This document shows, one piece after another, positions 1-64,000 of a stretch of 64,000 nucleotides of DNA. Position 1 is the first letter of the stretch. Every line of letters begins with the position of its first letter. Origin of the DNA: Falsirhodobacter xinxiangensis (GTDB taxonomy: Bacteria; Pseudomonadota; Alphaproteobacteria; Rhodobacterales; Rhodobacteraceae); assembly GCF_004959935.1 (NCBI RefSeq), contig NZ_SMYN01000002.1, forward strand, positions 124,001 through 188,000, given 5' to 3'. Made by a program: the position numbers and the translations under genes. Under the pieces are notes generated by a model. That model did no database searches. It saw nothing but the letters and a program-made list of their open reading frames with translations, and had not been told where the DNA came from.

Positions 1-842
1 TCCACGCGCAATCCGGTCGGGCAAAGGCGGGGTTCATCTCCGTCTCCTCGGCCGGGATCGAGCCGGAACGGATGGAGGAGGTTCTGTTCGGGCGCGAAAC
101 GACCGAGCGCGGATTGGAAAAGGGCCTTCTGGAACAAGCGCATGGCGGCGTCGTCTATTTCGACGAGGTGGCCGAGATGCCGCCCGGCACCCAGTCGAAA
201 CTTCTGCGCGTGCTGACGGAACAGCAGTTCACGCGCGTCGGCGGTGTGGAAAAGGTGCGTGTGGATCTGCGCGTCATCTCCTCCACCAGCCGCGATCTGC
301 GGGTGGAGATCGCGCAGGGCCGCTTTCGGCAGGAACTTTACGATCGGCTGAACGTCGTGCCGATCGCCGTCCCATCGTTGGAAGAACGGCGCGAGGATAT
401 TCCCGAACTGACGCGCCATTTCATCGCCAGTTTCCACAAGACCCAAGGCCTGCCGCTGCGCAAGCTGTCCCCGGATGCCGAAGCGTTGCTTCAGACGATG
501 CATTGGCCCGGCAACGTGCGGCAGCTTCGCAACGTCATCGAACGGGCGCTGATCCTTGGCGAAGGCTCCGGCCCCATCGAGCCGAGGGAGCTTCCGGGAC
601 AGGACGTGGGCGGCGGTGACGGGCGCATGGTGCTGGGCGGGGCGCTCGTGACCCTGCCGCTGCGCGAGGCGCGGGAGCTGTTCGAGCGGGAATACCTGCT
701 GACCCAGATCAACCGTTTCGGCGGCAATATCAGCCGCACGGCGCATTTCGTCGGGATGGAACGCTCGGCCCTGCACCGCAAGCTGAAATCGCTGGGCGTG
801 GTTACCAAGGCCCGCAACGGCGAAGACGAGCCTGAGGAATGA
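1..842 (+). CDS. ntrX: NtrX response regulator, C-terminal part (5' end outside window)
   Basis: Response regulator of the NtrY/NtrX two-component system (nitrogen and redox-related control). The frame is open from base 3, so about 279 C-terminal residues are present; the receiver domain and Walker A lie upstream of the window. Visible are the Walker B region (VVYFDEVAEM), the arginine-finger region (RFRQELYDRLNVVP) and a C-terminal Fis-type helix-turn-helix (GGNISRTAHFVGMERSALH). Where sigma-54 activators carry GAFTGA the protein reads RETTERGLEKGLLEQ, so the sigma-54 contact loop is missing. The stop overlaps the trkA start (ATGA). The ntrX-trkA-trkH-hfq order is the familiar alphaproteobacterial one, which supports NtrX over NtrC. 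Confidence 0.88.
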   Translation, partial: HAQSGRAKAGFISVSSAGIEPERMEEVLFGRETTERGLEKGLLEQAHGGVVYFDEVAEMPPGTQSKLLRVLTEQQFTRVGGVEKVRVDLRVISSTSRDLRVEIAQGRFRQELYDRLNVVPIAVPSLEERREDIPELTRHFIASFHKTQGLPLRKLSPDAEALLQTMHWPGNVRQLRNVIERALILGEGSGPIEPRELPGQDVGGGDGRMVLGGALVTLPLREARELFEREYLLTQINRFGGNISRTAHFVGMERSALHRKLKSLGVVTKARNGEDEPEE

Positions 843-2215
843 AAGTCATCATCTGCGGCGCGGGGCAGGTCGGCTGGCAGATTGCCCGCCACCTGTCTGG
901 CGAGCGCAACGACGTGACGGTCGTGGACATGAATGCCGACCTCGTCCGCCGCGCGACCGAGACGCTGGACGTGCAGGGGGTCGTGGGCTTTGCCTCCTAT
1001 CCCGACGTGCTGGAACGGGCGGGCGCGCGCGATGCCGACATGATCATCGCCGCCACCCATTCGGACGAGGTGAACATGGTCACCTGTCAGGTGGCCCATT
1101 CAGTCTTCTCGATCACGCGCAAGATCGCGCGGCTGCGGGCGCAAAGCTATCTCGACGCGATCTATGCCGACCTTTACCAGTCGGGGCACATGCCGATCGA
1201 CGTGGTGATCTCGCCCGAGAAGGAGGTGGCGGAGGCCGCGCTGCAACGGCTCGCCTCGCCCTCGGCCTTCGATACCGAAAGCTTCATGGATGGCGGCGCG
1301 CAGCTTCTGGGTGTGGCACTCGATCCTGATTGCCCGGTGCTGAACACCCCGCTGCGGCAGTTGAACGAGCTGTTCTCGACCCTGCGCGCCATTGTGGTGG
1401 GTGTGCGCCGCGAGGGGCGGCTGTTCGTGCCCGAACCCGAGGACCAGCTTTTCGCCGCCGACGAAATCTATGTCTTCACGCATTCCGACGATGTGAATCG
1501 CGCGCTGGACATCTTCGGCAAATCGACCAGACGGCAGGAGCGGGTGGTGATCATCGGCGGCGGTGCGGTCGGCCTTGCCGTCGCGCAGGCGCTGGAGAAC
1601 CAGACCCACCGCGTCCGCGCCAAGATGATCGAACGCGACCTTCCCCGCGCCGAAGCCGCCGCCGACACGTTGGAGCGGACGATCGTGCTGAACGGCGACG
1701 GCATGGATCTTGACCTGCTGGAGGAGGCGGACATCGCCAATGCCGACGCGGTTCTGGCCGTCACCGATGACGACAAGACGAACCTTCTGGCCGCCGTCCG
1801 CGCCAAGCAGGCGGGCTGCGGCATGGCCATCGCGCTGGTCAACGATCCGACGCTGGTGCCGCTGATGGGCGCGCTGGACATCGACGCGCATATCAACCCG
1901 CGCGCGACGACCGTATCCTCGATTCTGCGCCACATCCGCCACGGCCGCGTGCGCCAGATCTATTCCATCGGCGATGCCGAGGCCGAGATGATCGAGGCGC
2001 AGGTGCTGTCCACATCGCCGCTGGCTGGCCGGTTGATCCGCGACATCGACTTCCCCGAAGGCGTTCTGGTCGGCGCGGTGATGAAGGATCGGCGCATCCT
2101 GAAACCCACCGGCGATCTGCGGGTCGAGGAGGGCGACGTGATCGCCCTTTTCGCCATGACCAAGGACGTGCCCGAGGTGGAACGGCTGCTGCAAGTCTCC
2201 ATCGATTTCTTCTGA
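839..2215 (+). CDS. trkA: Trk potassium uptake protein TrkA
   Basis: Cytosolic NAD(H)/nucleotide-binding regulatory subunit of the Trk potassium uptake system. It is 458 residues, the usual TrkA length. It has the typical duplicated layout: an N-terminal RCK_N Rossmann domain starting VIICGAGQVGWQIARHLS, a first TrkA_C domain around residues 140-220, a second Rossmann domain starting VVIIGGGAVGLAVAQALE near residue 234, and a second TrkA_C domain at the end. The ATG overlaps the ntrX stop by four bases, and the stop (TGATG) overlaps the trkH start. This indicates translational coupling of regulator, gating subunit and channel. Confidence 0.95.
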   Translation: MKVIICGAGQVGWQIARHLSGERNDVTVVDMNADLVRRATETLDVQGVVGFASYPDVLERAGARDADMIIAATHSDEVNMVTCQVAHSVFSITRKIARLRAQSYLDAIYADLYQSGHMPIDVVISPEKEVAEAALQRLASPSAFDTESFMDGGAQLLGVALDPDCPVLNTPLRQLNELFSTLRAIVVGVRREGRLFVPEPEDQLFAADEIYVFTHSDDVNRALDIFGKSTRRQERVVIIGGGAVGLAVAQALENQTHRVRAKMIERDLPRAEAAADTLERTIVLNGDGMDLDLLEEADIANADAVLAVTDDDKTNLLAAVRAKQAGCGMAIALVNDPTLVPLMGALDIDAHINPRATTVSSILRHIRHGRVRQIYSIGDAEAEMIEAQVLSTSPLAGRLIRDIDFPEGVLVGAVMKDRRILKPTGDLRVEEGDVIALFAMTKDVPEVERLLQVSIDFF

Positions 2216-3714
2216 TGCGCGCGGGGAACGTTCCCTTTCTGGTGATCCTGATGGCGGTGGCGGGGCTGGCGATGTTCCTGCCCGCCTCGCATGCGCTGGT
2301 CCTTGGCGATCATGCCGAGGCGCGGGCGTTCCTCTATTCCGGGGTGCTGCTGCTGATGGTGACCGCGCTGATCGCGATTGCGACGGCGAATCATCGGCCG
2401 CCGAACCTTGCACGCAGCCAGCTTGCCGGGCTTCTGGGCGCGTATGCGCTGCTGCCGCTACTGTTTGCGGTGCCGTTCTATCTTGCGCTGCCCGATACGA
2501 CATTCGGCAATGCGTGGTTCGAGATGCTGTCGGCCTTCACCACCACGGGGGCCTCGCTTTACGATCGCCCCGGACGGCTGGGGCAGACGCTGCACCTTTG
2601 GCGCGCATTGGTCGGCTGGCTGGGCGGGTTCTTCGTGCTGCTGAACGCGGTGGCGGTGCTGGCGCCCCTGAACCTTGGCGGGACCGAGGTGGTCTCGGGT
2701 CGCCCGCCCGGTCGCCTCGTCGGCGGCTGGATCGAAGCGGCCGAGCCGTCCGAACGTCTGCCTCGCCACGCGACTGCGCTGTTTCCGGCCTATGGCGGGC
2801 TGACCCTGCTGCTGTGGGGCGCGCTTCTGACCAGCGGCGAGCCGGGGCTGGTTGCGCTGTCCTATGCGATGGGAACGCTTTCGACATCGGGCATCGCGCC
2901 CGGATGGGATTTCGCCGATGCGCCGATGATCCGGTCGGGAGAGGCGCTGGTCTTCGTCTTCTTCGTCGTGGCGATCACGCGGCGGATGATTCCCGGTGCG
3001 GTGCTGGTGGACCGTTCGCGCCCGCTGCGCGAGGACCCGGAAATCGTGCTGGCAGTGATGCTGATGCTGTCGGCCCCTGCGATGCTGATCCTGCGGCACT
3101 GGCTTGGCAGCGTCGATTACGTGGGCGGTGTGCCGCAATTCCTTCAGGCGCTGTGGGGCAGCATCTTCACCACGCTCAGCTTCATGACGACGACGGGGTA
3201 TGTCTCGGGCGGGTGGGACGTGGCGCGGGGCTGGTCGGGGCTGGGGTCTTCGGGTCTGATCCTGATGGGGCTGGCGATCATCGGCGGCGGCGTCGGGACG
3301 GCGGCGGGCGGCGTCACGCTTTTGCGCGTGCACGCGCTGTTCAGCCATTCGCGCCGAGAGTTGGAGCGGATCGTGCACCCTTCCTCGGTAGGCGGCGGCG
3401 GCGCGGCAGGGCGGCGGATTCGCGGCGAAGGGGCTTATGTGGCATGGATTTTCTTCATGCTCTTCGCCATATCTATCGCGGTGACGATGCTGGCATTGGC
3501 CCTGACGGGGCTGGATTTCGAACAGGCGGTGATCTTTTCCGTCGCGGCGCTGACCACCACCGGCCCGCTTGCCGCCGTCGCGGGCGAGGCGCCGGTCTTC
3601 TGGTCCGATCTGGGTGGGGTGCAGAAGGTGATCCTCGGCTTTGCAATGATCCTTGGTCGGATCGAAACGCTGGCGATCCTCGCGCTTTTCACCCCGGCCG
3701 CATGGTGGCGATAA
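2215..3714 (+). CDS. trkH: Trk potassium transporter membrane subunit TrkH
   Basis: Inner-membrane potassium-translocating subunit, 499 residues, almost wholly hydrophobic. The four pore loops of the SKT superfamily are visible: SAFTTTGAS near residue 104, GTLSTSGIAPG near 222, LSFMTTTGYVSGG near 322 and VAALTTTGPLAA near 443. Its start ATG shares bases with the trkA stop, so the two are almost certainly co-translated. It ends 119 bases before hfq. The protein needs TrkA for gating. Pore-loop glycines are all present, so it should be functional. Confidence 0.95.
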   Translation: MRAGNVPFLVILMAVAGLAMFLPASHALVLGDHAEARAFLYSGVLLLMVTALIAIATANHRPPNLARSQLAGLLGAYALLPLLFAVPFYLALPDTTFGNAWFEMLSAFTTTGASLYDRPGRLGQTLHLWRALVGWLGGFFVLLNAVAVLAPLNLGGTEVVSGRPPGRLVGGWIEAAEPSERLPRHATALFPAYGGLTLLLWGALLTSGEPGLVALSYAMGTLSTSGIAPGWDFADAPMIRSGEALVFVFFVVAITRRMIPGAVLVDRSRPLREDPEIVLAVMLMLSAPAMLILRHWLGSVDYVGGVPQFLQALWGSIFTTLSFMTTTGYVSGGWDVARGWSGLGSSGLILMGLAIIGGGVGTAAGGVTLLRVHALFSHSRRELERIVHPSSVGGGGAAGRRIRGEGAYVAWIFFMLFAISIAVTMLALALTGLDFEQAVIFSVAALTTTGPLAAVAGEAPVFWSDLGGVQKVILGFAMILGRIETLAILALFTPAAWWR

Positions 3715-3833
3715 CGCGCTGCTTTTTGGGCTGGAATCTTCCGTGGCCGCGTTTCATACTTCACAGCGCGCCGTCGGGTCCCAGGGTCCGGGGGACGAGG
3801 GAACGACGCAATATATAACAACAAGGCATCAAA

Positions 3834-4067
3834 ATGGCTGCCGACAAGCAAAATCTCCAGGACGCTTTCCTGAACCATGTTCGCAAGGCGAAGGTCCCGG
3901 TCACGATCTTCCTGATCAACGGTGTGAAACTTCAGGGTGTCATCACCTGGTTCGACAATTTCTGCGTGCTTCTGCGCCGCGATGGCCAGTCGCAGCTTGT
4001 CTACAAGCACGCGATCTCTACCATCATGCCAGGTGCTCCGATCAACCTGTATGAAGGCGAAGACTGA
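3834..4067 (+). CDS. hfq: RNA chaperone Hfq
   Basis: Sm-like RNA chaperone that pairs small RNAs with mRNAs, 77 residues, the short form usual in alphaproteobacteria. Sm1 (residues 8-45, with [21 protein letters not shown]) and the Sm2 signature YKHAISTI are intact, and the acidic C-terminal tail is very short. The gene starts at ATG after an A-rich stretch with AACAAGG. hflX follows after eight bases, the same hfq-hflX arrangement as in enterobacteria. The 119-base region upstream holds an AT-rich patch (ATATATAAC at 3812-3820) that may belong to its own promoter, but I cannot place a convincing -35. Confidence 0.97.
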
Positions 4068-4075
4068 TTAGCGAA

Positions 4076-5365
4076 TTGCCCGAGGATGACCGCGCCGGCG
4101 CGCCGCATGACACTGCGGCAAAGCCCACGCGCGCATATGTGCTCCACCCGGATCTGAAGGCGGCGCAGTCTCGTCGCTTGCCCGAACATGGGCTGGCCGA
4201 GGCGGTGTCGCTGGCGACGGCTCTTCCGGGTCTGGAAGTGGTGGGGGCCGAGGTCGTGCGTCTGCCCAAGGCCCAGCCCGGCACGCTGTTCGGCTCCGGC
4301 AAGGTTGCCGAGCTTGCCCAGCGGCTGGAGGATATCGACCTCGTTCTGGTCGACGGTCCCGTAACGCCGGTGCAGCAGCGCAATCTGGAAAAGGAATGGG
4401 GCGTCAAGCTTCTGGACCGGACCGGGCTGATCCTTGAAATCTTCGCCGACCGCGCTCGCACGCGCGAGGGTGTGCTGCAGGTCGAACTCGCCGCGCTGTC
4501 CTATCAGCGCACGCGGCTGGTTCGCGCCTGGACGCACCTTGAACGTCAGCGGGGCGGTTTTGGCTTCGTCGGCGGCCCGGGCGAGACGCAGATCGAATCC
4601 GACCGCCGCGCCATCGACGAGCAGGTCATCCGTATCCGCCGTCAGTTGGAGAAGGTCGTCCGCACGCGCGAGTTGCACCGCGCCGCCCGTCGCAAGGTGC
4701 CTTTCCCAGTCGTCGCGCTGGTCGGCTATACCAACGCCGGAAAATCCACACTCTTCAACCGCATGACCGGGGCCGAAGTTCTGGCCAAGGACATGTTGTT
4801 CGCAACGCTGGACCCGACCATGCGCGGGGTCGAACTGCCCACGGGCATGAAGGTGATCCTGTCTGACACGGTGGGCTTCATCTCGGACCTGCCGACGCAG
4901 CTCGTCGCCGCCTTCCGCGCGACGCTGGAGGAGGTGCTGGAGGCCGACCTGATCCTGCACGTCCGCGATATCGCCCATCCCGAAAGCGCCGAACAGGCGG
5001 CGGATGTGGGCGACATCCTGACCAGCCTTGGCGTCGATCCCAAGGTGCCGATGTTCGAGGTGTGGAACAAGCTGGACCTCGTCAGCGCGACCATCCGCGA
5101 GCAGTTGGTCGAACAGGACCGGCACGGCATCTTCCCCGTCTCGGCCCTGACGGGCGAGGGGATCGAGCCCTTGCTGCGCGCAGTCACCGACGCGCTGGAT
5201 GCCGAACGCCTGACCGAGACGATCCCGGTTGCCTTTGCCGATGGCCGCGGCCGCGCATGGCTGCACGAAGAAGGTGTGGTCACCGCCGAGGAGCAGACCG
5301 CGGACGGCTATGACGTGACCGTCAACTGGACGACGCGGCAAAAGGCCCGTTACCTCGCATTGTAG
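4076..5365 (+). CDS. hflX: Ribosome-associated GTPase HflX
   Basis: Ribosome-splitting/rescue GTPase of the Obg-HflX superfamily, 429 residues. The N-terminal HflX domain contains the glycine-rich segment GFVGGPGETQIESDRR. The G domain shows G1 GYTNAGKST, G3 DTVGFI and G4 NKLD. The only sensible initiator is TTG at 4076, eight bases after the hfq stop; no in-frame ATG exists before conserved sequence begins (TRAYVLHPDLK). It is therefore probably translated with, and at lower efficiency than, hfq. A long hairpin begins at the last base of its stop codon. Confidence 0.93.
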   Translation: MPEDDRAGAPHDTAAKPTRAYVLHPDLKAAQSRRLPEHGLAEAVSLATALPGLEVVGAEVVRLPKAQPGTLFGSGKVAELAQRLEDIDLVLVDGPVTPVQQRNLEKEWGVKLLDRTGLILEIFADRARTREGVLQVELAALSYQRTRLVRAWTHLERQRGGFGFVGGPGETQIESDRRAIDEQVIRIRRQLEKVVRTRELHRAARRKVPFPVVALVGYTNAGKSTLFNRMTGAEVLAKDMLFATLDPTMRGVELPTGMKVILSDTVGFISDLPTQLVAAFRATLEEVLEADLILHVRDIAHPESAEQAADVGDILTSLGVDPKVPMFEVWNKLDLVSATIREQLVEQDRHGIFPVSALTGEGIEPLLRAVTDALDAERLTETIPVAFADGRGRAWLHEEGVVTAEEQTADGYDVTVNWTTRQKARYLAL

Positions 5366-5386
5366 GCCGGACCGTCAGGTCCGGCC
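5365..5386. terminator. Perfect hairpin between convergent hflX and acylase genes
   Basis: Nine-base arms (GGCCGGACC / GGTCCGGCC) around a GTCA loop start at the last base of the hflX stop codon. There is no T-tract on either strand, so it may act as a bidirectional RNA 3'-end stabiliser or a Rho-assisted stop rather than a classical intrinsic terminator. Confidence 0.55.
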
Positions 5387-5417
5387 GCCCGCAGACAGGC
5401 ACGTCTAGGCGGGAGTG

Positions 5418-7877
5418 CTACCGGGGCGTCAGATGCGTGATCCCCACCGCCGCCGCCCGCGCCAGATCGGCATCCAGCGACATCGGGATATACTCGCCCC
5501 GCCGCCACAACCCGCCCAGATCGTCATAGAACCGCGACAGCGGATGCCCCGACTGCCCGGTCGAGGTGATGAAGACCGAACTGTCCGGGTCCGCGAAGTC
5601 ATAGACGCCGCGATAGCCCGCGCCATGCACGTTCTGGAACGGGTCCTGCCCGTAGCCCTTGGTCACCCCGCGAAGAAGCGTATCGTCCCCGCCCGAGGTC
5701 GATTGCCGGATGTTGACCAGATAACGCAGCAGCGGAACGTTCCCCAGCACCGGATGGTCATGCGTCGCCTGATGCGCGTCGCCCCAACGCCAGCTTTCGA
5801 TGTTCTTGCCATAGCGGTCCGACAGCCAGACCAGCGCATCGTCCAGCGCCATTCGCGCGATGTCGGTGCAGGTCTCGACCGGAGAAGACTGGATGATGTC
5901 GCACCACACGCCCGCACCGCCTTCGTTGCGGAACACGCGGGTGAGGAAGACGTTGTCGATATGGCCGAACTCGTCCGCCATCGGGCCAAGCTCGTCGCGG
6001 ATCAGGCGGTCCTGCAACGCCGCCAGCCATGCCTGCGAGATCAGCGGCTCGGGCATGTGCTCGTTCATCTCTCCGTTCCACTGGGCCAGCATTTCCAGCG
6101 CACGCTGGCGCTGGCGTTCCGGGGTGCCTTCGGGGGCCGCCTCACCGGTGAACCAGAGATCGGCGCCGATCAGCGGCAAGACCTGCCGCGCACCGATCGA
6201 CACCGTGTCCAGCTGCGCCTCGATGAAGCTCTCGCGGGTATGCACCTCGCGTGCGCGCATCAGGGCCAGCCAACGCTGGATGCGCTGCGTGTCGCCCCAT
6301 TCGAAGCTGACATGGTTCGGGAAGGGCCGATCCACCGTCTTGTTGTTGGTATTACCGAGAATGCCCGTATCGGGATTCACGACACGCGGATTGTCCTCAT
6401 AAGGGCGGACGCCGTCCCAACGATTGCGCGGGTCCCAGCCCGGCGTCGGAAGACGGCCCTGCGCCTGCATCTGCGGGTCACGATTCGGAATGGCGCCAAC
6501 CGTCTGCATCGCGATCCCGGCCCGGTCCGCCAGCATCACGTTCTGCGCCGGGGCTACGACCAGCCGTCCGGCCTCGATCGCGTCGTCCACCGTCTTCGAC
6601 TGCATCAACCGCATCGCAGCCGTCATCGAGGTATCGCCCTCGGCCAGCGCGGTCCAGGACAGCGACATGACATGCCCGCGCGGCGTGACGGTGCCGACAT
6701 CGTAATGCGATCCTGCCAGAACCGGCCCGTTTTCCGTCCACCGCAGGGTGAGCGTGACCGGAGCACTGCCCGCCACGTTGATGATCGAGCGGCGCGTTTC
6801 GAACTTCTTCCAGCCATCGGGGGTGCGGTATTCCTCGGGGTTGTCCGGGTTCACCTCCTCGATATGCAGATCCTGATCATCGACATAGGCGGTGGTCAGG
6901 CCCCAGCCCAGCGCGTCGGACCGGCCCGTCATGATGACCGGGGTTCCCGGAATGGTCGCGCCGATCACGCCGCCCGATTGCAGTTGCAAACGCGCCAGAT
7001 ACCAGATCGACGGCGCCGTGAAGCTCAGATGCGGATCGTTGGCCAGCAGCGTGCCGCCCGCAGCCGAACGCGCGGGCGCTGCGGCCCATGCGTTGGATGC
7101 GCCCGCGAAAGCGCGGCGATGGAATGGCGAAAGCGGGTCCTCGGCCATTCGGATCGGTTCGTAGTCCGGCGTCACACCCGGCGCGAGTTCGGAATAGCGC
7201 GGCAGCGCCGTCACCGCCTGTCCCGGATCGTCGGGCAGGATGTCGTGCAGCCGGTCATCCGGCAGGAGCAGCGACATCCGCGCCCGCAGCACCTCGGATT
7301 CCAGATGCGAGGACAGTTGCAGCGCCATCAGCTTCAGGATCGCGATGCTGTCGGCGGGCTGCCACGCCGCGATCTCGTTCGAAAAGAAGAAGAATTCAGG
7401 CGCGCCACGCCCCCGCGCCTCGGCATTCACCTGATCGATCCAGTCGTTCACCCCTCGGGCATAGGCATCCAGCGCGCGCCGCGTCGGCTCGTCCTGCGCG
7501 GGCACCGCCCGGCTGGCCAGACCATAAAGGTCATAGCGGCGGATCATCGCGTCGGTTTGAAGGGTCCGTTCGCCAAAAATCTCGGACAGGCGTCCTTGGG
7601 CGGTCCGGCGCAGCAGCGTCATCTGCCACAACCGATCCTGCGCATGGGCAAAGCCAAGGGCGCGGAACACATCCTCGTCGCTGCCGCCGAAGATATGCGG
7701 CACGTTGGCGTTGTTGCGCACGATCTCGACCGGGGCGGACAGGCCGGGCAGCGCGAAATCCTCGGAATAGTCGGGCAGGGATCGCGACAGGAAGAAATAG
7801 GCGACCGCCAGCGCGGCAAGCCCCAGCAGGATCAACCCTGAAAGGATGCGCAAGAGCCAACGGAAAACGGTGAACAT
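5418..7877 (-). CDS. Penicillin acylase family (Ntn-hydrolase) protein
   Basis: Member of the penicillin amidase S45 family: amide hydrolases acting on acylated amino compounds such as acyl-homoserine lactones or beta-lactams. The substrate cannot be told from sequence. From the chosen ATG at 7877 it is 819 residues. It opens with a strong signal/anchor helix (residues 6-30) and should be periplasmic after autoprocessing. The alpha chain is followed by GASNAWA, where Ser261 is the expected autocatalytic N-terminal nucleophile of the beta chain. NDPHL follows shortly after, and NTNNK and GQSG-type segments are further down. A longer frame begins at 7940, but it would put 21 polar residues before the signal sequence. 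The downstream neighbour hflX is convergent. Confidence 0.88.
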   Translation of the reverse strand: MFTVFRWLLRILSGLILLGLAALAVAYFFLSRSLPDYSEDFALPGLSAPVEIVRNNANVPHIFGGSDEDVFRALGFAHAQDRLWQMTLLRRTAQGRLSEIFGERTLQTDAMIRRYDLYGLASRAVPAQDEPTRRALDAYARGVNDWIDQVNAEARGRGAPEFFFFSNEIAAWQPADSIAILKLMALQLSSHLESEVLRARMSLLLPDDRLHDILPDDPGQAVTALPRYSELAPGVTPDYEPIRMAEDPLSPFHRRAFAGASNAWAAAPARSAAGGTLLANDPHLSFTAPSIWYLARLQLQSGGVIGATIPGTPVIMTGRSDALGWGLTTAYVDDQDLHIEEVNPDNPEEYRTPDGWKKFETRRSIINVAGSAPVTLTLRWTENGPVLAGSHYDVGTVTPRGHVMSLSWTALAEGDTSMTAAMRLMQSKTVDDAIEAGRLVVAPAQNVMLADRAGIAMQTVGAIPNRDPQMQAQGRLPTPGWDPRNRWDGVRPYEDNPRVVNPDTGILGNTNNKTVDRPFPNHVSFEWGDTQRIQRWLALMRAREVHTRESFIEAQLDTVSIGARQVLPLIGADLWFTGEAAPEGTPERQRQRALEMLAQWNGEMNEHMPEPLISQAWLAALQDRLIRDELGPMADEFGHIDNVFLTRVFRNEGGAGVWCDIIQSSPVETCTDIARMALDDALVWLSDRYGKNIESWRWGDAHQATHDHPVLGNVPLLRYLVNIRQSTSGGDDTLLRGVTKGYGQDPFQNVHGAGYRGVYDFADPDSSVFITSTGQSGHPLSRFYDDLGGLWRRGEYIPMSLDADLARAAAVGITHLTPR

Positions 7878-7954
7878 GGGGAGGGCATCCTTGACGTCGG
7901 GGACCGCTTGCTTCCTAGTCCATTGCGACTGAAGGAGCAATTAAGGAGCGGCGC

Positions 7955-8818
7955 ATGGCTAAGGTGGCATTTCTGGGTCTGGGCGTCATGGGCGCGCCGA
8001 TGGCAGGGCATCTGGTGGCGAAGGGTCACGAGGTCGCGGTCTATAATCGCACATTCGCAAAGGCCGAGGATTGGGTCGCGAAGCATGGCGGCCGCGCCGC
8101 CCGCACCCCGCGCGAGGCTGCGGAGGGTGCCGAATTCGTGATGGCCTGTGTCGGCAACGACGACGATCTGCGCAGCATCTGTCTGGGCGAGGATGGCGCA
8201 TTCGCGGGTATGAAGAATGCGATCTTCGTCGATCACACCACCGTTTCCGCCCAAGTCACGCGCGAGATGGCCGATGCGGCGCGCGAAGCGGGAATCGGCT
8301 TCATCGACGCGCCGGTCTCTGGTGGTCAGGCCGGGGCTGAAAATGGCGTTCTGTCGGTGATGTGCGGCGGGGCCGAGGCCGATTATACCGAGGCGGAGCC
8401 GGTGATCGCCGCCTATTCCAGAATCTGCCGCCGTCTGGGCGATACCGGCGCAGGCCAGATCGCCAAGATGATGAACCAGATCTGCATCGCCGGAATCGTC
8501 CAAGGTCTGTCCGAAGCCGTCGCCTTTGGTGAAAAGGCCGGGATGGATGTGAAAGCGGTGGTCGAGGTCATTCAGGGCGGAGCTGCCGGAAGTTGGCAGA
8601 TGGTGAACCGCCACGCCACGATGGTCGATGACAAGTTCGACTATGGCTTTGCCGTCGACTGGATGCGCAAGGACCTTGGCATCTGCCTGCGCACGGCGGA
8701 CGAGATCGGCGCAAGCCTGCCGCTGACCGCGCTGGTCGATCAGTTCTACAAGGACGTGCAGCGGATGGGCGGAGGACGCTGGGACACGTCCTCGCTGGTC
8801 AAGCGTCTTAAGGAATGA
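7955..8818 (+). CDS. NAD(P)-dependent beta-hydroxyacid dehydrogenase
   Basis: Oxidoreductase of the 3-hydroxyisobutyrate dehydrogenase / glyoxylate-succinic semialdehyde reductase family, 287 residues. The N-terminal Rossmann fold shows GLGVMG at residues 8-13. The residue after strand beta-2 is Arg32 (VYNRT), which usually means NADP(H) preference. The substrate-binding signature FIDAPVSGG lies at 117-125, and the catalytic lysine is Lys171 in GAGQIAKMMNQ. A good GGAG Shine-Dalgarno sits before the ATG. Exact substrate is uncertain: small 2- or 3-hydroxyacids or semialdehydes. The gene is divergent from the acylase and overlaps the next gene at its 3' end by 11 bases. Confidence 0.85.
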   Translation: MAKVAFLGLGVMGAPMAGHLVAKGHEVAVYNRTFAKAEDWVAKHGGRAARTPREAAEGAEFVMACVGNDDDLRSICLGEDGAFAGMKNAIFVDHTTVSAQVTREMADAAREAGIGFIDAPVSGGQAGAENGVLSVMCGGAEADYTEAEPVIAAYSRICRRLGDTGAGQIAKMMNQICIAGIVQGLSEAVAFGEKAGMDVKAVVEVIQGGAAGSWQMVNRHATMVDDKFDYGFAVDWMRKDLGICLRTADEIGASLPLTALVDQFYKDVQRMGGGRWDTSSLVKRLKE

Positions 8819-9356
8819 TGCGCGTGTATTTGGTCCCGGCCACAGTCGCCCCAGCGATCAGGCCGGACTGACCGAAGACAAGGGCGATGACCGGGTCGAT
8901 CTCGGTCGTTTCCTTGCCGATGCTGCCGCCTTGGTCGGGGGTGGCATAGCGAAGGTCGGCCCCGGCGGCCCAGCCGCTGGCACCGCGGAAATCGGCCAGC
9001 GCCTGCGGCGTCATGAAGAACAGCGCATGGGCATATTGCTGCGCGCCGATCTGGAAGCCGATCGAAGCTTTGGCGGAGGAGTAGTAATCCACCGTCACGT
9101 CCTGAATCCGCAGCGCGCCGCGACCATATGCACCGCCGATGCCCAGCCCGGCCTCGGTCACGAGCGGCATGTAGAGAACCCCTGCCGAACGCGCAGCAAG
9201 GTCCTGCGTACCGGGATATGTCTGGAACAAATAGTTGCGCGTGGCATCCACCCGCGCGTCGATCATCGCCGCGCCATTGCTGCCGACGCCGTTGTTGCAA
9301 GCCGCCAGCGCAAGCGCCGCGCCCGTGCTGCCCAGGAAAACACGCCTGCTGATCAT
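8808..9356 (-). CDS. SYLF/YSC84-domain lipoprotein with twin-arginine signal
   Basis: 182-residue exported lipoprotein. The N-terminus MISRRVFLGSTGAALALAAC combines a Tat-like motif (SRRVFLG) with a lipobox (LAAC, Cys20), so folded export followed by lipidation is predicted. The mature part matches the SYLF (YSC84, phosphoinositide-binding in eukaryotes) domain: GVLYMP, AGLGIGGAYGRGAL, SIGFQIGAQQYAHALFFM. The function of bacterial members is not established; envelope lipid binding is the usual guess. GAGGG precedes ATG 9356 at good distance, which favours this start over an upstream ATG at 9419. It overlaps the convergent dehydrogenase gene by 11 bases. Confidence 0.85.
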   Translation of the reverse strand: MISRRVFLGSTGAALALAACNNGVGSNGAAMIDARVDATRNYLFQTYPGTQDLAARSAGVLYMPLVTEAGLGIGGAYGRGALRIQDVTVDYYSSAKASIGFQIGAQQYAHALFFMTPQALADFRGASGWAAGADLRYATPDQGGSIGKETTEIDPVIALVFGQSGLIAGATVAGTKYTRIIP

Positions 9357-9431
9357 CCGCACCCTCACAAATATGACCCAAGGCTCTGATGGCCCTTGGG
9401 AAAACTGTAACAGGCGCAAGCGGGCGTGTCA

Positions 9432-9451
9432 CCTGCGGACATGCCCGCAGG
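9432..9451. terminator. Hairpin downstream of hemB
   Basis: Arms CCTGCGG / CCGCAGG with a six-base loop lie 13 bases past the hemB stop. No T-tract follows on the hemB strand, so this is at best a weak or Rho-assisted terminator. The remaining SYLF-hemB spacer holds a second imperfect repeat (CCAAGG...CCTTGG). Confidence 0.35.
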
Positions 9452-9464
9452 CGCCGTTCCGCCG

Positions 9465-10517
<1,053 letters not shown>

Positions 10518-10554
10518 TCAAGGGTAGGAGTGGGTGCGAACAAGGGAACGTGCA

Positions 10555-11067
10555 GTGCAGGCATACGAGGCGATCTTCCAAACCATCAGCATGCGATCCT
10601 TTTCCAGCATTTGGTATTGGCTTGTGGTGATAGGGCTGTGGATGTGGACCGCGCAGCGGGTGCTGGGCGTCCCGCTGGATCTGATCATGCATGTGCACCG
10701 CCACCCCGAGGATGACCGCGCCGCGCGCGACCTGAACGACCTATTGCGCGTGAACGCCCGCCGGATGGGTAAGACGCCGGGCGTTCTGAATGTAGGGGTC
10801 GCGGCTTTCCTTCTGTCGGCCATCGTCGCGCTTGCCGTTGCTGGGCTGGAGACGGCGCAGGCGGTGGCCTGCATCGCCGTGCCGATGGCGGCGGTCGTGC
10901 TGCTGCGGATGCGGCTTGCGCGGCGGGTCTTGGGCATGGGAACCATTGCTGCCACCAAGGCCTTGATCTGGCACAGGATGTTCGTGCAGATGATCGCGAT
11001 GGTCTCGATTTTCTCTACGGCTGTCTGGGGTATGTTCCGCAACCTCGGCCTTGCGGTCCTGAACTGA
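10555..11067 (+). CDS. Four-helix integral membrane protein, conserved in Rhodobacteraceae
   Basis: 170-residue membrane protein. The amphipathic N-terminus (MQAYEAIFQTISMRSFSSIWYW) is followed by about four hydrophobic segments near residues 17-33, 78-98, 104-122 and 138-158. Related proteins in Rhodobacterales are often labelled as a component of the SufBCD complex. I recall that label from annotation practice only and see nothing Suf-like here. Start choice: GTG 10555 has AAGGGA seven bases upstream, whereas GTG 10534 has its GGAG only three bases away. It is divergent from hemB and ends 12 bases before mfd, so it probably shares a transcript with it. Confidence 0.7.
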   Translation: MQAYEAIFQTISMRSFSSIWYWLVVIGLWMWTAQRVLGVPLDLIMHVHRHPEDDRAARDLNDLLRVNARRMGKTPGVLNVGVAAFLLSAIVALAVAGLETAQAVACIAVPMAAVVLLRMRLARRVLGMGTIAATKALIWHRMFVQMIAMVSIFSTAVWGMFRNLGLAVLN

Positions 11068-11079
11068 AGGGGTTTGCCG

Positions 11080-14000
11080 ATGAGCAACCGGATCATCCTT
11101 GGCGGTGCGCCCGAGGGGTATGACGCGAAGCTGCTGGCGAAAGAGCTGGCAAAGGGTGCGCCCGTCATCCACGTCGCCCGCGACGACAAGCGGCTGGAGG
11201 CGATGCGGACCGCGCTTTCGGTGATGGCGCCTGACGTTCCGGTGCTGGAATTTCCGGCCTGGGACTGTCTGCCCTATGACCGCATCTCGCCCAATCCCGC
11301 GATTTCGGCACGGCGGATGGCGACGCTTGCGGCGCTGGCCCAAGGGATGCCGGGGGCGTTCGTCCTGCTGACCACGATGAACGCGGCAACCCAGAAGGTG
11401 CCGACGCGCGACCTGATCGCTGCGTCCAGCTTCTCTGCCCGCCTTGGCGATCGCGTGGACGAGACGCGGCTGCGCGACTACCTCGGCCGCATGGGATATT
11501 CGCCGGTGACGACCGTGGCCGAGCCCGGTGATTTTGCCATTCGCGGCGGCATCATCGACATCTATCCGCCCGAGGGTGCGCCGATCCGGCTGGACCTGTT
11601 CGGCGACACGCTGGACGGTCTGCGCCATTTCGACCCCGAAACCCAGCGATCCACCGACAAGCTGACGATGATCGACCTTGCGCCGGTGTCCGAGGTGATG
11701 CTGGACGACGCCTCGATCACGCGGTTCCGCCAGAATTACCGCATCGAGTTCGGCGCGGCGGGCACGAACGATCCGCTGTATGAGGCGATCAGCGCGGGCC
11801 GCAAGCATCAGGGGATGGAGCATTGGCTGCCCTTCTTCCACGAGGGGCTGGAGACGCTGTTCGATTATCTGCCGAACGCCGCGGTGATGCTGGACGATCA
11901 GATCACCCCCATGCGCCTGTCGCGGTGGGAGGGGATCGCCGATCAATACGACGCGCGGCGCGAGGCGATGGGCGCCAAGGGGCGGATGGACAGCGTTTAC
12001 AAACCCTCGGCACCGGACCTTTTGTATCTGGACGATGCGGCGTGGGAGGCTGCCGTCACGGAGCATCGGGTCATCCAATTCTCGCCGAACCCGCAATCGC
12101 CGGGGCCGGGTGTGCTGGATGCGGGCGGGCGGCTGGGCCGCAGTTTCGCGCCAGAACGACAACAGGAAAACATCAGCCTTTTCGCTGCGTTCGCCGATCA
12201 TATTCGTGCGCTGCGCGAGGATCGGCAGGTCGTCATCGCAAGTTGGTCCGAGGGCGCGCGGGAGCGTCTTTCGGGTCTCTTGGACGATCAGCAGGTCACC
12301 GGGCGCACCATTAATGACATGCGCGATGTGCCGGATGCACGCGGCGGGCTGTTTCTGACCGTCTGGTCGTTGGAGGCGGGGTTCACTGCGCCGGGGCTGG
12401 CGGTCATTTCGGAACAGGACGTGCTGGGCGACCGGCTGGTGGGCAAGCCCCGCCGCAAGCGCAAGGCCGAGAATTTCCTGCGCGAAGTGGATACCCTGTC
12501 GCCCGGCGATCTGGTCGTGCATGTCGAACATGGCGTCGGCCGTTACATGGGGCTGGAGACGCTGCGCGTGCCGCAACCCCCGCGCAACAAGCCGGGACCG
12601 CCGCACGATTACCTGCATCTCGTCTATGCCGAGGATGCCAAGCTTTACCTGCCGGTCGAGAATATCGAGCTTCTGACCCGCTATGGCCATGAGGAAGGGC
12701 TGCTGGACCGTCTGGGCGGCGGCGCGTGGCAGGCCAAGAAGGCCAAGCTGAAGCAGCGCATCCGCGAGATTGCGGATCGCCTGATGCGCATCGCCGCCGA
12801 ACGCCATCTGCGCCACGCCCCCATTCTGGAGGCGCCGCACCAGATGTGGGAGGCGTTCTCGGCCCGCTTTCCGTATCAGGAAACCGACGATCAGCTTTCG
12901 GCCATTGCCGACGTCGTCTCGGACCTCGAGGCGGGGCGACCGATGGACCGTCTGGTCGTGGGCGACGTGGGCTTCGGCAAGACCGAAGTCGCGATGCGCG
13001 CCGCCTTCGTTGCCGCTATGGCGGGGATGCAGGTGGCGGTCATCTGCCCGACGACGCTTCTGGCCCGCCAGCATTTCCGCAGCTTTTCCGAACGCTTCCG
13101 CGGCTTTCCTTTCAAGGTGCGTCAACTGTCGCGCTTCATCACTGCCAAGGAAGCGTCGGAGACGCGGGCCGGGCTGGCCGACGGCACGGTGGACATCTGC
13201 ATCGGCACCCATGCGCTTTTGGCCAAGACGGTGAAGATCAAGAACCTCGGCCTTCTGATCATCGACGAGGAGCAGCATTTCGGCGTCACCCACAAGGAAC
13301 GCCTGAAGGAGATGCGGTCCGAGGTCCACGTCCTGACCCTGACCGCGACGCCGATTCCGCGCACGCTGCAACTGTCGCTGACGGGGGTGCGGGACCTGTC
13401 GATCATCGCGACGCCGCCGGTGGACCGTCTGGCGATCCGCACCTATGTGTCGGAATTCGACAGCGTGACCCTGCGCGAGGCACTGCTGCGAGAACGCTAT
13501 CGCGGGGGGCAGAGCTTTTTCGTCGTTCCGCGCATTTCGGACCTGCCGGAGATTGAAGCGTTTCTGCGCGAGCAGGTGCCGGAAGTCACGTTCCTCGTCG
13601 CCCACGGCCAGCTTGCCGCCGGCGATCTGGACGAGCGGATGAACGAGTTCTACGACGGAAAATATGACGTGTTGCTGGCGACGACGATCGTGGAATCGGG
13701 GCTGGATATTCCGACCGCCAATACGATGATCGTCCATCGCGCCGACATGTTCGGCCTTTCGCAGCTTTACCAGATCCGGGGGCGCGTCGGGCGGTCCAAG
13801 ACCCGCGCCTATTGCTATCTGACCACCAAGCCGCGCAGCCCGCTGACGCCGCAGGCGCAGAAGCGGCTGAAGCTTCTGGCCAGCCTCGACAGCCTTGGGG
13901 CAGGGTTCAACCTTGCCTCGCACGATCTGGACCTGCGCGGCGCCGGCAACCTTCTGGGCGAGGAGCAGTCCGGCCATGTGAAGGAAGTCGGCTACGAACT

Positions 14001-14532
14001 TTACCAGTCGATGCTGGAAGAAACGATCGCCAAGATCAAATCGGGCGAGATTTCGGGCCTGACCGAAGCGGATGATCAATGGGCGCCGCAGATCAACCTT
14101 GGCGTCCCGGTGCTGATCCCTGAAGAATATGTGCCCGATCTGGACATCCGGCTTGGGCTTTACCGCCGCCTGTCGGGCCTGACGACCAAAGTGGAGATGG
14201 AGGGGTTTGCGGCCGAGCTGATCGACCGCTTCGGCCCGCTGCCGAAGGAGGTGAACACGCTGATGCTGGTCGTGCGGATCAAGGCGATGTGCAAACGTGC
14301 CGGGATCTCGCGTCTGGATGCGGGGCCGAAGGGGGCGACGATCCAGTTCCACAACGACAAATTTGCCGATCCCGCAGGGTTGGTCGATTTCGTCAAGGCG
14401 CAGGCCGGGGCGAAGATCGTGGGCAACAAGATCTCCATCCCCGGCGACTGGGCGACCGAAGGCGACCGCATCCGCGGGTCCTTCGGCATCGCCCGCGATC
14501 TGGCGGAAAAGCTGATGAAAAAGAAGGCCTAG
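11080..14532 (+). CDS. mfd: Transcription-repair coupling factor Mfd
   Basis: ATP-dependent translocase that removes stalled RNA polymerase and recruits UvrA. It is 1150 residues from ATG 11080, which is preceded by AAGGGG at seven bases. Order: UvrB-like N-terminal module; RNA-polymerase-interaction domain around residues 470-550 (GDLVVHVEHGVGRYMGLE); RecG-like motor with Walker A GDVGFGKT near residue 628, DEEQHFG near 727 and TATPIPRTLQL; helicase C domain (ESGLDIPTANTM, RGRVGRS); and TRCF C-terminal domain. Its TAG stop lies inside the palindrome CTAG that is also the stop of the convergent MFS gene. Confidence 0.97.
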   Translation: MSNRIILGGAPEGYDAKLLAKELAKGAPVIHVARDDKRLEAMRTALSVMAPDVPVLEFPAWDCLPYDRISPNPAISARRMATLAALAQGMPGAFVLLTTMNAATQKVPTRDLIAASSFSARLGDRVDETRLRDYLGRMGYSPVTTVAEPGDFAIRGGIIDIYPPEGAPIRLDLFGDTLDGLRHFDPETQRSTDKLTMIDLAPVSEVMLDDASITRFRQNYRIEFGAAGTNDPLYEAISAGRKHQGMEHWLPFFHEGLETLFDYLPNAAVMLDDQITPMRLSRWEGIADQYDARREAMGAKGRMDSVYKPSAPDLLYLDDAAWEAAVTEHRVIQFSPNPQSPGPGVLDAGGRLGRSFAPERQQENISLFAAFADHIRALREDRQVVIASWSEGARERLSGLLDDQQVTGRTINDMRDVPDARGGLFLTVWSLEAGFTAPGLAVISEQDVLGDRLVGKPRRKRKAENFLREVDTLSPGDLVVHVEHGVGRYMGLETLRVPQPPRNKPGPPHDYLHLVYAEDAKLYLPVENIELLTRYGHEEGLLDRLGGGAWQAKKAKLKQRIREIADRLMRIAAERHLRHAPILEAPHQMWEAFSARFPYQETDDQLSAIADVVSDLEAGRPMDRLVVGDVGFGKTEVAMRAAFVAAMAGMQVAVICPTTLLARQHFRSFSERFRGFPFKVRQLSRFITAKEASETRAGLADGTVDICIGTHALLAKTVKIKNLGLLIIDEEQHFGVTHKERLKEMRSEVHVLTLTATPIPRTLQLSLTGVRDLSIIATPPVDRLAIRTYVSEFDSVTLREALLRERYRGGQSFFVVPRISDLPEIEAFLREQVPEVTFLVAHGQLAAGDLDERMNEFYDGKYDVLLATTIVESGLDIPTANTMIVHRADMFGLSQLYQIRGRVGRSKTRAYCYLTTKPRSPLTPQAQKRLKLLASLDSLGAGFNLASHDLDLRGAGNLLGEEQSGHVKEVGYELYQSMLEETIAKIKSGEISGLTEADDQWAPQINLGVPVLIPEEYVPDLDIRLGLYRRLSGLTTKVEMEGFAAELIDRFGPLPKEVNTLMLVVRIKAMCKRAGISRLDAGPKGATIQFHNDKFADPAGLVDFVKAQAGAKIVGNKISIPGDWATEGDRIRGSFGIARDLAEKLMKKKA

Positions 14533-15737
14533 CGCGCGGGGAGCGCGCGCATGGCCAGAAGCGCAAGGCCGGTGAAGCAGGCAACGCCGATGGCCAGCGG
14601 CTCTACCGTGCCGTTGAACGACAGCCCGACGGGCGAGGCGAGCATGACGCCCAGAACCGTCGCGACCCCGCCGATCACCGAGGCGGCAAGGCCCGCCAGA
14701 TGGCCCATTGGCTCCAGCGCCATGGCGTTCAGGTTGCCCATCGTCATTCCCATCATGAAGAAGATGCTGGTGAACCAGAAGAACACCGCCGGGAACAACG
14801 CCGCCTCGGGGATCAGGCCAAATCCGCTGGACAGCGCCATGATGGTCGAGATGACGAACTGCACCGACACCATCGTCGTGATCAGGTAACGCATCCCAAG
14901 CCGCACCACGAGCCGCGCGTTCAAGAAGCTAGACGCGCCCGATAGCAATGCCCCGATGGCGAACCAATAGGGAAACTCGTCCCCACGTCCCAAGGTTACG
15001 TCGAAGATCTGCTGCACCGAGGTGATGGTCGCGAACATGCAGCCGAAGATCAGCGCCTGCACCGCAATGGACAGAAGGACGCTTCGGTTGGTCAGAACCT
15101 CTCGTGTGCCGGACAGCAGGATCGGCAGGCGCAAGGGCCGTCGCGCCTCGACCGGCAGCGTTTCGGGCTGGCGCGCCATCATCCATGCCGAAGACAGCAG
15201 CGAGAAGATCACGAAGGCGACGAACACCCCGCGCCAGCCGAAGCCCGCGATGATGAAGCTGCCGGCCATCGGCGCGACTGCGGGGACAAGCGTGAACACC
15301 ATCATGATGAAGCTGACGACGCGCGCCATCTCGCGCCCCTTGTAAAGGTCGCGCACCATCGCCAGCGCCACGATGCGCGGGCCGGCGCCCCCGAGGCCCT
15401 GTATCAGCCGGCCGATCAGCACGGCCTCCAGCGTGGTGCCGGCCAATGCGATCAGCGCGCCCGCGCAGTAAAGCACGGCGCCGCACAGCATCACCGTCTT
15501 GCGCCCGAAGGCGTCGGACAGCGGCCCGACGAAGAACGTGCCCACGCCCATTCCCAGCATGAAGAAGGTCACGATCAGCTGTGCATGGTTCGGCGCGTCC
15601 GGCGTCAACTCTGCCGCGATGGAGGGCAAAGACGGCAGCATTGAATCGATGGAGAACGCCACGGTTGCGATCATCGTCGCGATCAGCGCGATGAACTCGC
15701 CTTGCGAGACGGCTGGACGGGCGGTGCCTGTGGTCAT
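14529..15737 (-). CDS. MFS multidrug efflux transporter, Bcr/CflA type
   Basis: 402-residue inner-membrane major facilitator with 12 predicted helices, proton-driven drug efflux type (DHA1). Motif A is seen as GPLSDAFGRKTVML between helices 2 and 3, and motif D1/B-like RLIQGLGGAGPRIVALAMVRD in helix 4. These are the Bcr/CflA hallmarks. The substrate cannot be predicted. ATG 15737 overlaps the stop of the upstream DsbA-like gene (ATGA), so the two are co-translated. A much longer upstream extension in this frame is arginine-rich antisense sequence of that gene and not real. The stop shares CTAG with mfd. Confidence 0.88.
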   Translation of the reverse strand: MTTGTARPAVSQGEFIALIATMIATVAFSIDSMLPSLPSIAAELTPDAPNHAQLIVTFFMLGMGVGTFFVGPLSDAFGRKTVMLCGAVLYCAGALIALAGTTLEAVLIGRLIQGLGGAGPRIVALAMVRDLYKGREMARVVSFIMMVFTLVPAVAPMAGSFIIAGFGWRGVFVAFVIFSLLSSAWMMARQPETLPVEARRPLRLPILLSGTREVLTNRSVLLSIAVQALIFGCMFATITSVQQIFDVTLGRGDEFPYWFAIGALLSGASSFLNARLVVRLGMRYLITTMVSVQFVISTIMALSSGFGLIPEAALFPAVFFWFTSIFFMMGMTMGNLNAMALEPMGHLAGLAASVIGGVATVLGVMLASPVGLSFNGTVEPLAIGVACFTGLALLAMRALPAR

Positions 15738-16381
15738 TGAATCTGCTCGGCGATTTCGTCGATGATCTGTTGCCACGTTTCGACCGACTGCGCGCCGGGG
15801 ACCACGAATTGGCGATCGATCAGAAAGGTCGGAACGGCGGTCACGCCCTTTTCGCGGGCATCGGCGTCGCGGGCGGCCAAATCGTCGCGATCCGCGTCGG
15901 ATGCCAGAAGGCGGGCCGTCACCTCTGCGTCCATCCCGCATTCTGCTGCGATCGCCGACAGAACCGCGGCATCGCCGATATCGCGCCCGTCGCGGAAGAA
16001 GGCGGCAAACAACGCCTCGACAACGGCGTGCTGCCGGCCTTCCAGCCCCGCCCAATGAATCAGGCGATGGGCGTCCAGCGTGTTCGGCATCCGCGCGGCG
16101 CGTTCGGGGTGCATCTCCAGCCCGGCGTCGGTTGCCGCACGTTGGACATTCGCCAAGGCGGCGACCGCTTTTTCACGGCTGCCGAAGCGTTTTTCGAGGA
16201 AGTCCGCACGGTCCACGCCGTCGCGGGGCAGGTCGGGGTTCAGTTGGAACGGGTGCCATTCGATCTGGAACGCATGATCCGGGCGGCTTTCCAGCGCCCG
16301 GTTCAGGTTCGCGCGCCCGATATGGCACCAAGGGCAGACGGGGTCGGAAAATATGTCGAGACGGATCGTTGTCCGGGGCAT
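15734..16381 (-). CDS. DsbA-family (FrnE-like) thiol oxidoreductase
   Basis: 215-residue thioredoxin-fold protein of the FrnE/2-hydroxychromene-2-carboxylate-isomerase-like DsbA branch. The redox motif CPWC is at Cys16-Cys19 (DIFSDPVCPWCHIG). A helical insertion occupies the middle, and the cis-proline region is GVTAVPTFLIDRQ near residue 183. There is no signal peptide, so it acts in the cytoplasm, unlike classical DsbA. The partner is unknown; members are linked to oxidative stress or secondary metabolism. CAGGA precedes the ATG. It is the first gene of a two-gene unit with the MFS pump, which it overlaps by four bases. Confidence 0.85.
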   Translation of the reverse strand: MPRTTIRLDIFSDPVCPWCHIGRANLNRALESRPDHAFQIEWHPFQLNPDLPRDGVDRADFLEKRFGSREKAVAALANVQRAATDAGLEMHPERAARMPNTLDAHRLIHWAGLEGRQHAVVEALFAAFFRDGRDIGDAAVLSAIAAECGMDAEVTARLLASDADRDDLAARDADAREKGVTAVPTFLIDRQFVVPGAQSVETWQQIIDEIAEQIQ

Positions 16382-16523
16382 GGCGCAGTCCTGAAGTTTG
16401 ACCTGATGACCGCCGGACGGATCACGGACGCGGCCCGCGAATGGTTATGCCCAAGCTGCGAAAAAAAGACCAGACATCTTTGCGCGGATCGGCCCGTCTT
16501 CACGTGTTTCTGTGCGTGGACGA

Positions 16524-16865
16524 TCAGCTTCCCTTCGGATCTTCCGCCAGATTGTCGTCGCCATATTTGCGGTCGTCATCCGACGCATCCTCGCCCGGCG
16601 ACATATAAAGCACGCTTTCGGCGATGGAGGCGTTGTCATGTGCCTCGTCCATGTGCACGTCGGCAGGGACGGCACCTTCCAGCCATTCGGCGACCTGCTG
16701 TCCGACCTCGTCGCGATCGCCCGCGCCGATCTCGGTCAAGCGGGCTTCAAAGGCGGCGCGGTCGCCCTCGACGTCGGACAAATCGTCCTCGGTCAGTTCC
16801 GGCCAGGTTTCCAGCATCGAATCCCGAAACGCTTCCCAATTCTTCGCCACGATCTGCCAGCGCAT
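16524..16865 (-). CDS. CsbD-like stress protein with acidic C-terminal tail
   Basis: 113-residue, strongly acidic soluble protein. Residues 1-30 (MRWQIVAKNWEAFRDSMLET then WPELTEDDLSDVEG) resemble the start of the CsbD family of small general-stress proteins. The remainder is longer than a normal CsbD protein (about 60-70 residues) and ends in a Asp/Glu-rich tail (DASDDDRKYGDDN). Start choice: AAGGAG is six bases from ATG 16865 but directly abuts the upstream ATG 16871. The protein's function is unknown. The 142 bases between it and the DsbA-like gene show no clear structure. Confidence 0.65.
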   Translation of the reverse strand: MRWQIVAKNWEAFRDSMLETWPELTEDDLSDVEGDRAAFEARLTEIGAGDRDEVGQQVAEWLEGAVPADVHMDEAHDNASIAESVLYMSPGEDASDDDRKYGDDNLAEDPKGS

Positions 16866-16904
16866 CGCCATCTCCTTCTTTGACGGCTCAACGCAGCGGG
16901 CTTG

Positions 16905-18719
16905 TCACGGTTCCTGCCACCACGTCTCGGGCATGAAGCCGGGCCAGTCGCCATAAAGCGGCACATGCCCCGGATGGCGCAGATCGCCGCGATAGGCGAT
17001 GCGGGACACCTTGGAATACCAGAAGGGCACCACGAAACGCCCGGTCATCAGGATGCGGTCCAATGCCTCGGTCGCGTTCCGGAACTCGTCCGGTTCCTTG
17101 GCGCGCAGCATCGCGGCGATCATCGCATCCGCGGCGGGCGACATCATCCCCATCAGGTTGCGCGACCCCGGCTGGTTCGCCCCGGCCGAGCCCCAGTAAA
17201 GCACCTGCTCGGTTCCCGGCGAAAGCGACAGGGCGCGCAGGATGTGGGTCATGTCATAGTCGAAATTCGTCGTCCGTTCCTTGTATTGCGCCGAATCGAC
17301 CGAGGTGATCCGCGCTTCGATACCCAGACGTTTCAACGCCTCGACATAGATCTGCGTCACCGTCGCGACCTGATCATTCCCCTGTGGCAGCAGGATCTCG
17401 AACCTGAAGGGTTTGCCGTCGCGGGTCAGAACGCCTTGTTCGACGTGCCAGCCCGCTTCCACCAGCAGCCGCATCGCGCGCCGCAGGTTTTCGCGCTGGG
17501 CGCCCGCGCTGTCCTGTCGGGGCAAGGCATAGCCATCCAGAGCGCCGGGCGCGAGGCTGTCCTTGTAGGGGGCCAGCAGATCGGCCACCGCCTGCGATGC
17601 AGCCGCGCCGGGGGTCATCCCCAGATCGGAATTTGCGAAGTAGGAATCGATCCGCGGCTCCACCCCGCCGGTGAGGGTCTGGTTGATCAGCGTGAAGTCG
17701 AAGGCGAGGATCAACGCCTCGCGCACACGCCAGTCGTCGAACATCGGGCGGCGGGTGTTCATCACCAGCCCCTCCATCCCCGAGGGGCGGCGGTGCGCGA
17801 CCTCCTCCAACTTCACGCCGCCGTCGCGGACGGCGGGGAAGTCGAAGTTGATAGCCCATCTGGCGGGGTTCAACTCTCGCCACAGGGACAGGTTGCCCGA
17901 TTTGAACGCCTCGAACATGACCGAGGTATCGGCATAGAATTCGGTGCGGATCGTGTCGAAGTTATACAGGCCGCGATTGATCGGCAGATCGTGCCCCCAC
18001 CAATCCGGATTGCGGCGATACGTGACCGAGCGACCGGGATCGACGCCATCCACGACATAGGGACCAGAGCCGATCGGCGGCTCCAGGGTCGACTCGGTGA
18101 AATCCTTCCCCTCCCACTGCGCCTTCTTGAGCACCGGGCGCAGGCCCAGAACCAGCGGCAACTCGCGGTCTGGCTCGGTGAAGGTGAACCGGACGGAGCG
18201 GGGGCCGGTGCGGATCGTCTCGGCCACCTTCGACCAGGACCCGGCATAGCGAGGCTGCCCGTCGGCCGCCAGGGTCTCGAACGACCAGATGACATCATCC
18301 ACCGTGACCGGCGATCCGTCCGAGAACCGGGCACCTTCCCGCAGGGTGAATTCGACGAAGGTTCGCGCCTCATCCGTCTCGACCGATTCGGCCAGAAGTC
18401 CGTACAGCGTGAACGGCTCGTCCAGCGACCGCGCCATGAGCGTCTCGACCGTCCATGGGCCGAGGTTCCAAGGCGCGCGCCCGCGGATGATATACGGGTT
18501 GAGCGAATCAAATCCGCCCGCCTCTCCGATAGAGATGGTGCCGCCCTTCGGCGCGGCAGGATCGGCATAGGGAAGGTGGTCGAAGCCTGCGGGCAGGGCG
18601 GGCTCGCCATACATGGCAATGCCGTGGACAGGCTCTGCAAAGGCGGGCCATACGGCGGTCAAAAGGCCCGCTGCCGCAACGATGGCCTTCAAACGCCCCT
18701 GTATTTCCACCCTGATCAA
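16905..18719 (-). CDS. ABC transporter periplasmic binding protein, YejA-like (family 5)
   Basis: Extracellular solute-binding protein of the peptide/opine family 5, about 604 residues. A signal peptide ends at PAFA near residue 28. The mature N-terminus (HGIAMYGEPALPAGFDHLPY, then APKGG) is typical of YejA-type oligopeptide/microcin C binding proteins, and DGSPVTVDDVIWSFETL is the family signature region. No permease or ATPase (yejBEF) is present in the window, so it is an orphan here. The start is uncertain: TTG 18719 gives the longest signal peptide, while an internal GTG at 18710 or TTG at 18692 is also possible. Confidence 0.85.
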   Translation of the reverse strand: MIRVEIQGRLKAIVAAAGLLTAVWPAFAEPVHGIAMYGEPALPAGFDHLPYADPAAPKGGTISIGEAGGFDSLNPYIIRGRAPWNLGPWTVETLMARSLDEPFTLYGLLAESVETDEARTFVEFTLREGARFSDGSPVTVDDVIWSFETLAADGQPRYAGSWSKVAETIRTGPRSVRFTFTEPDRELPLVLGLRPVLKKAQWEGKDFTESTLEPPIGSGPYVVDGVDPGRSVTYRRNPDWWGHDLPINRGLYNFDTIRTEFYADTSVMFEAFKSGNLSLWRELNPARWAINFDFPAVRDGGVKLEEVAHRRPSGMEGLVMNTRRPMFDDWRVREALILAFDFTLINQTLTGGVEPRIDSYFANSDLGMTPGAAASQAVADLLAPYKDSLAPGALDGYALPRQDSAGAQRENLRRAMRLLVEAGWHVEQGVLTRDGKPFRFEILLPQGNDQVATVTQIYVEALKRLGIEARITSVDSAQYKERTTNFDYDMTHILRALSLSPGTEQVLYWGSAGANQPGSRNLMGMMSPAADAMIAAMLRAKEPDEFRNATEALDRILMTGRFVVPFWYSKVSRIAYRGDLRHPGHVPLYGDWPGFMPETWWQEP

Positions 18720-18791
18720 TGCCCGACGCCCCCGATCCTGTCCCTGGCGGCGCGAAACTAGACGCTACGCCAGCCATTTCAAACTTTTAAC

Positions 18792-18820
18792 TTGGCCCCG
18801 GGCATGTGGAGAGGTATAAA
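18792..18820 (+). promoter_or_regulatory. Candidate sigma-70 type promoter of a small RNA
   Basis: TTGGCC (18792-18797), a spacer of exactly 17 bases and TATAAA (18815-18820) precede three hairpins and an intrinsic terminator. The spacing and -10 match are good by eye; no start-site data exist. Confidence 0.5.
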
Positions 18821-18826
18821 GACCTC

Positions 18827-18901
18827 ACTGCTCGATAGGTTTCTTGCCTGTATGAAACCTGCCTCAACTACTTAACGCTGGCCTAGTGCCAGCGTTTTTT
18901 T
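18827..18901 (+). ncRNA. Candidate trans-acting small RNA of about 75 nt
   Basis: The YejA-like/bdhA gap of 244 bases contains a compact RNA-like unit. From the predicted start near 18827 it has a seven-base-pair hairpin (AGGTTTC 18837-18843 with GAAACCT 18854-18860, pyrimidine-rich ten-base loop), then a single-stranded pyrimidine-rich stretch GCCTCAACTACTT. It ends in an intrinsic terminator (AACGCTGGC 18874-18882, GCCAGCGTT 18888-18896, then seven T). A further small hairpin (GAGGT/ACCTC, 18811-18826) overlaps the -10 box. This layout is typical of Hfq-dependent small RNAs. It recalls the alphaproteobacterial suhB/MmgR (alpha-r8) family, from memory only. A 23-codon frame (18804-18875) lacks a ribosome-binding site. 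Confidence 0.6.
18874..18901 (+). terminator. Intrinsic terminator of the candidate small RNA
   Basis: A perfect nine-base-pair stem with loop CTAGT is followed by T7. It cannot serve the YejA-like gene (opposite strand), and no other rightward gene lies upstream, so it implies a transcript of its own. Confidence 0.85.
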
Positions 18902-18963
18902 ATTCCCGCACCAGCCTGCGCCGGGGTTACCTTGGACGGCGAGTCAAACGCAAGGGGTAGGGC

Positions 18964-19734
18964 ATGTTGCAAGGCAAACGAGCAATCGTGACGGGATCGA
19001 ATTCCGGCATCGGGCTGGGCGTCGCGGTCGAACTGGCCAAGGCAGGGGCGGATGTCGTTCTGAACTCCTTTACCGACCGGGACGAGGATCACGCGCTGGC
19101 TGCGAATCTGGCGGCGAGCCATGGGATCAAGGCGCGTTACATCGCGGCGGACATGTCCAACGGGGCGGATTGCCGCGCGCTGGTGGAAAAAGCGGGTGGC
19201 TGCGACATCCTCGTGAACAACGCCGGCATCCAGCACGTCGCCGGGATCGAGGAATTTCCGGTCGAAAAATGGGATGCGATCCTTGCGATCAATTTGTCGT
19301 CAGCCTTCCACACCATCGCCGCCGCCCTGCCGGGAATGCGCGAACGTGGCTGGGGGCGGATCGTCAACATCGCCTCGGCCCATGGATTGACCGCCAGCCC
19401 CTACAAGTCCGCCTATGTCGCGGCGAAACATGGGATCGTCGGGCTGACCAAGACGGCCGCGCTGGAATGTGCCGGGCAGGGCATCACCGCCAACGCCATC
19501 TGCCCCGGTTATGTGCTGACCCCGCTGGTCGAGGCGCAGATCCCGGACCAGATGAAGAAGACCGGCAAGGACCGCGAAACCACCATCCGCGAAGTGATGC
19601 TGGACCGCCAGCCGTCGAAGCAGTTCGCGACGGTCGAGCAGGTGGGCGGCACGACGGTGTTCCTGTGCTCGCCCGCCGCCGACCAGATCACCGGCACGAC
19701 GATCAGCGTGGATGGCGGTTGGACCGCACTATGA
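18964..19734 (+). CDS. bdhA: D-beta-hydroxybutyrate dehydrogenase
   Basis: Short-chain dehydrogenase, 256 residues, interconverting 3-hydroxybutyrate and acetoacetate with NAD in poly-hydroxybutyrate/ketone-body use. The cofactor motif TGSNSGIG is at residues 10-17 and NNAG at 85-88. The catalytic triad is Ser138, Tyr151 and Lys155, in the context SAHGLTASPYKSAYVAAKHG that characterises this enzyme. The C-terminus (GTTISVDGGWTAL) is also typical. It lies directly downstream of a candidate small RNA terminator. Its TGA is immediately adjacent to the stop of convergent psuG (CTATGA). Confidence 0.93.
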   Translation: MLQGKRAIVTGSNSGIGLGVAVELAKAGADVVLNSFTDRDEDHALAANLAASHGIKARYIAADMSNGADCRALVEKAGGCDILVNNAGIQHVAGIEEFPVEKWDAILAINLSSAFHTIAAALPGMRERGWGRIVNIASAHGLTASPYKSAYVAAKHGIVGLTKTAALECAGQGITANAICPGYVLTPLVEAQIPDQMKKTGKDRETTIREVMLDRQPSKQFATVEQVGGTTVFLCSPAADQITGTTISVDGGWTAL

Positions 19735-20643
19735 CCGCACGCTGATTTCCTTTGCGATATCAGCGGCAAGGCGGGCGTTGTTCAGAACAAGCTGGATGTT
19801 CGAGTCCAGCGAGCGGCCCTCGGTCATCTTGAAGATGCGGTCGAGCAGGAAGGGCGTCACCTCCTTGGCGGCGATGCCCTGCTGCTCGGCTTCCTTCACC
19901 GCGGCTTCGATCACGGGGTCGATCTCGGACCGGGGGATTTCATGGTCCTGCGGGATCGGGTTGGCGACCAGCTGACCGCCCGGCAGACCCAGCCGGGTGC
20001 GCATCAGATGCGCTTCGGCGATCTGTGCCGCGGTATCCATCCGAAGCGGCGCCTTGATGCCGCTGTCGCGCGACCAAAAGGCGGGGATTTCGTCCTGACC
20101 GAAGGCGATGACCGGAACGCCGTTCGTCTCCAGCACCTCCAGCGTCTTGGGGATGTCGAGGATCGCTTTCGCCCCCGCAGCCACGACAGTCACCGCCGTC
20201 GCCCCCAGTTCCGGCAGGTCGGCCGAGATGTCGAAGGTCGTTTCGGCCCCGCGATGCACGCCGCCGATGCCACCCGTGGCAAAGACCGCGATCCCCGCAA
20301 GTTTCGCGCAGATCATCGTGGCCGCCACCGTCGTCGCCCCCACGCGCCCCGAGGTCAGCCCCACCGCCAGATCGGCGCGCGAAAGCTTCATCGCATCGGG
20401 CGACTGGCCCAGCCGGTCAAGCTCTGCCGCCGTCAGCCCGACATGGATGCGCCCATCCAGAATGGCGATGGTGGCGGGAATCGCGCCGCGTTCGCGGATC
20501 GCATCCTCGACCGAGCGGGCCATTTCGACGTTCTGAGGAAAGGGCATCCCGTGCGTGATGATCGTGCTTTCCAGCGCGACGACGGGCCGGTTCGCCGCCA
20601 GTGTTTCGGCCACTTCGGGATGGATGGTCAGCGGTGCGGTCAT
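19729..20643 (-). CDS. psuG: Pseudouridine-5'-phosphate glycosidase
   Basis: Breaks the C-C glycosidic bond of pseudouridine 5'-phosphate, giving uracil and ribose 5-phosphate. It is 304 residues, with the family's opening VALESTIITHGMPFPQNVE near residues 22-40, the glycine-rich FATGGIGGVHRGAETTFDIS (residues 121-140, metal and phosphate site) and KLSRADL. It is cytosolic. It is co-translated with the kinase psuK upstream (ATGA overlap), forming the complete two-step pseudouridine catabolic route. No nucleoside transporter is encoded alongside, so the substrate may come from internal RNA turnover or a distant uptake system. Confidence 0.94.
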   Translation of the reverse strand: MTAPLTIHPEVAETLAANRPVVALESTIITHGMPFPQNVEMARSVEDAIRERGAIPATIAILDGRIHVGLTAAELDRLGQSPDAMKLSRADLAVGLTSGRVGATTVAATMICAKLAGIAVFATGGIGGVHRGAETTFDISADLPELGATAVTVVAAGAKAILDIPKTLEVLETNGVPVIAFGQDEIPAFWSRDSGIKAPLRMDTAAQIAEAHLMRTRLGLPGGQLVANPIPQDHEIPRSEIDPVIEAAVKEAEQQGIAAKEVTPFLLDRIFKMTEGRSLDSNIQLVLNNARLAADIAKEISVRS

Positions 20644-21506
20644 TGGACATCTCCTGAAACATGATCGGCGGCGGCGCGAAGGGCTGCTTTCAGCGCGGCC
20701 TCGCGGTCTGCACCGCGAAGTTCGGCAACGATATGCCCCGCCATGAAGTTGTCACCCGCGCCCGTGACGCGCGTGACGAGAACCGGCGGAGGAAGGTCGG
20801 TGATGACGCCGCCATCGCTTCGCCCTTCGGCGCAGGCGCGGCCCCCGTCGGTCACCAGCACGCGCGATGCACCCCGGTCCAGCAGCGCCTGCGCGGCATC
20901 GGCGGCAGTCGTCGCCTGCACGCGTGACAGGATCACCGCTTCTTCGAGGTTCACATAGATGGTTGCTCGCGGATGGTTCAGCAGCGGCAGCAGCCGCTCC
21001 GCCTTGCCGGGGCTGGCCGGGGCTACGCGCAGGTCCGCATTCGCGAACAGGGGCGAGGCTGCGATCTCGGCCAGCAGCAATTCCGTCAGGTTTCCGTCCA
21101 GTGCGATCGGCCCCGTCCAGCCCAGATCGCGCATCGGGCGCAGGATCTTGTCGCCCGCCGCCTCCAGCGAATGAGCATCGGCGATGGCGGCGATCAGCCC
21201 GTTCGCGCCCTCGACCGCCATATAGCGGTCGGTCGGCAGATCGTCCGAGCGATAGATATGGTCCGTCACCATGCCCAGCCGGGCGCAGTCGGCCACCAGC
21301 TCGTCCCCTTCGGCATCGCGCCCGATGGCGGTCAGAAGGGCCGGGGTCAGGCCGAAGCGGCGCAGGGTGATGGCGATGTTCATCGCGACCCCGCCGGGGA
21401 TGCGCGTGATGCGGCCCGGCACGTCCGATCCCACGCGCATCGCGGCGGGGGATCGTCCGATGATGTCCCAAAGGACCGAACCTATGCAAAGGATGTCTGG
21501 CGTCAT
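20640..21506 (-). CDS. psuK: Pseudouridine kinase (PfkB family)
   Basis: Ribokinase-like sugar kinase, 288 residues from ATG 21506 (AAGGACA upstream), phosphorylating pseudouridine for PsuG. The N-terminal GSVLWDIIGRSP and PGGVAMNIAITLRRFG give the substrate pocket, and the C-terminal signature TRVTGAGDNFMAGH contains the catalytic Asp. Assignment to pseudouridine rather than another sugar rests on the four-base overlap with psuG. Longer frames toward 21761 run through the rpsB leader region and are not credible. The gene is divergent from rpsB. Confidence 0.88.
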   Translation of the reverse strand: MTPDILCIGSVLWDIIGRSPAAMRVGSDVPGRITRIPGGVAMNIAITLRRFGLTPALLTAIGRDAEGDELVADCARLGMVTDHIYRSDDLPTDRYMAVEGANGLIAAIADAHSLEAAGDKILRPMRDLGWTGPIALDGNLTELLLAEIAASPLFANADLRVAPASPGKAERLLPLLNHPRATIYVNLEEAVILSRVQATTAADAAQALLDRGASRVLVTDGGRACAEGRSDGGVITDLPPPVLVTRVTGAGDNFMAGHIVAELRGADREAALKAALRAAADHVSGDVQ

Positions 21507-21544
21507 TCCGTCTTGTCCTTTACGCCGGGGATGCGCGCAAGGGG

Positions 21545-21691
21545 TTGCAATGCGCGCCATGTCGATGTAGACGCGCCCCACTTCACAGGCGAGGCTTGGG
21601 CTGTTCGGGGGAGAAATCCCCGGGTGGTCCGCCGGTTGGGGGCAACCCCTGAGGGCTTCGCCGAGGCGCAAACCGGAAAAGGATATTGGAC
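21545..21691 (+). promoter_or_regulatory. rpsB promoter and structured 5' leader (candidate)
   Basis: TTGCAA (21545-21550), 17 bases, TAGACG (21568-21573) form a possible promoter, weak in its -10. The following leader of about 110 bases carries two GC hairpins: CGGGG/CCCCG at 21606-21622, and a GGGG-GCAA-CCCC GNRA-capped stem at 21638-21649. AAAAGGA lies eight bases before the rpsB ATG. Ribosomal protein S2 genes are commonly autoregulated through leaders, so this may be one; I cannot assign it to a known family. Confidence 0.4.
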
Positions 21692-22447
21692 ATGGCGCTC
21701 CCCGATTTCTCCATGCGTCAGCTGCTTGAAGCTGGCGTTCACTACGGCCACCAGACCGCACGCTGGAACCCCAAGATGGCAGAGTTCATCTATGGCGACC
21801 GCAACGGCATCCACATCATCGACCTGACGCAGACCGTCCCCATGCTGGACAAGGCGCTGCAAGTCGTGCGCGACACCGTTGCAAAAGGCGGCCGCATCCT
21901 GTTCGTCGGCACCAAGCGCCAGGCCCAGAAGCCGATCGCCGAAGCGGCCGAGCGTTGCGCACAGCACTACATGAACCACCGCTGGCTGGGCGGCACGCTG
22001 ACCAACTGGAAAACCGTGTCGAACTCGATCCAGCGTCTGAAGCAGCTGGACGAGCTGATGTCGTCGGGCGCCGAAGGCCTGACCAAGAAAGAGCGCCTGA
22101 ACATGGAGCGCGAGCAGTCCAAGCTGCAAGCCTCGCTGGGCGGCATCCGTGACATGGGCGGCGTTCCGGACCTGCTGTTCATCATCGACGTGGGCAAGGA
22201 AGACCTGGCCATCCTCGAAGCGCAGAAGCTGGGCATCCCGGTCGTCGCGGTCGTGGACACCAACACCTCGCCCAAGGGCGTCGACTACATCATCCCGGGC
22301 AACGACGACGCGGCCCGCGCGATCTCGCTGTATTGCGATCTGGTGTCCCGTGCGGCGCTGGACGGCATGACCGCGCAGATGGGCGCAGCCGGCATCGACC
22401 TGGGCGAGCTGGAAGCGGCCCCCGAGGAAGAAGCCGTCGAAGGCTGA
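21692..22447 (+). CDS. rpsB: 30S ribosomal protein S2
   Basis: Small-subunit ribosomal protein, 251 residues. The S2 signatures are clear: [19 protein letters not shown] near the N-terminus, [20 protein letters not shown] near residue 190, and an acidic C-terminal tail (EEEAVEG). ATG 21692 is chosen because AAAAGGA is eight bases upstream; an in-frame TTG two codons earlier is less well placed. It is the first gene of the rpsB-tsf operon. Confidence 0.98.
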
Positions 22448-22466
22448 TCCTGTCGTCTGACCGTTA

Positions 22467-22490
22467 CCCGGCGGAATTAAACCCGCCGGG
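22467..22490 (+). terminator. Hairpin between rpsB and tsf
   Basis: Arms CCCGGCGG / CCGCCGGG of eight bases enclose an AT-rich loop, followed by only ATTTCC. It is likely a partial terminator/attenuator or an mRNA processing hairpin that sets the rpsB:tsf ratio. Confidence 0.5.
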
Positions 22491-22520
22491 ATTTCCATTC
22501 GAATATCGAGGAGAGCCGAG

Positions 22521-23396
22521 ATGGCAATCACCGCACAGATGGTGAAGGAACTGCGCGAATCGACCGGCGCAGGCATGATGGACGCCAAGAAGGCGCTGAC
22601 CGAGACGAACGGCGACATGGAAGCCGCCGTCGACTGGCTGCGCACCAAGGGTCTGGCCAAGGCTGCCAAGAAATCGGGCCGCGTCGCTGCCGAAGGTCTG
22701 GTTGGCGTTGCCGTCTCGGGCGGTAAAGGTGTCGCGGTCGAGGTCAACTCGGAAACCGACTTCGTCGCCAAGAACGCCGATTTCCAGAAGCTGGTTTCGG
22801 GCATCACCGCAGCTGCGCTGAACGTGTCGGACGTGGACGCGCTCAAGGCAGCCGATCTGGACGGCAAATCGGTCGAAACGACGCTGACCGAAGCCATCGC
22901 CGTGATCGGCGAAAACATGACGCTGCGCCGCATGGCTGTCGTCGAAGGTGACTCGGTCGCTTCCTACGTCCACACCGCTGCTGCCGACGGCCTCGGCCGC
23001 ATCGGTGTGCTGGTTGCCGTCAAAGGCACCGACAACGGCATCGCGAAACAGATCGCCATGCACGTCGCCGCGACCAACCCGGCCTCGCTCGGCGAAGCCG
23101 ACCTCGATCCCGCTCTGGTCGAGCGTGAGAAGTCGGTCCTGACCGAACAGGCACGCGAATCCGGCAAGCCGGACGCGGTGATCGAGAAGATGATCGTCGG
23201 CCGCATGGCGAAATTCTTCGAGGAAGTGACCCTCCTCGGCCAGAAGTTCGTCCTGAACCCCGACATCACCGTCGCTCAGGCCGCCAAGGACGCTGGTGTC
23301 GAAGTCGTCGGCTTCGTGCGCATGGCTGTCGGCGAAGGCATCGAGAAAGAAAAAGAGGATTTCGCTGCCGAAGTGGCGAAAACCCTCGCAGGCTGA
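22521..23396 (+). CDS. tsf: Elongation factor Ts
   Basis: Nucleotide-exchange factor for EF-Tu, 291 residues, normal length. The N-terminal UBA-like domain ([20 protein letters not shown] then DAKKALTE) and the core signature ([12 protein letters not shown] near residue 74) are intact. GAGGAGAG precedes the ATG. It is the second gene of the rpsB-tsf operon, ending in a hairpin terminator just after its stop. Confidence 0.98.
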
Positions 23397-23416
23397 TCCA
23401 GCCGACATCAAAGAAG

Positions 23417-23443
23417 AACGCCGTCCCTCGTGGGCGGCGTTTT
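23417..23443 (+). terminator. Terminator after tsf
   Basis: Arms AACGCCG (23417-23423) and CGGCGTT (23435-23441) are followed by a short T-run (TTTT then GCGTTT), 20 bases past the tsf stop. Confidence 0.7.
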
Positions 23444-23524
23444 GCGTTTCTGGTGACGCTGCCGCAGGGCAGCCCGCGCGAAGGATTGGCTCCCGCGAGG
23501 GGGCCTGACGCCGCGCGCTCCCCC

Positions 23525-23553
23525 TTGACCTTCCTGCCCGGCGGCCTCTTATT
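23525..23553 (+). promoter_or_regulatory. Candidate sodB promoter
   Basis: TTGACC (23525-23530) and CTTATT (23548-23553) are separated by 17 bases, 30 bases before the sodB ATG. The -35 is good and the -10 modest. No clear Fur- or OxyR-like operator is visible beside it. Confidence 0.45.
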
Positions 23554-23582
23554 GACCTCGAACCGAAAAGAGGAGCCGCACC

Positions 23583-24182
23583 ATGGCCTTTACGCTTCCC
23601 GATCTTCCCTATTCCCACGATGCACTCGCCGACCTCGGCATGTCGCGGGAAACGCTGGAATTTCACCACGACATCCACCACAAGGCCTATGTCGACAACG
23701 GCAGCAAGCTGATCGCCGGCACCGAGTGGGAGAACAAGTCGCTTGAGGAAATCGTCAAGGGCACCTACCAGCCCGGCGCGGTCGCCCAGAACGGCATCTT
23801 CAACAACGCTTCGCAGCACTGGAACCACAACCTGTTCTGGGAAGTGATGGGCCCGGGCGAGAAGAAGATCCCCGGTGCATTGGAAAAGGCGCTCACTGAA
23901 TCCTTCGGCTCGGTGGACAAGTTCAAGGAAGAATTCGCCGCCGCCGGTGCTGGCCAGTTCGGCTCGGGTTGGGCATGGCTGGTCAAGGACGCATCGGGCG
24001 CGCTGAAGGTCACCAAGACCGAGAACGGCGTAAACCCCCTCGTGTTCGACCAGACCGCGCTTCTGGGTGTCGATGTGTGGGAGCATTCCTATTACATCGA
24101 TTTCCGCAACAAGCGTCCGGCCTACCTGTCGAACTTCCTCGACAAACTGGTGAACTGGGAAGCCGTCGCGGCCAAGCTCTGA
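23583..24182 (+). CDS. sodB: Superoxide dismutase, iron type
   Basis: Cytosolic Fe superoxide dismutase, 199 residues. Metal ligands by alignment to the family are His28, His82, Asp164 and His168 (EFHHDIHH, SQHWNHNLFW, DVWEHSYYIDF). The second-sphere glutamine Gln78 sits in the FNNASQ position typical of Fe enzymes. Mn enzymes carry it elsewhere. GAGGAG precedes the ATG. It is monocistronic: its own promoter candidate lies upstream and a hairpin lies downstream. Confidence 0.96.
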   Translation: MAFTLPDLPYSHDALADLGMSRETLEFHHDIHHKAYVDNGSKLIAGTEWENKSLEEIVKGTYQPGAVAQNGIFNNASQHWNHNLFWEVMGPGEKKIPGALEKALTESFGSVDKFKEEFAAAGAGQFGSGWAWLVKDASGALKVTKTENGVNPLVFDQTALLGVDVWEHSYYIDFRNKRPAYLSNFLDKLVNWEAVAAKL

Positions 24183-24191
24183 TCCGGTCCG

Positions 24192-24215
24192 AAGTCCGCC
24201 GAAACCGGCGGGCTT
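24192..24215 (+). terminator. Terminator after sodB
   Basis: Arms AAGTCCGCCG / CGGCGGGCTT (ten pairs with one G-T) and loop AAAC are followed by CCTCCTTTA. The stem is strong but the T-tract is poor. Confidence 0.6.
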
Positions 24216-24281
24216 CCTCCTTTACGGGAACAGGCGGCGTCCACTCGCGTTTTCACAGACCAAAGTGAAAAGGAGATGCCG

Positions 24282-24731
24282 ATGAACCGCCTCTTGAACG
24301 GAACCTGGGTCGTTGTCGCCGATGGCGAAAAGGCCCTGTTCTTCGAAAACGAAGGCGACGGTCAATATCCGGTCCTGCGCGTTCGGCGTGAAGAAACCAA
24401 CGACAATCCTCCCGACCGCGAACAGGGCACCGATAAGCCGGGCCGGATGGGCGACGGCCGCGCCGGTATCGGTTCGGCGGCCGAGGAGACCGACTTCCAT
24501 CGGCTGGAAAAAGAGCGGTTCGCCCAAGGTCTTGCAGATCTGCTGTTCAAGCTGGCCCACAAGGGCAAGTTCAACCGTTTGGTCATCGTCGCACCGCCAC
24601 AGACGCTTGGCGCCATGCGCCCGCACCTGCACAAGGAGGTTCAGGCCAAGATCATCCTCGAAATCCCCAAGACGCTGACCGGGATGCCGGTGGACCAGAT
24701 CGAAAAGAACCTGCTGGCCGAACTGACCTAA
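24282..24731 (+). CDS. Host-attachment family protein (PF10116-like)
   Basis: 149-residue soluble protein matching the family first named from an Agrobacterium protein required for attachment to host cells. The opening NGTWVVVADGEKALFFENEG, the central DFHRLEKERFAQGLADLL and the release-factor-like LVIVAPPQTLGAMRPHLHKE are typical. The fold resembles the eRF1-domain-2/baeRF group, so an RNA- or ribosome-related role is equally possible. ATG 24282 is six bases from AGGAG; the ATG at 24276 abuts it. Its TAA overlaps the stop of the convergent LOG gene. Confidence 0.8.
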   Translation: MNRLLNGTWVVVADGEKALFFENEGDGQYPVLRVRREETNDNPPDREQGTDKPGRMGDGRAGIGSAAEETDFHRLEKERFAQGLADLLFKLAHKGKFNRLVIVAPPQTLGAMRPHLHKEVQAKIILEIPKTLTGMPVDQIEKNLLAELT

Positions 24732-25264
24732 CCCAGCGCCGCTTCCAATGCCGCCACATCCGGCACGGCGGTGACGAATTCGCGAAGGCTCGGCTCGGCA
24801 AAGCCTTCGCGGATCGAATGATCCAGCAATGCCAGCAACGGTTGCCAATATCCTTCGGTATCCAGCAGGAAGATCGGCTTTTCATGCAGGCCGATTTGCC
24901 GCCACGTCAGCACCTCGAAGAACTCGTCCAGGCTGCCCGCGCCACCCGGCAGCACCACCACCGCGTCCGAGTTCATGAACATCACCTTCTTGCGCTCGTG
25001 CATGTCTTCGGTGATGACGAACTGGTTCAGATCGCGCCGCCCCTTTTCCCGCGCCATCAGATGCAGCGGGATCACCCCCAGCGATTTGCCCGCCGACGCG
25101 CCGCGCGCCACCTCGCCCATCAGCCCCACATCCCCCGCGCCATAGACCAGCCGCCAGCCGCGCCGTGCGATCATCTCGCCCGTGGCCTTTGCCGCTTCGG
25201 CATAGGTGGGGCGCAGGCCGGGGCGCGATCCGCAGAAGACGCAGACGGAGATTGGATTGCTCAT
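24728..25264 (-). CDS. LOG-family protein (nucleoside 5'-monophosphate phosphoribohydrolase)
   Basis: 178-residue Rossmann-fold protein of the LOG (LONELY GUY, TIGR00730) family. Family members release free base from cytokinin riboside 5'-monophosphate or act as AMP/nucleotide nucleosidases. Signature residues are HERKKVMFMNSDAVVVLPGG followed by AGSLDEFFE. The usual PGGxGTxxE has Ser for Thr, a mild change. The bacterial substrate is often ordinary nucleotides, so cytokinin production should not be assumed. It is convergent with the attachment-family gene, stops overlapping. Confidence 0.86.
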   Translation of the reverse strand: MSNPISVCVFCGSRPGLRPTYAEAAKATGEMIARRGWRLVYGAGDVGLMGEVARGASAGKSLGVIPLHLMAREKGRRDLNQFVITEDMHERKKVMFMNSDAVVVLPGGAGSLDEFFEVLTWRQIGLHEKPIFLLDTEGYWQPLLALLDHSIREGFAEPSLREFVTAVPDVAALEAALG

Positions 25265-25382
25265 GGGTTCACCTCTTTTTCTTCCCTCCTACATGCGGCG
25301 GGGGCGTGACGGCAAGGTGACGCCTCTGGTCTTTCGCGCCTTCAGACCTTAGGTGAGGGGCCACTTCCAAAGGATCGTGACG

Positions 25383-27173
25383 ATGACCGACACCCCGACG
25401 AGCGGCTGGCAGACCATGGCCCGCGTGCTGCCTTACCTTTGGCCGAAGGACGAACCTTGGGTGAAGCGGCGCGTCGTGGGCGCGATGATCGCGCTGGTCA
25501 TCGGCAAGGTGGTCTCGGTCACGACGCCGATGGTCTATAAACTCGTCGTGGATGCCTTCGATGCGCAGGACCCGGCGACGCTGCTGGCGCTCGGCGCGGT
25601 CGGGTTGACGGTCGCCTATGGCGTGGCGCGGTTCAGTGCGGTGGCATTCGGCGAACTGCGCGATTTGATCTTCGTCCGCGTGGGGCAGCGTGCCTTGCGC
25701 AAACTGGCGCTGGAGACGTTCACCCATATTCACCGCCTCTCGATGCGCTATCACATCACCCGCCGCACGGGGGGCCTCAGCCGGATCATGGAGCGCGGCG
25801 TGAAGGGCGTCGATTTCCTTCTGCGCTTCCTTCTGTTCTCCATCGGGCCGCTGATCCTCGAACTGCTTCTGGTGGCGGGCATCTTCTGGGCGCTGTTCGG
25901 CTGGATCTATATGGTGGTAGTGCTTGCGACCATCGCGCTCTACGTCGCCTTCACCTTCAAGATCACCGAGATCCGCGTGAAGATCCGCAAGGAGATGAAC
26001 GATCAGGACAACGATGCCAACCAGAAGGCCATCGACAGCCTGCTGAATTTCGAGACCGTCAAGTATTTCGGGGCTGAGACGCGCGAGGCACTGCGCTATG
26101 ACGTCGCCATGTCGAAATACGAGGGCGCCGCGGTGCGGACAGGGCAGAGCCTTGCGTTCCTCAACATGGGCCAGTCGCTGATCATCACGGCGGGTCTCGT
26201 GATCGTCATGGTGATGGCGGCGCGGGGTGTGCAGGCGGGGGCGCTGACGGTCGGCGATTTCGTCATGGTCAACGCCTATATGATCCAGATCACCATGCCG
26301 CTGGGATTCCTCGGCACCGTCTATCGCGAGATCCGGCAGGCGCTGGTCGACATGGGCCAGATGTTCGGCCTTCTGGCCCAGCCGACCGAGATTGCCGACA
26401 AACCCGGCGCGCGCGACCTGCATGTAACGGGCGGGGCGCTGGAATTCGACCACGTTGCCTTTGGCTACGACGCCGGACGCCCGATCCTGAAAGATCTGAA
26501 CCTGCGCGTCGCGCCGGGGCAGACGGTGGCTCTGGTCGGCCCTTCGGGGTCGGGAAAATCCACGATCGGACGGCTGCTGTTCCGCTTCTATGACGTGACC
26601 GCGGGCGCGGTGCGGATCGACGGTCAGGACCTGCGCGACATCACGCAGGACAGTCTGCACGCGCAGATCGGTGTCGTCCCGCAGGATACGGTGCTGTTCA
26701 ACGACACGATCTTCTACAACATCGCCTATGGTCGCCCCGATGCATCCGAGGCCGAAATTCATGCCGCCGCCCGCGCCGCGAAGATTCACGATTTCATCAG
26801 CTCTCTGCCCGAAGGGTATGAGACGGCAGTGGGCGAGCGAGGGCTGAAGCTGTCGGGCGGCGAGAAGCAGCGGGTCGGGATCGCCCGCACCCTGCTGAAG
26901 AACCCGCCGATCCTTCTGCTGGACGAAGCGACCTCGGCGCTGGACACGCAGACCGAGCGCGATATCCAGGAATCCTTGCGCGATATGGGGCAGGGGCGCA
27001 CGGTCATCACCATCGCGCACCGCCTGTCCACCATCGCAGATGCCGACCGCATTCTGGTGCTGGAGGCGGGCCGCGTCATCGAGGATGGGCGGCACGAGGA
27101 TCTGCTGGCGCGCGGCGGCAAATACGCCCAGCTTTGGGCGCGCCAATCCGCCGAGGAGGCCGAGGCCGCATGA
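25383..27173 (+). CDS. ABC exporter, Atm1/HMT1 type
   Basis: 596-residue half-transporter, functional as a homodimer in the inner membrane. An N-terminal six-helix ABC_membrane domain (residues 20-320) includes DNDANQKAIDSLLNFETVKY, the hallmark stretch of Atm1-like exporters of glutathione-linked sulfur/metal compounds. The ATPase has Walker A GPSGSGKST near residue 387, LSGGEKQR and LLLDEATSALD. ATG 25383 is eight bases from AAAGGA; an in-frame GTG at 25353 is less likely. It fits a role in Fe-S cluster or heavy-metal/glutathione homeostasis. Confidence 0.9.
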   Translation: MTDTPTSGWQTMARVLPYLWPKDEPWVKRRVVGAMIALVIGKVVSVTTPMVYKLVVDAFDAQDPATLLALGAVGLTVAYGVARFSAVAFGELRDLIFVRVGQRALRKLALETFTHIHRLSMRYHITRRTGGLSRIMERGVKGVDFLLRFLLFSIGPLILELLLVAGIFWALFGWIYMVVVLATIALYVAFTFKITEIRVKIRKEMNDQDNDANQKAIDSLLNFETVKYFGAETREALRYDVAMSKYEGAAVRTGQSLAFLNMGQSLIITAGLVIVMVMAARGVQAGALTVGDFVMVNAYMIQITMPLGFLGTVYREIRQALVDMGQMFGLLAQPTEIADKPGARDLHVTGGALEFDHVAFGYDAGRPILKDLNLRVAPGQTVALVGPSGSGKSTIGRLLFRFYDVTAGAVRIDGQDLRDITQDSLHAQIGVVPQDTVLFNDTIFYNIAYGRPDASEAEIHAAARAAKIHDFISSLPEGYETAVGERGLKLSGGEKQRVGIARTLLKNPPILLLDEATSALDTQTERDIQESLRDMGQGRTVITIAHRLSTIADADRILVLEAGRVIEDGRHEDLLARGGKYAQLWARQSAEEAEAA

Positions 27174-27234
27174 CGGCCTTGGCAACCCCCGCCGAACCCG
27201 TGTAAGACGAACGCCAAAGGCAGGGAGCGTTTTC

Positions 27235-27882
27235 GTGAGCAACTCCGACAACTTCATCAACGAGGTGGCCGACGAACTGCGCCGCGAAAAACTGTTCGGC
27301 GCTTTGAAGCGTTACGGCTGGATCGGCGTGCTTCTGGTGCTGGTCGTGGTCGGCGGCGCGGCATGGACCGAATGGCAGCGCAGCGGCGACCGCACCTCCG
27401 ACCGCCAATTCGGCGATGCGCTCGTGGCGGCCCTGTCCGCCCCGACGCCCGAAGCCCGGCGCGAGGCGCTGGCTGCCGCTCCGGTTGGTGGCGCACGCGA
27501 GGCGGTGGTGGACCTGCTACTGGCCTCGGACCCGGCACAGGACAAGCCCGCAACGCTTGCCGCGCTGGACGAGGTTCTGGCGGACCAGTCCTTGCCGCCG
27601 ATCTATCGCGATCTTGCCGTGCTGCGGAAAGTGGTCGTTGCGGGGACGGATATTTCCGCATCAGAACGCCGCGCGCTGCTGGACCCCATCGCGGCACCGG
27701 GGCGGCCATATCGTCCGCTGGCTCTGGAGCAGCTTGCGTATCTGAACGTCGAGGCGGGTGAGACGGATGCGGCCATCGCCGCGTTCACCGCTCTGACGAC
27801 GGATCAGCAGGCAACGCCTGCGCTGCGCCAGCGCGCCGCGCAGATGGTGACGGCACTTGGTGGCGAAATCGCAGCGGGCTGA
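27235..27882 (+). CDS. Membrane-anchored tetratricopeptide-like protein (YfgM-type)
   Basis: 215-residue protein. A cytoplasmic N-terminus (FINEVADELRREKLFGALKR) is followed by one transmembrane helix (residues 23-41) and an alanine-rich helical periplasmic domain with TPR-like repeats. This layout matches the YfgM/TPR_21 family of ancillary SecYEG/periplasmic chaperone network proteins. It lies just upstream of bamB, as yfgM does in E. coli next to bamB-der; the order here, TPR-bamB-der, is the same as yfgM-bamB-der. GTG 27235 is preceded by AGGGAG at seven bases. Confidence 0.82.
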   Translation: MSNSDNFINEVADELRREKLFGALKRYGWIGVLLVLVVVGGAAWTEWQRSGDRTSDRQFGDALVAALSAPTPEARREALAAAPVGGAREAVVDLLLASDPAQDKPATLAALDEVLADQSLPPIYRDLAVLRKVVVAGTDISASERRALLDPIAAPGRPYRPLALEQLAYLNVEAGETDAAIAAFTALTTDQQATPALRQRAAQMVTALGGEIAAG

Positions 27883-27887
27883 GGAAA

Positions 27888-29234
27888 ATGATGAAGACCA
27901 CGACCGGCCTTGCGGCGCTTGCCACCCTGACCCTGCTTGCCGCCTGCGAAAAGGAACCGATCCTGCCCGGAGAGCGGTTCGACGTGCGCGCGCCGCTTTC
28001 CGCCAGTGTTCCGACCACGGAAAACCCGACACCGCGTGACGGCACGGGGCAGGTTGCGAACCGCGCCGTCGCCATTTCGCTTCCCGCGACCAGCACCGGG
28101 TCATGGACCCATCGTGGCGGCAACGCGCAGCATCTTGCACCCCATGGTGCATTGTCGGCGCAGCCCGCGCGGGTCTGGAGTGTCGATTTCGGCGCCGGAA
28201 ATTCTCGCCGCCAGCGCATCGCAGCCGCTCCGGTCGTAGCCGATGGGCGCATCTTTGCGATGGACGCGGACAGCCGCCTTGCTGCCGTCTCCACCGGCGG
28301 GCAGCTTTTGTGGACCGCGCCGCTGAAGCCTTCGGATGAGGGCGCACGGACGAAGGTTTCCGGCGGCGGCATCGCCTATGGTGGCGGACGGGTCTTCGCT
28401 TCTACCGGCTATGGCGAGGTGATCGCGCTCGATCCTGCGACGGGCGCGGTGGCCTGGCGCCAATCGGTCGGCGCGCCGGTGACCGGAGCGCCGACTTTCG
28501 CGGATGGCATGGTCTATGCCGTGGGCCGGGACGGCACCGCATGGGCCATCGACGCCTCCAATGGGCGCGTGCGCTGGACTTTGGCCGGGACCGCATCGGT
28601 CGCCGGGATGATCGGCACCGGATCGCCGGCCATCGCAGGCGGCAACGTGATCTTCCCCTTCTCCAGCGGCGAGTTGACGGGCGTCCTGCGGCAGTCGGGC
28701 CTTCGCCAATGGTCGAGCGCGGTCGCCGGGCAGCGTCGCGGCAGCAGCTATAACATCATTCAGGACATCACCGGCGATCCGGTGGTCGATGGCGGCGTCA
28801 CCTATGTCGGCAACCAGGCGGGCCGGACGGTCGCGATATCGACCGCGAACGGCGATCGGATCTGGATGGCGAACGAAGGTGCCTATGGCCCCGTCATCCC
28901 GGTCGGCGGCTCGGTCTTCCTGATCTCGGACGAAGCGCATCTGGTTCGGCTGGATGCCTCGAGCGGCGAGACGATCTGGTCCGTCCCGATGCCCTATTTC
29001 GAAACTGAGGCAACCAAGAAACGCCGCGCCATCACCGCCCATTACGGGCCGGTTCTGGTTGGTGGGCGCATCGCGGTCGCGTCATCCGACGGCGAATTGC
29101 GCTTCTTCTCGCCCACCAACGGCGCGCTTGTCGGCACGGCCGAGATTCCGGGCGGGGCCGGTGCACAACCGGCGGTCGCTGGCGGCGCGCTTTACGTGGT
29201 TTCCACGAACGGGCAAATTCACGCTTTCCGCTGA
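27888..29234 (+). CDS. bamB: Outer membrane assembly lipoprotein BamB
   Basis: 448-residue lipoprotein (signal peptide with lipobox LLAAC, Cys20) made of PQQ/beta-propeller repeats, for example GRIFAMDADSRLAAVSTGGQ, GRVFASTGYGEVIALDPATG and GALYVVSTNGQIHAF at the end. BamB assists BamA in inserting barrel proteins. It is about 50 residues longer than E. coli BamB, with a Pro-rich linker after the lipid anchor. It begins five bases after the TPR gene and is followed by der, the standard cluster. bamA lies about 10 kb downstream. Confidence 0.92.
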   Translation: MMKTTTGLAALATLTLLAACEKEPILPGERFDVRAPLSASVPTTENPTPRDGTGQVANRAVAISLPATSTGSWTHRGGNAQHLAPHGALSAQPARVWSVDFGAGNSRRQRIAAAPVVADGRIFAMDADSRLAAVSTGGQLLWTAPLKPSDEGARTKVSGGGIAYGGGRVFASTGYGEVIALDPATGAVAWRQSVGAPVTGAPTFADGMVYAVGRDGTAWAIDASNGRVRWTLAGTASVAGMIGTGSPAIAGGNVIFPFSSGELTGVLRQSGLRQWSSAVAGQRRGSSYNIIQDITGDPVVDGGVTYVGNQAGRTVAISTANGDRIWMANEGAYGPVIPVGGSVFLISDEAHLVRLDASSGETIWSVPMPYFETEATKKRRAITAHYGPVLVGGRIAVASSDGELRFFSPTNGALVGTAEIPGGAGAQPAVAGGALYVVSTNGQIHAFR

Positions 29235-29276
29235 CGCGCGAAGGGTGTAAGTCACCGGGCTTCAAAGGAGAGCGGC

Positions 29277-30740
29277 ATGAGCTTCACCCTCGCCATCGTC
29301 GGGCGTCCCAACGTCGGCAAATCGACCCTGTTCAACCGGCTTGTTGGCCGGAAGCTTGCGCTGGTGGACGACCAGCCGGGGGTGACCCGCGATCTGCGCG
29401 AAGGCGACGCCAAGCTGATCGACCTGCGCTTCACTGTCATCGACACGGCAGGGCTGGAGGAGGTCACCGACGACAGCCTTCAGGGCCGGATGCGCCGCCT
29501 GACCGAACGCGCGGTGGATATGGCCGATGTGTGCCTGTTCCTGATTGACGGGCGCGTGGGCGTGACCCCGACGGACGAGGTGTTTGCCGATATCCTGCGC
29601 CGCAAGAACGCGCATGTCATCCTTGGCGTGAACAAGGCCGAAGGTAAGGCGGGCGATTCCGGCGCGATCGAAGCGTGGAGCCTTGGTCTGGGCGAGCCGA
29701 TCCGGCTGTCCGCCGAACATGGCGAGGGGATGGACGACCTCTATACCATACTGCGTCCGATTGCCGACGGTTTTGCCGAGCGGGCCGAACAGGACGCCCC
29801 GATCGTGGACGTCGACGTCCCCGAGGACAGCGAAGACGAGGATGATCCCGAAGCGCACAAGCCGACCGAAAAACATCCGCTGCAAATCGCGGTGATCGGT
29901 CGTCCGAATGCCGGGAAATCGACGCTGATCAACAAGATCCTCGGCTATGACCGTCTGCTGACGGGGCCGGAGGCGGGAATCACGCGCGACGCGATCTCGA
30001 TCCGCACGCAGTGGCAGGGCGTGCCGACGCGGATCTTCGATACCGCCGGGATGCGCAAGAAGGCGCGGATCAACGACAAGCTGGAAAAGCTGTCGGTATC
30101 GGACGGCCTGCGCGCGGTGCGCTTCGCCGAAGTCGTGGTCGTGCTGCTGGACGTGGAAATCCCGTTCGAACAGCAAGATTTGCGGATCGCCGACTTTGCC
30201 GAGACCGAGGGCCGTGCGGTCGTCGTCGCGGTGAACAAATGGGATCTGGAGGACGAGAAGCAGGAGAAGATGGCCGAGCTGAAGGAGATGTTCGATCGCC
30301 TTCTGCCGCAGCTTCGCGGAGCACCGCTGGTCACGGTTTCGGCCAAGACGGGGCGCGGGCTCGACCGGCTTCACGCTGCCATCCTGAAGGCGCATGACGT
30401 CTGGAACCGGCGCGTGCCGACTGCACGGCTCAACTCGTGGCTGGGCGCGATGACCGAGGCGCACCCGCCGCCCGCGCCGGGTGGGCGCCGCATCAAGATG
30501 CGGTATATGACGCAGGTGAAGACCCGTCCGCCGGGATTCATCGTCATGTGCAGCCATCAGGACATGGTGCCTGACAGCTATAAACGGTATCTTGTCAACG
30601 GCTTGCGCGACCATTTCGACATGCCGGGCACGCCGATCCGCCTGACGTTGCGCGGGCAGGGGGACAAGAACCCCTACAAGGACAAGAAGAACTTCGGCAC
30701 GCCGTCGCGTCTGCGCAAGCATCTGGAGAAGAAGGGTTAA
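29277..30740 (+). CDS. der: Ribosome biogenesis GTPase Der (EngA)
   Basis: Tandem-domain GTPase for 50S assembly, 487 residues. G domain 1 has GRPNVGKST at residues 8-16, DTAG and NKAEG; an acidic linker ([13 protein letters not shown]) follows. G domain 2 has GRPNAGKST near 207, DTAGMRKK and NKWD. A KH-like C-terminal domain ([15 protein letters not shown]) ends the protein. GGAGAG precedes the ATG. Its TAA overlaps the stop of the convergent binding-protein gene (TTAA). Confidence 0.97.
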
Positions 30741-32392
30741 TCCTCGGTCGGTTGCGGCGGGGGATCGACCCACCAGCGATAATGCTGGTGCAGGAACGCC
30801 GGGTGCATTTCCATCCCATGCGCCCGGGCGGCGGCATGACGGAAGATCGTGCGCCAATAGGGCTGGATCAGCACCGCCTCGTCGCGCAGGATACCCTGAA
30901 GTTCGGCCATGACCTTGCTGCGGCTTGCCGCATCGTCGATGGCCAGCGCCCGGTCCAGTGCTGCATCGAAGGCGTCATTGGCGAATCCGGTCTCGTTCCA
31001 CGCCGCTCCGGTGCGGTATCCCGCATTTAGAACCTGAACCCCAAGCGGGCGCATGTTCCATTCGGTCGCAGAGAATGGATAGGTCTTCCAATTTTCCCAA
31101 TACGTGCTGCCGGGCAAGTTGGTGCGCTTCACCTTCATCCCCGCATCGCGCATTTGTGCTGCAACCACGTCGCAGCTGACCGCCTGCCACGTATCGTCCA
31201 GCGCGATCAACTCGAACTCATGCTCTGCCATGCCCGCCTCGGTTAGAAGGGCGAGTGCGGCGTCGGGATCGACGGTCGGAGGCGGAAGCTCGGCGTAGTC
31301 GGGTTGGATCGGGCAGACGTGGTGGTTCTCGCCCACCATCCCGAGGCCCGAATACCCGATCTCCAGCACGACCGCGTTGTCGACGGCCATCTGGATCGCG
31401 CGGCGCACACGGACATCAGCAAATTCGGGCGCGTTCTGGTTGAAGCGGATCGCCAGCGTCGCGGCTGTGGGCGTCTCGTATCGTGTCCAGCCCAAGGCGT
31501 CCAAGGCGGGCAGAAACTCGCCAAAGGATTGATAGGTGGCGTCGATCTCGGCCGCCTTGGCGGCGGCGATGGTGGCCGAAGGATCGGTGCCGTAATCCAG
31601 ATACTCGATCCGGTCCAGCCAGGGGCCGCCCAGCACCTCGGTCCCCCACCATTCATGCGCTTCGTTTCGCACCAGAATCTGACGGGTCTTCTCGGACGGC
31701 TCGGGCAGGAATGGGCCAGTGCCGATCGGTGTCGCCGCCGGATCGCCATTGTCATAGGATGGGTGGACGAGACAGGCGGGATAGTCGGAAAAGCTCGCGA
31801 TGATCGAGATGTCGGGAAAGGCAAGCGACAGCCGAACCGTGTGGGGGTCGTCCGCCATCGCCGCACCGTCGCGCAGCCCTTGCCGCGCATCATCCTGAAG
31901 CGCGGCCATGCGGCCCGCCATGGAATTGCCCGGGATCGTGGCATCTGCCCATCGCGCGATATTGTGGATCACATTGGCGGCGGTGAATGGATCGCCATTG
32001 TTCCATCGCACGCCCCGGCGCACATGCAGGACATATTCGGTGGCGTCGGCATTCGCCTCCCAGCTTTCCAGAAGCATCCCGCGAAAGGTGCCGTCCGCCT
32101 CGTATTCGACGAGGTATTCCAGCCAGCCACGCAGGAAATTCGCCGTCTGCGGCCATGCCGCCCTTCGCGGATCGCCGGAGGGGCGGAGCTCCATCTGCAT
32201 CCGCAGCGTGCCGCCCTTGAAGGGTTGCACGTCCTGCGCTTGCGGCGCGCTCAGCCCCAGAAGCGCATAGGCGGTGGGTGTCGCCACGCCCAATGCCGAA
32301 ACGCGGGTCAGGAACTCGCGCCGCCCGATCGCCCCGCACCGGACCTCGCGCGCAAGGGATTGCGCGGCGGGGTGGATCGGGTGGCGGGGCAT
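30737..32392 (-). CDS. Tat-exported ABC substrate-binding protein (family 5), orphan
   Basis: 551-residue periplasmic solute-binding protein of the dipeptide/oligopeptide family. The N-terminus carries a twin-arginine motif ([17 protein letters not shown]), so it is exported folded. Family signatures include LRRGVRW-type [20 protein letters not shown] near residue 130 and IGTGPF. ATG 32392 has GGAGGA five bases upstream. No permease or ATPase is nearby. It lies 59 bases downstream of an AraC-type regulator on the same strand, so the regulator probably controls it. The substrate is not predictable. Confidence 0.85.
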
Positions 32393-32451
32393 GGCGTCCT
32401 CCGTAAAGGGGTTCAGGGAACGAACGCGGGCAGGGCGCGCGGCGTTCCGGA

Positions 32452-33243
32452 TCAGTTGGCGCGGCGAAAGGCGGTGGGCGACGCGCCCGCCAGATTGCTG
32501 AAGGCGCGTGTGAAGTAGGCAGGCGATGCGAAGCCGAGGCTCTTTGCAATCTGTGCCACGGGCATGTCGGTCTCTGCAAGCAGGTGCCGCGCCTCGAACA
32601 GGATGCGGTCGTGCAGCAGCGCCGAAGCGGGCCGTCCGCAGGTCGCCTTGCAGCAGCGCGTCAGATGCGTCGGCGTGACCCCAAGCGCGGCGGCAAGATC
32701 GGCGACGTTCATCCCCGTGCGAAACTCCCGCTCCAGCAGATCGGCATAGCGCGCGACGAGGCGGCGGGTTGCGTCGTCCGGGGCCGCATCCGCGTTGCCG
32801 CGTTCCACCTGCCGGTCCAGCCATACCGAAAGCAGCCCGCACCAGTGCCGCGCGGCGCGGTCGGCGCCTGTGGTGGTGGCCGCGCTCTCGCGCTGGATAT
32901 TGTCCAGCAGCACGTTCAACTCCTGCTGAACCAGCACTTCGCGGATTCGCAGATGGCGCGGGGCGTCTGAAAGTGGCAGCCCATGATCGCGCCCGAAGAA
33001 CAGCGCCTGCCCGAAGACCTGCTGGCCGACCTCGAACCCGTGCATGACGCCTGCGGGGATAAAGATGGCGTTATGGGCGGTATAGCCGCGCGTCTGCCCC
33101 GCGACGGTGATCCGCCCCTGACCCTTGGTGAACCAAAGCAGCAAAGGCTCGGAGATCGAGCGCATCGCTTCGACCCGCCAGCGACCGCCCGCCGCCAGAC
33201 GGGGAATCGGCACGAGCCGCATGGGCGAGATCTGGTCCTGCAT
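32452..33243 (-). CDS. AraC-family transcriptional regulator
   Basis: 263-residue regulator: N-terminal cupin sensor domain (about 1-100, with [20 protein letters not shown] and PAGVMHGF), and C-terminal double helix-turn-helix ([20 protein letters not shown], then [20 protein letters not shown]). AAAGGGG precedes ATG 33243. The ligand is unknown. Its only partner is the binding protein downstream. Upstream lies a perfect 12-base palindrome, GCGGCGCGCCGC at 33275-33286, which could be coincidental in GC-rich DNA. Confidence 0.88.
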
Positions 33244-33335
33244 GACGGCCCCTTTCTGATGAGCCAGAGGTTAAGCGGCGCGCCGCATCAAACCCAAGCG
33301 CAAAGACGCAGGAAAACGCGGCGGCAACAGGAATG

Positions 33336-34193
33336 TCACGGCAGAGCCACAGGTTGCCACGCCTTCATCCGATTGCGGAACCATGTCCTTTGGCGCTTGG
33401 CATACTGGCGCGAAGCAAGCTTGGCGGCGGCGGTGGCCTCTGTCAGCGTCATCTCGCCCCTCAGATGCGCGATCAGTTCAGGTGCCCCGATGGCGCGCGA
33501 GGAGGGGCGGGTCGGCTGCCAATGGGGAAGCTCCATCCGCGCCTCCTCCAAGGCACCGCCCGCAAGCATCTGATCGAAACGCAGGTCGATCCGATGCCCC
33601 AGCCAGTCCGGGTCGGGGCGCAATACCAGCGCCTCGGCATCCTCCAACGGCAAGAGCGGCGGCGCGGTATCGGCCTGCCAGTCGGCAATGCCGCGCCCGG
33701 TCGCGCGCAGCACTTCCCACGCACGCTGCACCCGGGCGCGGTTCGCAAGGTCGATCCGCTCGGCGCTGGCGGCATCCAGCCCCGCAATCAGCGCCGCAAG
33801 CTCCATCGCATCGCCTTCGGCCCGAACCTGCGGCGGGGTCGCCGGGATCTCGGCAAGCCCCTCGGTCAGCGCGGTGAAGTATAGCCCCGTCCCGCCGACG
33901 ATCACCGGGCGCGGCCCGTCAAGAAGCGGGGCAAGATCGCGCAGCCAATGCCCGACTGAATAGTCCTGATCCCGCGCGACATGCCCGTAAAGCGCATGGG
34001 GCAGCGCCGCTTCCTCGGCCTCCGAGGGGCGGGCGGTCAGCACGCGCCAGTTGGCATAGACCTGCAGCGCGTCGGCGTTCACGATCACACCGCCGCCCTC
34101 GCGCACGATCCGCACGGCCAGCGCCGACTTGCCGCTGGCCGTCGGCCCTGCGATCAGGACGGGCCGCGCCGGAGGAATATTGCCAAGGTCCAT
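33336..34193 (-). CDS. miaA: tRNA dimethylallyltransferase
   Basis: Transfers the dimethylallyl group to A37 of tRNAs reading UNN codons. It is 285 residues from ATG 34193. The P-loop GPTASGKS is at about residues 16-23, followed by the substrate motif NADALQVY and VGGTGLYF. The C-terminal [11 protein letters not shown] motif contacts tRNA. AGGAG lies four bases upstream, slightly close. A longer frame would overlap the pyrH start and is not likely. It is divergent from pyrH. Confidence 0.94.
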
Positions 34194-34284
34194 CACGCTC
34201 CTGCTTCCGCCCGGTTGATCCCGGCGGCGTTTTCCGACATTTTCGCGCCAAGTCAAACCGGAACACGAAGGCGGGAGCCACAGA

Positions 34285-35016
34285 ATGAACGAGATCAGCC
34301 CAACTCCCGTCACATACAAGCGCGTGATGCTGAAGATTTCGGGCGAGGCGCTGATGGGCGATCAGGGGTTCGGTCTGAACCCGCCCACCGTCCAGCGCAT
34401 CGCGAACGAGGTGAAGTCGGTCCACGATCTTGGGGTCGAGATCTGCATGGTCATCGGCGGGGGCAACATCTTCCGCGGCCTGCAAGGGTCCGCTCAGGGG
34501 ATGGAACGGACGACGGCGGATTACATGGGTATGCTGGCGACGGTGATGAACGCGCTGGCCATGCAGGCGGCGCTGGAATCGCTGAACATCCATACGCGGG
34601 TGATCTCGGCCATTCCGATGGATCAGGTGTGCGAACCCTATATCCGCCGCCGCGCCGTGCGCCATCTTGAAAAGAAGCGCGTCTGCATCTTCGCGGCCGG
34701 AACCGGAAACCCCTATTTCACCACCGACACCGCCGCGACCCTGCGCGCGAACGAGATGGCCTGTCAGGCGATCTTCAAGGGGACCAAGGTGGACGGGGTC
34801 TATGACAAAGACCCGAAGAAGCATGCAGATGCGAAACGCTATGACAACGTCACCTATGACGAAGTGCTGCAGAAGCATCTGGGCGTGATGGACGCATCCG
34901 CCATCGCGCTGGCCCGCGACAACGATCTGCCGATCATCGTCTTTTCGCTGGACGAGCCGGGCGGCTTCCGCGGCATTCTGCGCGGCGAAGGCACCTATAC
35001 GCGTGTGCGCGGCTAA
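34285..35016 (+). CDS. pyrH: UMP kinase
   Basis: Phosphorylates UMP to UDP, 243 residues, amino-acid-kinase fold. It shows KISGEALMG near the N-terminus, GGGNIFRG in the nucleotide pocket and [13 protein letters not shown] at the UMP site. GGGAG precedes the ATG. It opens the long pyrH-frr-uppS-cdsA-dxr-rseP-bamA gene string. UDP made here feeds the nucleotide-sugar steps of the downstream lipid A genes. Confidence 0.97.
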
Positions 35017-35083
35017 GGCTATACCGCCGCGACCGGGACTGCTATGAAGCCGGAACGCGCGCGGCACGAAGAAGGAATTTGCT

Positions 35084-35647
35084 ATGTCTGACGATCTGGA
35101 GATCGACCTCGATGCCATCGAGCGCCGCATGGACGGCGCCATCGCGTCCCTGCGCCAGGAATTCGGATCGCTGCGGACGGGGCGCGCCTCGGGTGCGATC
35201 CTGGACCCGATTCAGGTGGAGGCCTATGGCACCATGACGCCGATCAACCAGCTTGGCACCGTGAACGTGCCCGAGCCGCGGATGGTCGTGATCAACGTCT
35301 GGGACAAGGGGATGATTTCCAAAGTGGAAAAGGCGATCCGCGAATCCGGCATCGGGATCAATCCGGTGGTGGATGGCCCGCTGATCCGCCTGCCGATCCC
35401 CGAGTTGAACGAAGAACGCCGCCGGGAGTTGACGAAGGTCGCCGCCGGCTATGCCGAACAGGCCCGCGTCGCGATCCGCAATGTGCGCCGCGACGGCATG
35501 GACCAGATCAAGAAGGCGAAAACCGCCGGCATGGCTGAGGACGACCAGAAGATGTGGTCGGACGAGGTTCAGGCCCTGACCGACAAGGCCATCGGCAATG
35601 TCGACAAGGCGCTTGAATCAAAGCAGCAGGAAATCATGCAGGTTTGA
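35084..35647 (+). CDS. frr: Ribosome recycling factor
   Basis: 187-residue factor that splits post-termination ribosomes with EF-G. Signature regions [21 protein letters not shown] and RREGMDQIK-like [16 protein letters not shown] are present, and the length matches the family. AGAAGGA sits before the ATG. It follows pyrH by 67 bases, the near-universal order. Confidence 0.97.
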
Positions 35648-35671
35648 CCTGCGGTTGAAAAGGGGCTGATC

Positions 35672-36397
35672 TTGGCCATCAAGGAGGAGACCGGCCGGGC
35701 GCGCCACGTTGCCATCATCATGGATGGCAACGGACGGTGGGCCACGGAACGGGGGTGGCCGCGTCTTGTCGGGCATCGCAAAGGGGCCGAGAGGGTCAAG
35801 GAAATCGTGCGTGCCGCCCCCGATCTGGGGATCGAGTGGCTGACGATCTATGCCTTCTCGACGGAAAACTGGAAACGCTCGACCGAGGAAGTGCTGGGCC
35901 TGATGGCGATCTTCGCCCGCTATATCGAGCGGGAAGCGGATCGTCTGGCGACCGAAGGGGTGCGGATGCGCTTCATCGGCGACCGCTCGCGTCTGGACGC
36001 CAAGCTGCAGAAGCTGATGGCCGGGATCGAGGCGCGCACGGCGCAGTTTTCCCGCCTGAACCTGACCGTGGCGATCAACTATGGCGGGCGGGACGAGATG
36101 GTGCGCGCGATGCGCCGTCTGTGCGCCGATGCGGCGGCGGGTCGGCTCGATCCGGCGGCGCTGTCGGAGGCGACGATCTCGGGCGCGCTGGATACCGTGG
36201 GCCTGCCCGACCCGGACCTGATCATCCGCACCTCGGGCGAGACGCGGACATCGAACTTCCTGCCGTGGCAATCGGCCTATGCCGAGTATGAATTCACCCC
36301 GACGCTCTGGCCCGATTTTCGCCCGGACGAGCTGGCGACGATCCTGTCGCGCTTCGGCAATCGCGACCGCCGGTTCGGCGGCGTCCGGAAGGCATGA
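35672..36397 (+). CDS. uppS: Undecaprenyl diphosphate synthase
   Basis: Cis-prenyltransferase making C55 lipid carrier for peptidoglycan and O-antigen, 241 residues. It carries the Mg-binding Asp18 in HVAIIMDGNGRWA, YAFSTENWKR, and the product-end motif DLIIRTSGE, where the following residues are TRTSNFLPWQ. TTG 35672 with AAAAGGGG upstream is the start; no ATG precedes the conserved region. It overlaps cdsA by four bases. Confidence 0.95.
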   Translation: MAIKEETGRARHVAIIMDGNGRWATERGWPRLVGHRKGAERVKEIVRAAPDLGIEWLTIYAFSTENWKRSTEEVLGLMAIFARYIEREADRLATEGVRMRFIGDRSRLDAKLQKLMAGIEARTAQFSRLNLTVAINYGGRDEMVRAMRRLCADAAAGRLDPAALSEATISGALDTVGLPDPDLIIRTSGETRTSNFLPWQSAYAEYEFTPTLWPDFRPDELATILSRFGNRDRRFGGVRKA

Positions 36398-37197
36398 GAC
36401 GGGCGCCCAAACAAGGTCGTTGGGGCGATCTGCCCAAGCGGATGCTTTCGGCGGTGATCATGCTGGGGGTCGGGGCCATCGACGTCTGGATGGGGGGGCT
36501 CAGCTTTGCCATCCTCGTGCTGGTGCTGACCGGCGTGATGGTCTGGGAACTGGTACGGATGCAGCAGCCCAACGGACCTTGGGTCGCGATTGCGATGGGG
36601 GTTCTGGCGACCGTCATGCTCTATGCCGTGCTGGTGCTGCCGATCGGGCCGCTTTGGCCGCTGGCGCTGATCGTCCCGGCGCTGGTCTGCGCGGCGCTGG
36701 TGCAGCACCGCAAAGTCGCGGCCGTCTATGCCTTTGCGATCATGATCGCGGGCTTTGCGCTGATCGTCCTGCGGGACGAGGCTGGCCGGCCGGTGATCCT
36801 GTGGCTGGTGGCGCTGGTGGTGGCATCGGACGTGATGGGATATTTCGTCGGGCGCAGCCTTGGCGGGCCGAAATTCTGGCCGCGCATCAGTCCAAACAAG
36901 ACATGGTCGGGCACGATTGCCGGGTGGTTCGGTGCGGCACTGGTGGGGCTTGCATTCGTTCTGTTGCAGGGCGCGCCTTGGGGGCTGGTGGTGCTGTCGC
37001 CCGTCATTGCGCTGGCCGGGCAGCTCGGCGACATCGCCGAAAGCTGGATCAAGCGGCGCGCGCAGGTCAAGGACAGCTCTCGTCTGATCCCGGGCCATGG
37101 CGGCGTTCTGGACCGTTTCGATGCGCTGATCGGGGCCGTCGTGGCCGTGACGCTTCTAAGCCTTCTTTTCCCATTGCCTTTGCCCGAAGGGGCCTGA
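36394..37197 (+). CDS. cdsA: Phosphatidate cytidylyltransferase
   Basis: Integral membrane enzyme making CDP-diacylglycerol from CTP and phosphatidate, 267 residues with seven or eight helices. The C-terminal CDS signature is complete: AGQLGDIAESWIKRRAQVKD followed by SSRLIPGHGGVLDRFD. The ATG lies in the uppS stop (ATGA), and dxr begins one base after its own stop. Confidence 0.95.
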   Translation: MRRAPKQGRWGDLPKRMLSAVIMLGVGAIDVWMGGLSFAILVLVLTGVMVWELVRMQQPNGPWVAIAMGVLATVMLYAVLVLPIGPLWPLALIVPALVCAALVQHRKVAAVYAFAIMIAGFALIVLRDEAGRPVILWLVALVVASDVMGYFVGRSLGGPKFWPRISPNKTWSGTIAGWFGAALVGLAFVLLQGAPWGLVVLSPVIALAGQLGDIAESWIKRRAQVKDSSRLIPGHGGVLDRFDALIGAVVAVTLLSLLFPLPLPEGA

Positions 37198-37198
37198 C

Positions 37199-38356
37199 AT
37201 GCGCAGCATATCCATCTTCGGTGCCACCGGTTCGATCGGGGAAAGCACCTTCGATCTTGTCATGCGCGCGCCGGAGACTTATCGCACCGTCGCGCTGACC
37301 GGGGGGCGCAACATCGCCCGCTTGGCCGAGATGGCGATTGCGCTGCGGGCGGAACTGGCCGTCACCGCCTATGACGACTGCCTTCCCGCACTGCGCGAGG
37401 CGCTGGCAGGGACGAAGATCGAAGTCGCTGGCGGAGAGGCAGCAATCGCCGAAGCCGCAGACCGGCCCGCAGATTGGGTCATGTCGGGCATCGTGGGCGC
37501 CGCGGGTCTGGTGCCGGGGATGCGCGCGCTGCGTCATGGCGGCACGCTGGCGCTTGCGAACAAGGAAAGCCTCGTGACTGCGGGGCCGCTGCTGATGGAA
37601 ACCGCACGTGCGCATGGCGCGACGATCCTGCCGGTGGACAGCGAACATTCGGCGGTGTTTCAGGCGTTGACCGGCGAAGATGCGGCTTGCGTCGAACGTG
37701 TCATCATCACCGCATCCGGTGGCCCCTTTCGCAACTGGAGCGCCGAGCGTATCGCGAATGCGACGCTGGCCGAGGCTGTCGCCCATCCAAGCTGGTCGAT
37801 GGGACAGCGCATCTCCATCGACAGCGCGTCCATGTTCAACAAGGCGCTCGAACTTATCGAGACGCGTGAATATTTCGGCATAAGCCCCGACAAGATCGAG
37901 GTTCTTGTCCATCCCCAATCCATCGTGCACGCGCTCGTGGGGTTCTGCGATGGTGGCATCATGGCGCATCTCGGGCCGGCTGACATGCGCCACGCCATCG
38001 GCTTTGCGCTGCACTGGCCGGGTCGCGGTGATGTCCCGGTGGAACGTCTGAACCTCGCGCAGATTGGCAAGCTGGAGTTCCAGGACCCTGATATTGCGAA
38101 ATTCCCGGCACTGCGGATCGCACGCGATGTGATGGAGGCTCGGGGGCTGCATGGCGCCGCGTTCAACGCCGCCAAGGAGATCGCGCTGGATCACTTCATC
38201 GCGGGCTCTCTGGCATTTCCGCGCATGGCGGCGATAGTCGAGGAGACGCTGTCGCGGATGAACGGGCTTGGCCGCACCGCTGCAAATCTTGATGACGTGC
38301 TGGAGGTCGATGCGTCGGCCCGGCGCGTGGCGACATCGATCGCCGGAGGACGATAG
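37199..38356 (+). CDS. dxr: 1-deoxy-D-xylulose 5-phosphate reductoisomerase
   Basis: Second step of the MEP isoprenoid pathway (DXP to MEP, NADPH), 385 residues. The NADPH motif GATGSIGEST is at residues 6-15; substrate/metal motifs LPVDSEHSA and ASGGPFR follow; SASMFNKALELIE is in the hinge. It supplies precursors for UppS in the same cluster. The start ATG has no strong Shine-Dalgarno of its own and lies one base after the cdsA stop, so it is probably coupled. Confidence 0.96.
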   Translation: MRSISIFGATGSIGESTFDLVMRAPETYRTVALTGGRNIARLAEMAIALRAELAVTAYDDCLPALREALAGTKIEVAGGEAAIAEAADRPADWVMSGIVGAAGLVPGMRALRHGGTLALANKESLVTAGPLLMETARAHGATILPVDSEHSAVFQALTGEDAACVERVIITASGGPFRNWSAERIANATLAEAVAHPSWSMGQRISIDSASMFNKALELIETREYFGISPDKIEVLVHPQSIVHALVGFCDGGIMAHLGPADMRHAIGFALHWPGRGDVPVERLNLAQIGKLEFQDPDIAKFPALRIARDVMEARGLHGAAFNAAKEIALDHFIAGSLAFPRMAAIVEETLSRMNGLGRTAANLDDVLEVDASARRVATSIAGGR

Positions 38357-39694
38357 TTGGATCTGACGACGCTTTTGCCCGGTTTCGGCGGGCTGGTCTG
38401 GACGGTGGCGGCTTTCGTCGTCGCGCTGTCGATCATCGTGGCGATCCACGAATACGGCCATTACATCGTGGGGCGCTGGTCCGGCATCCACGCCGAGGTA
38501 TTCTCGCTCGGGTTCGGTCCGATCCTGTTTTCGCGTGTGGATCGCCGGGGGACGCGCTGGCAGGTCGCCGCGCTGCCCCTTGGTGGTTATGTGAAGTTTC
38601 TTGGCGATTCCGATGCGGCATCGGGGCGTGACGACAACCAGATGCGCCAACTGACGCCGGAAGACCGCCGCCATACGATGCACGGCGCGCCGCTTTGGGC
38701 GCGGGCGGCGACGGTCGCGGCGGGTCCGGCGTTCAACTTCGTGTCGGCCATCCTGATCTTTGCGGGTTTTGCACTGTTCGGTGGCGTGGCGACCGACTCT
38801 CCGCTGGTCGGCAGCGTGAAGCCGCTTCCGCAACAGGCCGAGGCCTTGGTGCCGGGCGATCTGATCCTGTCGCTGGATGGAAAGCCGACGCCCGACCTTG
38901 CCGCATTCTATGATGCGGCGCAGGACCTGCCGCCGGCGCCGACGGCCAGCTATGTCGTCAAGCGTGGCGAGGCAGAGCGGACCATTGCTGGTCCCTATCC
39001 CTTCCCGCCGGTCGCGGACGGGGTCGCGCCGCAATCCGCCGCCATCGCTGCGGGAATGCGTGCGGGAGATGTTGTCACGGCGGTGAACGGAACCCCGGTC
39101 CATTCCTTCAACGAACTGCGCGAAACCGTCGGTGCCTCGGACGGGGCACCGGTCACGCTGGAGATCTGGCGAGGCGGCGAGACGCTTTCGCTGACCCTGA
39201 CGCCAAAGCGGCAGGACGTGCCGCTGCCCGCGGGCGGCTTCGAGACACGCTGGCTGATCGGGTTGACCGGCGGGCTGGTGTTCCAGCCGGAAACCCGCAC
39301 GCCGGGGGTGTTGGAGGCGGTCGGCCTTGGCGCTTCGCAGACATGGGCCATCGGCGCGACCAGCCTTTCGGGACTGTGGCACATGATCACGGGCGCGATC
39401 AGCACCTGCAACCTGCAAGGGCCGATCGGGATCGCGGAAACCTCGGGGGCGGCTGCGTCGGCGGGGGCGGGCAATTTCATCTGGTTCATCGCGGTGCTGT
39501 CGACCGCCGTGGGGCTGATGAACCTGTTCCCGGTGCCGGTTCTGGACGGGGGGCATCTGGTCTTCCACGCGGTCGAGGCGGTGACGGGCAAGCCCCCGGG
39601 CGATCGCACGCTTCAGGCGCTCATGGCCACCGGATTTGCGTTGATCCTGACGCTGATGATGTTCGCACTGACAAACGACATCTTCTGCCCCTGA
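38357..39694 (+). CDS. rseP: Site-2 intramembrane metalloprotease RseP
   Basis: Inner-membrane zinc protease for regulated intramembrane proteolysis, typically of anti-sigma factors, 445 residues. The catalytic HEYGH is at 31-35 in the first helix, the third ligand is in NLFPVPVLDGGH near the C-terminus, and two PDZ-like domains lie between (about 115-290). TTG 38357 directly abuts the dxr stop and is served by GGAGGA. The substrate anti-sigma factor is not in this window. Confidence 0.94.
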   Translation: MDLTTLLPGFGGLVWTVAAFVVALSIIVAIHEYGHYIVGRWSGIHAEVFSLGFGPILFSRVDRRGTRWQVAALPLGGYVKFLGDSDAASGRDDNQMRQLTPEDRRHTMHGAPLWARAATVAAGPAFNFVSAILIFAGFALFGGVATDSPLVGSVKPLPQQAEALVPGDLILSLDGKPTPDLAAFYDAAQDLPPAPTASYVVKRGEAERTIAGPYPFPPVADGVAPQSAAIAAGMRAGDVVTAVNGTPVHSFNELRETVGASDGAPVTLEIWRGGETLSLTLTPKRQDVPLPAGGFETRWLIGLTGGLVFQPETRTPGVLEAVGLGASQTWAIGATSLSGLWHMITGAISTCNLQGPIGIAETSGAAASAGAGNFIWFIAVLSTAVGLMNLFPVPVLDGGHLVFHAVEAVTGKPPGDRTLQALMATGFALILTLMMFALTNDIFCP

Positions 39695-39763
39695 CGGCTT
39701 TTGACAAGCCGCTGCAATGCGGCTAGTCAGAACGACAACAAGGCTTAAAAACGGGGCAGAGGG

Positions 39764-42136
39764 ATGAAACGCACGAAGGGTGGCGTCGGCACGCGCAAGA
39801 TCGGGCTGCGCCCGGTTGCCGTTTCGGTTTTCCTTGGCATATCGACGGTGGGCGGCGCGGTGCCGCTGCTGGCGCAAGGCTACAGCTTCTCGAACGTGGT
39901 GGTCGAGGGGAACCAGAGGGTCGATGCCTCCACCATCCTGTCCTTTGCCGGTATCCAGAGCGGGCAGGCGGTCAGCGGCGGGCAGTTGAACGACGCCTAT
40001 CAGCGCATCGTGGATTCGGGCCTGTTCGAAACGGTCGAGATTCAGCCTCAGGGCGGAACGCTGCGCATCGTCGTGGCCGAATATCCGATGGTCAACGTCG
40101 TCGCGTTCGAAGGCAACTCGATCCTGTCGGACGAGCGTCTGGCGGAACTCGTCTCCTCGCAGTCGCGCCGTGCCTATTCGCCCTCGCAGGCCGAAGCGGA
40201 TGCCGCCGCGATCACGACGGCCTATGCGCAATCGGGCCGGACGGCGGCAACCGTGACGCCGCAGATCATCCGTCGTTCGCAGAACCGCGTGGACCTTGTC
40301 TTCACCGTCGCCGAAGGTCGCCCGACCGAGGTCGAGCGCATTTCCTTCACCGGCAACCGCAGCTTCTCGGACCGCCGCTTGCGTCAGGTGCTGGAGACGC
40401 GGCAAGCGGGCTGGCTGCGCCGTCTGATCTCTGCCGACACGTTCATCGCCGAACGGGTGGAGCTGGACAAGCAACTGCTGCGCGATTTCTACCTTTCGCG
40501 CGGGTTCGCCGATGTGCAGATCAACGACGCCTCGGCCGAGATCACGCGCGAACGCGATGCGTTCTTCATCACCTTCGCGGTGCAGGAAGGCCAGCGGTTC
40601 CGCATCGGAAACGTGTCCGTCGCGTCCGAGGTGGAAGGCGTCGATCCTGCCCAGTTCCAAGAAGAACTGCGGCTGAAATCGGGCACCTATTATTCGCCCT
40701 CTGCGATCGAGACGAACACGACGCGGCTTGAAAACGTCGGCGTGCGTCAAGGGCTGAACTTTGTTCGGATCGAGCCGCGGATCACCCGCGACGAGCGCGC
40801 CGGGCTTTTGAACGTCCAATTCACGCTGACCCGCGGGCCGCGCGTCTTCGTCGAGCGGATCGACATCGAAGGCAACACGACCACGCAGGATCAGGTGATC
40901 CGCCGCCAGTTCCGCACGGTCGAAGGCGACCCCTTCAACCCGCGCGAGATCCGTCAATCGGCGGAACGCATCCGTGCGCTCGGCTTCTTCTCGGACGCGC
41001 AGGTGGAAAGCCAGCAGGGTTCGGCAGATGATCAGGTCGTCGTCAACGTCGATGTCGAAGAACAACCGACCGGCTCGCTGTCCTTCGGTATCGCCTATGG
41101 CGCGGTTTCGGGCGTCGGGTTCAACATCGGTTTCTCGGAATCGAACTTCCTTGGGCGCGGTCAGTATCTGGGGCTGGACATCGGTACCGGCAGCGACAGC
41201 GTGAATTCGACGATTAGCTTTGCCGAGCCGGCCTTCCTTGGCCGCGATCTGCGCTTCGGCCTTTCGGCGAACTATACCGAGACGGACCGCGAGAATTCGG
41301 ACTACAACACCCGGATCATCGGCTTTGGCCCGTCCATCGCCTTCCCGGTTTCGGAATACGGCCGTCTGGAGCTGCGTTACCGCATTCAGAACGACAAGAT
41401 CACCGGCGTACGCACCCGTCAGGGCAATCCGGGCGAAGAGAACTACGTCGCGGGGTCTTCCGACATTCTGGTGAAGGAAGAAGACAAGGGCGCGCTGACG
41501 ACCAGCTCGGTCGGCTATACCTGGAGCTATGATACGCGGACGGGTGGTATCAACCCGCTGGGCGGCGTGCTGCTGCGCTTTGGTCAGGACTTCGCTGGAC
41601 TGGGCGGGGATGTGGAATCGATCACGACCAGCTTCCTCGCGCTGGCCGAACGCCGCGTCTGGAACGAAGAGCTGACGCTTCGCGCCGTGTTCGAAGGTGG
41701 CGCCATCGCCATGCTGAACGATCAGGAAAGCCGGGTGACCAACCGTTACTTCGGCAACGGGCGCATTCGCGGCTTCGATCCCAATGGTCTTGGTCCGCGC
41801 GATCTGAATGCGGACAACGAAGATACTCTGGGCGGCAACTATTTCGCCGTCGCACGTCTTGAATCCGAATTTCCGCTGGGGCTTCCGGCAGAATACGGCG
41901 TGACGGGGGGGCTGTTCCTTGACGTCGGTTCGGTCTGGGGTCTGGACAACACCTCGGGTGGCAACTTCGGCGGGCAAGAGGTGGACGACAAGGCCTATCT
42001 GCGATCCACCGTCGGTTTCGCCGTGTTCTGGACGACGCCGATCGGCCCGCTACGGTTCAACTTCACCAAGGCACTGGTGAAAGAGGATTACGACGAGGAG
42101 CGCAACTTCGACCTGACGCTTTCGACGCAGTTCTGA
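39764..42136 (+). CDS. bamA: Outer membrane protein assembly factor BamA
   Basis: Central subunit of the barrel-assembly machine, 790 residues. It has a cleavable signal peptide (to about AQG near residue 37), five POTRA domains (about 40-440) and an Omp85 barrel with the conserved GSGRIRGF-type lid motif as NGRIRGFDPNGLGPR. The last residue is Phe (STQF), the barrel-insertion signal. The 69-base gap after rseP includes AAAAACGGGGCAGAGGG before the ATG. The stop overlaps the next start (TGATG). Confidence 0.96.
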   Translation: MKRTKGGVGTRKIGLRPVAVSVFLGISTVGGAVPLLAQGYSFSNVVVEGNQRVDASTILSFAGIQSGQAVSGGQLNDAYQRIVDSGLFETVEIQPQGGTLRIVVAEYPMVNVVAFEGNSILSDERLAELVSSQSRRAYSPSQAEADAAAITTAYAQSGRTAATVTPQIIRRSQNRVDLVFTVAEGRPTEVERISFTGNRSFSDRRLRQVLETRQAGWLRRLISADTFIAERVELDKQLLRDFYLSRGFADVQINDASAEITRERDAFFITFAVQEGQRFRIGNVSVASEVEGVDPAQFQEELRLKSGTYYSPSAIETNTTRLENVGVRQGLNFVRIEPRITRDERAGLLNVQFTLTRGPRVFVERIDIEGNTTTQDQVIRRQFRTVEGDPFNPREIRQSAERIRALGFFSDAQVESQQGSADDQVVVNVDVEEQPTGSLSFGIAYGAVSGVGFNIGFSESNFLGRGQYLGLDIGTGSDSVNSTISFAEPAFLGRDLRFGLSANYTETDRENSDYNTRIIGFGPSIAFPVSEYGRLELRYRIQNDKITGVRTRQGNPGEENYVAGSSDILVKEEDKGALTTSSVGYTWSYDTRTGGINPLGGVLLRFGQDFAGLGGDVESITTSFLALAERRVWNEELTLRAVFEGGAIAMLNDQESRVTNRYFGNGRIRGFDPNGLGPRDLNADNEDTLGGNYFAVARLESEFPLGLPAEYGVTGGLFLDVGSVWGLDNTSGGNFGGQEVDDKAYLRSTVGFAVFWTTPIGPLRFNFTKALVKEDYDEERNFDLTLSTQF

Positions 42137-42699
42137 TGCTTCGGGCCGCCTGTCTTGCGGTCGCGTTCGCGGGCACGGCGGCGGCGCAGGAGCCGCCCCG
42201 TCCCAGTATGGAAAGCGCGATCCTGACCGTGGTTCCGGACCGGCTGCTGGCAGATACGCAGGCCGGTCGCGCGATTGCCGAAAGGTTCGATAGCGCGACC
42301 CGCGCTCTTGTCGCCGAAAACCGCTCTATCGAGGCGGCGCTGGAGGCAGAGGAGCGCGACCTGACTGCCCGCCGTGCCGTGACGCCGCCCGAGGAGTTTG
42401 CCCGCATCGCGCAGGAATTCGACCAGCGCGTGGATGGTATCCGCGATCGGCAGGATGCGAAGTCGCGCGACCTGACGCGGCGGCGCGATTCCGAAAGGCA
42501 GGCGTTCCTGCAGGCGACCGTTCCAATTCTGGCCGCGATGATGGAAGAGTCGGGGGCCGTCGCGATCCTCGACCGCGGCAGTGTCTTTCTGTCCTTCGAT
42601 CTGATTGACGTGACGGATCAAGCCGTACGCCGGATGGATGCCGAACTGGGCGACGGGTCCAGGATATTGGACGCCGCCCCCCCAACCGAATCCCCCTGA
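42136..42699 (+). CDS. OmpH/Skp-like periplasmic chaperone
   Basis: 187-residue periplasmic protein. The signal peptide is [17 protein letters not shown], then a short beta segment ([20 protein letters not shown]). Next comes a long charged coiled-coil (about 55-120, ESIEA-type heptads with [10 protein letters not shown]), and a return strand ([20 protein letters not shown]). This is the Skp tentacle layout. It is co-translated with bamA. Proline-rich C-terminal end. Confidence 0.86.
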
Positions 42700-42763
42700 C
42701 GGCTTGCCTGCCCGCGAGCCAGTTGCTAGTCAGACAGCGGGGAGACGCCCTTTAGGAGAGACG

Positions 42764-43228
42764 ATGACCGATCCTGCCATCCCGACCGAGGCCGATATCC
42801 AGCTGATCCAGCGGATCATTCCCCACAGGTATCCGTTCCTGTTGGTGGACAAGGTGCGCGATATCGTTCCGATGAAATCGGCGGTGGGCATCAAGAACGT
42901 CACCTTCAACGAGCCGCAGTTTCAGGGTCACTTCCCCGGAATGCCGGTGTTCCCCGGCGTCCAGATCGTAGAGGCGATGGCGCAGACCGCAGCAGTGATG
43001 GTCGGCGTTTCGATGGACCTGGCCGACAAGAACATGCTGGTTTATTTCATGGGCATCGATTCCTGCAAATTCCGCAGGAAGGTCGGCCCCGGCGACGTCA
43101 TGGAAATGACCGTGACCACCAAGCGCGGGGGTGGCAAGGTCTGGAAATTCGCCGCCTCGGCCACGGTCGAAGGGGAACTGGCCGCCGAGGCGGAGTTCAC
43201 CGCGATGATGGAATTCCCGAAAGGATAA
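42764..43228 (+). CDS. fabZ: 3-hydroxyacyl-ACP dehydratase FabZ
   Basis: Hot-dog-fold dehydratase of type II fatty acid synthesis, 154 residues. Catalytic His56 and Glu70 lie in the signature [23 protein letters not shown] 42764 follows TAGGAGAG. It draws from the same 3-hydroxyacyl-ACP pool as LpxA downstream. In E. coli lpxD lies immediately upstream of fabZ; here it is absent. Confidence 0.97.
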
Positions 43229-43232
43229 GCCC

Positions 43233-44012
43233 GTGGCAATTCATCCTTCCGCCATCGTCGATCCCGCTGCCAAGATCGGCGAGGGCTGCGAGATCGGCCC
43301 CTTTGCAATCATCGGCCCCGAAGTGACGCTGGGCGCTGGTGTCATCGTCAAAAGCCATGCCGTCGTGACCGGCTGGACCGAGATCGGCGACGAAACGGTG
43401 ATCTTTCCCTTCGCCGTCGTGGGCGAGGTTCCGCAGGACCTGAAATACAAGGGCGAACGCACGCGGCTGGTGGTCGGCAAGCGTTGCCGTATCCGCGAAG
43501 GTGCGACGCTGAACCTCGGGACCGAGGGGGGCGGCGGCGTGACGAAGGTCGGCGACGACTGCCTGATGATGACCGGCAGCCATGTCGGGCATGACGCCAT
43601 CGTGGGCGACCGGGTGATCCTTGCCAATCAGGCGGCGGTCGCCGGACATTGTATCCTTGGCGACGACGTGATCGTCGGCGGGCTGTCGGGCATTCATCAG
43701 TGGGTTCGCGTCGGGCGCGGCGCAATCATCGGCGCGGTCACGATGGTGACGAACGACGTGCTGCCGCATGGTCTGGTGCAGGGCCCGAGGGGAGAGCTTG
43801 ACGGGCTGAACCTCGTGGGGTTGAAGCGCCGGGGGGTCAGCCGGCCCGAGATCACCGCCCTTCGCGCCGGATACCAGATGCTTGCGCAGGGCGAGGGGAC
43901 CTTCCTTGACCGCGCGCGCCGCCTGCACGACGAAACCGACAGCGACCACGTGCGCGAGATGACCGATTTCATCCTTGCCGCCACGGACAGATCCTTCCTG
44001 ACGCCGAAATGA
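43233..44012 (+). CDS. lpxA: UDP-N-acetylglucosamine acyltransferase LpxA
   Basis: First step of lipid A synthesis, adding 3-hydroxyacyl to UDP-GlcNAc, 259 residues. It is a left-handed beta-helix of hexapeptide repeats (IGEGCEIGPFAIIGPEVTLG), and the catalytic His is most likely His120 in GSHVGHD. GTG 43233 follows AAAGGAT four bases after the fabZ stop. It overlaps lpxI by four bases. Confidence 0.96.
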   Translation: MAIHPSAIVDPAAKIGEGCEIGPFAIIGPEVTLGAGVIVKSHAVVTGWTEIGDETVIFPFAVVGEVPQDLKYKGERTRLVVGKRCRIREGATLNLGTEGGGGVTKVGDDCLMMTGSHVGHDAIVGDRVILANQAAVAGHCILGDDVIVGGLSGIHQWVRVGRGAIIGAVTMVTNDVLPHGLVQGPRGELDGLNLVGLKRRGVSRPEITALRAGYQMLAQGEGTFLDRARRLHDETDSDHVREMTDFILAATDRSFLTPK

Positions 44013-44791
44013 GCCGGACTGCGATAATCGCCGGGCATGGCGGCCTTCCCGCCGCCCTTGCCAAGGTGCTGGACGAGCCCATCGTCGCGGCGCTGGACGG
44101 GTTCATGCCGACCGGGATCGTGCCCGACATCGTGTTCCGTTTGGAACGCTTGGCGCTTTTTCTGCAAGAGTTGCACCAGCGCGGCGTCGAGCGTGTGATC
44201 TTTGCCGGGGCCGTGCGTCGTCCCCGGCTTGATCCGTCGCTGTTCGATCCCGCCACAGCAAGGCTGGTGCCCCGACTTCTGTCTGCAATGCAAGGCGGCG
44301 ATGATGCCACGCTGCGCGCCGTGATCGGGCTTTTCGAAGAAGAAGGGCTTGTCGTCGAGGGGGTCGAGGCGCTGGCACCGGAATTGGTGCCTTCGGGCGG
44401 GATTCTGGTCGGCACAGTGGATGACGCGCTGACCCGGGATGCGGATCGCGCGACGGCCATCGTCGCGGCCTTGGGCAGCGTCGATGTGGGGCAGGGCGCG
44501 GTCGTGGCGCAGGGGCTCTGCCTTGCGGTCGAGGCCTTGCCGGGAACCGACGCGATGCTGGAATGGGTCGCTGCGACGCGCGAAGGGGCCGGGGGCGTCT
44601 TCTACAAGGCGCCGAAACCGGGGCAGGATCGGCGCGTGGACCTTCCGACCCTGGGTGTCGATACCGTCGCCAAGGCAGCTGCGGCGCGGCTGGCCTGTAT
44701 CGCGTGGGAAGCGGGCGGGGTGATCCTGCTGGACCGCGACAAGGTAATCGAGGCTGCCGGATCGCAGGGAATCGCGCTGTGGGCGCGATGA
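44009..44791 (+). CDS. lpxI: UDP-2,3-diacylglucosamine pyrophosphatase LpxI
   Basis: Hydrolyses UDP-2,3-diacylglucosamine to lipid X in organisms lacking LpxH, 260 residues (DUF1009 family). Recognisable parts are IIAGHGGLPAALA at the N-terminus, IFAGAVRRPRLD, and the C-terminal core GVFYKAPKPGQDRRVDLPTL with GVDTV. Position between lpxA and lpxB, with ATGA overlaps on both sides, is the usual alphaproteobacterial arrangement and confirms the pathway step. Confidence 0.95.
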   Translation: MSRTAIIAGHGGLPAALAKVLDEPIVAALDGFMPTGIVPDIVFRLERLALFLQELHQRGVERVIFAGAVRRPRLDPSLFDPATARLVPRLLSAMQGGDDATLRAVIGLFEEEGLVVEGVEALAPELVPSGGILVGTVDDALTRDADRATAIVAALGSVDVGQGAVVAQGLCLAVEALPGTDAMLEWVAATREGAGGVFYKAPKPGQDRRVDLPTLGVDTVAKAAAARLACIAWEAGGVILLDRDKVIEAAGSQGIALWAR

Positions 44792-45915
44792 GATTCTTCC
44801 TGATCGCCGGAGAGCCTTCGGGCGACCGGCTGGGTGCCGCCCTGATGGCCGGGCTGCGCCAATTGCTGCCCGAGGTTGCCTTCGAGGGCGTCGGCGGGCC
44901 GCTGATGCAAGCCGAAGGGTTGGAGAGCCTTTTCCCGATGGAGGAGCTTTCGGTGATGGGCATCGCCGAGGTGCTTCCGAAATACTTCCATCTGAAACGG
45001 CGCATCTCGGAGGCTGCAAAGGCTGCGCTGGAAGCAAACCCCGCCGCGCTCATCACCATTGATTCGCCAGACTTCAACCTGCGCGTCGCGGGGCTGGTGA
45101 AGGCGGAACGCCCGGGGATGAAGGTGATCCACTATGTCGCCCCGTCGGTCTGGGCATGGCGTCCGAAACGCGCCGAGAAGATGGCGAAGTCGGTCGATCA
45201 CGTCCTTGCGCTGCTGCCGTTCGAGCCGCCCTATATGACCGCGGCGGGGATGAGCTGTGATTTCGTCGGCCATCCCGTCGTGGCCGAGGAGCGTGCGACG
45301 GCATCGGAAGCGGCGGCATTTCGCGCGAATCTTGGCTCCGACCCGCTCATCCTCGCCCTGCCGGGTTCGCGTCGGGGCGAGGTGTCGCGCCTTGCACCGA
45401 TCATCGGCGACGCGTTGGCCGAAGTTAAGAAACTGCATCCGAATGTCGGCGTGCTGCTGCCGACCGTGCGTGGGGTCGCGGACCTTGTGCGCCAGTTGAC
45501 CGCCGACTGGCCCGTGCAGCCGCGCATCATCGAGGATGCCGCGGGCAAACGCGTCGCGTTCCGGGCCGCGGATGTGGCGATCGCCGCCTCTGGAACCGTC
45601 TCGCTGGAACTGGCCGCGAATCGGGTGCCGATGGTCGTGGCCTATCGTCTGAACCCCGTCTCGATGTGGCTGATGCGGAAGATGGCACTGATCGACACGG
45701 TGACGCTGGTGAACCTCGTGTCCGAGACGCGCACGGTGCCGGAATTTCTGGGCGATGACTGCCGCGCCGACCGGATCGCGCCGGCGCTGCTGTCGCTTCT
45801 GGATGGCGCACCCGCGCAGGTCGCCGCGATGGAGGAGACGATGCGCCGCCTTGGCGAAGGGGACACGCCCCCCGGCCTTCGCGCGGCACAATCGGTGATC
45901 CGCTTTTTGGGTTAA
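44788..45915 (+). CDS. lpxB: Lipid A disaccharide synthase
   Basis: Glycosyltransferase family 19 enzyme condensing lipid X and UDP-diacylglucosamine, 375 residues. Signatures are [17 protein letters not shown] at the start, [27 protein letters not shown] and [20 protein letters not shown]. The start overlaps the lpxI stop. It is the last gene of the rightward envelope cluster: its TAA is shared with the stop of convergent mnmA (TTAA), leaving no terminator. Confidence 0.96.
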
Positions 45916-47048
45916 CGCCCGCGCCAGATCCAGCCGCCGCCGAAGATCCGGCTGCCTTCGGGCGCATAGAAAACGCAGGCCTGCCCAGCCGAAACGCCAT
46001 CTTCGGGCGAGAGCAGTTCCACCTCCGCCTCGGTGGCCGAGATCGGACGCAGGATCGCCGGGCGGGGCGCGCGGGTGGAGCGGACCTTCACATTCACATG
46101 CCATTCGGGGCGCGAATCGAACGCCTCGTCGCCAAGCCAGTTGACCTCGCGCACCGGGATGATCCGGGTGGAAAGCGCTTCCTTCGGACCAACGATGACG
46201 TGGCGACGGTCGGGGTCGAGCCGAACGACGTATAGCGGATCGCCCAGACCACCGATCCCAAGCCCGCGCCGCTGGCCCACGGTATAATGGATCACGCCGC
46301 GATGCTGGCCCAGCACGTTGCCAGCCTTGTCCACGATATCACCGGGGTCGGCGGCACCGGGACGCAGTTTTTCGATCACCGCGGCATAATCGCCATTGGG
46401 CACGAAGCAGATGTCCTGGCTGTCGGGCTTGTCCGCAACCGCCAGACCATAGCGCGCGGCAAGGGCGCGCGTTTCCGCCTTGGACGCCAAGTGGCCAAGC
46501 GGGAACCGCAGATAGGAAAGCTGCTCGGGTGTGGTCGAGAACAGGAAATAGCTCTGGTCGCGATTCGCGTCGGTCGCGCAATGCAGCTCCGGCCCGGCAC
46601 CGCCCATCTTGCGCTGGATGTAGTGGCCGGTCGCCATGCAATCCGCATCCAGATCCTTGGCGGTCTGCAGCAGGTCCTTGAACTTCACGCGTTCATTGCA
46701 GCGGATGCAGGGAACGGGGGTCGCGCCGGCCAGATAGGCGTCGGCGAATTCGTCGATCACCGCCTCGCGGAAGGTATTCTCGTAGTCGAGGACGTAATGG
46801 GGAAAGCCCATCTCCTCGGCCACGCGGCGGGCATCGTGAATGTCGCGGCCCGCACAGCAGGCACCTTTCTTGGCCAGCGCCGCACCGTGATCGTAAAGCT
46901 GAAGCGTCACGCCGACGACGTCATAGCCTTCCTCCTTCAGCTGGGCGGCAACAACCGAGCTGTCGACGCCGCCCGACATCGCAACGACGACGCGGGTTTG
47001 GGCCGGGGGCTTGGCAAAGCCCAGCGAGTTGAGGGGGTGGTCCAGCAT
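45912..47048 (-). CDS. mnmA: tRNA-specific 2-thiouridylase MnmA
   Basis: Adds the 2-thio group to U34 of Lys, Glu and Gln tRNAs, 378 residues from ATG 47048. The PP-loop SGGVDSS is at about 25-31, catalytic cysteines lie in [14 protein letters not shown] and [10 protein letters not shown], and the RNA-binding [11 protein letters not shown] follows. The frame extends to 47444, but that upstream part is antisense of sciP and not family-like. The Shine-Dalgarno is weak. It is divergent from sciP across a 123-base gap. Confidence 0.94.
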
Positions 47049-47171
47049 GGCAAAGATTCCGGGTGTCGGGAAACCTGACGAATATAGGAAAATGCCACCT
47101 ATCCTCAACCCCCCGGCTTCACGCTTGCTTAAGTGTGACAGTCCCATGATGCCTTCCAGAGAGGAAGTGCC

Positions 47172-47450
47172 ATGTATCTGAAACGCGTCTCCGGCCCTCG
47201 TCATGTGTCGCTGCCCGATGGCACGCTGCTGACCCGCGCCGATCTTCCGCCGCCTGAAACCCGTCGCTGGGTCGCAAGCCGCAAGGCAATCGTGGTCAAG
47301 GCGGTCGTCCACGGGCTGATCACCGAACAGGAGGCGCTGGAAAAATATGCGCTGTCGGCCGAAGAATTCGCGCTTTGGCGCGGGGCTATCGAAACGCACG
47401 GCGAAAAGGCGTTGAAAGTGACCGCGATCCAGAAGTATCGACAACTTTAG
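47172..47450 (+). CDS. sciP: SciP/DUF1153 family CtrA-inhibitory protein
   Basis: 92-residue helix-turn-helix protein of the DUF1153 family, whose Caulobacter member SciP binds CtrA and blocks its transcription-activating function. Conserved features include the basic N-terminus ([16 protein letters not shown]), [20 protein letters not shown] and the [29 protein letters not shown] lies before the ATG. Here it sits immediately upstream of ctrA, 93 bases apart and in the same direction, which puts regulator and inhibitor side by side. Confidence 0.9.
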
Positions 47451-47488
47451 ATTGTTTTTGTTTTTGCCATGTAGACAGTAACGCGTGA

Positions 47489-47523
47489 TTAACCATTGGC
47501 TGCAAATGTGCGTTAACGGTTAA
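47489..47523 (+). promoter_or_regulatory. Cluster of CtrA-like TTAA half-sites upstream of ctrA
   Basis: TTAACCAT (47489-47496), the classic CtrA half-motif, is followed by GTTAACGGTTAA (47512-47523). Neither forms the full TTAA-N7-TTAA, but three TTAA half-sites lie within 35 bases just before ctrA. Autoregulation by CtrA is the natural reading. Confidence 0.5.
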
Positions 47524-47543
47524 TGGATCAAGCGGAGCTGGGA

Positions 47544-48251
47544 ATGCGGATACTTCTGGTCGAGGATGACCCCACGACGTCGCGCAGCATCGAACTGATG
47601 CTGACACATGCCAACCTCAACGTCTATTGCACCGACATGGGCGAGGATGGCATCGACCTGGCGAAGCTCTACGATTACGACCTGATCCTTCTGGACCTGA
47701 ACCTGCCGGACATGAGCGGGCATGAGGTGCTGCGCCAGCTTCGCCTCGCGCGTGTGGATACGCCGATCCTGATCCTGTCGGGGTCGGACGATACGGACAG
47801 CAAGATCAAGGGCTTCGGCTTCGGTGCCGACGACTACCTCACCAAGCCCTTCCACCGCGAGGAGTTGGTCGCTCGTATCCATGCGATCATCCGCCGATCG
47901 AAGGGACATTCGCAATCCGTGATCCGCACCGGCGCGGTTTCGGTCAACCTCGATGCCAAGACGGTCGATGTCGAAGGCAAGACCGTGCATCTGACCGGCA
48001 AGGAATACCAGATGCTGGAACTGCTGAGCCTGCGCAAAGGCACGACCCTGACGAAGGAGATGTTCCTGAACCATCTTTACGGCGGTATGGATGAGCCGGA
48101 GCTGAAGATCATCGACGTGTTCATCTGCAAGCTCCGCAAGAAGCTGGTCGAGGCGACGGGCGGGGCGAACTATATCGAAACCGTCTGGGGACGCGGATAT
48201 GTGCTGCGCGATCCGGTGCCCGATGCGCCGCGTCTGGCGGCAAGCGCCTGA
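47544..48251 (+). CDS. ctrA: Cell-cycle response regulator CtrA
   Basis: OmpR-family DNA-binding response regulator, 235 residues. The receiver's phospho-acceptor is Asp51 ([13 protein letters not shown]), with the acidic pocket at Glu7-Asp8-Asp9 and Lys in YLTKPF. The winged helix carries the CtrA-specific stretch [20 protein letters not shown] and [19 protein letters not shown] 47544 has CGGAG at six bases; an earlier in-frame ATG at 47523 lies inside the TTAA cluster. In Rhodobacterales CtrA is usually dispensable and controls motility and gene-transfer-agent genes. The C-terminus ends in Ala-Ser-Ala. Confidence 0.97.
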
Positions 48252-48283
48252 GGGGGCTGGACTGTCCCGGCATCGCTTTCTAA

Positions 48284-52503
<4,220 letters not shown>

Positions 52504-52505
52504 AG

Positions 52506-52549
52506 GTTCCTAATAAGTTCTTTACTTGTTCTCCGAATCATGAGAACAA
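52506..52549 (+). promoter_or_regulatory. Candidate tandem LexA (SOS) operator
   Basis: Three GTTC half-sites at 52506-52509, 52517-52520 and 52528-52531 are each separated by seven bases, making two overlapping GTTC-N7-GTTC boxes. GTTC-N7-GTTC is the established LexA-binding direct repeat of alphaproteobacteria. The third half-site is also part of a perfect inverted repeat, TTGTTCTC (52526-52533) and GAGAACAA (52542-52549), eight bases apart. A possible -35 TTTACT (52521-52526) lies within the boxes and a possible -10 AACAAT (52545-52550) follows at 18 bases. A bound repressor would block the promoter. Confidence 0.7.
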
Positions 52550-52575
52550 TCAGGCAACAGAAACGGAGATGCCTG

Positions 52576-52695
52576 ATGCTGGATCAGATCAAGATGACCC
52601 TTTCGAATTCCCGCCGCGCCTTTGTCGAAGACGTTCTGGGCACCGTCGCGGTGTTCACGCTCCTGTTCGGCGCGCTCCATCTGCCATTGCTTTGA
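52576..52695 (+). CDS. Small 39-residue single-helix membrane protein, probably SOS-controlled
   Basis: A 39-codon frame. ATG 52576 is seven bases after ACGGAG. The peptide begins MLDQIKMTLSNSRRAFVEDV, a polar, positively charged N-terminal part. It ends with a hydrophobic stretch (LGTVAVFTLLFGALHLPLL), one predicted transmembrane helix with the N-terminus inside. I do not recognise the family with certainty; short proteins with a similar helix-LHLP ending occur in Rhodobacterales. A LexA-like operator lies upstream and an intrinsic terminator 43 bases downstream, which together define a transcript of about 210 nt. By analogy only, Caulobacter's SOS-induced small membrane proteins inhibit cell division. 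Confidence 0.7.
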   Translation: MLDQIKMTLSNSRRAFVEDVLGTVAVFTLLFGALHLPLL

Positions 52696-52737
52696 GCTTC
52701 CTGCCCGCGTGTTCCCCCTGCTGTGACACGCCTGACT

Positions 52738-52766
52738 GCCGCTGCCCGCAAGGGTGGCGGCTTTTT
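52738..52766 (+). terminator. Strong intrinsic terminator of the small SOS-type gene
   Basis: A ten-base-pair stem (GCCGCTGCCC / GGGTGGCGGC, two G-T pairs) with a GCAA tetraloop is followed by TTTTT. It reads rightward, away from the leftward Fe-S gene whose stop it touches. Confidence 0.85.
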
Positions 52767-53181
52767 ACTGCGCGGCCTCGGCTGCGGCACTGATTGCCAG
52801 CAGGATCGACGCATGGCGGTTGGGATAGGGCTGGGCTGCCCGAAGCGCCTCGAACCCGTCGAAGGGGGCGGGCGGGACCGGGCCGCCCTTCAGCATCGCT
52901 GCCAGCGCATCGCGGCCCGCCGCAAGCTCTGCCGCCGTGCGTCCCACAACCACAGCCCCCAGTACCGAAGCCGCCGCCTGACCAAGCGCGCAAGCCTTCA
53001 CATCCTGCGCGAAATCCGCAACCCGCCCATCCTTCATCACCACATCGACGGTGATCGTCGATCCGCAGGTGGGCGAGCGGCGCGTGGCCGTTCCACTGGG
53101 CGCCGGAAGCCGCCCGGTCAGCGGAATATCAGCCGCCAGCGCCAGAAGCCGCGCCGAATAGAGGTCGATCAGGTCGTTCAT
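52765..53181 (-). CDS. Iron-sulfur cluster assembly scaffold-like protein (IscU/NifU-N fold)
   Basis: 138-residue protein of the NifU_N/IscU family. The N-terminal LIDLYSARLLALAADIPLTG precedes the first cluster cysteine region SPTCGSTITVDV, and the second is VKACALGQAAASVLG. I see only these two of the three cysteines used by IscU: the C-terminal one is missing, as often in this alphaproteobacterial subgroup. It may be a cluster-transfer or SUF-type partner rather than a full scaffold. The start at ATG 53181 removes an arginine/proline-rich antisense extension. It is divergent from hisI. Confidence 0.78.
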   Translation of the reverse strand: MNDLIDLYSARLLALAADIPLTGRLPAPSGTATRRSPTCGSTITVDVVMKDGRVADFAQDVKACALGQAAASVLGAVVVGRTAAELAAGRDALAAMLKGGPVPPAPFDGFEALRAAQPYPNRHASILLAISAAAEAAQ

Positions 53182-53237
53182 CTTTCCCCGCACGCCGTTT
53201 GCCCCTAGATAGGCGCCGACGCAGCCAAGGAAAACCC

Positions 53238-53597
53238 ATGCCTTTCGACCCAGACAGCCTGAAATACGACCCGAACGGACTGATCCCGGTGATCGCGCAG
53301 GACCACGCCTCGGGGCAGGTGCTGATGATGGCATGGATGAACGCGGATGCCGTGGCAAAAACGTTGGAGACGGGGCGCATGACCTATTGGTCCCGCTCGC
53401 GGCAGTCCTTCTGGGCAAAGGGCGAGACATCGGGTCACGTCCAGACGTTGGTCGAGTTGCGCGTGGATTGCGACCGCGACTGCATCCTTGCGCTGGTGGA
53501 ACAGGTCGGCCCTGCGTGCCACACCAACCGCCGCTCCTGCTTCTTCACGGCCATCCGCGACGGGGCCGAGGTCGAGATCATCAAGGTGGACGAATAA
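53238..53597 (+). CDS. hisI: Phosphoribosyl-AMP cyclohydrolase
   Basis: Third step of histidine synthesis, opening the adenine ring of PR-AMP, 119 residues. Zinc and magnesium ligands are in VDCDRDCILALVEQ and the C-terminal GPACHTNRRSCF. It is a stand-alone HisI without the HisE pyrophosphohydrolase domain. AAGGAAAA precedes ATG 53238. The stop TAATG overlaps the next start, coupling it to the ABC-F gene. No other his genes are in the window. Confidence 0.96.
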   Translation: MPFDPDSLKYDPNGLIPVIAQDHASGQVLMMAWMNADAVAKTLETGRMTYWSRSRQSFWAKGETSGHVQTLVELRVDCDRDCILALVEQVGPACHTNRRSCFFTAIRDGAEVEIIKVDE

Positions 53598-55408
53598 TGG
53601 CCCGCGCACCGCTTTTGCAGCTTTCCGAAATTTCGCTGACGTTCGGGGGCGATCCGATCTTCGACGGGTTGTCGCTGAACGTGCAGCCGGGGGACCGGGT
53701 CGCGCTGGTCGGGCGCAACGGGTCGGGCAAGTCCACGTTGATGAAGATCATGGCCGGTCTGATCGAATCCGATCGCGGCGACCGCACGCTCGCGCCCGGT
53801 GTCACAACCGGATACATGGAGCAGGACCCAGACCTGTCCGGCTTCGAGACCTTGGGCGATTTCGCCGCACATGGGCTGCCGGATGGCGAGGAATACAAGA
53901 TCGCGATGGTGGCCGAGGGGTTGAAGTTCCGGCCCGAAACGCCGGTCGCGTCTGCCTCTGGCGGGGAACGCCGCCGTGCCGCCCTGGCCAAGCTGCTGGC
54001 GCTGGAGCCGGAGTTGATGCTGCTGGACGAGCCGACCAACCATCTGGACATCGAGGCGATCCAGTGGCTGGAGGCGCGGCTGAAAGAGACGCGGGCCGGC
54101 TATGTGCTCATCAGCCACGACCGCGCCTTCCTGAAGGCGCTGACACGTGCCACGCTTTGGGTGGATCGGGGCGAGGTGCGGCGGCGCGAGATGGGTTTCG
54201 ATGGCTTCGAGGAGTGGCGCGAAACCGTCTGGGCCGAGGAAGACGAGGCGCGCCACAAGCTGGACCGCAAGATCAAGGCCGAGGCGAAATGGGCTGTCGA
54301 GGGCATCAGTGCCCGCCGCAAGCGCAACCAAGGCCGCGTCCGTGCGCTCGCTGCGCTGCGCGAGGAACGGAGCAGCCAGATCCGACGTCAGGGCACAGCC
54401 GCGATGGAACTGGAAAGCGGCCCCGTCAGCGGCAAGCGGGTGATCGAGGCGCAGGGGATCACAAAATCCTTCAACTCTGTCGCGATCATCAAAGATTTCG
54501 GTCTTCGGGTGCAGCGCGGTGACCGGATCGCCTTCGTCGGACCGAACGGCGCGGGGAAGACGACGCTGCTGAAAATGCTGACCGGAGAACTCGCGCCCGA
54601 CACAGGCACGGTGACGCTTGGCACCAACCTGTCGGTCGCGGTTTTCGACCAGACGCGGGCGCAACTCGACAGCGGAGCGAGCCTTTGGGAGAACCTGACG
54701 GGCGATCCGCTTTTGGGCGTCTCGGGCCGTGCGGATCAGGTGATGGTGCGGGGCGTCCCGCGCCACGTCGTCGGCTACCTCAAGGACTTCCTGTTCGACG
54801 AGGGGCAGATCCGTGCGCCGGTCCGCTCGCTGTCGGGCGGCGAGAAGGCGCGGCTTCTGCTGGCGCGGATCATGGCGCGGGAATCGAATTTGTTGATCCT
54901 GGACGAGCCGACAAACGATCTGGACGTTGAAACGCTTGATCTGCTTCAGGAAATCCTTGGCGACTACGACGGCACCGTGCTTCTGGTCAGCCACGACCGG
55001 GACTTCATCGACCGCGTTGCGACGACCACCGTCGCGCTGGAAGGTCAGGGCCGCGCAACCGTCTATGCCGGCGGCTGGACCGACTATCAGGCGCAGCGCC
55101 AGCAGGTCGAGGAAACGGTGCAGCGGGTCGCGACATCGGCACCCAAAACCAAGGTCGAAGCACGTCGCGATACCGGCCTCAGCTTCACCGAACGCAAACG
55201 GCTGGAGCAGCTGCCGGGACAGATCGAAAAGCTGGAACTGGAAATCGCGAAACTCGGGGAACTTCTCGGCTCTGACGAACTCTTTACCAAAGAGCCGGTG
55301 AAGTTCCGCAAGGCGACCGAGATGCTGGCCGAACGCCAGAAAACATTGTCGGATGCCGAGGAGGAGTGGCTGGCGTTGGAGGAGAAATCATCGGCCATAT
55401 CCGGCTGA
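53597..55408 (+). CDS. ABC-F family ATPase, Uup type
   Basis: 603-residue soluble protein with two ABC ATPase domains and no membrane segment, of the ABC-F class acting on ribosomes or (Uup) on DNA/ribosome transactions. Walker A1 is GRNGSGKST near residue 38 and Walker A2 is GPNGAGKTT near 316. Signature sequences are SASGGERRR and SLSGGEKAR, each followed by LDEPTN. The P-site tRNA-interaction linker lies between domains. A C-terminal coiled coil (about 530-600) is the Uup hallmark. The initiator ATG is inside the hisI stop. Confidence 0.92.
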   Translation: MARAPLLQLSEISLTFGGDPIFDGLSLNVQPGDRVALVGRNGSGKSTLMKIMAGLIESDRGDRTLAPGVTTGYMEQDPDLSGFETLGDFAAHGLPDGEEYKIAMVAEGLKFRPETPVASASGGERRRAALAKLLALEPELMLLDEPTNHLDIEAIQWLEARLKETRAGYVLISHDRAFLKALTRATLWVDRGEVRRREMGFDGFEEWRETVWAEEDEARHKLDRKIKAEAKWAVEGISARRKRNQGRVRALAALREERSSQIRRQGTAAMELESGPVSGKRVIEAQGITKSFNSVAIIKDFGLRVQRGDRIAFVGPNGAGKTTLLKMLTGELAPDTGTVTLGTNLSVAVFDQTRAQLDSGASLWENLTGDPLLGVSGRADQVMVRGVPRHVVGYLKDFLFDEGQIRAPVRSLSGGEKARLLLARIMARESNLLILDEPTNDLDVETLDLLQEILGDYDGTVLLVSHDRDFIDRVATTTVALEGQGRATVYAGGWTDYQAQRQQVEETVQRVATSAPKTKVEARRDTGLSFTERKRLEQLPGQIEKLELEIAKLGELLGSDELFTKEPVKFRKATEMLAERQKTLSDAEEEWLALEEKSSAISG

Positions 55409-55519
55409 TGAAATTTTCGTGACAACCCTCCCTCTGGCGTTTTCCAAAATCGACGCCATTTTCCCCGTTGTGCCGGACAGCCTAGGCAACCCGGACGAAC
55501 GAAATTGGAGAATATAAAA

Positions 55520-56110
55520 ATGAAACGCTTTGCAGTGCTCGCACTTGGGACAATGATCGCCGCACCCGCTTTCGCAGGTGGCCCGGTTGTCGTGGCGGAA
55601 GAGCCGATTGTCGCAGCACCCGCCCCGGTGGCGGTGGTCGAGCCCGTGACGGGCGACTGGGCCGGCGCTTACGTCGGTGCGCAACTCGGTTATGGCAGCG
55701 GCGGTGACACCGATGGCGACGGCGCCATCGGCGGTGTGCACGCTGGTTACCGCTGGGATCTGGGCCGCACGGTCCTCGGCGTTCAGGGCGACTACAACGC
55801 TGCCGACCTGAAAGGTTCGGAAGACGCGATCGAAGTCGACAAGATGTACAGCCTGAAAGGTCAGGCCGGTTACGATCTGGGCCGCACGCTGGTCTATGCG
55901 ACCGCAGGTGTGGTCAAGGCCGACCTCGACTTCGCTGGCCAAAGCTACAGCGACCACGGCTGGACCGCTGGTGTTGGCGTCGACTATGCCGTCAACGACA
56001 ACTGGACCGTCGGTGGCGAAGTTCTGACCAACAGCTTCGGCGACTTCGACGACTCGGGCATCAAATACGACCCGACCACCGTTCAGGTCAAAGCCGCCTA
56101 CAACTTCTGA
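55520..56110 (+). CDS. Small outer-membrane beta-barrel protein (OmpA-like/OMP25-31 type)
   Basis: 196-residue exported protein: signal peptide [19 protein letters not shown], an Ala/Pro/Val-rich linker ([18 protein letters not shown]), and an eight-strand-like barrel with alternating aromatic strands ([36 protein letters not shown]). The terminal Phe is the BAM signal. Codon choice is highly biased to abundant-protein codons and a strong terminator follows, so it is probably highly expressed. ATG 55520 is nine bases after GGAG. The 111-base upstream gap contains a weak TGGCG/CGCCA repeat but no clear promoter. Confidence 0.87.
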
Positions 56111-56132
56111 TCTTTCACAAGCATCGGACATC

Positions 56133-56162
56133 GGGCGCGGGGGGAAACCCTCGCGCCCTTTG
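56133..56162 (+). terminator. Strong terminator after the outer-membrane protein gene
   Basis: An eleven-pair stem (GGGCGCGG GGG / CCC TCGCGCCC) with a GAAA loop and a following TTTGCTTTG lies 23 bases after the stop. Confidence 0.8.
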
Positions 56163-56210
56163 CTTTGCGCGCCGGGGTTTGCTATCCCCCGCGGGCAATC
56201 GGAGGCACCC

Positions 56211-57584
56211 ATGACAGGCATCAGGCTTTTCAACACGAGGACGCGCACGAAAGAGGATTTCGTGCCGATCGACCCCGCGAATGTCCGGATGTATGTCTGT
56301 GGACCCACGGTGTATGACCGCGCCCATCTTGGCAACGCGCGGCCGGTCGTGGTCTTCGACACGCTGTTCCGACTGCTGCGCCATGTTTTCGGCGCGGACC
56401 ATGTCACCTATGTCCGCAATTTCACCGACGTGGATGACAAGATCAACGACAAGGCGGCGCAGACCGGCCGTCCGATCCGTGACATCACGGACGAGACGAT
56501 CGGCTGGTATCACGCCGACATGGACGCGCTTGGCGCACTTCGCCCGACGCATGAGCCGCGCGCGACCGACTACATCGCGCAGATGATCGCGATGAACGAG
56601 ACGCTGATCCAGCGCGGCCATGCCTATGCTGCCGAAGGGCACGTGCTGTTCGACGTTCGCAGTTTTCCCGACTACGGGCGGCTGTCCGGTCGGTCGGTCG
56701 ATGACATGATCGCCGGCGCGCGGGTCGAGGTTGCGCCCTTCAAGCGCGACCCGATGGATTTCGTGCTGTGGAAGCCTTCGAGTGACGATCATCCGGGCTG
56801 GGACAGCCCGTGGGGCAAGGGGCGACCGGGCTGGCATATCGAATGCTCGGCCATGTCGTTCGATCTGCTGGGCCCGGCGTTCGACATCCATGCGGGCGGC
56901 ATCGACCTGCAGTTCCCGCACCACGAAAACGAGATCGCGCAAAGCTGCTGCGCCCATCCGGGCAGCGGTTTCGCGCGTTACTGGCTGCATAACGAGATGC
57001 TGCAGGTCGAAGGCAAGAAGATGTCGAAATCTTTGGGCAACTTTTTCACCGTGCGCGATCTTCTGGAACAGGGCTATCCGGGCGAGGTGATCCGCTTCGT
57101 GCAGCTTTCGACCCACTATTCGCGCCCGATGGATTGGACGGCGGCCAAGGCCGAACAGGCCGAAGCGACGCTGCGGAAATGGCGGGACCTGATCGCGGGG
57201 GTGGAGCCTTCGGTGCCGTCGGCCTCGGTGGTTGCGGCATTGGCCGATGATCTGAACACTGCGGGGGCGATTGCCGAGCTGCACCGTCTGGCATCGGAGG
57301 GCGACCGCGCCGGGCTTGCCGGATCGGCGGCGCTGCTCGGGCTGCTGGAACCGAGCCTTGGTGCCTGGGCCGAGATTGCGGGGCCCGATGCGGCTGTATC
57401 TGACCTGATCGCGCAGCTTTTGGCGGCACGGGCCGAGGCGCGGGTGGCGAAGGATTTCGCCCGCGCCGACAAGTTGCGCGACGGGTTCGCTGCGGCGGGC
57501 GTCGTCGTGAAGGACACCGCAGCGGGGGCGGAATGGACGCTTGCGCCGGGATTCGACGCGGACAAGTTGAAGGGGCTGCTGTGA
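56211..57584 (+). CDS. cysS: Cysteinyl-tRNA synthetase
   Basis: Class I synthetase, 457 residues. The zinc-site cysteine and HIGH-type motif are in [17 protein letters not shown] near residue 28, WHIECSAM provides further zinc ligands, [10 protein letters not shown] is present, and the KMSKS loop is [10 protein letters not shown] near residue 270. GGAGGCACCC precedes ATG 56211. The stop overlaps the GTG of the next gene. Confidence 0.97.
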
Positions 57585-58333
57585 GCCTTGATGCTTGTGC
57601 CGGGCTGGTGCAGCGCGGCGATCCTGATCGTTTCGCGACGGTGATGGCGGCGCCGGTGGAAGCGCGCGCGCTGCTGCTGCCGCTCTATGCGTTCAACCTG
57701 GAGGTCGCGCGCGCGCCTTGGGTCACCAAAGAGGCGATGATTGCCGAGATGCGGCTGCAATGGTGGCGCGACGCGTTGGAGGAGATCGATGCGGGCCATG
57801 TACGCGCGCACGAGGTCGCGGGGCCATTGGCCGAGGTCGTTACGGACCGCATTCCGACCGCCATTCTGGACCGCATCGTCGAGGCGCGCCGCTGGGACAT
57901 CTATAGTGATCCGTTCGAGAGTGAAGACGCGCTGATCGCCTATGTCGACCATACGGCGGGCGGGCTGATGTGGGCGGCGGCGTTGGCGCTGGGCGCGGAG
58001 GCCGCGGATGAGGGCAAGGTGCGCGACGTTGCGGTGGCTGGCGGGATTGCGTCCTATCTGCGCGCGGTCCCGGAATTGAGAGCGCGGGGTCGCCAGCCGC
58101 TTCCGCTTGCCTTCGATGTGCAGCGGCTCGCGGCAGGGGGCTTGGGGCGGCTTGGTGCGCGGCGGGGGATCGGGCGGCGGATAGCCCCGGCTCTCTGGCC
58201 CGCCTGGCAGGCGCGCGGTATCCTTGCGCTTGCACGGGCCGAACCGGCACGGGTGGAGGAGGGCACGCTTGCCGTGCCGGAGTTCCGCAAACGTGGTGGG
58301 CTGCTTTGGCGCGCGATCACCGGGCGGGCATGA
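57581..58333 (+). CDS. Squalene/phytoene synthase-fold protein, NDUFAF6-like
   Basis: 250-residue all-helical protein of the trans-isoprenyl-diphosphate synthase head-to-head family. The position of the first aspartate-rich motif reads [13 protein letters not shown] and the second region [13 protein letters not shown]; the DxxxD metal sites of true phytoene synthase are not present. That matches the non-catalytic NDUFAF6 branch, linked in mitochondria to complex I assembly. A role in respiratory complex assembly is therefore a guess. GTG 57581 overlaps the cysS stop (GTGA). Confidence 0.75.
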
Positions 58334-58417
58334 GGGGGGCGCGCCTTCCTCAAGCCCCCTCCGGGGACCATCGAAAGGCGCGGCTGCCGCGCACGGAAAC
58401 GCGAACGGGGGGCGAGC

Positions 58418-59035
58418 TTGGCAGGGCGGATCATCAGAAGCGATGAGTGCATCGCGGAGGGAGCGACCGTTCTGATCGCCGTAGAGCCACGCTTTGCCGT
58501 GATCCGCGACATTCCGCTGCGACTGCGCCCGGACGGGTTCGGCGCGCTGCTGGATGCGATCCTGAGCCAGCAGGTGTCGGTTGCATCGGCCACGGCGATA
58601 AGGAGCCGTCTTGCGGCGGCTGGAATTGCGACCGAGGCGGATGTCGTCGCAGCGGGCGAGGAGGGCCTTCGTGCCTGCGGCTTCTCGCGGCCCAAGATCC
58701 GTTATGCGTTGGCGCTCGCATCCGCCGGGATCGACTTCGACGCTTTGCGCGATCTGGACGATGATGCGCTGGTGGCGGCGCTTGCCGCACAACCAGGGAT
58801 CGGGCGTTGGACGGCGGAAATCTATGCGATCTTCGCGCTTGGGCGGGCGGACATGTTTCCTGCGGGCGATCTTGCCTTGCAGGAGGCGGCCAGATGCCTG
58901 TTCGCGCTGGAGCGCCGGCCAACCGAGCGGGAGCTGCGCGCGATGTCGCTGGCGTGGTCCCCCTGGCGGGCGGTTGCCGCGCGGATGCTGTTTGCCTATT
59001 ACCGCAGCATGAAATCACGCGAGGGCATCTCATGA
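58418..59035 (+). CDS. DNA-3-methyladenine glycosylase, AlkA-like
   Basis: 205-residue HhH-GPD glycosylase that removes alkylated purines in base-excision repair. It shows AILSQQVSVASATAIRSRL near the N-terminus, the hairpin QPGIGRWTAEIYAIFALGRA and the catalytic Asp in FPAGDLALQEAA. It has only the HhH-GPD core, without AlkA's N-terminal domain. TTG 58418 with an upstream GGGGGG is the start; the gap after the previous gene (84 bases) holds GC-rich repeats only. The stop overlaps the esterase start. Confidence 0.9.
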   Translation: MAGRIIRSDECIAEGATVLIAVEPRFAVIRDIPLRLRPDGFGALLDAILSQQVSVASATAIRSRLAAAGIATEADVVAAGEEGLRACGFSRPKIRYALALASAGIDFDALRDLDDDALVAALAAQPGIGRWTAEIYAIFALGRADMFPAGDLALQEAARCLFALERRPTERELRAMSLAWSPWRAVAARMLFAYYRSMKSREGIS

Positions 59036-59691
59036 CGCGCAGGCTGGAGTTCGGACGCAAGGAAGCGCGGTCGGAAACCGCGACCGGAATGGTCATCTTC
59101 GTGCATGGCTATGGCGCGGACGGGGCCGACCTTCTGGGGCTGGCCGATCCGTTGGCGCCGCATCTGCCCAATACGGTATTCATCGCGCCCGACGCGCCGG
59201 AGCCTTGCAACGGCAATCCCTTCGGCCGCCAATGGTTTCCGATCCCGTGGCTGGACGGATCAAGCGAGGCCGCAGCCGAAGCTGGGCTGCTCGCCGCCGC
59301 CGCCGACCTCGACGCTTTCATCGACGAGCGGCTGGCGGAGGAGGGGCTGACCCCTGACCGGCTGGTTCTGGTCGGATTCTCGCAAGGGTCGATGATAAGC
59401 CTTCATGTCGCGCCGCGCCGGACGGTGCCCATCGGCGGTGTCGTAGCATTCTCGGGACGTCTGCTGGCCCCCGAACGTCTGGCGGACGAGGTGCGCTCGC
59501 GCCCGCCGGTCGTGTTGATCCACGGAGATCAGGACCCGGTCGTCGATTTCGCATCCATGGCGGTGGCCGGCGAGGCGCTGACCGGGCAGGGGTTCGAGAC
59601 CTTCGGCCACGTCATGAAGGGCGCGGGTCATGGCATCGCGCCGGACGGATTGCAGGTCGCGCTGTCCTTCATTGCACGACATCTGGGCTGA
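59032..59691 (+). CDS. Phospholipase/carboxylesterase family hydrolase
   Basis: 219-residue alpha/beta hydrolase of the YpfH/acyl-protein-thioesterase type. The oxyanion region is FVHGYGADGADLLGLA, the nucleophile elbow is GFSQGSM with Ser near residue 117, and the acid and base are in HGDQDPVV and KGAGHGI. No signal peptide, so cytoplasmic. It is co-translated with the glycosylase gene (ATGA). Natural substrate unknown. Confidence 0.9.
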   Translation: MTRRLEFGRKEARSETATGMVIFVHGYGADGADLLGLADPLAPHLPNTVFIAPDAPEPCNGNPFGRQWFPIPWLDGSSEAAAEAGLLAAAADLDAFIDERLAEEGLTPDRLVLVGFSQGSMISLHVAPRRTVPIGGVVAFSGRLLAPERLADEVRSRPPVVLIHGDQDPVVDFASMAVAGEALTGQGFETFGHVMKGAGHGIAPDGLQVALSFIARHLG

Positions 59692-59753
59692 TCGTCACGT
59701 TATCGTCACCTCCTGCCACTATCCCTAGTGTGGCGGCCCAATGATCGAAGGGC

Positions 59754-59781
59754 TTGCCAGATGCGGAACGCCATATATAGT
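59754..59781 (+). promoter_or_regulatory. Candidate promoter of the HNH gene
   Basis: TTGCCA (59754-59759) and TATAGT (59776-59781) are 16 bases apart in an AT-rich island (CATATATAG). The leader that follows has a GC hairpin (59798-59813) flanked by two copies of GGTGACGGGGCG. Confidence 0.5.
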
Positions 59782-59852
59782 CCGTGTCAGGTGACGGGGC
59801 GGGGCTCCCCGCCTCGGGACCGGAGCGGTGACGGGGCGAAGGAGAGTTGCAG

Positions 59853-60437
59853 ATGGACGGCGATTTCAGGACCCATTTCGTGCGCGAACCCTCCGCGCTC
59901 AAGCAATTCCCGGCACTTGTGCTGAATGCCGACTACCGCCCGCTGTCATATTATCCGCTGTCGCTCTGGCCTTGGCAGGAGGCGGTGAAGGCGGCCTTCC
60001 TCGACCGGGTCAGCATCGTGGCCGAATACGACCAGACCGTGCGAAGCCAGCGGGCCGAGATACGGATACCCTCGGTCGTCGTGTTGAAAGATTTCATCAA
60101 ACCCCAGAAGCGCGTGGCATTCACGCGCTTCAATCTTTTTCTGCGGGACGAGTTCTGCTGCCAATATTGTGGCGGCAGGGGCGATCTGACCTTCGACCAC
60201 GTGTTGCCGCGCGCGAAAGGGGGGATAACGAGTTGGGAAAACGTGGTGGCAGCCTGTTCGCCCTGCAATCTGCGCAAAGGGTCCAAGACGCTGCGCCAAT
60301 CAGGGCTGCGCCTTGGCCGCGCGCCCCGGCGCCCCACGCCCGAGGAGATGCAGAACCACGGACGACGGTTCCCACCCAACCACCTGCACGAAAGCTGGGT
60401 GGACTATCTTTACTGGGATACGGAGCTCGACGCCTGA
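59853..60437 (+). CDS. HNH endonuclease-fold protein
   Basis: 194-residue protein. The N-terminal part (PALVLNADYRPLSYYPLSLW) is followed by a C-terminal HNH domain. Zinc pairs are Cys103-Cys106 and Cys135-Cys138, catalytic Asp115-His116 are in LTFDHVLPRAKGG, and Asn130 is in SWENVVAAC. It is a lone gene widely conserved in alphaproteobacteria (from memory), not part of a phage or restriction locus, so it is probably a housekeeping nuclease of unknown role. ATG 59853 is eight bases after AAGGAG. Confidence 0.88.
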   Translation: MDGDFRTHFVREPSALKQFPALVLNADYRPLSYYPLSLWPWQEAVKAAFLDRVSIVAEYDQTVRSQRAEIRIPSVVVLKDFIKPQKRVAFTRFNLFLRDEFCCQYCGGRGDLTFDHVLPRAKGGITSWENVVAACSPCNLRKGSKTLRQSGLRLGRAPRRPTPEEMQNHGRRFPPNHLHESWVDYLYWDTELDA

Positions 60438-60468
60438 GGGCGCCGCGAACGTGACCGACGGGCCTTGG

Positions 60469-60924
60469 CTATCGGAGATGGCGCATCCGATCCAGCGCAC
60501 CCTGCAGGATGTAACCGGCGGCGACATGGTCGATCACCTCGGCCCGACGACGGCGTGAAGTGTCGGCCTCCAGCAGCGCGCGTTCGGCGGCGACGGTGGA
60601 CAGACGTTCGTCCCAGAACCCGATCGGCAGCGGCGTCAGGCGTGACAGGTTGCGAGCAAAGGCACGGGTCTTCTGCACGCGCGGCCCTTCGGTTCCATCC
60701 ATGTTCAAAGGCAGGCCGAGCACCAGCCCCACGATGCCCCGTTTGGCGACCAGCGCCAGCAACTCCTCGGCATCGGTGGTGAATTTGACGCGGCGGATCG
60801 TCAGCAGCGGACTCGCAACTTGCCGGAACGTGTCCGACACCGCGACGCCGATGGTCTTGTCCCCGAAATCCAGTCCCGCGACGGCCCCGTGCGACGGCAG
60901 GCTGGCGGCGAATTCCTCGATCAT
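60469..60924 (-). CDS. ruvX: Putative pre-16S rRNA nuclease / Holliday junction resolvase RuvX (YqgF)
   Basis: 151-residue RNase H-fold protein (YqgF family), trimming the 5' end of 16S rRNA. Active-site Asp19 is in [29 protein letters not shown] and [12 protein letters not shown] are the other signatures, and a final Asp is in [15 protein letters not shown] 60924 overlaps the ccmI stop (ATGA), so it is co-translated with a cytochrome c biogenesis gene. Confidence 0.95.
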
Positions 60925-62102
60925 TCGGCAACTCCGGCTTGGACTGCGGCGGCGCGGACGATCGCCAACTCGCCGTCGTTGGTGAAGATCTGTCGCGCCT
61001 CGTTCCAGATGGTCGCGGCGCGGTCGGTCTGGCCAAGCACGCCATAGGACGAGATCAGGCGCGCCCATTCATCCGCCGTTCCGCCGCGAGTCGCCAAACG
61101 GTCCGACAGGCGCTGCACCATCGCCCCTATCGCCGCCTGACGCGCCTCGGGGTCGAGGCCGGACATCGCTTCGATCTGTTCGGGCGAGGGGCCAACGGGT
61201 GCGTCTTCCTCCCACCGCGCGCCCGCGCGGGCGGCAAGGTCGGGCATCGCCGCGCGGATGATGGGGGCAAACCCTGCATCCGGCGCAACGCGCAGGGCCG
61301 TGCGCCATAGCCGGAACGCAAGGTCCTCGCGCCCGCCCTGGGCCATCGTCAGCCCGGAATAGTAAAGCGCCAGCGGCTGCTGCGCATCGCGTGCCAGCGC
61401 GTCGGACAACACCCGCTCCGCCTCGGGCGAGACATAGCCGCCGGCGGCAAGGATCATCGCCTCGGCCAAGGCCGCGCGGTCGGATGCGCCGCCTTCGCCC
61501 AGATCCACCACGCGCGCCTGCGCATCGGCTGCTGCGGCGTAATTGCCCGAGGCGCCCTCGTTCCGCGCCAGAAGCTGCCAGCCGCGCAGATCGTCCGGGT
61601 TGGCGGCGACAGCCTCGCGCAGACGCTGCATCAGTGCCGCGAACTCGTCATCCACCTGCACCTGCTGCGGGGTGAACGCCGCCTGCGCCTCTTGCTGCGA
61701 GGGGCGGCTCGCGCGCAGCGCCTCGGTCGCTTCAATCCGCCCGGCCAGTGGCAGGTCGGCATAGCCGGGCGCGCCCAGCCGCAGATACCCCAGCACCGCC
61801 GCACCCACGGCAACCGCCACCAGAACGCCCCCCAGAACCGGGCCGCGCCCCCGGTTCGGCACCGCAGCCGCCCGGTCCGCATCCAGCAGCCTGCGCGAGA
61901 TTTCCAGCCGCAGTCTTTCGCCCTCGGCCTTGGCCAGCGTGCCGCGGTCCAGATCGCGATCCACGTCCCGAAGCTGCTGGCGATAGATGTGCAGGTCCGT
62001 GCGGTCCGCCGCTTCGGTATCGCGCCAGAACCCGCGCATCAGAACGCCCGCCACGGCCAAGCCGAGCGCGCCTGCCACGAGCCAGAAGATCCAGACGGTC
62101 AT
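60921..62102 (-). CDS. ccmI: Cytochrome c biogenesis protein CcmI
   Basis: Apocytochrome c chaperone of the type I (Ccm) maturation system, 393 residues. Two transmembrane helices (about 2-20 and 90-110) bracket a cytoplasmic leucine-zipper-like segment ([20 protein letters not shown]), and the C-terminal half is a periplasmic TPR-like domain ([20 protein letters not shown]). AAGGGGGAC precedes ATG 62102. The other ccm genes are not in the window. A palindrome lies 44 bases upstream in the divergent gap to soxB. Confidence 0.92.
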
Positions 62103-62145
62103 CGCGTCCCCCTTTTGCCAGCCATCTATCCCGCCGGGCCGGGGG

Positions 62146-62196
62146 GCCGCAATGCCGTCTTGCGGCGATGTCGCATTTGGAGCGATTGTGCCGCAA
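62146..62196. promoter_or_regulatory. Candidate operator: 7-7-7 palindrome plus third half-site
   Basis: GCCGCAA (62146-62152), seven bases, TTGCGGC (62160-62166) make a perfect inverted repeat. A third copy, GCCGCAA, lies at 62190-62196. It sits in the 161-base divergent region between ccmI and soxB and could serve either promoter. No regulator gene is adjacent. Confidence 0.45.
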
Positions 62197-62263
62197 CCGG
62201 AAGCGGCTTTCGATGCGCCGGGATCCAGAACAGACTGACAAGAATAGAAGCGACAGGGGCCCC

Positions 62264-63511
62264 ATGAGACGCTATTCCGTTTTCGCTATCGCCCGCGAGG
62301 CGATGCGCCATCATACCGGATGGGAAAGGGCGTGGGCCTCGCCCGAGCCGCGGGCCTCCTATGACGTGGTGATCGTGGGTGCGGGCGGGCATGGCCTTGC
62401 AACCGCTTATTATCTTGGGAAGAATTTCGGCATCACCAATATTGCGGTGATCGAGAAGGGTTGGCTTGGCGGCGGCAATACGGGCCGGAATACGACCATC
62501 ATCCGCTCGAACTATCTGCAAGACCCGTCGGCCGCGATCTACGACAAGGCGCTGTCGCTTTATGAGAACCTGAGCCAGGACCTGAACTACAACGTCATGT
62601 TCAGCCCTCGCGGTTTGTTGATGCTGGCACAGACCCATCACGAGGTTCGCGGCTATCTGCGGACGGTCCATGCCAACAATCTTCAGGGTGTGAAGACGGA
62701 ATGGATCGGGCCGGAGAAGGTCAAGGAGCTGGTGCCGATCATCAACATCCATGGCCCGCGCTATCCCATACTTGGGGCGCTGTATCAGGAACGCGGCGGC
62801 ACGGCGCGGCATGACGCCGTGGCATGGGGCTATGCCCGCGCCTGTTCGGCGATGGGGATGCACATCATCCAGCAATGCGAGGTGACGGGGGTCCGATCCG
62901 AAGGCGGGCAGGTCACGGGGGTCGAGACGACCAAGGGCCATATCGGCTGCAAGAAGCTGGGCATCGTCGTCGCGGGCCATTCGGGTCAGGTCGCGGCGAT
63001 GGCGGGTTTCCGTCTGCCGGTGGAATCCATGGCGCTTCAGGCGCTGGTGTCCGAACCGATCAAGCCCTGCATGGACGTGGTGGTGATGGCCAACACCGTC
63101 CACGGCTACATGTCCCAGTCCGACAAGGGCGAGATGGTGATCGGGGGCGGCACGGACGGGTTCAACAACTATACCCAGCGCGGGTCTTTCCATCATATCG
63201 AGGAAACCTTGCGCGCGCTGATCGAGACGTTCCCGATGATCAGCCGCCTGAAGATGCTGCGGCAATGGGGCGGGATCGTGGACATGACTGGCGACCGCTC
63301 GCCACTGATTTCCAAGACGCCGCTGGCGGGCTGCTTCATCAACTGCGGTTGGGGCACCGGCGGATTCAAGGCGATCCCCGGATCGGGCTGGGCGATGGCC
63401 GAACTGGTGGCCAAGGGCGAGCCGGGGCCGCTGGCGGCGGAATTCAGCATCGACCGCTTCAAGGAAGGTCGGTTCATCGACGAAAGCGTAGCTGCGGGGG
63501 TGGCACATTGA
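62264..63511 (+). CDS. soxB: Sarcosine oxidase beta subunit
   Basis: FAD/FMN flavoprotein subunit of heterotetrameric sarcosine oxidase, which demethylates sarcosine to glycine, 415 residues. The FAD motif VVIVGAGGHGLATAYYLG starts at residue 35. The covalent FMN attachment histidine is expected at His183 in GGTARHDAVAWGY, corresponding to His173 of the Corynebacterium enzyme. The C-terminal GWGTGGFKAIPGSG is typical. It is the first gene of soxBDA, the usual order, with glycine-betaine/choline breakdown as the expected pathway. Confidence 0.95.
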   Translation: MRRYSVFAIAREAMRHHTGWERAWASPEPRASYDVVIVGAGGHGLATAYYLGKNFGITNIAVIEKGWLGGGNTGRNTTIIRSNYLQDPSAAIYDKALSLYENLSQDLNYNVMFSPRGLLMLAQTHHEVRGYLRTVHANNLQGVKTEWIGPEKVKELVPIINIHGPRYPILGALYQERGGTARHDAVAWGYARACSAMGMHIIQQCEVTGVRSEGGQVTGVETTKGHIGCKKLGIVVAGHSGQVAAMAGFRLPVESMALQALVSEPIKPCMDVVVMANTVHGYMSQSDKGEMVIGGGTDGFNNYTQRGSFHHIEETLRALIETFPMISRLKMLRQWGGIVDMTGDRSPLISKTPLAGCFINCGWGTGGFKAIPGSGWAMAELVAKGEPGPLAAEFSIDRFKEGRFIDESVAAGVAH

Positions 63512-63524
63512 AACGGGGTGACCA

Positions 63525-63848
63525 ATGCTGATCCTTGAATGCCCGCATTGCGGCATCCGCGCCGAGGAAACCGAACTGTCGCCCGGCGGCGAGGCGCATC
63601 TGAAACGCTTCGGCCCCGGTTCGTCGGACCAAGAGTTCGAGGATTACATGTTCGCGCGCAAAAACCCCAAGGGCGTGCATTTCGAACGCTGGCGCCATGC
63701 CTATGGCTGCGGGAAATGGTTCATCGCCGCCCGCTGCACCGCCACGCTGGAGGTGTTCGGGACATACCCCGCGCAGACGGCGGAACCGCCGCAGCACATC
63801 ATCGACGCCGTAAAGACCCGCCGTCCGGGCTGGGAGGGATATAAATGA
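63525..63848 (+). CDS. soxD: Sarcosine oxidase delta subunit
   Basis: 107-residue zinc-binding subunit. Ligands Cys6, Cys9 (CPHCG), His58 and Cys62 (RHAYGCGKWF) match the family. It lies 13 bases after soxB and overlaps soxA by four bases (ATGA). Confidence 0.95.
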   Translation: MLILECPHCGIRAEETELSPGGEAHLKRFGPGSSDQEFEDYMFARKNPKGVHFERWRHAYGCGKWFIAARCTATLEVFGTYPAQTAEPPQHIIDAVKTRRPGWEGYK

Positions 63849-64000
63849 GCACCCGTCTTGCCTGTGGCGGTCGTCTGATCGACCGCCGCGCCCCGCGCAC
63901 ATTTTCGTTCAACGGCAAGAAGATGCGCGGCTTTCTTGGCGACACGCTTGCATCGGCGCTGCTGGCGAACGATCAGATGCTGGTGGGCCGCAGCTTCAAA
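63845..64000 (+). CDS. soxA: Sarcosine oxidase alpha subunit, N-terminal fragment (runs off the window)
   Basis: Only the first 52 codons are present, ending in LLANDQMLVGRSFK. The start MSTRLACGGRLIDRRAPRTF and KMRGFLGDTLASALLAND matches the N-terminal 2Fe-2S-ferredoxin-like domain that opens SoxA. Position after soxB-soxD settles the assignment; soxG would be expected beyond the window. Confidence 0.92.
   Translation, partial: MSTRLACGGRLIDRRAPRTFSFNGKKMRGFLGDTLASALLANDQMLVGRSFK

Follow-up and report, generated by a model that had tools for sequence, protein, structure and literature searches.

A micropeptide gene kept after recG in Rhodobacteraceae, with a candidate LexA-type operator

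The locus

The window is the whole stretch of DNA analysed here, 64,000 nucleotides from Falsirhodobacter xinxiangensis, and coordinates count from its first letter. The protein encoded at 50395..52503, which we take to be RecG, finds matches of 77-100 % in relatives of the same genus. A short unit follows it, and its features are these:

50395..52503, + strand: recG (RecG helicase), open reading frame, the upstream neighbour that anchors the locus; putative start
52506..52520, + strand: candidate LexA-type box A, GTTCCTAATAAGTTC, GTTC-N7-GTTC
52517..52531, + strand: overlapping second candidate box, GTTCTTTACTTGTTC, supplying the third half-site (52528-52531)
52521..52526, + strand: putative -35 element TTTACT, inferred from the sigma-70 consensus
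52526..52549, no strand: 8-base perfect inverted repeat, TTGTTCTC-N8-GAGAACAA, arms 52526-52533 and 52542-52549
52544..52558, - strand: candidate LexA-type box B, inverted, GAACAATCAGGCAAC (GAAC-N7-CAAC), over the putative -10/start region
52545-52550: perhaps the -10 element, AACAAT
52551..52575, + strand: hairpin in the leader, CAGGCA...TGCCTG, whose loop carries the ribosome-binding site; particular to the window genus
52565-52568: ribosome-binding site GGAG, inside the loop of the leader hairpin
52576..52695, + strand: micropeptide gene, 39 aa, MLDQIKMTLSNSRRAFVEDVLGTVAVFTLLFGALHLPLL, one predicted transmembrane helix
52738..52766, + strand: intrinsic terminator, stem 52738-52761, then TTTTT

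An initial annotation of this DNA had described three GTTC motifs at 11-base steps, followed by a 39-codon frame with a good ribosome-binding site, one transmembrane helix and a terminator, the whole forming a self-contained unit after recG. This description holds: the half-sites begin at 52506, 52517 and 52528, in exact 11-base steps, the ribosome-binding site reads GGAG, the peptide has one hydrophobic segment, and the gene stands alone with its own terminator (stem and TTTTT). Terminator-type sites are expected 0.8 times by chance in the 701-base region scanned; 3' of the gene, at this position, a hairpin followed by a run of T can be recognised by eye in all six genus relatives, though L035 has an imperfect one. 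A simple promoter scan of the locus returned no promoter.

The same annotation placed the third motif in the 8-base inverted repeat, and here we add a correction. The repeat is better read as the product of convergent half-sites than as a separate element: its GAAC is half of a second box, GAAC-N7-CAAC (52544-52558), which had been missed. In the alignment of the genus some relatives have an imperfect form of the repeat. An alternative start at 52540 would give 51 aa; it was set aside because it would fall in the interval from box A to box B, ahead of the putative -10. This start is in frame in the window and in G003, and G004 and G005 carry in-frame ATGs upstream as well, at different positions.

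How much the GTTC motifs say by themselves depends on their number. Dinucleotide shuffles predict 0.02 triple patterns for the window, which has one, whereas single GTTC-N7-GTTC pairs (4 found, 1.7 expected) are unremarkable alone. The genome as a whole holds 78 such pairs per strand; the reversed pattern occurs 50 and 39 times. Single pairs are thus so common that they are weak evidence, and it is the context that decides. Another exact triple GTTC-N7 array lies in the same genome (L303, 1649-1674; G000:C1:1649-1674) with no clear gene behind it; by eye, it is flanked by a helix-turn-helix-like frame upstream and an ATPase-like frame downstream.

Conservation of the gene after recG

The frame stands directly after recG in all six other genomes of the genus. 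Five of them have the exact triple array, and the sixth (G002, L037) has an altered first half-site. The initial annotation had let its reading depend on whether the frame and the 11-base spacing were kept in relatives, and both are conserved in close relatives. As frame, spacing and place are all conserved, a chance origin is untenable.

For a broader view we surveyed 79 genomes of the family, every fifth of the family draw, chosen without reference to the peptide and anchored on recG; the sequence 3' of recG was searched with an iterated profile and a start finder that favours ATG. Seventy-eight of the 79 genomes have a recG, at 79 places since G137 has two, and the frame follows recG in 74 of these 78, one of the cases being weak (L143, E 0.004). 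Seen by locus, the profile matches 74 of 79 recG loci and none in the reversed DNA of the same loci. The gap between recG and the frame runs from 47 to 292 nt, with a median of 107 (74 loci). Three loci (L112, L117 and L143) were left out of the 78-row alignment for odd length or weak match, yet are counted in the 74. The gene and its operator are also found away from recG, clearly in G137 and weakly in G062 (E 0.0099), and no peptide gene was found in G172, in G372, or in G177, the last searched with the seven-row alignment only. One further genome, G162 (L117 / L340; 80 % complete, no lexA found), lacks the operator, and its peptide frame extends to 75 codons, which looks like decay.

At the level of the order, matches at E <= 0.01 come from 238 of 244 genomes and 97 of 100 genera, and all the matches listed are in Rhodobacteraceae. 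The draw from the class gave 12 matching genomes among 385, five of which are members of the family, and no convincing peptide match was found outside the family among these 385 genomes. The seven matches outside it are attributed to chance: they have E values of 0.001-0.006, and six lie in frames of at least 200 codons. The seventh (G910, L173) is in a 45-codon frame where the operator motif is absent, and was also treated as chance. An earlier search of the family with a seven-row alignment at E <= 1 had matched 358 of 394 genomes, a figure that mixes chance matches with missed members and so cannot be used as a rate.

Evidence for a coding gene

The peptides of the survey are 38-43 aa long in 70 of 74 loci, and a Shine-Dalgarno match of at least 4 bases precedes the start in 64 of 74. 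Across 35 independent pairs, selected on DNA identity alone, the differences at codon positions 1, 2 and 3 number 213, 114 and 525 (852 in total). All 51 independent pairs in a second comparison have a dN/dS ratio below 1, with a median of 0.14, in a sample picked for at least 60 % protein identity, which lowers the ratio, and from which saturated synonymous pairs were left out. Judged by this pattern of substitution, the frame 52576-52695 is a real coding gene. The initial annotation had proposed a real small membrane-protein gene, and a frame that is conserved after recG and differs mainly at codon position 3 bears it out.

These data also weigh on the idea that the operator drives a small regulatory RNA and that the frame is incidental. 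The short transcript with its terminator would suit such an RNA, as would the leader hairpin of the window genus: the leader folds in all seven genus members (z -2.0 to -5.6, mononucleotide shuffles), with stems that differ and nevertheless pair. A family-wide leader hairpin was considered and rejected, the mean z over 185 leaders being about 0, with 16 leaders below -2, six of them from the window genus. The near-constant length of the frame, the excess at codon position 3 (525/852) and a dN/dS below 1 in every pair are all against an incidental frame, and a search with Rfam found no family and nothing else in the window, so that we regard this explanation as barely credible.

Properties of the peptide

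A larger set of 192 sequences, 184 of them unique, was assembled in which 111 of the 114 named operator loci with a peptide (see below) were entered; its members were chosen for an ATG giving 33-48 codons, and their spread of length is therefore partly set by this rule. Among the 184 unique sequences the strongest positions are D19 (98 %), G22 (99 %), L26 (90 %), L34 (98 %) and P37 (90 %), position 26 being V in the peptide of the window. A hydrophobic segment is present in 183 of 184, none has a charged residue (K, R, D or E) among the 17 that follow D19, and the mean net charge before the hydrophobic segment is +1.2. In most members the short C-terminal tail reads HLP... An AlphaFold model has helices at 2-11 and 13-35 (mean pLDDT 83, pTM 0.44). 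The conserved residues lie partly on one face of the helix, a weak signal with a permutation p of 0.02-0.10 depending on the range. There are good grounds in these sequences for the predicted membrane topology, in which the positively charged N-terminal part would be inside and the short C-terminal tail outside.

The peptide is new to the collections that we searched. Among 78 members, no covering family was found in Pfam (one weak match, TMEM238, E 0.0098), in NCBIfam (two weak matches, E 0.045 and 0.05) or in PHROGs (one weak match, E 0.0089), and there was no match in PADLOC. TMEM238 of Pfam matched 4 of 7 genus members at E <= 1. The SulA family (PF03846) matched none of the 78 members, and no SulA turned up in the 41 genomes searched, of which 25 are Rhodobacteraceae. 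A search of the open-licence literature, supplementary tables lying outside it, found no description of the gene, and open-licence literature likewise yielded no SOS division inhibitor for Rhodobacteraceae. The Dinoroseobacter LexA paper lists the lexA, recA, dprA, pde2, flagellar, gene-transfer-agent and pilus promoters (PMC6473078); recG is absent from the main text of that paper, the D. shibae site list being in a supplement outside the search.

Architecture of the operator

A GTTC-N7-GTTC box lies at most 160 nt from the start in 72 of 74 survey loci and is absent in L117 and L147. In 70 of the 74 it abuts a -35-like TT[TG].. element, which reads TTTAC in 52, TTGAC in 9, TTGC in 8 and TTGATC in 1, these 70 loci having been chosen for TT[TG][ACG] at the -35 place. 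The following counts refer to the same 70. An inverted GAAC stands 21-24 nt after box A in 67, at exactly 23 in 56. By locus, box B has the form GAAC-N7-[CG]AAC in 61 (62 by occurrence), with a spacing of N8 in one and N10 in 8. Its second half is CAAC in 54 and GAAC in 8; being mostly CAAC and not GAAC, box B would be an imperfect LexA box. An extra GTTC at N6 spacing lies upstream of box A in 50.

The triple array, which the initial annotation saw as the form of the operator, is in this light mostly a matter of the genus. What stays fixed throughout the family is a single GTTC-N7-GTTC box against the -35-like element, together with the inverted box B. The triple array is found in 6 of 7 members of the window genus, and family-wide it is rare, a third GTTC at N7 on either side occurring in 4 of 70 loci and the overlapping second box in 2 of 70. 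The window genus keeps boxes A and B and adds a GTTC beside the -35, which gives the triple array. Alignment of the upstream regions of the genus leaves two invariant cores, AAGTTCTTTACnnGTTC and TGAGAACAATnnGGCAAC.

The association of operator and peptide can be approached from the other side. When the named genome collection was scanned with nothing but the 20-base core operator, at least 117 loci came up. Among the 117 listed, 114 carry the peptide directly downstream, and two stop short at the locus end. The remaining one is L202, from a metagenome-assembled genome labelled Muribaculaceae, which has the exact core at 5986-6005 and neither recG nor the peptide. In 112 of the loci a recG of the same orientation was found no more than 400 nt upstream.

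Is the regulator LexA?

The motif GTTCN7GTTC is that of LexA in Caulobacter, where sidA is an early SOS gene (PMC12700426). The genome of the window has one lexA, itself beside a triple half-site, and at 7 of 13 box sites examined in this genome an SOS-type gene follows (lexA, uvrA, ssb, a UvrD helicase, an IMS/ImuB-like gene, a UmuD-like S24 gene and SRAP). At the other 6 of the 13 we found no recognised SOS gene; the 13 are A+T-rich sites picked by eye from the first ~100 places listed, and recA is not among them. The proposal of a LexA-type operator in the initial annotation thus gains from the upstream box at 72 of 74 survey loci and from the same box at SOS-type genes of the own genome, both of which are matters of sequence.

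The lexA gene (PF01726) was found in 78 of 80 genomes, and in a larger set it went undetected in 13 of 395, a count that was checked again by scoring every candidate. Six of the 13 lexA-negative genomes lack the peptide, versus 2 of 77 lexA-positive ones (Fisher p 7e-5; without the weak G062, 3 of 77 lexA-positive genomes lack it, p 2e-4), a comparison whose rows come from different genome samples and in which kin were counted apart (G035 and G934 are of one genus, as are G065 and G946). Three of the six genomes without lexA and peptide are also without a recG match, so that the joint loss may be part of a wider decay. G172, G200 and G934 have kept recG, with neither operator nor peptide after it. 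G372 has lexA and recG, and the peptide is absent.

There are cases of the opposite kind. Six fragmented lexA-negative assemblies (G075, G923, G163, G165, G947 and G306) each have the peptide with an intact operator, and here lexA is perhaps simply unassembled. G004, a near-complete genome of the window genus in 3 contigs, has operator and peptide intact (L034, L330, L341), and no LexA DNA-binding domain was found in it over the family cut-off. One might argue from this genome, and from the frequency of single GTTC-N7-GTTC pairs, that the box serves a regulator other than LexA or that the motif is due to chance. The same box before lexA, uvrA, ssb and other SOS-type genes of the own genome speaks against this, as does a geometry that is nearly fixed throughout the family, and we think it very improbable. 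We strongly infer, from these sequence patterns, LexA binding and DNA-damage induction of the micropeptide gene.

What the peptide may do

Our leading interpretation, in which we have moderate confidence, is that the gene encodes a LexA-repressed, DNA-damage-induced single-pass membrane peptide that would act on division in the manner of SidA of Caulobacter. In undamaged cells, LexA dimers would occupy both boxes, A next to the -35 and the inverted B across the -10/+1, and keep the promoter tightly shut. RecA filaments would trigger the self-cleavage of LexA, the sigma-70-like promoter would open, and a short transcript closed by its own terminator would give the peptide. Once inserted in the membrane in the orientation predicted above, the peptide would most likely bind a transmembrane helix of a late division protein of the FtsW/FtsI/FtsN type and hold septation until repair is done.

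This model leans on what is known in Caulobacter. Loss of lexA there leads to filamentation by constant sidA expression, and deleting sidA relieves it (PMC12700426). SidA and DidA, both small transmembrane proteins, act on FtsW/FtsI/FtsN (PMC4211646). The micropeptide shares with SidA of Caulobacter crescentus its alphaproteobacterial origin, a GTTCN7GTTC motif, its small transmembrane nature and, probably, LexA control. Inhibition of division is known for SidA only. The initial annotation had claimed no homology to SidA, and we claim none either; there is no convincing match outside the family among the 385 genomes of the class draw. DidA of C. crescentus is alike as a small transmembrane protein and is a division inhibitor of the DNA-damage response; it differs in being SOS-independent, induced by DriD (PMC4211646). 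Division arrest by the peptide is plausible by analogy.

YneA of Bacillus and SosA of Staphylococcus are SOS-induced division inhibitors, from Gram-positive bacteria and longer than the 39-aa micropeptide, whose own SOS induction is predicted. YneA acts on FtsW (PMC13396833).

The peptide could, under the same SOS regulation, act on the membrane itself, as TisB and DinQ of E. coli do, and lower the proton motive force and slow metabolism. TisB and DinQ are also SOS-linked small membrane peptides, both with antisense RNA partners; TisB is amphipathic, with charges through its membrane segment. Small size and a strongly hydrophobic helix would fit such an action, and so would the several boxes of the micropeptide operator, since tightly repressed toxic genes have several operator boxes. 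Unlike the amphipathic TisB, the micropeptide has an uncharged helix, with no charge in the 17 residues after D19 in 184 unique sequences, and the conservation of its D, G and P suggests that it makes a specific contact; we consider an action of this kind unlikely. DinQ is described as a toxic single transmembrane peptide of the SOS set, with an antisense RNA partner (PMC3567139).

A small membrane protein under LexA control is not necessarily an inhibitor of division. Many single-pass micropeptides of bacteria adjust the activity of larger membrane proteins, which lends some weight to the thought that the peptide, again under SOS regulation, assists some other membrane protein and takes no direct part in division. 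Such a protein might be a transporter, a membrane protease or an envelope stress factor, or might serve a step in the release of gene transfer agents. Predicted LexA sites at c-di-GMP, flagellar, pilus and gene-transfer-agent genes of Dinoroseobacter would agree with it (PMC6473078). No neighbouring gene suggests a partner, the unit being alone after recG, and this proposal seems to us on the unlikely side, if worth keeping in mind. We prefer, as first choice and by analogy, a SidA-like brake over both the membrane-depolarising and the membrane-partner readings, because of the LexA/sidA model in Caulobacter and because SulA was not found in the 41 genomes.

Conclusions

A broader proposal, which we put forward tentatively and with somewhat more doubt than confidence, is that the micropeptides represent the missing SOS division checkpoint of Rhodobacteraceae. 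They would be a family unrelated to SidA, SulA, YneA and SosA, which arose in the Rhodobacteraceae, became fixed beside recG with a promoter between two convergent LexA boxes, and tends to be lost with LexA. Under this checkpoint proposal, the peptide would be lost where LexA has been lost because its unrestrained expression would stop division.

The present case also illustrates that a gene of 40 codons found throughout a family can be missing from the models of Pfam, NCBIfam, PHROGs and PADLOC alike. Roseobacters and the purple bacteria of the genus Rhodobacter both belong to the Rhodobacteraceae, and since the gene is so conserved and has a clear candidate DNA-damage switch, a pause of division during repair may now be directly testable in this family.
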